In this document: piece by piece, positions 1 through 26,946 of the stretch
How the letters are laid out: the number at the start of each line of letters is the position of its first letter
How positions within the stretch are numbered: position 1 is the first letter of the stretch
Virus record (IMG/VR): IMGVR_UViG_3300045146_000219
Span: 1 to 26,946 of that record
Length of the DNA stretch: 26,946 nucleotides
Reading direction: 5' to 3' (one strand)
Origin: a virus
Notes under the pieces: generated by a model
The model's input: the letters and a program-made list of their open reading frames with translations, nothing else
Databases searched by the model: none
Told to the model about the DNA's origin: nothing
Made by a program: the position numbers and the translations under genes

Positions 1-418
1 AGCTGCATTGTTGCCGTATACGATATTCGATGCTGTATTGCCTGGTGGACTGCAGACATTACAGAATTTAGCAGATTGGATGTTTGGAAATGAATCAGAA
101 AGAGAAAGAGCTTTCTACTCTCAGAACAATTTAATTCTAAGGGGTTGGTTAGCTCCTTTGAACGAGTTAACTCCACCCATAAGCAGAGTACCTGGAGCAT
201 TAGAAGTAGGATTTGAATGGTTGTTTGATCCGGAATTTGAGAGGAAGCAGCAGTATGTATTGTGGACCACATTCATACCATTTGGAAGAATATCTTACGA
301 CTTGTACAGAAGTTTCCAGAATCCAGCTATGGCTACTGATTTCATGTTAGGTATTCCACTGCATAGATTTCAAACATTAAAGAACAAAAGTTGGGGAACT
401 GGAAGTAGAGGAATATAG
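1..418 (+). CDS. 3' end of a rightward late-operon protein (partial)
   Basis: The reading frame is open from the window edge to TAG at 416-418, so only about 138 C-terminal residues are seen and the start lies outside. The fragment is rich in aromatic residues and short hydrophobic runs (LPYTIFDAVLPGG near its beginning, VLWTTFIPFGRISYDLYRSF in the middle) and ends in a basic tail. I do not recognise the family. It is on the same strand as the head genes at the other end of the window and stops just before a terminator shared with the leftward genes, so I infer that it is the last gene of the structural operon, perhaps part of a large internal virion or tail protein. The function is unproven. 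Confidence 0.75.
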   Translation, partial: AALLPYTIFDAVLPGGLQTLQNLADWMFGNESERERAFYSQNNLILRGWLAPLNELTPPISRVPGALEVGFEWLFDPEFERKQQYVLWTTFIPFGRISYDLYRSFQNPAMATDFMLGIPLHRFQTLKNKSWGTGSRGI

Positions 419-421
419 TAC

Positions 422-462
422 AAAAAAATAGGAGAAGCTAACTGTCAAGTCAACTTCTCCTA
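422..462 (-). terminator. Intrinsic terminator of the leftward arm at the convergent junction
   Basis: A perfect 9-bp stem TAGGAGAAG / CTTCTCCTA (429-437 with 454-462) closes a 16-base loop. Read leftward it is followed by a run of seven T (A-run at 422-428), the classical intrinsic form. It lies between two convergent genes (stops at 418 and 472) and probably ends the long leftward transcript. No T-run follows in the rightward direction. Confidence 0.8.
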
Positions 463-471
463 CTCAATCAA

Positions 472-795
472 TCAATCACTTTTAAGTGGTTTATAGTATA
501 TCACTTCCGGAATTTTATTAAAGAGTTCAATAAGGTATGTTTTGCAGACAGAAAATTCATTCAGTTTTGTTTTATACCTACAAAAGTTATATCCTTCTCT
601 TTCTATAACGGCTTTAAAGGCATCTAAAAAGTCTTCATCCGACACTTTAATGTATATATAGCCGTCTGCATAAAGCTTACCTACTATTACTGATAGAGAG
701 AATGTTATAGGATATGTTACATCATTAGATTCCAGTACTTTGAAGTGTCCTTCTGTTGGATGTGTCCGAGTCAATATTCTGAATATCTTAGTCAT
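472..795 (-). CDS. Paralogue A of a tandem three-gene family, unknown function
   Basis: 107-residue protein beginning MTKIFRILTR. I start it at the ATG at 795 because this overlaps the stop of the upstream gene as ATGA; the longer frame beginning at 837 only re-reads the end of its neighbour in another frame. It is the most diverged copy of three adjacent paralogues. Shared features are an MT-x-x-F start, a T-x-x-LS-x-x-x-GKLY block around residue 40, a VS-x-E(D)-x-F block around residue 55 and a C-terminal PEVIYYKPLK-like tail. No catalytic motif, signal peptide or membrane segment is evident. It is the last leftward gene before the terminator. I do not recognise the family. Confidence 0.75.
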   Translation of the reverse strand: MTKIFRILTRTHPTEGHFKVLESNDVTYPITFSLSVIVGKLYADGYIYIKVSDEDFLDAFKAVIEREGYNFCRYKTKLNEFSVCKTYLIELFNKIPEVIYYKPLKSD

Positions 796-1127
796 TTTAA
801 TGCTTTCCAATACAATACTGGAGGTACTCGTCCCCAAATTTCTTGAAGTTTTTCTCTGCAGATACGAACAAAATATGTTTCTCTGTTGAGTAAGGAACCT
901 TCATATTCATGTAAGTATCCATATATTGCTTTTATTTCTACAAGCTTTAAGGCTTCACTAAAGTTCTCGGTAGAAACTTCAACTTTCCTGAACCCTTCTT
1001 TGTACAGTACACCCAACGCGTTTGACAAAAAGCTCGTAACTTCATAAATCTTGTTTCCATAACGTAACTGATAGTAGTGAATTCCTTCTGAGATCTGTCC
1101 TTTATATATTTCAAATGTTTTGGTCAT
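792..1127 (-). CDS. Paralogue B of the tandem three-gene family, unknown function
   Basis: 111-residue protein starting MTKTFEIYKG. The start at 1127 is chosen because its ATG overlaps the upstream stop as ATGA, exactly as at the next junction (792-795). It shares IHYYQL, KIYEVT, the LS-x-x-LG-x-LY block, GF-x-KV-x-VSTENF and the final LYWKALK with copy C, so B and C are clearly closer to each other than to A. The repeated four-base overlap suggests translational coupling and a block that grew by tandem duplication. Its function is unknown; the size and late operon position would suit a small host-takeover or anti-defence protein, but that is only inference. Confidence 0.8.
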   Translation of the reverse strand: MTKTFEIYKGQISEGIHYYQLRYGNKIYEVTSFLSNALGVLYKEGFRKVEVSTENFSEALKLVEIKAIYGYLHEYEGSLLNRETYFVRICREKLQEIWGRVPPVLYWKALK

Positions 1128-1465
1128 TTCAATGGCTTCCAATATAATATTGAAGGTATTTGTCCCCAAATTTTCCGGAGTGTTTTTGTGCAAATAATAA
1201 TATAATACGTTTTCTTATCAGGATAGGGAAGGGAAGTACAATACTCTCGCACACCTGGAAGGAATATATATTTCCCTTTTGTAAATGTTAGTGCTCTACC
1301 AAAATTTTCAGTAGATACTTTAACCTTTGTAAACCCTCTTCTGTACAGTTTCCCTAGTACTCTTGACAAAGAACCTGTAACTTCATAGATTTTTCTTCTA
1401 TGACATAATTGATAGTAGTGGATCTCTTCTTGTCTAATCCTACATATTTCGAATGTTATAGTCAT
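1124..1465 (-). CDS. Paralogue C of the tandem three-gene family, unknown function
   Basis: 113-residue protein starting MTITFEICRI, the first copy in transcription order. It has a visible ribosome site (GAGGAATAAC before the ATG) while copies A and B depend on ATGA overlaps. It carries IHYYQL, KIYEVTGSLSRVLGKLY, GFTKVKVSTENF and the terminal ILYWKPLK. The middle (about residues 65-85) differs most between copies. It is basic, without transmembrane or zinc-binding motifs. The upstream gene stops one base before its start. I do not recognise the fold. Confidence 0.8.
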   Translation of the reverse strand: MTITFEICRIRQEEIHYYQLCHRRKIYEVTGSLSRVLGKLYRRGFTKVKVSTENFGRALTFTKGKYIFLPGVREYCTSLPYPDKKTYYIIICTKTLRKIWGQIPSILYWKPLK

Positions 1466-1466
1466 G

Positions 1467-1679
1467 TTATTCCTCTAGCTCAGGTTGATGTTGATATTGT
1501 CTGCACTTTTCTCTTCTTGAGTATACGAAGTGAGTAATAGTAATTTCATTTGAAGGATAGCATACATCTCCGAGTCCAAGTATATGTACCCAATGATACC
1601 TCTTTTTAGTTTTCATATCAGTAAATGACTCCATTAGCCTACAGGGTAGTACTCCATTAATCAGTCCATAGGTTCTCAC
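1467..1679 (-). CDS. Small hypothetical protein, GTG start
   Basis: 70 residues, MRTYGLINGV onward. The start is GTG at 1679, supported by a full AAGGAGG ribosome site five bases upstream. The protein has scattered aromatic residues and a basic, Gln-rich end (REKCRQYQHQPELEE) but no recognisable domain. It sits between a 68-aa gene and the three-paralogue block with one base to the next ATG, so it is part of the same transcript. Confidence 0.7.
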   Translation of the reverse strand: MRTYGLINGVLPCRLMESFTDMKTKKRYHWVHILGLGDVCYPSNEITITHFVYSRREKCRQYQHQPELEE

Positions 1680-1688
1680 TTTACCTCC

Positions 1689-1895
1689 TTAAGTATTTTT
1701 ATTTTCTTCGACACTATTATACCCTTCAAAACTCTTTCTTACTATTGTTTGGTATGTAGGAGTGCCATCTTCTTTACACTCTATATATGTTACCTTTTTC
1801 ATTACTCTATAGCAGTATCCAACTTTTGGAAGTTTTCTAATCCCGGTAACTAATCTTGATAAACATATACTTTCACCACTGTTTCCTTCTAGCAT
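1689..1895 (-). CDS. Small hypothetical protein
   Basis: 68 residues with the longest start at ATG 1895, overlapping the end of the resolvase gene by 23 bases. The start is uncertain: AGAAGGA lies just inside the frame rather than before it, and an in-frame Met about 31 codons in (MKKVTYIECK) would give a much shorter product. The C-terminal half looks like a small beta-rich unit (KKVTYIECKEDGTPTYQTIV). No family recognised. Confidence 0.55.
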   Translation of the reverse strand: MLEGNSGESICLSRLVTGIRKLPKVGYCYRVMKKVTYIECKEDGTPTYQTIVRKSFEGYNSVEENKNT

Positions 1896-2391
1896 ATTCA
1901 GCTATTAGTATAGCATCTGCTGTTTGTTTTGTCAGTATAGTCGATTCACCAAGATTCAGAACTGGAAATAGCCTTTGAGCTACATCCAAGGATGCATCTT
2001 TCAGTTGTTCCTTCTCCAATCCGCTTGGAAGCATTTCCCTCTGCCATTCCTTTGAATCTATATACCTAAAGGGTATATACCTGTACCGAAGAACCGTATA
2101 TTGCTGCATGAAGCACGTGACAGCTGACAGAGTAGCCTTAAATCGCTCAGGATTGACCATAGGACGCTCCAAAACAGCCAAGACGTGATTTGTATTGCCT
2201 TTAGCTAAATTCTCCGCTATGGTCAAAATTGTGGCAAATAGAGGCACATCTAGATGATGAACAAATTGTTTCTTTTTAGTGTATGAAAGTTCTCTTATTA
2301 CTGGAGTAGGAAACAAGAAAACATTCGTTCTTTCTGTTTCTACTATTCCTACTGCTCCAGTAACACCATTGTCTATACCTATATATACCAT
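1873..2391 (-). CDS. RuvC-like Holliday junction resolvase
   Basis: 172-residue RNase-H-fold nuclease expected to cut four-way DNA junctions made during phage replication and recombination, before packaging. The start is ATG 2391, with AAGGA five bases upstream inside the end of the preceding gene; a start at 2406 is less likely. The N-terminal strand holds the first catalytic Asp (YIGIDNG, D7), then E75 in VLERP, D132 in LKDAS and D159 in QTADA, which fits the D-E-D-D carboxylate set of the RuvC group. The length matches typical RuvC. It is encoded directly after an exonuclease-like gene and in the same arm as a Sak4-like ATPase, SSB-like protein and primase-helicase. Confidence 0.85.
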   Translation of the reverse strand: MVYIGIDNGVTGAVGIVETERTNVFLFPTPVIRELSYTKKKQFVHHLDVPLFATILTIAENLAKGNTNHVLAVLERPMVNPERFKATLSAVTCFMQQYTVLRYRYIPFRYIDSKEWQREMLPSGLEKEQLKDASLDVAQRLFPVLNLGESTILTKQTADAILIAEYARRKQW

Positions 2392-2392
2392 G

Positions 2393-3058
2393 TCATTCCT
2401 TTTCACTTAGTCTGTAGTCTATACCTTTAATGTACCTCATGTAAAGCTCATATGTAGCTCTCATGTTGGTTATACAGTGTTCTCTAATACTGTCCCAGTA
2501 TCCAGTTTGAACCCATTCTTTTACTTGAGATCCCTTTCCGAATGGTACAGGTATACCACATCTAAGGCACCAGTCAGAAAGTTTACCTTCTTCACCTAGC
2601 ACCTTGTACATATCTATATGTACTCCATCTGGTCCGGTTCCATAACTTCTTACTGCATCTACCAACAACCTTGGTTTAGCTAAATCGTGTCTGATAAATG
2701 CTGTCAGTAAGTACGGAAGGTCAAAGTTCCTTCCATTGTAAGTTACGATCCGATAAGGTTCTTTTTCTATCAGCAAGTCCCTAAATCGTACAAGCATTGA
2801 AGACTCAGCAAGAGAGGTCGAAGCCTCAAGCAAGTATTCGTTCTCTGGAGTTTTCGCTCCAATAACTATAATTCTGCCTGTAAGTGGAAAAAGTGCTAAT
2901 TTGGACATTCTCTTCTCCAACTCCTGCTGTCTGTACTCTTCAATTTTCTTTGGGTCCGTTCTGTTTCCTACGGAAATATCCTCCAGTTGTGGAAGAAGCT
3001 CTGGAGGGAGAGTTTCTTCCGCTACGGTTTCAATGTTTACAACAACTATGTTATTCAT
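2393..3058 (-). CDS. DEDD-type 3'-5' exonuclease-like protein with altered catalytic residues
   Basis: 221 residues resembling the proofreading-type exonuclease domain of family B polymerases as a stand-alone protein. Exo I reads VVNIET where the family usually has D-x-E, so residue 8 is Asn and only E10 remains. Exo II is intact in form (YNGRNFDLPYL, D113). Exo III reads HCITNMRATYELY, with Asn198 where the metal-binding Asp is expected and His194 at the usual Tyr place. The codons are AAC in both Asn positions, read directly. Family membership follows from the three blocks in order. Loss of two of four metal ligands suggests weak or no nuclease activity, perhaps a DNA-binding role. It overlaps the upstream gene by 8 bases and is followed by RuvC. 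Confidence 0.75.
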   Translation of the reverse strand: MNNIVVVNIETVAEETLPPELLPQLEDISVGNRTDPKKIEEYRQQELEKRMSKLALFPLTGRIIVIGAKTPENEYLLEASTSLAESSMLVRFRDLLIEKEPYRIVTYNGRNFDLPYLLTAFIRHDLAKPRLLVDAVRSYGTGPDGVHIDMYKVLGEEGKLSDWCLRCGIPVPFGKGSQVKEWVQTGYWDSIREHCITNMRATYELYMRYIKGIDYRLSEKE

Positions 3059-3263
3059 GATTTGCCTTTAAGATTATATTTAAGATTTTTTCAAGACAGT
3101 AGCAACATAAATTTATAGCAACACTTTGTCTGAACGCCTTAGGATCATACCTAAAGTAGGTTTCTCCCTTTTCTAGTGAATTTTGGCAGGCATTGCAAAT
3201 AGATTTATGCTTTGTCTTTTTTGTATGTGTTAGTCTTTGGTATATACTAACTTCTGATACCAT
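3051..3263 (-). CDS. Small zinc-ribbon-like protein
   Basis: 70 residues with two Cys pairs, C23-x2-C26 (ICNACQ) and C53/54-x-C56 (CCYCLEK), separated by about 27 residues, as in a treble-clef or zinc-ribbon knuckle. The N-terminus is basic (THTKKTKHK). The start at ATG 3263 has a strong AAAGGAGG six bases upstream that lies in the stop region of the preceding tiny gene. DNA or protein binding is inferred from the zinc motif only. Confidence 0.75.
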   Translation of the reverse strand: MVSEVSIYQRLTHTKKTKHKSICNACQNSLEKGETYFRYDPKAFRQSVAINLCCYCLEKILNIILKANHE

Positions 3264-3264
3264 A

Positions 3265-3417
3265 TTATCCTCCTTTGATAAAAAGTGTAGCTAAAACAAC
3301 TATGCATGTCCAGGTAAGAAGTATACCTAAATACCATAGCCATATATATTTCTGTCCCTTTTTTGATAGTTTCTTTTGTCTAGTTAGCTTATCTAAATAT
3401 CGTTTCGGTTCTGTCAT
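3265..3417 (-). CDS. Tiny single-span membrane protein (50 aa)
   Basis: This 50-residue frame starts MTEPKRYLDK at ATG 3417, which overlaps the stop of the upstream gene as ATGA, and ends at TAA 3265-3267, two bases before the next start. A strongly basic N-terminal stretch (KLTRQKKLSKKGQK, residues 10-23) precedes one hydrophobic span of about 20 residues (IWLWYLGILLTWTCIVVLAT), predicting an N-in inner-membrane protein. The exact fit between neighbours, the coupling and the codon pattern support a real gene although it is very short. The function is unknown. Confidence 0.7.
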   Translation of the reverse strand: MTEPKRYLDKLTRQKKLSKKGQKYIWLWYLGILLTWTCIVVLATLFIKGG

Positions 3418-3890
3418 ACCTTCCAGTTCTTGATAGTATTAAGTGAAGTAAGGACATCGCTGACGTTCTCAGCAAAGATAAAGTTATTCCGAAGAGAAGA
3501 GACAAAATTATTAAATTTTTGAAGCGCGTGTTCTTTTTTCAATTCTACGGTTTTGTTAAAAGCTTCATTTTTGGATAGAATAGGATCCACAACTTTAGTA
3601 TTTACTGTCTCTCCTATACGAAGAATACCACTGTAATCCCTACCAAGATCGTATCTATCTTTTTCCAATATAGTTTTAACAATCTTTTCTATCAGTAGAG
3701 AGCTTCTGATAATTATACTTTTTACCTGCTTCTCCGGATTTTTGGATAGCTTAAACTCTTGAACTAGATCTGCTATGTCATCTGGAAGTAGTTGTTTGTC
3801 AAAGGTTTCTTTTATTTCATCTTGTTTCTTTGCTGCAACTTCATCAAGTTGTTTTAAGAATACACTACGTTGAAAATTTGTAAGTTTCAT
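3414..3890 (-). CDS. Hypothetical helical protein next to the DUF932 gene
   Basis: 158 residues, mostly charged helix (MKLTNFQRSVFLKQLDEVAAKK onward), with no cysteine cluster, membrane span or known catalytic motif. The start ATG 3890 follows GAGGAATGT in the upstream spacer. It lies ten bases downstream of the DUF932-type gene and is coupled by ATGA to the tiny membrane protein after it. It may be a partner of the DUF932 protein, but this is based on position alone. Confidence 0.7.
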   Translation of the reverse strand: MKLTNFQRSVFLKQLDEVAAKKQDEIKETFDKQLLPDDIADLVQEFKLSKNPEKQVKSIIIRSSLLIEKIVKTILEKDRYDLGRDYSGILRIGETVNTKVVDPILSKNEAFNKTVELKKEHALQKFNNFVSSLRNNFIFAENVSDVLTSLNTIKNWKV

Positions 3891-3900
3891 ACATTCCTCT

Positions 3901-4872
3901 TTAGTTTAATATTTCTGTTGCAAGTTTAAATGCTTTTTGTTTTAGTAGTTCACCACTACCGAACCACATACTTTTTAGTTTCTTGTTGTATAGATTCTTT
4001 GGACCTGTTAATGCACTTGTACTCATTGTATGGTCCACATATTCGGTTATTGTATTGTATGCCTTATAAACCGTAGGTTCTAGCTCATTCTGGTCGTACA
4101 GTTTATAGATAGTCTCTCTAATATTTTCAGTTTTGGTATTGTGTAAAGCTTCAGGATTGTCAGGAATAAGAGTTTTTACATATCCTACTAACTCCGATCC
4201 AGCAATCTTTCTCAATGTCATTTTGTTAAAGATTTCTTCTAAATTAGAATAGATTACGTTGGTAAGTCCCAGTAGTTTATGTGCTTCTTTAAGTTTCGCT
4301 TCTACATTTCTTGTGTGCCGAACGGAAATTTCTTTTTCTTTTCTGTCATTTAGTGCAAACGACAAAGTATTGTTACAAACAACTCTAATTGGAGTCAGCT
4401 TAGCTTTAATAGAGCTTGAACCGTCATGAGAGTTGTACAATAACAAGTACTTGTTGATAATATCTTCGTTGTTTAGTTTAATGTACTCCGGAAGCTTAGC
4501 AAGGATCCATATACGTTCCCCTTTACCTAAAGCTCCCGCTGTTTCGTAAATTGCTTCTCCTTCTCCTACCAAAGAGTCGAAAAAGCAAAATGCTTCTGAG
4601 TTTTGTACTACTTTGTAGTCTGTTCCTACCTTTCCTAGTGCAGTGTTTGTATCTTCTCTAACTGTTACGAATATACCAGAAACTGATATATAACCATCAC
4701 CGTCATGGCGATACAGTGGTTGTTTACTTACATGATAATTCAGCTGAGCTGCTTTTATAGCTTCTTCTGCTGTTGCAGGTTTGTCTAGTTTAGTACCTAC
4801 TTTATGCCATGGTACTTCATTTACATAGAACATAGAAGCTTTACCGTTTTTAAAGTTTAAGTTATGTGCCAC
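3901..4872 (-). CDS. DUF932 / phage-plasmid-like protein (TIGR03299 type)
   Basis: 323 residues. The N-terminus (AHNLNFKNGKASMFYVNEVPWHKVGTKL) and the internal LLLYNSHDGSSSIKAKLTPIRVVCNNTLS block are the signature of the DUF932 family often labelled phage/plasmid-like protein. Such proteins are common near DNA metabolism genes of phages and large plasmids; their biochemical role is not established. The start is GTG at 4872, supported by AAAGGA eight bases upstream. Its ribosome site follows directly after a truncated gene copy at 4896, which marks the edge of the accessory block. Confidence 0.9.
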   Translation of the reverse strand: MAHNLNFKNGKASMFYVNEVPWHKVGTKLDKPATAEEAIKAAQLNYHVSKQPLYRHDGDGYISVSGIFVTVREDTNTALGKVGTDYKVVQNSEAFCFFDSLVGEGEAIYETAGALGKGERIWILAKLPEYIKLNNEDIINKYLLLYNSHDGSSSIKAKLTPIRVVCNNTLSFALNDRKEKEISVRHTRNVEAKLKEAHKLLGLTNVIYSNLEEIFNKMTLRKIAGSELVGYVKTLIPDNPEALHNTKTENIRETIYKLYDQNELEPTVYKAYNTITEYVDHTMSTSALTGPKNLYNKKLKSMWFGSGELLKQKAFKLATEILN

Positions 4873-4895
4873 TACTAATTTCCTTTCTTTACTGG

Positions 4896-4964
4896 TTAGT
4901 CACTACTATCAATATGATAGAAGTGTTTGCAGATGTCGCAAATATAGATTATATCCGTATCCAT
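4896..4964 (-). pseudogene. Truncated 3' copy of the CxxC gene found at 8981-9211
   Basis: A short frame encodes MDTDIIYICDICKHFYHI followed by DSSD and a stop. It matches the last 20 or so residues of the 76-aa gene at 8981-9211 (TDNIYICDVCKHFYHIDSSD) almost perfectly, with mostly silent base changes, and the two DNA copies both end in TTAGTCACTACT on the plus strand. The rest of the gene is missing here; homology stops where the nuclease gene frame ends at 4949. It may be a relic of the recombination that inserted or rearranged the block. It has no good ribosome site, so I call it a remnant. Confidence 0.6.
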
Positions 4965-5389
4965 TTCCACATACGCATAGCCCCAAGTCTCGCTAATTGA
5001 AATTTCTTTTCACTATCAAGTTTGGGGCAATTTTTATTTATCATTGCAGGTCTTATATAGTCATACCAACCATCGGGCTTGATAATTATGATTCCCGCCC
5101 TTTCTGGTATTTCGTTTATTGCAAACCTTAATTTTTCAGGTATGGCAAAAAACAATTTCCTACAAATATTATTATGATGTTGATGCTTTTTATTTTTGTC
5201 TCTTTTCAAGTCTTGATACGAGGTTTTGATTTCAACTTCATAAAGATAATCAGAACCCGTAAGTACTAATAGGTCAGCCTCATAGCGCAATAATCCCCAG
5301 CTTACGTTCGGTACACAGACACATTTTCTAATACCAAAAAAACGGACTGCTACTGCATAAGCTATTTCTGTTTCATTATCGAATTTCAT
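4949..5389 (-). CDS. PD-(D/E)XK nuclease-like protein, MmcB type
   Basis: 146 residues. The core motif is visible: YEADLLVLTG (D39), then YLYEVEIKTSYQDLKRDK with E53-I-K55, followed by a conserved NICRKLFFAIPE segment. This order, and especially the E-x-K-T/S-S-x-x-D-x-x-x-D run and the FAIPE strand, is that of MmcB-family proteins of the PD-(D/E)XK superfamily, which are linked to DNA repair. It could nick or cut DNA or act as a restriction-like cargo enzyme. The start ATG 5389 lacks a good ribosome site. It is the last intact gene of the accessory block in transcription order. Confidence 0.75.
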   Translation of the reverse strand: MKFDNETEIAYAVAVRFFGIRKCVCVPNVSWGLLRYEADLLVLTGSDYLYEVEIKTSYQDLKRDKNKKHQHHNNICRKLFFAIPEKLRFAINEIPERAGIIIIKPDGWYDYIRPAMINKNCPKLDSEKKFQLARLGAMRMWKWIRI

Positions 5390-5508
5390 TAAGGTAATTC
5401 TATTTCAACTTTCTAATCTACTTTTTCCCACTCCACATTCAGGCATAGGAATCCATCCAAGAGCCCTGAATTTGACAATGGGAATCCAAAATGTATATTT
5501 TTATTTTT

Positions 5509-6174
5509 TCATTTCAATAACCTCTCTAAATTCTGTTTTATTTTGAGTTTGATTCCAATACATTTAATACCGTGAATCAATGCCAAAATTTTATCTTTGC
5601 TTGGCTCTGGTAGATTATTTTTTTTTGAATCCGCACCGATGTTGACAAAATCAGGATTCGCTATTTTAATGAGTTCCAGCATCGGCTCTAAATCAAAATC
5701 TATTATTGGTTCAATAGTTACAAATTTCTTTGCCTTTAATGTAGCCATAGCCGTAGCACGTTCTTCGACAGATGGAGCAGATGAAAATCCATCATATAAT
5801 TTTCGATTAGTTTCAATAGTTGTTCCTACCAACATTCTAGGCAACCCCATTCTATTTATAAAATATATTGCTCTTTTTGGATTCTTTGTCTGGAAAACGT
5901 ATTTATTCTCTGAATATGATATGCACTGCATACTTATTGATTTAATCCATTCTGATGGGACTTCATTCGCAAATATATCCGTTAAATGTCCAACAAAGAT
6001 TGTTTTATCTTCTCTAAGTTTTGGAAATGGCAGAAGCAACGTCAATTCTTTTGGCTGTCCTATCATTTTTTTCACATAACAGTATGAACATTGATGTGGG
6101 CAACCCCTGATTGGATTCCACAAATGTGTTACCCAATCATATATATTTTCTTTGGCTTTAATGAGTTTGCTCAT
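5509..6174 (-). CDS. Radical-SAM protein of the Gp37/Gp68 (DUF5131) family
   Basis: 221 residues. The N-terminus has WNPIRGCPHQCSYCYV, with C25-x3-C29-x2-C32 that would hold the [4Fe-4S] cluster used to cleave S-adenosylmethionine. Further family blocks are FVGHLTDIF, FQTKNPKRA, VGTTIETNR and KFVTIEPIIDFDLE, which match the spore-photoproduct-lyase-like DUF5131 group found in many phages. The reaction is unknown. I use ATG 6174 because GGAG stands six bases before it; the frame reaches back to a TTG at 6186. The beginning overlaps a 40-aa frame. About 120 bases downstream (5390-5508) show no convincing gene. Confidence 0.85.
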   Translation of the reverse strand: MSKLIKAKENIYDWVTHLWNPIRGCPHQCSYCYVKKMIGQPKELTLLLPFPKLREDKTIFVGHLTDIFANEVPSEWIKSISMQCISYSENKYVFQTKNPKRAIYFINRMGLPRMLVGTTIETNRKLYDGFSSAPSVEERATAMATLKAKKFVTIEPIIDFDLEPMLELIKIANPDFVNIGADSKKNNLPEPSKDKILALIHGIKCIGIKLKIKQNLERLLK

Positions 6175-6280
6175 CTGTTTCTCCAATTAGTTCTTGTAGA
6201 ATAGAATCACCTGAAAAATGTATTCCCCTTACTAAAGATGTACAATTACGTTCAATCTTTAGACCACGTTTTGTTTTCAT
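6158..6280 (-). CDS. Tiny hypothetical protein (40 aa)
   Basis: MKTKRGLKIERNCTSL onward, 40 residues ending EQTH. ATG 6280 has AAAGGGAAAG upstream, and the gene overlaps both neighbours (29 bases with the upstream 52-aa gene, 17 with the radical-SAM gene), the compact style of this block. No domain is recognised. The length is short enough that chance cannot be excluded. Confidence 0.45.
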   Translation of the reverse strand: MKTKRGLKIERNCTSLVRGIHFSGDSILQELIGETDEQTH

Positions 6281-6410
6281 TTTTCTTTCCCTTTAATTTT
6301 TTATTATGCTTTTTCCTTATTATGTACTCAACTATGCATACCTGAATAATCATCGTTATCCCTAATACAACCCCCATTATTGATATTGCTATGTCAATCT
6401 CTTGCATCAT
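6252..6410 (-). CDS. Tiny single-span membrane protein (52 aa)
   Basis: The ATG at 6410 overlaps the stop of the upstream gene as ATGA. The 52-residue product has one hydrophobic span near residues 5-29 (IDIAISIMGVVLGITMIIQV) followed by a very basic tail (RKKHNKKLKGKKNENK). This predicts a short inner-membrane protein with a cytoplasmic basic tail. It is one of several such micro-proteins coupled to neighbours in this arm. Function unknown. Confidence 0.65.
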   Translation of the reverse strand: MMQEIDIAISIMGVVLGITMIIQVCIVEYIIRKKHNKKLKGKKNENKTWSKD

Positions 6411-6766
6411 TCTTCGTCCTTATTTAGTTCTTCTATTCTTGCCCTAATCACTTTCGCACGCTCTCGGTATGCAAGCAATAATTCTTCGGGAGTTTCGGCT
6501 TGTTCAATAGCATAATAACTCTCTGAATATGCGCTTCTATAACATTTATACGGAGCATATAAACATCTATCACAATCATAAGCTACTCTACAAAGATTAC
6601 ATCTATGCCAAGAACCAAATCCAGTTAACCCTTCTTTAATTTCAGAAAGACGGTGAGGATAATCTTCGGGATAGTTCTTAAACGCTTCTTTTATTTCTTC
6701 CAACGATATAGTTTCGTATCTTTCAGCAAGTTTTTCTGCTACTTCAATTACTTCTTTAGAAATCAT
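6407..6766 (-). CDS. Cys-rich, probable zinc-binding protein
   Basis: 119 residues. A central cluster HRCNLCRVAYDCDRCLYAP then KC gives five cysteines (C56, C59, C65, C68, C75), enough for one zinc site. The flanks are charged helices, with EAFKNYPEDYPHRLSEIKE before and a C-terminal ELLLAYRERAKVIRARIEEL coiled-coil-like helix. Both ends overlap neighbours by the ATGA arrangement. It may be a nucleic-acid or protein adaptor; no family name can be given with confidence. Confidence 0.75.
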   Translation of the reverse strand: MISKEVIEVAEKLAERYETISLEEIKEAFKNYPEDYPHRLSEIKEGLTGFGSWHRCNLCRVAYDCDRCLYAPYKCYRSAYSESYYAIEQAETPEELLLAYRERAKVIRARIEELNKDEE

Positions 6767-7170
6767 TCTTCATCTTCCCATTCAATTGGAATGGTTTTGA
6801 TAAAATCACCAACGAAAGTATTTACATATTCTTTTGCTTCAGCTTCAGTTTTCCAAAGGGGTGATGTAACTGCCATTTTATCTGTATGATTAATCCTGTA
6901 AAGTGCTACCCACATTTTCTTTTTTATCATTCTTTTCGGTCTTGATGGTGGCACAATCTTTGGGACAGATTGCCAAAAGACAAGCTTACAACGATAATTG
7001 ATGGCGAAAACTAAATATCCATCAAAATCTGTTGCATAAAGGTCATCATTTTTATCTTTGATGGTAAAACCCCTATCATTAATAGCAACTACTTTAACAG
7101 GAATATTGGGATATAGATAAACCGTATCGCCAATTTTTACATCTTCAAATTCGTGTTTTTGAGTTTCCAT
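6763..7170 (-). CDS. Hypothetical protein with an N-terminal beta-barrel-like part
   Basis: 135 residues. Residues 8-60 (FEDVKIGDTVYLY through DFDGYLVF) look like a small SH3-like beta barrel with alternating short strands; a basic proline-rich linker (PSRPKRMIKKK) and a MWVALYRINHTDKMAVTSPLWKTEAEAKEYV unit follow. The start ATG 7170 has AAAGGAG at a good distance. It shares a four-base overlap with the Cys-rich gene downstream. The function is unknown. Confidence 0.7.
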   Translation of the reverse strand: METQKHEFEDVKIGDTVYLYPNIPVKVVAINDRGFTIKDKNDDLYATDFDGYLVFAINYRCKLVFWQSVPKIVPPSRPKRMIKKKMWVALYRINHTDKMAVTSPLWKTEAEAKEYVNTFVGDFIKTIPIEWEDEE

Positions 7171-7183
7171 TTATTTTCTCCTT

Positions 7184-7369
7184 TTATTCTAAAAATCTGT
7201 CTATATTATTTCGTGTTTCAGGTGGCTCATCATACCAATCTATTTCATCTTCGAGTTTTCTTTCTGGCCGCTTCATATCTTTATCCGACTTTGCTCCGTA
7301 TCCTAACAGGCAGAGCGTAACAAAGAGTACAATGAGAACCGCTATGAGGTAAATCAGGACATATATCAT
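7184..7369 (-). CDS. Small single-span membrane protein (61 aa)
   Basis: The protein begins with a hydrophobic span almost at residue 1 (MIYVLIYLIAVLIVLFVTLC, residues 1-20) followed by an acidic, charged tail (KLEDEIDWYDEPPETRN). It would be anchored by its N-terminus with the tail outside or inside the membrane. ATG 7369 overlaps the upstream stop by four bases. It lies 13 bases before the next gene. Confidence 0.7.
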   Translation of the reverse strand: MIYVLIYLIAVLIVLFVTLCLLGYGAKSDKDMKRPERKLEDEIDWYDEPPETRNNIDRFLE

Positions 7370-7842
7370 TTATTTTTCCTAAAAATGTCCCATACCATCA
7401 TTGCATAATTCGCAAGATGGATGGCGTTTTTACGTCTTTTTATATTTTCCTCTATCTGATTTTTTTTCCAACTCAAATCCCACAAGATAGCATCGCCCGA
7501 ACACTCTCTCCATTGAACTTTTTCCATATTTTTTTTCCTCAACAACTCTTTTAACATCAAGTCACTGAATTTTTTGTGAACTCGTCTTATAAATTTCTCT
7601 TGGTTGGTCATTGCTTCACCCCTTCTCTCCCTATCTCGTCGGTTCTCAAATTTGACATTAAATTCAAGCTCAGGATTGCGGTTTCTTATTGTTTCACGCA
7701 CCCACTCACGGACTTGTGCCCGCGTCTTAACGTAATATGGGAGTGCACGCTCTATCATTGTAAGTTTATGGGGGCTCCACTCGCTCACAATCCATTGCCC
7801 ACCACAACGGTGGACTAATATTTCAACTTGTTTCTTGCTCAT
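7366..7842 (-). CDS. Hypothetical protein with a MazG-like 'HLANYAMM' tail
   Basis: 158 residues, start ATG 7842 with AAAGGAG upstream. Residues 1-75 are a basic segment (VEILVHRCGGQWIVSEW onward, then REWVRETIRNRNPELEFNVKFENRRDRERRGE). The second half starts MTNQEKFIRRVHKKF and ends IHLANYAMMVWDIFRKN, reminiscent of the E-x-x-D-x-ANxAMM helix of small phage MazG-like or DUF550-type proteins, but the metal-binding Glu/Asp set is not clear. It may be a fusion of two small proteins. I leave the role open. Confidence 0.6.
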   Translation of the reverse strand: MSKKQVEILVHRCGGQWIVSEWSPHKLTMIERALPYYVKTRAQVREWVRETIRNRNPELEFNVKFENRRDRERRGEAMTNQEKFIRRVHKKFSDLMLKELLRKKNMEKVQWRECSGDAILWDLSWKKNQIEENIKRRKNAIHLANYAMMVWDIFRKNK

Positions 7843-7867
7843 TTTTGACTCCTTTTGCTATACGGCA

Positions 7868-8689
7868 TTAATTCTCCTCAAATATGTGTAATTGCGATAG
7901 ATTAGGTTTATAGTTGGTTATTAATAGTTCGTTCTTCTTTTGGATAATTTGATTAACTGAAATGAATTTAGTATACTTTACGGGGACTTTTAGTATATGA
8001 AAATCCTTATGTAAATATCTAATTTCTGGAACATCGTCATAAGATAATATCCATTTGCATTTTACTTTATTTAATAGTTCAAAAAGCAATTTATGGTCTG
8101 TTTCTGTGAAATCATATTGATAATAATCATTATTATTTGATACCCAGTACGGTGGGTCAAGATACATTAAAACATCTTCGCTTCGGGAATATTTTGGAAT
8201 AATCTCTTTATATGAGCGATTTTCAATTATCACACCATCGAGCTTTTCTCTAACGGATTTCATTCTCTTTATTAGGGCGAGATTAAAACCCGCACCTCCT
8301 TCAATCTTTGCTGAAAAGGGACTATTCGGTCTGCCACAAAACATTGTTTTATTTAAAAACAAATACATCAAAGCCCTATCAACATCATTAATATCTTTGA
8401 ATTTATTATTACTATGTTTCCGAAACTTGTTAAACTCATCCCTTGAATTTAATGTCCAATATACTTTTTGAGCAAGTGCATCAAAATTGTCTCTGACTTG
8501 TACAAATAAGTTTACTAAATTTCCATCAATATCGTTTATGGTATTTAATCGAGCTTTCGGTTTATTGAAAAATATCGCACCCGAACCGAAAAATACTTCA
8601 ACATAATGTTTATGTTTAGGCATTATCGAAATAATTTTACGAGCAAGTTTTTGCTTTCCTCCGAAATATTGAATAAGCGTTGATAACAT
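7868..8689 (-). CDS. dam: DNA adenine N6-methyltransferase, Dam / D12 class
   Basis: 273 residues, the usual size of Dam/DpnM enzymes. It transfers a methyl group from S-adenosylmethionine to adenine N6 in double-stranded DNA. The N-terminal IQYFGGKQKLA and VEVFFGSGAIFF (F-x-G-x-G, residues 30-41) form the AdoMet site, and DPPYW at 178-182 is the catalytic motif IV. NKTMFCGRPNSPFSAK and the C-terminal KNELLITNY also fit the D12 family. The target site cannot be read from sequence; GATC is only the family default. It would shield phage DNA from restriction or mark it. The start follows a 23-codon leader by six bases, so coupling is likely. Confidence 0.9.
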   Translation of the reverse strand: MLSTLIQYFGGKQKLARKIISIMPKHKHYVEVFFGSGAIFFNKPKARLNTINDIDGNLVNLFVQVRDNFDALAQKVYWTLNSRDEFNKFRKHSNNKFKDINDVDRALMYLFLNKTMFCGRPNSPFSAKIEGGAGFNLALIKRMKSVREKLDGVIIENRSYKEIIPKYSRSEDVLMYLDPPYWVSNNNDYYQYDFTETDHKLLFELLNKVKCKWILSYDDVPEIRYLHKDFHILKVPVKYTKFISVNQIIQKKNELLITNYKPNLSQLHIFEEN

Positions 8690-8695
8690 TCTTAC

Positions 8696-8767
8696 TTATC
8701 TCTTTCTAATGAAGAGACAGAACATAACTTTTGCATTGTTTTTTAACAACCATTGCTCAAAGTTCAT
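8696..8767 (-). CDS. Possible 23-aa leader peptide before the adenine methylase
   Basis: MNFEQWLLKNNAKVMFCL onward, 23 residues, has one of the best ribosome sites of the block (AAGGGAGG seven bases before ATG 8767), whereas the methylase six bases downstream has only a weak one. This arrangement suggests that ribosomes are delivered to the methylase by termination-reinitiation. The peptide itself has no known match. Confidence 0.4.
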   Translation of the reverse strand: MNFEQWLLKNNAKVMFCLFIRKR

Positions 8768-8799
8768 TTTGAGCCTCCCTTCCTGTTAAGATTCCATCT

Positions 8800-8979
8800 C
8801 TATAACCACTCTCTCGACCTTCTTCTTTCGCCCCACCGAGCTTGTCTAATTTTGTCATCTTCATTTTCTTTGTCTATTGATTTTCGAGCGTTTTTGTCAC
8901 AATTTTTCAGAAATATACCAAATAAAACACCCACTATATAAATCAGTAAACCAATTGCAATTATTGTAAAGGTTCTCAT
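8800..8979 (-). CDS. Small single-span membrane protein (59 aa)
   Basis: I place the start at ATG 8979 (MRTFTIIAIG), one base after the stop of the upstream gene; the longer frame back to 9168 only re-reads that gene. One hydrophobic span at about residues 4-26 (FTIIAIGLLIYIVGVLFGIF) is followed by a highly charged tail with many Arg and Glu. An N-anchored protein with a cytoplasmic tail is likely. Unknown function. Confidence 0.65.
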   Translation of the reverse strand: MRTFTIIAIGLLIYIVGVLFGIFLKNCDKNARKSIDKENEDDKIRQARWGERRRSREWL

Positions 8980-8980
8980 T

Positions 8981-9211
8981 TTAGTCACTACTGTCAATGT
9001 GATAGAAATGTTTACATACATCACAAATGTAAATGTTATCTGTCCCACGAAACAAAAACAGAGAATTATCATGCGACCTTGTTTGATGTTGTTGGACAAT
9101 GATACATTCTCTGAGTTTCTCATTTGACTCAAAATCAGGATTTGTTCCATGATCTTTGTAACCTTCAATTTGAAAGTTATTTACGTGGTTAATATTGAAT
9201 GTCCAGCTCAT
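8981..9211 (-). CDS. Small CxxC protein, partner of the truncated copy at 4896
   Basis: 76 residues, MSWTFNINHV onward, with ribosome site AAGGTGAG before ATG 9211. The C-terminal 22 residues (TDNIYICDVCKHFYHI then DSSD) hold a C-x2-C pair and two His, a possible zinc knuckle, and are nearly repeated in the fragment at 4896-4964. Only the 3' end is duplicated, so the intact gene is this one. Role unknown; the location between the Lar-like and membrane-protein genes does not settle it. Confidence 0.7.
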   Translation of the reverse strand: MSWTFNINHVNNFQIEGYKDHGTNPDFESNEKLRECIIVQQHQTRSHDNSLFLFRGTDNIYICDVCKHFYHIDSSD

Positions 9212-9245
9212 TTTTTCTCACCTTTAGTTTCTTCAAGTAGTTCTT

Positions 9246-9455
9246 TTAGCGTACTTTCCGTACGTGTGCATTCCACCGCTTTACCGCTGTTTTCAGTGCA
9301 GTTGCTACAGTCACATCGTACATTTCGAAACTTTGAAGTTCAAAGAAACAGTCACGGCACTCTATCCATGCTTCATCACACCATACCCTGTATTGGACGT
9401 TTTTACTTTTGCATCGTGGACACGGTTTTGCACCCTTAGCTTTTTCCCATTCCAT
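9246..9455 (-). CDS. Lar-family restriction-alleviation-like zinc protein
   Basis: 69 residues. KPCPRCKSKNV (C12, C15) and WIECRDCFFE (C33, C36) form a zinc ribbon, followed by a helix ending AVKRWNAHVR. This KPCPxC ... CxxC ... WN pattern is the Lar (restriction alleviation) family carried by many phages and prophages; the founding Rac protein Lar modulates type I restriction. Here the anti-restriction role is inferred from family and from the neighbouring methylase. The first gene of the block after its promoter candidate. Confidence 0.7.
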   Translation of the reverse strand: MEWEKAKGAKPCPRCKSKNVQYRVWCDEAWIECRDCFFELQSFEMYDVTVATALKTAVKRWNAHVRKVR

Positions 9456-9542
9456 CTTATTATTCCTTTATCATTTGTTTTTTTAACTTCAGTCACCCCA
9501 CCCGCCGAATTTGACGGCTCGCTGATATACGCACACTTAAGC

Positions 9543-9572
9543 GTTATACCATACTTCTGTTATTTTAGCCAA
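9543..9572 (-). promoter_or_regulatory. Promoter candidate for the accessory block
   Basis: On the minus strand TTGGCT (9567-9572) and TATAAC (9543-9548) are 18 bases apart, and a TG one base before the -10 gives an extended -10 form (TGGTATAAC). Transcription would start near 9536 and first reach the Lar-like gene. It is predicted from consensus only. Confidence 0.45.
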
Positions 9573-9574
9573 TT

Positions 9575-9602
9575 CCAACGTCTAGTTTCCTGAAAACGTT
9601 GG
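9575..9602. repeat. Inverted repeat upstream of the block promoter
   Basis: CCAACGT (9575-9581) pairs perfectly with ACGTTGG (9596-9602), with an inner GTTTC/GAAAC possibility. It lies immediately upstream of the -35 box, where a regulator could bind; no T-run follows, so it is not a typical terminator. Confidence 0.4.
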
Positions 9603-9665
9603 GTACTCTTTATCAAGATAAGAACACAACACAGACAGTACTGTGGAAGTCGGGCGACTGACTTT

Positions 9666-9773
9666 TCAATAAGCCTTCCATATCCTTATACCATATAGTA
9701 CAACTAGTACTATGAGTATCAGTATGGTACAGAGTATCATAAATAGTGCATTCTTTTTGCTTGTACTAGTCAT
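9666..9773 (-). CDS. Tiny single-span membrane protein (35 aa)
   Basis: MTSTSKKNALFMILCTILIL onward, then IVLVVLYGIRIWKAY. Nearly the whole peptide after residue 8 is one hydrophobic helix with basic residues at both ends. ATG 9773 overlaps the upstream stop as ATGA, the coupling seen repeatedly in this arm. It is the last backbone gene before the accessory block. Size and topology resemble small membrane proteins of phages, but no family can be named. Confidence 0.6.
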   Translation of the reverse strand: MTSTSKKNALFMILCTILILIVLVVLYGIRIWKAY

Positions 9774-9979
9774 TGAGTCTTTTCTTTCTTTCCTTGCGGT
9801 CCCTCCGCAACAGCTTCAGAAGTGTCACTTCTAACCACTTTATAGGTAAATGCATTACCTAGCAATTGCATACAGTTCTCACCAGTAATAATACCTTCAG
9901 TAACAAGTGTAAAGTGCCTTAGAGACAGTACGGTCTTATTATCTTCATCGAGTACTAGGAGTGTATATTCATTTTCCAT
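9770..9979 (-). CDS. Small hypothetical protein
   Basis: 69 residues, MENEYTLLVLDEDNKTVLSL onward, with a perfect AAGGAGG six bases before ATG 9979. The sequence suggests short beta strands (YTLLVLDEDNKTVLSLRHFTLV) and a disordered Lys/Gln-rich tail (EGPQGKKEKTQ). It is preceded by a long structured leader (10003-10070). No family recognised. Confidence 0.7.
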   Translation of the reverse strand: MENEYTLLVLDEDNKTVLSLRHFTLVTEGIITGENCMQLLGNAFTYKVVRSDTSEAVAEGPQGKKEKTQ

Positions 9980-10002
9980 TTTGTTCCTCCTTCAATAAAG
10001 TA

Positions 10003-10070
10003 GAGTTGCACTACCTTTTTCAACTGATTACCATTCAGCTTACCGATAGGTACTATTAGTAGCACAACTC
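10003..10070 (-). promoter_or_regulatory. Structured RNA leader hairpin before the 69-aa gene
   Basis: In the leftward RNA, GAGUUGUGCUAC (10059-10070) pairs over 12 positions with GUAGUGCAACUC (10003-10014), using two adjacent G-U pairs that would be A-C mismatches on the other strand. The 44-base loop contains UACC/GGUA segments that could form an inner helix. A ribosome site follows after about a dozen bases. It could be an attenuator, a processing site or a structured 5' leader; it lacks a T-run and does not fit a tRNA. Confidence 0.55.
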
Positions 10071-10076
10071 CACAGA

Positions 10077-10286
10077 TTAAATTTCCTGAAACTTAGGTAA
10101 ACTGTTCCATACAGTAAATTTCGCTGATAGTTCTAGAAGAGCTATACCTATACCTATGTCTAGACTGGTACGTGACTTTCCGGTATCTGCAATAAACGAT
10201 AGTGTAAAACATGACAGCAGTATTACCATAATACCCCTAATATTTGTATCTTTTACCCATCTGATCGTAAAGACCCTAGCTAACAT
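10077..10286 (-). CDS. Small membrane protein, probably two spans
   Basis: 69 residues. A basic beginning (MLARVFTIRWVKDTNIR) is followed by a hydrophobic stretch GIMVILLSCFTLSFIA (about 18-33), a short polar turn and a second moderately hydrophobic stretch LDIGIGIALLELSA (42-55). It overlaps the upstream gene by 11 bases and has only a weak GGGA ribosome site. A holin-like topology is possible, but size and position in the replication arm give no firm support. Confidence 0.6.
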   Translation of the reverse strand: MLARVFTIRWVKDTNIRGIMVILLSCFTLSFIADTGKSRTSLDIGIGIALLELSAKFTVWNSLPKFQEI

Positions 10287-10545
10287 ATTCCCATTCCAGT
10301 CTTTTTAGAGTTGGACTGCTATCGCTTCCTTTTAACTTTTCCAATGGCTCAGATACGATCTTGAAGTTCATGTTTGTTCCATTATCTATAGACAAAGAAA
10401 ATTCTTCTGTACCTATCTGATCCATCATCTCAATAATTCTTTCTATCTTTTCTCTTTCTAGATCTTTCAGTTCTTCTATAGCTTTCAGCAAATGATAAAA
10501 GCTTACAAGTTCACTATGTACCTCCTTTAGTGTAGGAATTTCCAT
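10276..10545 (-). CDS. Small helical protein after the primase-helicase
   Basis: 89 residues. Residues 1-45 are a charged heptad-like helix (EVHSELVSFYHLLKAIEELK, then DLEREKIERIIEMMDQI), then a strand-rich part and a C-terminal LKRLEWEYVS. The frame begins at ATG 10545; a better ribosome site (GAAAGGA) precedes a nine-codon frame just upstream, so reinitiation is possible. It is the first gene downstream of the primase-helicase and could be an accessory factor, by position only. Confidence 0.7.
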   Translation of the reverse strand: MEIPTLKEVHSELVSFYHLLKAIEELKDLEREKIERIIEMMDQIGTEEFSLSIDNGTNMNFKIVSEPLEKLKGSDSSPTLKRLEWEYVS

Positions 10546-10568
10546 TTTGCTCTCATATTATTCCTTTC

Positions 10569-12320
10569 TCAAGTAATCTGAGTGAATCTAAATGTATCTT
10601 TATTCATTGTACACCTCAGTACAAAAGAAGATTCATCTCTTGCACCAAGTGAAGTTATTATCCTCAATGGATTATCTTGTCTTCCCTCAATTCCTATTAT
10701 CTTATCAGCTTTCTGTTCTATAGCTGAAGAATTCTTTCCTGAATGTATAGTTAATCTTCGCGTTTTCCCCCGCTCATCCAAAATAGCTGCTTTGCTGATA
10801 TGATGTATACCTACGATGATAGTACTGTACTTCTGCGCTAGGTTCTTCAATGTGACAGCTATTCTTGAAGTTTTTTCATTGTCTCCCCCAACAGTAACTA
10901 GAGAATCCAATGTATCTACTACAACTATCTGAGCGTTAGTCTCAGCTACTATTCTTGCTATATCGTCTAGGTTAGGAGAAATAGTTATCATTCTGATATG
11001 GTCTACAGCCTTGGAAAGTGTATTAGTACTGTCTAGATAGTACCTGTATACATCCTCCTTTTTCATATTGTGAGCAATCTGTAAAAAGCGTCTGTACATC
11101 AAATCTTGAGCTACCTCAAGCGACATATACAGTACTTTCTTGTCTTTCCAATGGATACATAGATTTTGTGCAAATGCTGACTTGCCTAGCTTGGTATCTC
11201 CCCAAATAACAACAAACTCCCCAGGGTAAATGTTATAGTCTGGTATGGTATATAAGTCTGCTAAGTTAATTGCATTTTTGAAACTGTCTGAATGTAGAAA
11301 CTTTACAAAGTCTCTTTCCATGCCTTCTGCACTTACTATCTGAATTCCATAGGATTTAGCTTGATAGTAAATACATTCAGGAGAACAAAACTGTTGCATT
11401 ATTTCATCATGGCAACTGTAAGAATATCCATTGATGTATACTCCACGTACGACCTTCTCTACATCACTGGCTGGTACTTCAGAAGCGTACTTTTTAAGTA
11501 GATCGACTACTCCCTCATATGGAGTACCTGAACGTCTCCATGCAGAGGCCATTCTTAACATACGTACATGTCGAGTTCCTTCTTCTGCTCCTTTGTTGTA
11601 ACATTTTTGCATACATGTTACAATTGGAGTTACAGGAAACGTTTGATGAAATCGATTTGTCTTTTCAGGAAGAGATCGTAAGATAAGAGATGAGTACTGC
11701 TTTGTAGATTCTGGTATTTCATAGTTCCACCGTTGTGGTTGTTCCGAAGCTAACGCTATAATTTCTTCTACTGTTGCTTTCCAGAATGTATCATGTCGAA
11801 TCGGGACTTTCCATAATCCCGACTTGTCGTTTATAGAGTACCTTACTCTAAACAAACTCGAATTCATATAAATAGAGGTATCTCCATACGGTAAATGCTT
11901 CTGGATAGTTGCTTTAACTGTTGCTGGTAAACTTTCTGAAGGTTCAAATCCAAATATATCAGGAAGGATCAGATGATAACCTCTTCCTGAGTACCATACT
12001 TCAGGTTCTACCTGAAATCTTTTTTGGATTGTCGAAACTATATCTCTTGCTTTGTTCAGTACTTCTTCATCTGTTTGTGTACCTCTGTCTACATCAATAG
12101 GAATTTCTTCTATGAAGTACTTTCCTCTATAGCCTTTGATGCTTTTGTACAAACTGAAATGCTTAGTTGCTTCTTGCGCTTCAAGATTGTAAATAGATCG
12201 GTATAGTGGTGTTTGATGTTCTACTGCACCTGCTAAAATGTTTGCAAAGTTGTGTTGGTTGGTGATTGTACCACGGTTTGATGGAGATCCAAGGGCGTAC
12301 TCGAACAACTGATCTTCCAT
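10569..12320 (-). CDS. Primase-helicase: PriS-like, PriL-like and RecA-type helicase in one chain
   Basis: 583 residues. (1) Residues 65-180 carry archaeo-eukaryotic primase motifs: IPIDVD (D76, D78), SGRGYHL (H116) and GDTSIYMNSSLFRVRYS (D147) followed by SGLWKVPI. (2) Residues 230-320 have C236/C240, an RHVRMLRMA helix and SYSC(303)-FC(312)-x3-C(316)IYY, the spacing style of the iron-sulphur C-terminal domain of the large primase subunit PriL. (3) Residues 360-583 are a RecA/DnaB-like ATPase: Walker A GDTKLGKS (374-381), Walker B IVVVDTLDSL (D469) and an IVGIHHISK strand. It would make primers and unwind the fork for phage replication. The PriL part is my weakest assignment. Start ATG 12320 overlaps the upstream gene by 88 bases; GGAG lies 13 bases before it. 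Confidence 0.85.
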   Translation of the reverse strand: MEDQLFEYALGSPSNRGTITNQHNFANILAGAVEHQTPLYRSIYNLEAQEATKHFSLYKSIKGYRGKYFIEEIPIDVDRGTQTDEEVLNKARDIVSTIQKRFQVEPEVWYSGRGYHLILPDIFGFEPSESLPATVKATIQKHLPYGDTSIYMNSSLFRVRYSINDKSGLWKVPIRHDTFWKATVEEIIALASEQPQRWNYEIPESTKQYSSLILRSLPEKTNRFHQTFPVTPIVTCMQKCYNKGAEEGTRHVRMLRMASAWRRSGTPYEGVVDLLKKYASEVPASDVEKVVRGVYINGYSYSCHDEIMQQFCSPECIYYQAKSYGIQIVSAEGMERDFVKFLHSDSFKNAINLADLYTIPDYNIYPGEFVVIWGDTKLGKSAFAQNLCIHWKDKKVLYMSLEVAQDLMYRRFLQIAHNMKKEDVYRYYLDSTNTLSKAVDHIRMITISPNLDDIARIVAETNAQIVVVDTLDSLVTVGGDNEKTSRIAVTLKNLAQKYSTIIVGIHHISKAAILDERGKTRRLTIHSGKNSSAIEQKADKIIGIEGRQDNPLRIITSLGARDESSFVLRCTMNKDTFRFTQIT

Positions 12321-12580
12321 GTGGACTCTAAGTCTCCTTTCTCGGAAACGTCAATTATGGTAAGTTGGTACTTACTTTGGTTAGCTTTGATTTCTCTCCA
12401 ACGGCGTGAGTAAGTAGAGGGAGTATGTCGAATTCCATGTATAGATAGTCCATAAGTGAATACATCTGTTTCAAATTCGTGAGATTTAAATATTGCCGTT
12501 GAGTTTAGTGTTACTCGCAACTTGCGGTAGATGAAGTTAACAACAATTTGCTTTGCTGTCAAGCTTTTTTGCTTATTCAT
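12233..12580 (-). CDS. Hypothetical basic protein overlapping the primase-helicase start
   Basis: 115 residues with AAGGA eight bases before ATG 12580. The first 75 residues (KSLTAKQIVVNFIYRKL, then SIHGIRHTPSTYSRRWREIK) look like a small winged-helix-type DNA-binding unit, and the last 29 lie over the beginning of the primase-helicase in another frame. Such a long overlap is unusual for this genome, so either the primase starts further in or the overlap is genuine. A DNA-binding role is a guess. Confidence 0.65.
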   Translation of the reverse strand: MNKQKSLTAKQIVVNFIYRKLRVTLNSTAIFKSHEFETDVFTYGLSIHGIRHTPSTYSRRWREIKANQSKYQLTIIDVSEKGDLESTWKISCSSTPLDLHQTVVQSPTNTTLQTF

Positions 12581-12598
12581 AAAAATATTCCTTCAGTC

Positions 12599-12644
12599 AA
12601 AAAGTATGCCAAAGGGCATGCACATATTCTGTATGCACATGCCC
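12599..12644 (-). terminator. Hairpin terminator or attenuator after the SSB-like gene
   Basis: Leftward RNA forms a 13-bp stem GGGCAUGUGCAUA / UAUGUGCAUGCCC around a CAGAA loop (12614-12644). Two adjacent G-U pairs close the stem only in this strand. UUU follows at once and a second U-run (five) about ten bases later. It probably reduces read-through from the recombination genes into the primase genes. Confidence 0.65.
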
Positions 12645-12652
12645 GTACTGAC

Positions 12653-13222
12653 CTAGAATGGATCCTCGTTAGAGGGTTCTATTTGAGTAGGAAAGAATGA
12701 AAGCGAAGGAGCTACATTAGGATTGAACTTCTTAATTCTGTTCTTCTTTACCTGTGATACAAAATAGGCTATCAATGAGTCATGATCGTCACAACTGCCT
12801 ACTATATCCCAAGAATACCATAACACCTTATCAGGGTTGTCTTTGCGTACTCCAGCAATGTACTTCAGTTGTGCAAATTTCTTCCCTACTAAAGCATTTA
12901 CTATATCCTGTGGAATATCCTCGTTTTCGTCAATAACCAGTTCTACTCCGCAAGAATGAAATAGTTCTCCTACTTTAAATGCTGAGCCATAAGAGATAGC
13001 CTTACCATTCTCATCTCTTTTGAGATTGCCGAATAGTTCTACTGTAGGTTGAAACGATTGACCCACATCTACTATCAAAGCTAAATATAAGTCAAACTGT
13101 TCCCCTATACGTGGATGAACAGTTCCAGATAAGTTCTTCACAGCTACAATTGTACAGTCCTGTACAAATATGCCTCTTTGACCAGCCCCACTTCCTGGTT
13201 CTTTATGATTGTACTTTAACAT
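12653..13222 (-). CDS. SSB-like single-stranded DNA-binding protein candidate
   Basis: 189 residues. The body is beta-rich (FVQDCTIVAVKNLSGTVHP, FDLYLALIVDVG, PTVELFGNL) as for an OB-fold, and the chain ends in a low-complexity tail finishing EPSNEDPF. That ending resembles the acidic D-D-x-PF tip with which bacterial SSBs bind partner proteins. Sak4-like ATPases work with a cognate SSB, and this gene starts 7 bases inside the end of such an ATPase gene with GGAGGAAAG before its ATG. No classical SSB motif is plain, so the call rests on tail, length and context. Confidence 0.55.
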   Translation of the reverse strand: MLKYNHKEPGSGAGQRGIFVQDCTIVAVKNLSGTVHPRIGEQFDLYLALIVDVGQSFQPTVELFGNLKRDENGKAISYGSAFKVGELFHSCGVELVIDENEDIPQDIVNALVGKKFAQLKYIAGVRKDNPDKVLWYSWDIVGSCDDHDSLIAYFVSQVKKNRIKKFNPNVAPSLSFFPTQIEPSNEDPF

Positions 13223-13992
13223 CTTTCCTCCAGATCTTTTATCAATTGTGGTAATGTTGTTGTTAGTTCAAAGTTGTATTCCTCACTTACTGAGAGTCCA
13301 GGCTTTCCAAACTCGGTTAGCTTTAAGGACTTCTTTTTGTCCTGATAACATCTTACTCGGACTAGTGAAGAATACAATAGCTTGTCGTAAATTCTAGGTA
13401 CTAATTTTCCTGTAGACCTGTCTCCAATATATTCATCCTTCATTCTACAGGTTAAAACTACATTAAATCCTCCCTTGTTCAGAGATTCAATAGGAACGTC
13501 ACACTTTTGCCATACTAATCCCCAAACAGGAATAGGAAATATCTTTTCTATTCCAACTTCAGCTAAGACTCTCTGCTCAGCATACTTTTGATAGTCTGAA
13601 CCTGAATCTATAACTACAGTTCCTGGGGGATATTTCTTAATAATACCCTTGATAGTTCCATACAACTCAATGTAGTTCTTAGCTTGGGCATACAGAATAT
13701 TGTTGCGTCCTTGCTTTTTAAATTTGTTGATTACATACTGACCTTTGTACTCTGTGTCAATAAAGTACACCGGACCAGCTTCACACATCGTAAGGCTGAA
13801 GTGTGTCTTTCCTGATCCCTCTTGTCCTATTAGCAATATTGTAATTGGAGGAAGCTCAAGAAGCTTTTCTAAACTTGCTTCCTGAGGACCAAATGAAAAA
13901 TCCTGTATCGCCTTTTGTACGGTTTCGTACTCTTCTCTACTCTGCCAAGTCAATACAGGATTCTTCGGTGGTTCCTTTTTCTGTTCTGTCAC
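13216..13992 (-). CDS. Sak4-like RecA-fold ATPase (single-strand annealing family)
   Basis: 258 residues. Walker A is GQEGSGKT (56-63), followed by VYFIDTEYKG and Walker B GTVVIDSGSD (D129), then VWGLVWQK and NVVLTCRMKDEY. This order is that of AAA_24 / Sak4 phage proteins, which are minimal RecA-like ATPases that assist strand annealing in phage recombination. Related P-loop families cannot be excluded. The start is GTG 13992, inside the upstream gene (56-base overlap), with a poor ribosome site. The SSB-like gene follows directly, the usual partner of Sak4. Confidence 0.75.
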   Translation of the reverse strand: MTEQKKEPPKNPVLTWQSREEYETVQKAIQDFSFGPQEASLEKLLELPPITILLIGQEGSGKTHFSLTMCEAGPVYFIDTEYKGQYVINKFKKQGRNNILYAQAKNYIELYGTIKGIIKKYPPGTVVIDSGSDYQKYAEQRVLAEVGIEKIFPIPVWGLVWQKCDVPIESLNKGGFNVVLTCRMKDEYIGDRSTGKLVPRIYDKLLYSSLVRVRCYQDKKKSLKLTEFGKPGLSVSEEYNFELTTTLPQLIKDLEERC

Positions 13993-14233
13993 TGTTTTTA
14001 CAGCTTATACCTTTCTCTTGTAAAGTTTGAATTGTTTGTTGATAATTTAGGTAGTTAGTAATTGCGAAGTTTTTTCCTTTTTCCATAAACACTTCTTTTG
14101 CTTCTTGACTGTCGTGGTCCAGAATAAGAAAGCTAACTGAAAAATTCAGATCAGTAGAAGTGAAAAGATAAGAAATTTCCCCCACAATTTCAATCCTAAA
14201 CTGAATGTCCTGGTCCGATATTTCCACCTTCAT
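13937..14233 (-). CDS. Small hypothetical protein overlapping the Sak4-like gene
   Basis: 98 residues, MKVEISDQDIQFRIEIVGEI onward. The N-terminal 60 residues alternate strand-forming residues, and the C-terminal half is polar with IQTLQEKGISCKNSDRTEKG. It overlaps both neighbours (38 bases upstream, 56 downstream). The ribosome site is a plain AAGAGAG. The extended overlaps weaken the case a little, but the frame is open and continuous in operon order. Confidence 0.6.
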   Translation of the reverse strand: MKVEISDQDIQFRIEIVGEISYLFTSTDLNFSVSFLILDHDSQEAKEVFMEKGKNFAITNYLNYQQTIQTLQEKGISCKNSDRTEKGTTEESCIDLAE

Positions 14234-14411
14234 ACTCTCTTATCTGTTGAAGCTTTAATTCTTCTTCCTTTAGGTACATATCCAATGCATTGTGAATTAT
14301 TGTACCTAGAGAAATCCTCAACTGTTGCTTTAACTGAACCGCCCTATCTAGTTGAGTTTGTGTCACTTTGTTGACTACCCAAAAGGGAAGTCTTTTACGT
14401 CTTTTGCTCAT
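14196..14411 (-). CDS. Ribbon-helix-helix-like DNA-binding protein
   Basis: 71 residues. I start at ATG 14411 (MSKRRKRLPFWVVNKVT), which overlaps the upstream stop as ATGA; the frame itself extends back to 14468. A basic N-terminus precedes a strand-like LPFWVV, a helix TQTQLDRAVQLKQQL and a second helix SLGTIIHNALDMYLKEEE, the layout of CopG/Arc-type ribbon-helix-helix repressors. A transcriptional role in the early arm is inferred. Confidence 0.6.
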   Translation of the reverse strand: MSKRRKRLPFWVVNKVTQTQLDRAVQLKQQLRISLGTIIHNALDMYLKEEELKLQQIREYEGGNIGPGHSV

Positions 14412-14728
14412 ATTTTCTCTTTCTCCGGAGGAGTGTCCATGGACGTATGTGGTAGTCCCTTTGTGCACCCTCCAGAGAGATCAGGAACCTCAGAGCTGCT
14501 TTTACTTCCTGTATTTCCTTTCCCGATAAAAGGCTTATGAATGGGACTGTTGCCGGTGTCGGTTTGAGAAGATCCGTATTCATCTGCTATCTCCAATAGT
14601 TGTTTTTCTAGTTCTTTAACTCTCTGTCTTGCTCGTGCAAGTTCTGCTACCAAATACCTGATTCTTGCCAAATCAACGTTGGCTTTACTTAAAGCTGCTA
14701 GTTGCTCGAATAGCAAGCTATTTTTCAT
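14408..14728 (-). CDS. Coiled-coil protein with disordered tail
   Basis: 106 residues. ATG 14728 is chosen because AAAGGAG stands seven bases before it; the frame reaches a TTG at 14746. Residues 1-55 form a long coiled coil (LARIRYLVAELARARQRVKE, then LEKQLLEIADEY), and the rest is Ser/Gly/Pro-rich and probably unfolded. No domain recognised. It precedes the ribbon-helix-helix-like gene and overlaps it by four bases. Confidence 0.65.
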   Translation of the reverse strand: MKNSLLFEQLAALSKANVDLARIRYLVAELARARQRVKELEKQLLEIADEYGSSQTDTGNSPIHKPFIGKGNTGSKSSSEVPDLSGGCTKGLPHTSMDTPPEKEKI

Positions 14729-14819
14729 TCTTTTCTCCTTTCTCAACTAAAATTGAAACCGTCTTGATTCGTTCAGAAACATAAACTCCATATGCTTTAT
14801 TAGAAACTACGAAACACAT
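14718..14819 (-). CDS. Possible 33-aa peptide
   Basis: MCFVVSNKAYGVYVSERIKT onward, a short beta-like peptide with basic end. It overlaps 13 bases with the gene before and 11 with the gene after, and a GAAAGATAG stretch precedes its ATG. Without it, 78 bases would be empty in an otherwise gap-free run. Confidence is limited by length. Confidence 0.4.
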   Translation of the reverse strand: MCFVVSNKAYGVYVSERIKTVSILVEKGEKNEK

Positions 14820-15055
14820 TTTTCTATCTTTTCTTTCTCTTGAATTGTGTACTTTACTTCTGTACCTGCCTGAACCTTCAGTACTGTTGGATTCATGTTG
14901 GTAAGATGAACATTGTTAACCACAATGTGTCGTGGCATCCACATGTCTGAATTAGGAATTACAAGAAGTGTCATCTTTCTTTTCAGGTCTATGCTCAACC
15001 ACACTTCACAGGTGTTGAACATACTTGTTAGAAAGTTCATCACTTCAATTTTCAT
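14807..15055 (-). CDS. Small hypothetical beta-rich protein
   Basis: 82 residues, MKIEVMNFLTSMFNTCEVWL onward, with AAGGAGAG at a good distance from ATG 15055. The pattern of strands (EVWLSIDLKRKMTLLVIP, RHIVVNNVHL, EVKYTIQ) suggests a compact beta fold. The start overlaps the upstream stop by four bases. Nothing points to a specific function. Confidence 0.7.
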   Translation of the reverse strand: MKIEVMNFLTSMFNTCEVWLSIDLKRKMTLLVIPNSDMWMPRHIVVNNVHLTNMNPTVLKVQAGTEVKYTIQEKEKIEKCVS

Positions 15056-15318
15056 AGCTGTCTCTCCTTCTTTATCTCTTCATCTTCTAACTCTTTGTAT
15101 TCTCTTTCAAACCAAGCCAGAGACTGAGGAAGCTTTGCTTCTCTAGCCCATCTTCTTCTCATCTGCCTGTTTGACTTGATGAGAAGGTATAAATACATCT
15201 TGTGCAGCATTCTATTCTGCTCTTCTATCACTTTTACTCTCTTCTGCAGAGATTCCAAAGCTGGATAGATCGTCAGAATAGAAATTACTGCCTTTAGCCA
15301 CCTCCAAAACTTGTCCAT
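15052..15318 (-). CDS. Small protein with hydrophobic N-terminus and coiled coil
   Basis: 88 residues. Residues 4-20 (FWRWLKAVISILTIYPA) may form an amphipathic or membrane-inserted helix; residues 21-45 are a heptad-like coil (LESLQKRVKVIEEQNRMLHK), and a basic and then acidic tail follows. Ribosome site GAGGACAAT before ATG 15318. A short hairpin lies upstream (15355-15384). A peripheral membrane protein is possible. Confidence 0.65.
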   Translation of the reverse strand: MDKFWRWLKAVISILTIYPALESLQKRVKVIEEQNRMLHKMYLYLLIKSNRQMRRRWAREAKLPQSLAWFEREYKELEDEEIKKERQL

Positions 15319-15354
15319 ATTGTCCTCTTGAATTGTTGAAATTTAATTGAATTT

Positions 15355-15384
15355 AAAGGAGAGAGCTGTTGTACTCTCCCCTTT
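15355..15384 (-). promoter_or_regulatory. Intergenic RNA hairpin upstream of the 88-aa gene
   Basis: The leftward RNA forms an 11-bp stem AAAGGGGAGAG / CUCUCUCCUUU with an 8-base loop. One G-U pair makes it complete only in this strand. It lies between a gene stop (15396) and the next start (15318), without a clear T-run, so it fits mRNA processing or stabilisation better than full termination. Confidence 0.5.
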
Positions 15385-15395
15385 ATGTACCTAAG

Positions 15396-15773
15396 CTAAC
15401 TTCCGTGAGATGAAGACTCCAAAAGAAGGGGAACAAGATACATTTTGTTGTATCCTACTGCCTCTAAACTTTCAGCTAAAAGAGATACTGACGTGTTGAG
15501 GAGAATTATAGCAAAAGTTTTCTTTGCCTCCTTCCTGCTAATTTTCACTACACTACCACCACACGAAAACTTTTCTTCCTTGATAATACTTCCCAAAGGA
15601 TAAAATTCTCGCATTACTTTCCCTTCAGAATTATAGTAACATACCGATTTGGATCCAGAGGTAAATTCTATAGTCCTCCAATCAGGCAACCATAAACTTT
15701 TTCTAGTTTCCATAATTGCGATAAGCTTAGACCACAACTCTTCTGTAGGTACTTTCTTTAGCTTTTTGGGCAT
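15396..15773 (-). CDS. LPDW-motif protein, short paralogue
   Basis: 125 residues related to the N-terminal half of the 253-aa protein at 16470-17231. Shared landmarks are the x-I-x-A-IM-x-x-(R/K) helix, LPDW-x-x-IE, a YY-x-S-x-EG strand (CYYNSEGKV here) and a C-terminal helix with SLLAESLEAVGYNK matching ILADSLARKGWKH. Ribosome site GGAGGGG eight bases before ATG 15773, inside the end of the 81-aa gene. The function is unknown; its twin gene order with an 80-aa partner is repeated upstream. Confidence 0.7.
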   Translation of the reverse strand: MPKKLKKVPTEELWSKLIAIMETRKSLWLPDWRTIEFTSGSKSVCYYNSEGKVMREFYPLGSIIKEEKFSCGGSVVKISRKEAKKTFAIILLNTSVSLLAESLEAVGYNKMYLVPLLLESSSHGS

Positions 15774-15777
15774 TATT

Positions 15778-16023
15778 CTACCCCTCCAACCCCTCCAACG
15801 CTACTACACCAGCATTGCTGCCTCTACCGATAACCTTCTGCGTTTCAGTATTGAGAAGGTAAGAAACTTTGTTTTCCCGAATCAGTCTCTTGGCATCTTC
15901 GGAAGTTTTGATTTTAAGCTCCTCTATCTCCTTTGGAGTAGCAGCTCTGTTTTTGGCTACCCTAGTTTGACCATTAATGGTTACTAAAGTAGGTTCGGAT
16001 GGAATGTAAACTCGGTATTTCAT
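15778..16023 (-). CDS. 81-aa protein, duplicate of the one at 17432
   Basis: 81 residues, MKYRVYIPSEPTLVTINGQT onward. It is identical in 57 of 80 positions by my alignment to the protein at 17432-17674. The best conserved parts are TINGQTR, KNRAATP and TQKVIGRGSNAG; the middle helix varies. The strand-helix-strand pattern suggests a compact DNA- or protein-binding domain, but no family is recognised. ATG 16023 follows AAAGGAT. It stands before the LPDW short paralogue, as the other copy stands before the long one. Confidence 0.75.
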   Translation of the reverse strand: MKYRVYIPSEPTLVTINGQTRVAKNRAATPKEIEELKIKTSEDAKRLIRENKVSYLLNTETQKVIGRGSNAGVVALEGLEG

Positions 16024-16063
16024 ACCGATCCTTTCTGTATTATTGTTGATTGATTGATTAATT

Positions 16064-16102
16064 CTGAACCTCTGTGTTTGTTACAAATACACAAAGGTTC
16101 AG
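16064..16102 (-). promoter_or_regulatory. Leader hairpin upstream of the 81-aa gene
   Basis: A 14-bp stem (16064-16077 with 16089-16102) closes an 11-base loop in the leftward RNA, with one G-U pair that would be a mismatch on the other strand. It begins five bases past the stop of the upstream gene. No T-run follows; the AGAATTAATCA after it is also found before the second copy of the 81-aa gene. Confidence 0.55.
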
Positions 16103-16106
16103 TTTA

Positions 16107-16391
16107 CTATTCTAGGCTAGTCCCTTGCCAAGAAACTCCAACTAAATGCTCTTGACAGAAATTGTACTTGGCGTACATTAACGCCTTTACAAACCTGTCT
16201 ACTTCAGCAGAAGAAGAGAAGCTGATCTCCTTTTCTTCTTTCTGGGAATAAACAACAATTCCAGTACTCAATTGACCCATTTCGCCAAGGTAAATTATTG
16301 GAATGATAGTAATTCCAGTAACTTTATCCTCACATTGAAGAATAGAAATATACTGGTTGTCGTAAAGATACTTTTCTATTGAATTTGCCAT
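16107..16391 (-). CDS. Small hypothetical protein between the two cassette copies
   Basis: 94 residues, MANSIEKYLYDNQYISILQC onward. The N-terminal half is beta-rich (GITIIPIIYLGEMGQLSTGI, then VVYSQ), followed by a helix AEVDRFVKALMYAKYNF. ATG 16391 has AAAGGAG six to seven bases upstream. It lies between the long LPDW gene and the 81-aa gene and is not part of the duplicated pair. No family recognised. Confidence 0.7.
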   Translation of the reverse strand: MANSIEKYLYDNQYISILQCEDKVTGITIIPIIYLGEMGQLSTGIVVYSQKEEKEISFSSSAEVDRFVKALMYAKYNFCQEHLVGVSWQGTSLE

Positions 16392-16461
16392 TTGATACTT
16401 CTCCTTTAGTAAATAAAAGGGCTACTAGTGTGGACATCAGTCAACACGTTCACCCAACATT

Positions 16462-16483
16462 CCACAACCCTATAGGGTTGTGG
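16462..16483. repeat. 22-bp perfect palindrome across a stop codon
   Basis: CCACAACCCTA is followed at once by its exact complement, with the TAG stop of the 253-aa gene (16470-16472) at the axis. On the plus strand CTCTTTTTG follows directly, so the form of an intrinsic terminator is present for rightward, antisense transcription; leftward there is no T-run. Confidence 0.6.
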
Positions 16484-17231
16484 ACTCTTTTTGATACTTC
16501 TCCTGAAGATAGTTTACTATCTCCAGTTGAAGTTTTTCCAAATCAGAAACCACTATGTCTTCAGTCCAGTCATATGATGGATCATGACTGTTACACCTGC
16601 AGGTTCCTCCATATACCCAGGAACTCCAACAAATAACAGACTCTCCACCAACCTGCATGTCGGCAAAGCTAATATATCTTTCAACCACTTTGGATTCATA
16701 GTGACCAAAATAGTTTATTTCCAACTCTACTTTCCCTTTAGGAAAGAGAGCTAATCCCCATCTTTGAAACTTTGCAAGCTTTAGTTTGTTGCGGAGAGTA
16801 TTAAGATATGGTACTTTGGATTCCTCAGTTTTAGGAACTTCTACAAAGGGAAGTTCCCACCCTTCAGGAACTTGAGCTTCATTGAACAGTGCCCACACCA
16901 CGGCACTGTGCTTCCATCCCTTTCTGGCTAAACTGTCAGCCAGAATATAAATGGAGCTTTTTCGGAGAAGTTTCTTGAACCTCTCCACATTCTCCGTTTT
17001 AAGACTATCTGAAATTTCTTCCAGATAACAACTGTTTACTCCTTCGAGAAAAGGAGGATATTCCCCATCCTCTGAGATGTTTTCAAAAGTACATTCTCCC
17101 TCAGCTGAGAAGTAATATATCGCTGTGGGATTCACTCCCTCAATTGATTCCCAATCGGGGAGAAATTGATTTACCTTAGATCGCATAATTGCATCTAAGG
17201 ACTTCTGCAATGTCTCTAATGTTTTTTTCAT
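16470..17231 (-). CDS. LPDW-motif protein, long paralogue
   Basis: 253 residues. The first 125 or so match the short paralogue (AIMRSKVNQFLPDWESIEGV, then IYYFSAEGEC, then YILADSLARKGWKH). The second half is unique: a GWELPFVEVPKTEE linker, a KLKLAKFQRWGLALFPKGKVE strand region, and a Cys-rich part GGTCRCNSHDPSYDW, ending in a helix DLEKLQLEIVNYLQEKYQKE. It is downstream of a terminator, palindromes and a promoter candidate, so it may head the main early transcript. ATG 17231; AAAGGAGG is present but 17-20 bases away. Unknown function. Confidence 0.7.
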   Translation of the reverse strand: MKKTLETLQKSLDAIMRSKVNQFLPDWESIEGVNPTAIYYFSAEGECTFENISEDGEYPPFLEGVNSCYLEEISDSLKTENVERFKKLLRKSSIYILADSLARKGWKHSAVVWALFNEAQVPEGWELPFVEVPKTEESKVPYLNTLRNKLKLAKFQRWGLALFPKGKVELEINYFGHYESKVVERYISFADMQVGGESVICWSSWVYGGTCRCNSHDPSYDWTEDIVVSDLEKLQLEIVNYLQEKYQKESTTL

Positions 17232-17279
17232 CTTTGTTTCTCTGCTTGCCCTCCTTTCAGGACTGTGAACCTGACTTCG

Positions 17280-17308
17280 ATTATCAGGACCCTTACCGCA
17301 TTCCGCAA
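17280..17308 (-). promoter_or_regulatory. Promoter candidate for the main early operon
   Basis: Minus-strand TTGCGG (17303-17308) and GATAAT (17280-17285) are 17 bases apart. The -10 matches five of six consensus bases, the -35 only the TTG. It lies between the triple palindrome array and the long LPDW gene, where an early promoter would be expected. Confidence 0.35.
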
Positions 17309-17360
17309 GAGTTTTATTCTCCTACAACAGCCCTTAATGACTCAACTTTACGTTAACTGT

Positions 17361-17404
17361 CGGTAATAATTACCGTCCTAAATTTAGGTCGGTAAAAATT
17401 ACCG
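17361..17404. promoter_or_regulatory. Operator-like array of three palindromes
   Basis: CGGTAATAATTACCG (17361-17375) and CGGTAAAAATTACCG (17390-17404) are near-identical dyads, and a perfect 12-bp palindrome CCTAAATTTAGG (17377-17388) sits between them. The dyad centres are about 14.5 bases apart. Repeated symmetric sites in a short non-coding gap between a terminator and the next operon are typical for binding of a dimeric repressor. Confidence 0.6.
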
Positions 17405-17416
17405 TGTATTAATTAC

Positions 17417-17443
17417 AAAAAAAGAGCTGGATTACTCCAGCCC
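17417..17443 (-). terminator. Intrinsic terminator overlapping the 80-aa gene, with stop codon in the loop
   Basis: Leftward RNA: GGGCUGGA (17436-17443), loop GUAA (17432-17435), UCCAGCUC (17424-17431), then seven U (17417-17423). The stem has eight pairs including one G-U. GUAA is a GNRA-type tetraloop and holds the UAA stop of the 80-aa gene. This is the cleanest terminator in the window. Confidence 0.85.
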
Positions 17444-17674
17444 TTCTAATTGGACTGTTCCAGCATTGCTACCCCTGCCAATTACCTTTTGTGTCTTGGT
17501 ATTGACAAAGTAAGAAACTTTTCCTTCTCGAAGAGCTTTTTTAGCCTTCTCTGGCGTGTCTATTTCAAGTGCCTTTACTTCTTCCGGTGTAGCTGCTCGG
17601 TTTTTACCTATTCTGGTCTGGCCGTTTATAGTAACCAGAACAGGGTCTGATGGAACGTAAACTCGGTAGTCCAT
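17432..17674 (-). CDS. 80-aa protein, first leftward gene of the divergent region
   Basis: 80 residues, MDYRVYVPSDPVLVTINGQT onward, the paralogue of the protein at 15778-16023 (57 of 80 identical). Shared motifs are TINGQTR, KNRAATPEE and TQKVIGRGSNAG. It is the first leftward gene and a terminator at its very end should make it a mostly monocistronic unit, expressed before the operator-controlled genes. That placement is typical for a small regulator or early host-takeover protein, but no DNA-binding motif is plain. Ribosome site AAAAGGAG eight bases before ATG 17674. Confidence 0.75.
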   Translation of the reverse strand: MDYRVYVPSDPVLVTINGQTRIGKNRAATPEEVKALEIDTPEKAKKALREGKVSYFVNTKTQKVIGRGSNAGTVQLEGLE

Positions 17675-17702
17675 TGTCGATTCTCCTTTTGATTAATTCT
17701 CA

Positions 17703-17734
17703 ACGGATTTTCTCATCCGTCCTCAAATCTGAGG
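17703..17734 (-). promoter_or_regulatory. Twin leader hairpins before the 80-aa gene
   Basis: Two adjacent stem-loops: CCTCA/TGAGG (17721-17734, loop of four) and ACGGAT/ATCCGT (17703-17720, loop of six). They lie 30 to 60 bases upstream of the first leftward start and would fold in its leader RNA. Confidence 0.45.
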
Positions 17735-17879
17735 CGGGGTAGGCTGTTGACTTAAGCTCCCATTGACATTCTACTACCATTTTTAGATTTAGTCATTATT
17801 TTTAGATTTTGTTAATTTTTCAATTGTTGTGTTGAAGTAGGTTATGGGTAGGGGTTAGTAACTTTTTGAGTGGAGTGGT

Positions 17880-17894
17880 ATTGCAAATTGCAAT
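17880..17894. repeat. 15-bp palindrome ATTGCAA-A-TTGCAAT
   Basis: Two perfect 7-base half sites flank one central base. The site is isolated in the divergent region and may be an operator. Confidence 0.4.
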
Positions 17895-17954
17895 ATGCGA
17901 TGCTAGTTTTTGCTGAATTTTTTTACATATATTTTTGAGGATGGGGGTAATAGT

Positions 17955-17981
17955 TTGGCACGATATTTGTATTATTATAAT
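17955..17981 (+). promoter_or_regulatory. Promoter candidate: sigma54-like and overlapping sigma70-like
   Basis: TTGGCACGATATTTGTA (17955-17971) fits the sigma54 -24/-12 consensus (YTGGCACG-R-N3-TTGCW) at every defined base except the C of GC. The same TTGGCA (17955-17960) also stands 15 bases before a perfect TATAAT (17976-17981). Either could drive rightward transcription across the iterons. Confidence 0.4.
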
Positions 17982-18025
17982 ATGTACATGTATATGTACA
18001 TATGTATGTACATATGTATGTACAT
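17982..18025. repeat. Four ATGTACAT iterons with 12-base period
   Basis: The palindromic octamer ATGTACAT occurs at 17982-17989, 17994-18001, 18006-18013 and 18018-18025, each separated by four bases (GTAT, ATGT, ATGT). Partial copies ATGTACC follow at 18033 and 18057. The period is close to one DNA turn, so bound proteins would sit almost on one face. Candidate initiator or regulator binding array. Confidence 0.65.
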
Positions 18026-18132
18026 TACATGTATGTACCAAGGGAGCATTATAAGTATGTACCCTATGTATAGTATACTTTTTCTTATGTACACATGGTT
18101 GTAGTAGTATAGTATTGTAAGGTACAGGGTAC

Positions 18133-18166
18133 TACATATGGTAGTATGTTAATACTACCATATGTA
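18133..18166. repeat. 15-bp perfect inverted repeat with a 4-base loop
   Basis: TACATATGGTAGTAT (18133-18147), loop GTTA, and its exact complement (18152-18166). It can extrude as a cruciform or fold in RNA of either strand. No T-run follows. It lies 60 bases upstream of the late promoter. Confidence 0.65.
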
Positions 18167-18224
18167 CGTAGTAGTGTTCAGGTGAGAGAGGTGTATAGAA
18201 AAAGTGAACGTTTGAAGAAAGTAC

Positions 18225-18253
18225 TTGACAAGTGGATGTGAATTTAGTATATT
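18225..18253 (+). promoter_or_regulatory. Strong sigma70-type promoter of the late arm
   Basis: TTGACA (18225-18230, perfect) and TATATT (18248-18253, five of six) are 17 bases apart. Transcription would start near 18260 and read into the packaging and head genes. Its location means that the reading frame starting at 18225 cannot be translated in full. Confidence 0.65.
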
Positions 18254-18263
18254 TGCGACTTGT

Positions 18264-19094
18264 ATGATAGTAGTTAAGAGAAGGTTGAATGGAAGAAAGG
18301 CTCCTCCGGTGGAGTTTCCGGTGTACACGAAAGAAGAAGCTGATGCTAATGGTATAAAGTACGTGTACTGGAAGGAAGCGGAGAAGGACCTTGAAGCAGA
18401 GTGGGTACGGTCAGATGACGACTATGTATGTCAGATACTCAAGAGGCGGTTGGGTTATCTAATGACCTCCATTTCAGTTGTTTCTTACAGGAGAGACAAG
18501 AAATTTATTGCTTTGGAGAGAATTGTAAACAGAAGCTACTGTCGTTTTGGGAGCAAGTCTTGGATAGACAGACGGTTGAAAGAGAAGCCTATACAGGAAT
18601 ATGTACGTGCACTTGCTGAAGCTTACTTCTACAAGAGGGCAGTTGATTGGGACAAGCTAGGGAGAAAGCTGGATACCAGCAACTGGGGGAACGAACACAC
18701 AATTTACAGGGCTATAGCACTTCAATTTTTAAAACATCAGGAGGTGAAGAAAGCGGTGAGAGACGAAATAAAGAAAATCTTTGCTGAGAACGGCATTACT
18801 GAGGAAACTCCGGCAGGACTATTTGCGAAAGCTATACAGATAGCTAGGACAAAGGAAGATGCCAAACTGTTACTTCAGGCTGCTACTCAGTTATATGAAA
18901 TGTTCGAGGCCAACGAGAAGAAACCTCAGGGGTTCATTCCACTCGAAGCTACAGGATTTGCTCCTGAGTTTCTGAAGAGAATTGAGCAAGCTAAGGTAGA
19001 AGTTCAGACTTCGGGAATAGATGAGTTTCTGAATCCTTCGGAAGACAACAAGGAAGTTTACGTTGATCCAACCAAAGTCCAACCAGTTGCTTGA
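18264..19094 (+). CDS. Putative small terminase subunit
   Basis: 277 residues if started at ATG 18264, only four bases past the predicted transcription start; GTG 18309 with AAAGG eight bases upstream is an equal candidate (262 residues). The identification rests on position: it directly precedes the large terminase, whose start lies inside its last 32 bases. The protein is highly charged and helical, with KEDAKLLLQAATQLYEMFEA near residue 200 and an acidic tail (SEDNKEVYVDPTK). Small terminases bind the packaging site and vary greatly in sequence, so lack of a familiar motif is not surprising. Confidence 0.55.
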   Translation: MIVVKRRLNGRKAPPVEFPVYTKEEADANGIKYVYWKEAEKDLEAEWVRSDDDYVCQILKRRLGYLMTSISVVSYRRDKKFIALERIVNRSYCRFGSKSWIDRRLKEKPIQEYVRALAEAYFYKRAVDWDKLGRKLDTSNWGNEHTIYRAIALQFLKHQEVKKAVRDEIKKIFAENGITEETPAGLFAKAIQIARTKEDAKLLLQAATQLYEMFEANEKKPQGFIPLEATGFAPEFLKRIEQAKVEVQTSGIDEFLNPSEDNKEVYVDPTKVQPVA

Positions 19095-20565
19095 GGAGCT
19101 GTTCAGCAATCTGCTGTTCTTCGGCAAGGTAGTTGTTCCTCAGGTATTTACTCTGAAGTCTCCTAGCTTTCATCACGAGATAAGTAAGAATTTGTTGGAT
19201 GACAGCATTAAGCGATTGAACATCATAGCTCCAAGAGACCATGCTAAATCCTCACTTGTAGCACAGATATATGTGCTCTACCATATCTTTTCACGGTACA
19301 ATCCTAAGGCACCTAAGCTGGACAGAAGATTTGTGGTTCTTATTTCCAAGACTGAAGCAGCAGCTAACTTGCTGTTGGGGTCCATCAAGGATGCTCTTGA
19401 GTACTCTGAACCTTTGAGAGCTTTGTTCGGGTATCATGGCAAGTATGTGTCTAGGATGTGGGGAACTACCGGAATTACGTTAGATACAGGTGACACGATT
19501 CTAACTAGAGGTACGCTTCAGCAGGTGCGTGGATTGAAGGTAGTAAATCAGAGACCTACATTGATTGTACTGGACGATCCTGAAGACGAAAACAATACAA
19601 AGACAGCTGAAGCTATGGAGTACAACTTACGATGGTTGCTTCAAGGAGTAGTGTTTGCATTAGACAATGTAAGAGGCAAGCTAGTAGTAGTAGGTACTCC
19701 TCAACATCAGCGTTGCATGGTAAAGGTGCTTCAGCAAATGAAGGACTGGAAGACTTTAGAATACAAGGCAATGTACGAAAAGAAGGGACAGCAGTGTACC
19801 ATCTGGCCCGATAAGTTTTCTGTAGTTGACTTGCTTGCAAAGAAAGAAGCTTTAGCTGATATAGGCAGGGTGTCTGTATTCTATAGGGAATGGCTGTGTG
19901 AGATTACTGGAGATGAAGAACAGTTGTTTAGGGAAGAAGACTTTAGGTACTACGAGGGTACATTGGAAGAACTCAACAAGGAATCTGTACTGAAGCTGAG
20001 TACAGGAGAGGTGATTCCTGTCAACGTATATATGGGAATTGATCCTGCTTCTTCTGTAAGACAAACAGCTGACTTTGCTACTATTGTGGTAGTAGCTATA
20101 GATGCGAAAAGGCGTTGGTATGTCATAGCTTACTTCAGACAGAGGGTCACTCCTATGAAGCTGGCTGAAGAGATTATTAGATACTTCAAGAAGTACAAGC
20201 CTGTCAAGACTAGAATTGAATCTACTGGGTATCAGGAGATGCTCAGAGAGTATCTGAGAGAGCAAGAGTTTATTCCAGGATTGGAAATTAAGGAACAGCC
20301 TAGAACGTCTAAGTCTAGAAGGTTGGAAGGACTTCAGCCTTACTTTGCACAGCATAGGATGTACATGCTGAAAAACATGAATGAATTGAAGGATGAGTTG
20401 CTGCTGTTTCCTAGAGGAAAGCATGACGATTTGCTGGATGGACTGTACTATGCACTGAAAAACAACTTTCCACCTGAAGAAAAGAAAAAAGTACTTGACA
20501 TTGACGATGAATTGAAGTATTTTCTACCCCGTACAGAATTTGAAATGTCGTATATGAGAAGCTGA
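19063..20565 (+). CDS. terL: Terminase large subunit
   Basis: 500-residue packaging motor and nuclease, near the usual family size. ATPase part: APRDHAKSS (56-64), the variant Walker A common in one TerL branch, and Walker B LIVLDDPED (167-175, D171/D172), followed by VVVGTP, the coupling motif. Nuclease part (RNase H-like): MGIDPAS (D327), RIESTGYQ (E386) and KHDDLLDGL (D455-D459). All expected acidic residues are present. The start is TTG 19063 with AAGGA eight bases before it. Downstream is the portal it docks to. Confidence 0.93.
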   Translation: MIQPKSNQLLEELFSNLLFFGKVVVPQVFTLKSPSFHHEISKNLLDDSIKRLNIIAPRDHAKSSLVAQIYVLYHIFSRYNPKAPKLDRRFVVLISKTEAAANLLLGSIKDALEYSEPLRALFGYHGKYVSRMWGTTGITLDTGDTILTRGTLQQVRGLKVVNQRPTLIVLDDPEDENNTKTAEAMEYNLRWLLQGVVFALDNVRGKLVVVGTPQHQRCMVKVLQQMKDWKTLEYKAMYEKKGQQCTIWPDKFSVVDLLAKKEALADIGRVSVFYREWLCEITGDEEQLFREEDFRYYEGTLEELNKESVLKLSTGEVIPVNVYMGIDPASSVRQTADFATIVVVAIDAKRRWYVIAYFRQRVTPMKLAEEIIRYFKKYKPVKTRIESTGYQEMLREYLREQEFIPGLEIKEQPRTSKSRRLEGLQPYFAQHRMYMLKNMNELKDELLLFPRGKHDDLLDGLYYALKNNFPPEEKKKVLDIDDELKYFLPRTEFEMSYMRS

Positions 20566-20575
20566 GAAAAAAATC

Positions 20576-22852
20576 ATGGGAATGTTCGACTTAGTAGAAC
20601 AAAAAGAAATTCAACTGCCTATAGCTGAAGGTTCATATACCAAGCCTGAATCGGTTAAGTTGAGTGAAGACCTTGAGGTTAAGTATTCGTCTCTAGCTAA
20701 ACCATTCTTTGAGCAGGTTGTGAAGGATAGAGCCTTCTACAATGGTGCTCAGTGGAAGCAGAGAGATTATGATTGGCTTATTTCTAAAAAGCAGATGCCT
20801 CTTGTTGTGAATGTTATACGTCAGGCTGTAGAACAGGCTAAGGCAATGCTTACTGCCAATCATCCTTCCTTTGTTGCTACTGCTAAAGAAGATTCAGATG
20901 TAAAGAAAGCTACTGGCTTTTCAATTCTTGTGTCGGACATTTGGGAACAAAACTACGCCAACTTGTTGCTTAAGCAACTTGTGCAAAACTACTATGTAGA
21001 TTCTGTTGGATGGATGTTTTTGTACTACAATCCTCAGGAAGATAACAATGAAGGGAGACTCTGTTTTGATGTCATCGATACTGTTTCTGTGCTTCCTGAT
21101 CCGACTTCAAGGGATATTTTTTGCAGAGACGCTGATCACATTTTAATCTCCGTTACTTCTACATCTGAACAGGTACAACAACAGTGGATACAGTTCAAGA
21201 GTTTGTTTCCGTACATGACTTCTGTCGCGTTTGACGAGAACAAAGTCAAGTCTGATAGAATAGGAGATCAACGTCAGGGGGATGTGTATGCAATTCGGGA
21301 TCAGGACCATATCAACTACAAAGTGATTCACCGATATACGAAAGTGAAAGAGGCCAGACATAAGATTGTAGATGTAAATACATTGTACGAATATGTACTA
21401 AACAATGATGAGTTTGTGGAATTTAAGAACAGAGTAGCCTATGTGCGTACCGATTCTGATGGAAGTAACCCTATTACAGCTAAGCAGGAAGTTGAAGAAG
21501 CAGGGAAGCTAATGCAGGCTACTAATGGAGTGTGGCACTTTATTGCAGTACGGAACAATCCTCAGCTTCAGCTGGTACCTGGTCCGGTTCCTGAAATTAG
21601 TCAAGGAATGCAGCAGCAATTTTTAAATGGTGAGATAGATGAGTTACCTGTAGAGAATTCTGAAGTCAGATTGACTGAGACTACTATGGGTGCATTTATA
21701 GAATCGGGAATACTTAGCTATACTCCTATACTGACTACAAGAATTTTATATGTGCTTACGATTGGTGGTGTATTGTGCTATGAAGGAGTATTACCTGATC
21801 CTGTTTCTGAATACCCTATTATTCCTACCTTTGCTAATTTCAGCAAGTCTCCGTTTAACTACTCCCATATCAGAGGCGTTAGAGGAATTCAGGAATATAT
21901 AAATAAGTTGTACTCCTTGATTATAGCCCATGCTTCAAATTCTACCAATGTAAAAGTGATAGTACCTAGAGGTTCTCAGAACATTCCTGAGCTTGAAGCT
22001 AAAATGCAACAGTCTGGTACCGCTATTATAGAAGCTGATTATGAACTTGGTACTCCGGTAATACTTGCTCCCATACCGTTACCTAACGAACTGTATGCTA
22101 ATGTAGAAAGAGCTAAGCAGGAAATATATGAACATCTTGGCATATATCCGCTCATGCAGGGTTCAGCTAAAGATGCTCCGTATACATACAAAGGTACACT
22201 GGCTTTAGATGAATATGGACAGCGTAGAATCAAGTCTATGAAGGAAGATATAGAGGGTGCTTTAGTACAACTTGGAAGAGTAGTAATACAGATGATTCAG
22301 GCTTACTATACTGAGTATAAAGTTGTGCGTATACTTCAGCCTAACAACTTGGAAGTTTCTGTCGCTTTGAATTCTAGAAAAGCTGGAGTCGGAGACGATC
22401 TGTCGAAAGTACACTACGCTATAGAAGATGCATCGGTTGGAAGGTATGACTTAACAGTAGTTTCTGGCTCTACGCTTCCATCTAACAGATGGGCTTTAAG
22501 TGAGTACTATATGCAGATGTATGAAAAGGGAATTATAGATCAAGTTGAAATGCTTAAGAAAACTGAGGTAGTGGATACTGAAGGTGTGCTGGAGCGTATG
22601 GGTATGATAAAGCAACTACAGCAAGCCTTGCAGGCTTCTCAAAATGAAATTAAGATGCTGAAGGGTGATCTGCAAACAGCACAAAGAGAAACAGTGCATG
22701 CTCGACAGATGATGGAAGTGAACAAGTTTGAAATGGAGTTGGAAAAGCTAAAGGCTAGGTCTAGTGCTGCAGTGGAACTTTTTGGTGCTAGATTGAACGA
22801 TGAACGGAAGGTAACTTCCAGAAAGTTTAAAGGAGGTAAAGGCAATGCCTAG
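20576..22852 (+). CDS. Portal protein, P22 type
   Basis: 758 residues, close to the P22 gp1 size class. It forms the ring at the head vertex through which DNA is packed and released. Typical features are an early DRAFYNGAQWKQRDYDW block, VVNVIRQAVEQAKAM, the VIDTVSVLPDPTSRD strand, a long central beta region and YEHLGIYPLMQGSAKDAPYT with YKGTLALDEYGQRRIKSMKED, which mark P22-like podovirus portals. The last 70 residues are a coiled coil (MIKQLQQALQASQNEIKMLK onward) like the barrel of P22 portals. It follows terL by ten bases; the ribosome site is weak (GAG in a run of A). Confidence 0.88.
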   Translation: MGMFDLVEQKEIQLPIAEGSYTKPESVKLSEDLEVKYSSLAKPFFEQVVKDRAFYNGAQWKQRDYDWLISKKQMPLVVNVIRQAVEQAKAMLTANHPSFVATAKEDSDVKKATGFSILVSDIWEQNYANLLLKQLVQNYYVDSVGWMFLYYNPQEDNNEGRLCFDVIDTVSVLPDPTSRDIFCRDADHILISVTSTSEQVQQQWIQFKSLFPYMTSVAFDENKVKSDRIGDQRQGDVYAIRDQDHINYKVIHRYTKVKEARHKIVDVNTLYEYVLNNDEFVEFKNRVAYVRTDSDGSNPITAKQEVEEAGKLMQATNGVWHFIAVRNNPQLQLVPGPVPEISQGMQQQFLNGEIDELPVENSEVRLTETTMGAFIESGILSYTPILTTRILYVLTIGGVLCYEGVLPDPVSEYPIIPTFANFSKSPFNYSHIRGVRGIQEYINKLYSLIIAHASNSTNVKVIVPRGSQNIPELEAKMQQSGTAIIEADYELGTPVILAPIPLPNELYANVERAKQEIYEHLGIYPLMQGSAKDAPYTYKGTLALDEYGQRRIKSMKEDIEGALVQLGRVVIQMIQAYYTEYKVVRILQPNNLEVSVALNSRKAGVGDDLSKVHYAIEDASVGRYDLTVVSGSTLPSNRWALSEYYMQMYEKGIIDQVEMLKKTEVVDTEGVLERMGMIKQLQQALQASQNEIKMLKGDLQTAQRETVHARQMMEVNKFEMELEKLKARSSAAVELFGARLNDERKVTSRKFKGGKGNA

Positions 22853-23558
22853 TATAGAAGAATTGTTATATTTAGATAAGCTGCAAAAGATGTTTCCATA
22901 CAACGTTCAGAGAATAGAAGAAGTTCTGCAAGGCAGAATGTTGGAAAATACTCCTACTGTGGAAGCTCGTGAATTTGCCAATCAAGATTCTATAGATGCT
23001 TTGAGCTTTGGTCAAGCTTTTGCTATGGCTAGACGTACGTTTGGACCTACTAGTACATTTACTTGGAGGGGCAAAAAGTTTACTACAGCGTACAAAGAAG
23101 AAACAACTGTCAAGAGTCCTACTCAAAGTGCTTCGGTTGCTAGAGTACCAACTTGGAACAAAGAAGAGATGTCTTCTAAAATGAGTGCTGAGCAAGTTCT
23201 TTCTATTGGCAGGTTTATGGAACCTAGAAATACAGCTGAAATACCTGAAGATGTATATGAACAGCAAGCTATAGGAAGTGCTGGTGGTGGAATTGCTAAT
23301 ATATTTGGAGTAACGGGTGGGGTTGCAAGTTTAGCTAAAGGAATATTAGCTCTTAGGCTAGCTAAGATAGCTGCTGCTCTTAAAGGTTCTGCTGGTCCTG
23401 TAAGAGGAGAATTACTTGGACTGGTTCCTAAAGTTGCTAGTAGAAATTTCCGTACGTCTAACATAAGTGTACTAGGTCCTCGTGGCAAAATGGTTTCTAT
23501 GCCGTATAAAAAATATTTGTATAACTTAGGTGATAGATTTGGAGTAGATATACCTTAA
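22845..23558 (+). CDS. Virion-associated hypothetical protein with 'FGQAFAMAR' motif
   Basis: 237 residues with AAAGGAGG before ATG 22845, overlapping the portal end by eight bases. Residues 54-85 (SFGQAFAMARRTFGP then FTWRGKKFTTAYKEE) are a short block I know from many phage structural regions, usually near ends of large virion proteins. Residues 146-185 are Gly/Ala-rich and hydrophobic (AGGGIANIFGVTGGVASLAK, then ILALRLAKIAAAL), possibly membrane-active during infection. The tail is basic. Position between portal and scaffold suggests a minor head protein. Confidence 0.7.
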   Translation: MPSIEELLYLDKLQKMFPYNVQRIEEVLQGRMLENTPTVEAREFANQDSIDALSFGQAFAMARRTFGPTSTFTWRGKKFTTAYKEETTVKSPTQSASVARVPTWNKEEMSSKMSAEQVLSIGRFMEPRNTAEIPEDVYEQQAIGSAGGGIANIFGVTGGVASLAKGILALRLAKIAAALKGSAGPVRGELLGLVPKVASRNFRTSNISVLGPRGKMVSMPYKKYLYNLGDRFGVDIP

Positions 23559-23559
23559 C

Positions 23560-23733
23560 TTGGCTAATTGGATACAAGGTGCTATAAAGCATCCAGGAAG
23601 TTTTAGTGCTGCTGCTAAACGTGCAGGAATGTCTACACGTGCGTTTGCACAGAAGCACAAGCATGATCCCGGTACGCTCGGAAGACGTGCTAGACTAGCT
23701 TTGACATTGATGAAAATGCGAAAGAAAAGATAG
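23560..23733 (+). CDS. Conserved tiny basic phage protein (57 aa)
   Basis: The frame begins with TTG 23560, one base after the previous stop, and reads MANWIQGAIKHPGSFSAAAK onward to KMRKKR. The W-I-x-x-A-I-K-H-P-G-S-F beginning and GRRARLALTLMKM end are typical of a small basic protein seen beside portal and capsid genes in many phages; its role is not known. It is strongly basic (many Lys and Arg), which suits DNA or capsid-interior binding. The ribosome site is weak (GGAG 15 bases upstream), so the start is uncertain. Confidence 0.75.
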   Translation: MANWIQGAIKHPGSFSAAAKRAGMSTRAFAQKHKHDPGTLGRRARLALTLMKMRKKR

Positions 23734-23738
23734 TAGTA

Positions 23739-23767
23739 TTGACATTAGTTAACTAATATATTAAATT
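23739..23767 (+). promoter_or_regulatory. Promoter candidate for scaffold and capsid, with palindromic spacer
   Basis: TTGACA (23739-23744, perfect) is 17 bases before TAAATT (23762-23767). The spacer contains a 14-bp palindrome ATTAGTTAACTAAT (23744-23757), where a regulator could block or shape the promoter. An extra promoter here would raise capsid expression over portal. Confidence 0.45.
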
Positions 23768-23795
23768 TGATTCCTGAAAGGAAGGAAGTTTTAAC

Positions 23796-24638
23796 ATGAA
23801 TATTGAACTAGATCCGAATGTTGCTGATCCAAACATAGATCCAAATGTTGCTGATCCAAATGTAGGGATTCCAGATACACCTATTGACCTGTTCAGTTTA
23901 GGGACACCACCTAGCCCGCAAGAACCACAACCTGAACCTAAACTTGAACCACAAACTCCAGATGATAATGACAAAAAGCGTTATCAGTACTGGCAATCTG
24001 AGGCTGATAAGCGTGGACAGAGACTAGTTGCTCTAGAAACTGAACTGAAGCAATATCAACCAATCTTGGATTTAATCCAGAACGATCCTGAAACTCTTGC
24101 ATTTATAGAGAAGCGTGCTGCAGGTATTCAACAACCTAACCAGCTACAAGAGTTGAAGGCTCCCATACCACCTGAAAGACCAACATCTTACAACGAGCAA
24201 GAGGCTTACACAAATCCAGCTTCTGAATCTTGGAAGTTTAGAGTGGCACAGGAGAAATATCTACAGGACAGATTGGCTTTTGTGGAACAACGTACTGTTC
24301 TGCAAGACAAAATGCTGGCACAACAACAAGAACAACAACAGCGTGCTATTCAAGCTCAGCAACAACAGAGGAATTTGATGGATAGTTTGGTAAAGAACTA
24401 TAAGTTTACTCCTCAAATTGCTGCTGACTTCATTGAAACTATGTCCGCTCCGGAAACTATGTCTTTGGACAACTTGGTTGCGTACTATAGGTTCTTGAAA
24501 ACTGGTAGTAGTAAATTTACACCTCCGGTACCAGGAATCAAAGGTACTCCGCCTGTTCCAGGACCTACTGACGATGCAGCAAGGTTTCAGGAAGAGATGA
24601 AAGCACGTTCTAAAAATTTATTTCAGTTTGCTCGTTAG
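23796..24638 (+). CDS. Putative scaffolding protein
   Basis: 280 residues with AAGGAAGG before ATG 23796. It is recognised by composition and place: directly before the capsid gene, acidic and proline-rich beginning with DPNVADPN-type repeats (residues 6-24), a central coiled coil (RYQYWQSEADKRGQRLVALE onward, and a Gln-rich AQQQEQQQRAIQAQQQQ stretch), and a basic, helical end (EEMKARSKNLFQFAR) of the kind that binds capsid protein. Scaffolds direct capsid assembly and leave before DNA entry. Confidence 0.75.
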   Translation: MNIELDPNVADPNIDPNVADPNVGIPDTPIDLFSLGTPPSPQEPQPEPKLEPQTPDDNDKKRYQYWQSEADKRGQRLVALETELKQYQPILDLIQNDPETLAFIEKRAAGIQQPNQLQELKAPIPPERPTSYNEQEAYTNPASESWKFRVAQEKYLQDRLAFVEQRTVLQDKMLAQQQEQQQRAIQAQQQQRNLMDSLVKNYKFTPQIAADFIETMSAPETMSLDNLVAYYRFLKTGSSKFTPPVPGIKGTPPVPGPTDDAARFQEEMKARSKNLFQFAR

Positions 24639-24664
24639 AGTAAACTGAGAAAGGTTGAAAAACT

Positions 24665-25969
24665 ATGGCTGCAAAGGCTTTATTTGATGGTGGTGTTAGT
24701 GGAAAGCTGTTCTTAGATCGTAGACAGTTTTACATTGAACCACAAACAGTCGCTGAACTGTGGCCGTCAGTGACACCGTTTACAACTATACTTGAGCAAT
24801 TGCCTGTGAAGTCGAATTTGTCTGATCCGGTGTTTAAGATGTTTGAGCGTGAAGCTCCGTGGATTAAACAGGAAGCGGTAATTGCTACGGTTAGTGCTGC
24901 AACACTACCTGCTAACGATACTGGACTTACCTGTACGCTAACAAGTGTTACAGGACTGAAGAGTACGACTGACGACTCTTTGGTTGGACTTATCTGTGAG
25001 ATTTGGGATACTACACGCACTACCAAACGTGCAATAGTTGTTATTACGGCTAATTCTTCTGGCACATATACAATCAAGAATCTTACTAATACAGCGTCTT
25101 CAGCTACTATAGTTGCTACTGACATACTGTGTGTAGTTGGCAATGCTGCTGCTGAAGGTGATACAGCTAGAGAAGCATGGGCTGATGAGCTTTCGGTTGT
25201 GTGGAATTCAACCCAACGCTTTGAGGTTCCTGTCAATGTTACAGGTACACTGTACAAAGCTGCTCTTAGAGGTTATTCTTCAGAACTTGCACGATTGCGT
25301 GAAGATAAGATGAAAGAATTTAAGATGCAGAGGGAACAGGCATTCCTGAAAGGTAAATCCATACTAGGTACTAATCTGGTTGCTGGAGATACCTTTGCCG
25401 AGACTAATCTTCGTACTAAGTCTTCTCTTCCTATTCGTACTACATATGGTATAATTTCTGCAATTGAGGACTATGGGTATTCTACGACTACACTTGACTA
25501 TCAGAATATCTTTACGATTGCTGAAGGTTCATACAAATACTCTAACTTTGTAGACGATATGGAGAAGGTATTTCAGTACGATGGTGATCAGGGACAGAAG
25601 TTTGCTCTTTGTGGTCCTGGTGCTATGTCTTACTGGTCTAAACTGGACAGCAATATTCATGCTAAATCTGGCTGGTCGGTTAAGATTAGTGAACCTAGAC
25701 TTTCTGCATTAGGTTTCAACATCCGTGTTCTTGAAACTCCGCATGGTATACTGCACTTAGTACCTACTAAGGCATTGAAGTACCAGTACAACAAGTACAT
25801 GTTAGTTATTGATCACAATCACTTGTTTAAGGCTACGTATGATTCTATGCAGTTCAAGAACAATGTTAAGACTGACAACAACTATCATGGCGTGAAGGAT
25901 GTGTATGAATCTGATGAAGGGGTTGGAATTCAACTGATTAAAGCACATCAGTTGTTCAAGATAGTTTAA
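24665..25969 (+). CDS. Major capsid protein
   Basis: 434 residues, 26 bases after the scaffold gene, with AAAGG before ATG 24665. The beginning (AELWPSVTPFTTILEQLPVK, SDPVFKMFEREAPW) resembles HK97-fold capsid proteins of the DUF5309 type. Residues 80-175 are a Thr/Ala-rich insert of beta repeats, probably a surface domain, followed by LARLREDKMKEFKMQREQAF, the expected spine helix region. The end contains LHLVPTKALKYQY and YKYSNFVDDMEKVF-like blocks. Clean codon use and position make the assignment firm; the subfamily name is less sure. Confidence 0.85.
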   Translation: MAAKALFDGGVSGKLFLDRRQFYIEPQTVAELWPSVTPFTTILEQLPVKSNLSDPVFKMFEREAPWIKQEAVIATVSAATLPANDTGLTCTLTSVTGLKSTTDDSLVGLICEIWDTTRTTKRAIVVITANSSGTYTIKNLTNTASSATIVATDILCVVGNAAAEGDTAREAWADELSVVWNSTQRFEVPVNVTGTLYKAALRGYSSELARLREDKMKEFKMQREQAFLKGKSILGTNLVAGDTFAETNLRTKSSLPIRTTYGIISAIEDYGYSTTTLDYQNIFTIAEGSYKYSNFVDDMEKVFQYDGDQGQKFALCGPGAMSYWSKLDSNIHAKSGWSVKISEPRLSALGFNIRVLETPHGILHLVPTKALKYQYNKYMLVIDHNHLFKATYDSMQFKNNVKTDNNYHGVKDVYESDEGVGIQLIKAHQLFKIV

Positions 25970-25987
25970 GGAAAGGATGAGTGAACT

Positions 25988-26473
25988 ATGGCTCTTACAC
26001 AATCGGAATGGAGTGTTAAAACTGTAAATAAACATCTTGTGATGAGTTGTACGGTTGCTGCTACAACTGCTGAATACGATGCTTATACGTTAAAAACTCC
26101 GAAAGATCTGGATCCAACTAAACCGTGGATTCTGTCTGTTGTAACTTCTGCTACCCCTGATGGATCAGCTTTACCATTGGATCTGTGGGTAGGGTATGCG
26201 GATGATTTTGCTTTAACTAGTGACCCAGTTTCTGCAACGAGTGGGTATCAGTTCAAGTCAATATTTGACGATATTGTTCTTGCTGTGACTCCAATTGAAT
26301 ACTGTTTCTATATGGATCCTGAGTCGCCTGTGGCAGATGTTGTAACAGTTGCCGCTATTGCTTCAGGTCCTAAAGTTAGGGTTCCTGTAGCTCCGTATTA
26401 TATATTTAATTTAGATGGTACTTCGACATTAAATGCACATACAGCTACTTGGACTATCGTACAGAAGCAATAA
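25988..26473 (+). CDS. Putative head decoration protein
   Basis: 161 residues, 18 bases after the capsid gene. The chain is beta-rich with Thr/Ser/Ala-rich strands (VMSCTVAATTAEYDAYTL, WILSVVTSATPDGSALPL, WTIVQKQ) and no catalytic residues, which fits a small beta-sandwich stabilising the capsid surface. A strong hairpin follows its stop. I call the role from gene order and composition only; a head fibre or completion protein is also possible. Confidence 0.55.
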   Translation: MALTQSEWSVKTVNKHLVMSCTVAATTAEYDAYTLKTPKDLDPTKPWILSVVTSATPDGSALPLDLWVGYADDFALTSDPVSATSGYQFKSIFDDIVLAVTPIEYCFYMDPESPVADVVTVAAIASGPKVRVPVAPYYIFNLDGTSTLNAHTATWTIVQKQ

Positions 26474-26486
26474 TCTACATATTCAG

Positions 26487-26512
26487 GGAGGAGTCTTAGT
26501 TAAGATTCCTCC
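26487..26512 (+). terminator. Hairpin after the decoration gene, partial terminator
   Basis: GGAGGAGTCTTA (26487-26498) pairs with TAAGATTCCTCC (26501-26512) in rightward RNA, with one G-U pair not possible on the other strand. TTGAACTTTAATT follows, a weak U-rich stretch. It may trim or protect the abundant capsid mRNA. Confidence 0.55.
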
Positions 26513-26544
26513 TTGAACTTTAATTAAGGAAGAAGTATAGTTAA

Positions 26545-26946
26545 ATGGCTACATTTCAGACTAGAGTTGAAGATTTAGTTGGCAGTTGTTCCGCTATGAC
26601 CGGTTCTTTATCTAACTGGCTGACAGATGCTGCTGCTCAACTTTTGAACCTAATTCCTAATGCTATATTGATGAAGGTAGCTTCTACTGGAGATGGTACT
26701 ATATCTTTAGTTGGAAAGAGGATACTTGGTGTTAGGTATGAAAACTTCGCTGTTCCTACTGAAGATGATAGACGTTTTGAGGCTGCTACGGGTTTTCATT
26801 GGACAGCTAATGGGAATCACAGTACTGTAGCACGTTCTAATGAACAAGCTTATACGGGTACGTATTCACTGAAGATAATATCTACTGGTATTGGAGATGC
26901 TACTACTAACTATGCTGCTTTACCCTCAGCTAACTCTCCTACATGG
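26545..26946 (+). CDS. Head or tail structural protein (5' part, runs off window)
   Basis: ATG 26545 with AAGGAAG upstream opens a frame with no stop in the remaining 134 codons. The beginning, MATFQTRVEDLVGSCSAMTG then LSNWLTDAAAQLLNLIP, is a domain I associate with phage structural proteins downstream of capsid genes. From about residue 70 a Thr/Ser-rich beta region appears, with GNHSTVARSNEQAYTGTYSL resembling carbohydrate-binding beta-sandwich modules, so it may contact the cell surface. Exact role unresolved. Confidence 0.65.
   Translation, partial: MATFQTRVEDLVGSCSAMTGSLSNWLTDAAAQLLNLIPNAILMKVASTGDGTISLVGKRILGVRYENFAVPTEDDRRFEAATGFHWTANGNHSTVARSNEQAYTGTYSLKIISTGIGDATTNYAALPSANSPTW

Follow-up and report, generated by a model that had tools for sequence, protein, structure and literature searches.

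We consider it likely that the gene at positions 10569 to 12320 of the window (the whole analysed stretch of 26,946 bases, an IMG/VR virus record) encodes a replicative primase-helicase of a phage, in which a primase of the archaeo-eukaryotic type (AEP), a PriL-CTD-like domain most likely carrying a [4Fe-4S] cluster and a DnaB-type ring would be coupled in cis within one chain. The observation made in the first-pass annotation, namely that an AEP, a cysteine region and a RecA motor are situated in one 583-aa protein, was confirmed by the motifs and their invariance in relatives. Its interpretation was retained for the AEP, the four-Cys domain of the PriL Fe-S-like kind and the RecA/DnaB-type helicase in one chain, but for PriL it was narrowed to the C-terminal Fe-S part, and it was not retained for the cysteine C240, the novelty of the one-chain layout and a replisome.

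Gene and domain layout

The gene is real and consists of one long ORF of 583 aa on the minus strand, which starts with ATG and is preceded by AAGGAG 13 nt upstream; the plus strand of the same stretch is full of stops. The main features are given below.

10569..12320, minus strand: AEP - PriL-CTD-like four-Cys - DnaB/RecA fusion protein, 583 aa, with a full-length family of 21 members
11721..12320, minus strand: AEP (PriS-like) catalytic domain, approximately residues 1-200, with invariant motifs; the profile of the relatives matches PriS structures 1zt2, 1v33, 9f26 and 1g71
12087..12095, minus strand: D76-V-D78, metal-binding motif, invariant
11973..11990, minus strand: S111-G-R-G-Y-H116 motif, with S111, G112, G114 and H116 invariant
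11847..11882, minus strand: D147...R158, third acidic motif and conserved Arg, invariant
11355..11627, minus strand: PriL-CTD/PriX/PriCT-like helical four-Cys domain, residues 232-322, recognized by profile matches, hhalign and model fold
10578..11234, minus strand: RecA-fold DnaB-like (SF4) helicase domain, residues 363-581 (Pfam DnaB_C 4e-12, AAA_25 8.7e-16; best Foldseek match DnaB)
11178..11201, minus strand: Walker A GDTKLGKS (374-381), with T376 and K380 invariant and G374 and G379 nearly so
10911..10928, minus strand: Walker B strand VVVD469T, ending in D469-T470, with D469 invariant

Thus, the order of domains is AEP, four-Cys helical domain and DnaB-type RecA domain, and the protein ends with the last of these, leaving no room for a C-terminal winged helix. 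PHROG 16345 ('primase') matches residues 71-283. The AlphaFold model of the full chain has a pLDDT of 81.7 and a pTM of just 0.46, so that the relative placement of the domains is not readable from it.

All three catalytic motifs of the AEP superfamily (DhD, sxH and hD) were found, as D76/D78, S111...H116 and D147, and the window protein carries D147-TSIY and L-F-R158-VRYS. Residues D76, D78, S111, G112, G114, H116, D147, R158 and K171 are invariant in 11 aligned sequences and also in the 21 full-length fusions, and the D-x-D, S-G-R-G-x-H and DTSIY/FRVRYS blocks named at first reading are indeed present. The conservation of the AEP and Cys motifs is far above chance. Profile A1, built from the N-terminal 357 residues and the relatives, finds PriS and PriL structures together.

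The motor domain combines Walker A, Walker B, a DnaB-like SLE motif (SLEV) and the DnaB_C profile, and DnaB structures are the top PDB matches of the full-length model in Foldseek. The Walker motifs claimed earlier therefore stand, with T376, K380 and D469 invariant in the fusion family.

The four-cysteine domain

Cysteines of the window protein in this region occupy positions 236, 240, 303, 312 and 316, and four of them, all invariant, are proposed as ligands of the cluster.

11613..11615, minus strand: C236, proposed cluster ligand 1
11412..11414, minus strand: C303, proposed cluster ligand 2
11385..11387, minus strand: C312, proposed cluster ligand 3
11373..11375, minus strand: C316, proposed cluster ligand 4

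These four are kept in 21/21 full-length fusions and in 10 stand-alone phage and plasmid primases, which removes the doubt raised at the outset whether the cysteines are conserved in homologues, and other Cys columns are scattered across the 21 fusions. The conservation of C236 and C303 in the fusion set is biased, because one or the other was part of the scan patterns by which the fusions were retrieved; C312, C316, the stand-alone set and L028, obtained through TerL, are free of this bias. Position 240 is Cys solely in the window protein and a near-invariant Met among relatives, so C240 was rejected as a fifth conserved cysteine, and the 'four to five' cysteines in PriL-like spacing of the first-pass annotation became four. 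Their spacing is 67-9-4 in the window protein versus 64-9-4 in archaeal PriL (5of3 chain B), the last three cysteines being spaced (9, 4) exactly as in archaeal PriL.

Profile A6, constructed from eight stand-alone four-Cys domains with the window sequence left out, matches PriL chains only in the PDB (best 5of3_B, E 8e-5), and its alignment to 5of3 (hhalign 94.8%, 5e-8) places all four Cys in register. Profile A5, representing the four-Cys domain of the fusions, matches A6 with 99.2% probability (1e-19), no sequence being common to both. A5 itself found nothing relevant in the PDB and gave 1.4% against 5of3; therefore, the link of the fusion domain to PriL is transitive and rests on intermediates and fold. 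One relative exceeds the Pfam PriL cut-off (2.8e-6), and tblastn of an archaeal PriL fragment against the phage records gave no significant match. Taken together, the profiles indicate that the Cys domain is homologous to PriL through intermediates. A comparison of profile A8 with A1 does not enter this argument, as the window sequence is part of both.

The AlphaFold model of residues 226-330 is an all-helical bundle (pLDDT 75.5). When it was compared with 350,542 PDB chains by Foldseek, PriX was the best match and the PriL Fe-S domains of Xenopus, human and yeast were prominent next; the E-values are weak (best 0.06), yet the relevant families top the list. The concern that this region would model as a PriCT or zinc ribbon unrelated to PriL was thus not borne out. 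A zinc ribbon was ruled out on fold, none being so named among the 50 matches listed.

The N-terminal PriS-binding domain of PriL is absent, as the AEP and the Cys domain are separated by no more than some 33 residues (201-233) of poor model quality, and at E<=1 PF04104 matched nothing in the window. For this reason the domain is called PriL-CTD-like and the protein is not a PriL. In a Pfam search PriCT-1 (PF08708) left the window protein unmatched, was found in 2/21 fusions at E<=0.01 and matched most stand-alone relatives, with values up to 4e-7. Since PriX, PriCT and PriL Fe-S_N are related to one another (PMC5862659), the best name is a PriL-CTD/PriCT-like domain with the PriL Cys set, and 'PriCT or PriL' is in part a false alternative for a domain akin to both. 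The PriL iron-sulphur-like part proposed earlier stands as the C-terminal Fe-S-type domain, which is related to PriCT-1 too; the N-terminal domain of PriL is missing.

The same primase-helicase could bind zinc through the four Cys, as a structural site in a PriCT-like domain, instead of a redox Fe-S cluster. The number and spacing of cysteines alone cannot separate Zn from [4Fe-4S], and some AEP-helicase fusions were described with a zinc-binding domain at this place (PMC5862659). We regard zinc as rather unlikely, because fold and spacing agree with PriL Fe-S domains, and purified PolpTN2, in which the same PriL Cys are conserved, was light brown, a colour that disappeared on deletion of the Cys part (PMC3973330). 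We therefore predict a [4Fe-4S] cluster on C236/C303/C312/C316 as most likely, Fe-S rather than Zn being what we infer from these points.

AEPs of the TOTE conflict-system type (PF22548) in two genomes of the phylum of genome G029, Bacteroidota (L093:1495-2517, minus strand, and L094:1489-2559, minus strand), have a similar four-Cys PriL-like C-terminal domain. The L093 tail matches the fusion domain in hhalign (98.6%, 9e-16), so that a PriL-type Cys domain is common to distinct AEP families.

Relatives and neighbouring genes

A scan of viral contigs with the window protein as a single sequence found no relatives. With the terminase (TerL) as bait, L027/L028 were obtained, a full-length fusion 34-37% identical to the window protein, and scanning with the resulting two-sequence alignment gave 32 loci in viral contigs and 2 in assemblies of bacteria, one from a Flavobacteriales MAG and the other from a Prochlorococcus single cell. 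The full-length family (n=21) comprises the window protein and 20 relatives that share 31-38% identity with it and come mostly from IMG/VR contigs; tblastn did not find the full fusion among 50,697 annotated phage records. Profile searches found the Cys-bearing fusion in 1/396 genomes of the G029 phylum and 1/386 of the G030 phylum, in each case the centre genome itself; since both finds may stem from phage contigs that ended up in a bin or a single cell, they do not point to a host. The three-part version is apparently an undescribed, widespread family of its own in uncultured viruses.

Distant stand-alone relatives of 315-372 aa with no fused motor were found by tblastn of phage records and plasmids. 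They belong to Thermus phages P23-45, G20c and phiFa (annotated as 'eukaryotic type DNA primase small subunit'), Bacillus phage KLEB27-3 (gp067), Moorella phage MTATph1 and plasmids of about 200 kb from Bacillus, Cytobacillus and Paenibacillus. A DnaB-like helicase is encoded separately within a few genes of these primases, often by the next one.

Natural counterparts without the Cys, with the AEP-PriCT-1-DnaB layout, occur in L087 and L090 (G029 phylum) and in the Hymenobacter plasmid pHsw2 (L007:4830-6854). They bring up another explanation, that the window protein is an ordinary AEP-PriCT-1-DnaB primase-helicase of the PrimQH kind, its likeness to PriL reflecting shared PriCT/PriL ancestry and no special function. 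This agrees with the PriCT-1 matches of two fusions and of the majority of stand-alone relatives, with the same order of domains and plain PriCT-1 in the Bacteroidota fusions L087, L090 and P0007 (the last on a Hymenobacter plasmid), and with the AEP tree, where the fusions group with Cys-less PriCT fusions (96/92), the branches being long and the root arbitrary. Nevertheless, it is not very probable in our opinion, since the four Cys are retained throughout the fusions against scattered other Cys columns, and the PriCT-1 relatives do without them. The tree grouping hints at a possible loss of Cys in the Cys-less PriCT fusions.

The surroundings of the gene for this four-Cys primase-helicase contain the following features.

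12233..12580, minus strand: 115-aa ORF overlapping the primase start, a conserved neighbour with a homologue at the same position in 18 relatives' loci
12653..13222, minus strand: 189-aa conserved upstream gene with a homologue just upstream in 21 relatives' loci
13216..13992, minus strand: Sak4-like ssDNA-annealing ATPase (PHROG 124, 1.6e-13)

The primase-helicase is syntenic with the two conserved upstream genes, and the 189-aa protein has no PHROG or Pfam match. The Sak4-like gene adjoins them in the window and likely belongs to the same operon as the primase-helicase. In some relatives its place is occupied by a Sak single-strand annealing protein (PF06378, 5.9e-14; L028:80-700, plus strand, and homologues) upstream of the conserved gene of 176-189 aa. 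The other arm of the window contains terminase, portal and major head genes. The minus strand of the window further encodes a DUF5131 / radical SAM protein, which lies in the phage's non-structural arm (5509-6186), a DUF932 protein (3901-4872), a stand-alone PolB-type 3'-5' exonuclease with no polymerase detected (2393-3058), a Holliday junction resolvase (1873-2406) and a DNA methyltransferase (7868-8689). Near the primase of a 53-kb relative, proteins of 817 and 343 aa (G016:38401-40854 and 40857-41888, both minus strand) resemble, judged by eye from sequence only, a pair of VWA/CobT-like protein and MoxR-like ATPase.

No PolA, PolB, PolIII-alpha or DnaG was detected in the window or in the records of 14 relatives (15 records of up to 53 kb, possibly incomplete). 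With no polymerase found, the primase-helicase is not a replisome, and the earlier expression 'compact replisome' was an overstatement. The same result would suit a PrimPol replicase, i.e. a protein that also extends DNA and serves as the phage's own main polymerase, all the more so as DNA polymerases are known among other mobile-element AEPs (PMC4538821). We find this unlikely: the records are possibly fragmentary, a phage of such size can borrow the host polymerase, and the sequence holds nothing that tells a primase from a PrimPol. Quite unlikely is also the boldest combination, an undescribed widespread phage lineage with a single-chain, Fe-S-dependent PriS-PriL-type primase on a ring helicase, where the same protein as a PrimPol would both start and extend DNA. 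A repair, defence or recombination enzyme, which the Sak4-like neighbour and the TOTE conflict-system AEPs with their similar four-Cys tail might suggest, is highly improbable, because the DnaB-type motor is conserved and no DnaG primase was detected in the 15 records.

Proposed function and comparison with known systems

For a replicative primase-helicase, we infer primase and helicase activities, a hexameric state and a role for each domain. The N-terminal AEP palm would make primers at the D76/D78/D147 metal site. The PriL-CTD of archaeal and eukaryotic primases holds the template and initiating nucleotides, and the PriL-CTD-like domain may similarly hold the template and the initiating nucleotide (or the primer 5' end) beside the active site and support primer initiation. 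The C-terminal DnaB-type RecA domain would form a hexameric ring travelling on the lagging-strand template; as this ring motor is in the same chain as the primase, a coupling of priming and unwinding in cis is proposed.

The role of the PriL [4Fe-4S] cluster is disputed, the views being a structural element and a redox switch for hand-off. The AEP-four-Cys-DnaB proteins of phages versus the AEP-Cys-less PriCT-1-DnaB proteins of Bacteroidota elements, together with the unfused four-Cys primases of Thermus and Bacillus phages, represent a matched natural set, and its comparison could reveal what the cluster adds. The window protein also offers a compact model for a primase of the archaeal/eukaryotic type and a replicative helicase of the bacterial type linked in cis.

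The literature that could be searched yielded no account of the three-part protein with the Cys; each pairing of parts was known before, whereas AEP, four-Cys domain and DnaB together are apparently undescribed. One-chain PriS-PriL proteins are known from N. equitans, the Bacillus prophage phBC6A51 and PolpTN2 (PMC3973330), and AEP-PriCT-DnaB fusions, the PrimQH family with DnaB, have already been described (PMC5862659), so the surprise is smaller than first claimed and the word 'unusual' was toned down.

PolpTN2 of the Thermococcus plasmid pTN2, compared by description, is likewise a single chain with an AEP and, in its PriL-like part, four conserved Cys, but has 923 aa, PriCT-1, both PriL domains, a winged helix and no helicase (PMC3973330), whereas the window protein has a helicase and no room for the PriL N-terminal domain or a winged helix. 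The PriS-PriL proteins of phBC6A51 and N. equitans, also compared by description, are single chains too, that of phBC6A51 being phage-borne as well, but no fused helicase is described in them (PMC3973330). The stand-alone phage and plasmid AEPs are clear homologues with the AEP motifs and four Cys of the fusion and differ in having the helicase as a separate nearby gene. The AEP-PriCT-DnaB fusions (PrimQH with DnaB, L087, L090 and P0007) agree with the window protein in the succession AEP, helical domain, DnaB-type motor; L087, L090 and P0007, the three examined, differ by a plain PriCT-1 without the four Cys, and the PrimQH family of PrimPol-PV1 by the C-terminal winged helix, for which there is no room in the window chain (PMC5862659). 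A0A516LUR0, a viral protein of 584 aa from BFVD, matches in structure over nearly the full length (E 3e-37, 24% identity). T7 gp4 resembles the window protein in combining a primase and an SF4 ring in one chain, and the coupling of priming to unwinding proposed here would work as in T7 gp4; the T7 primase is of the TOPRIM type with a Zn domain and is unrelated to AEP.
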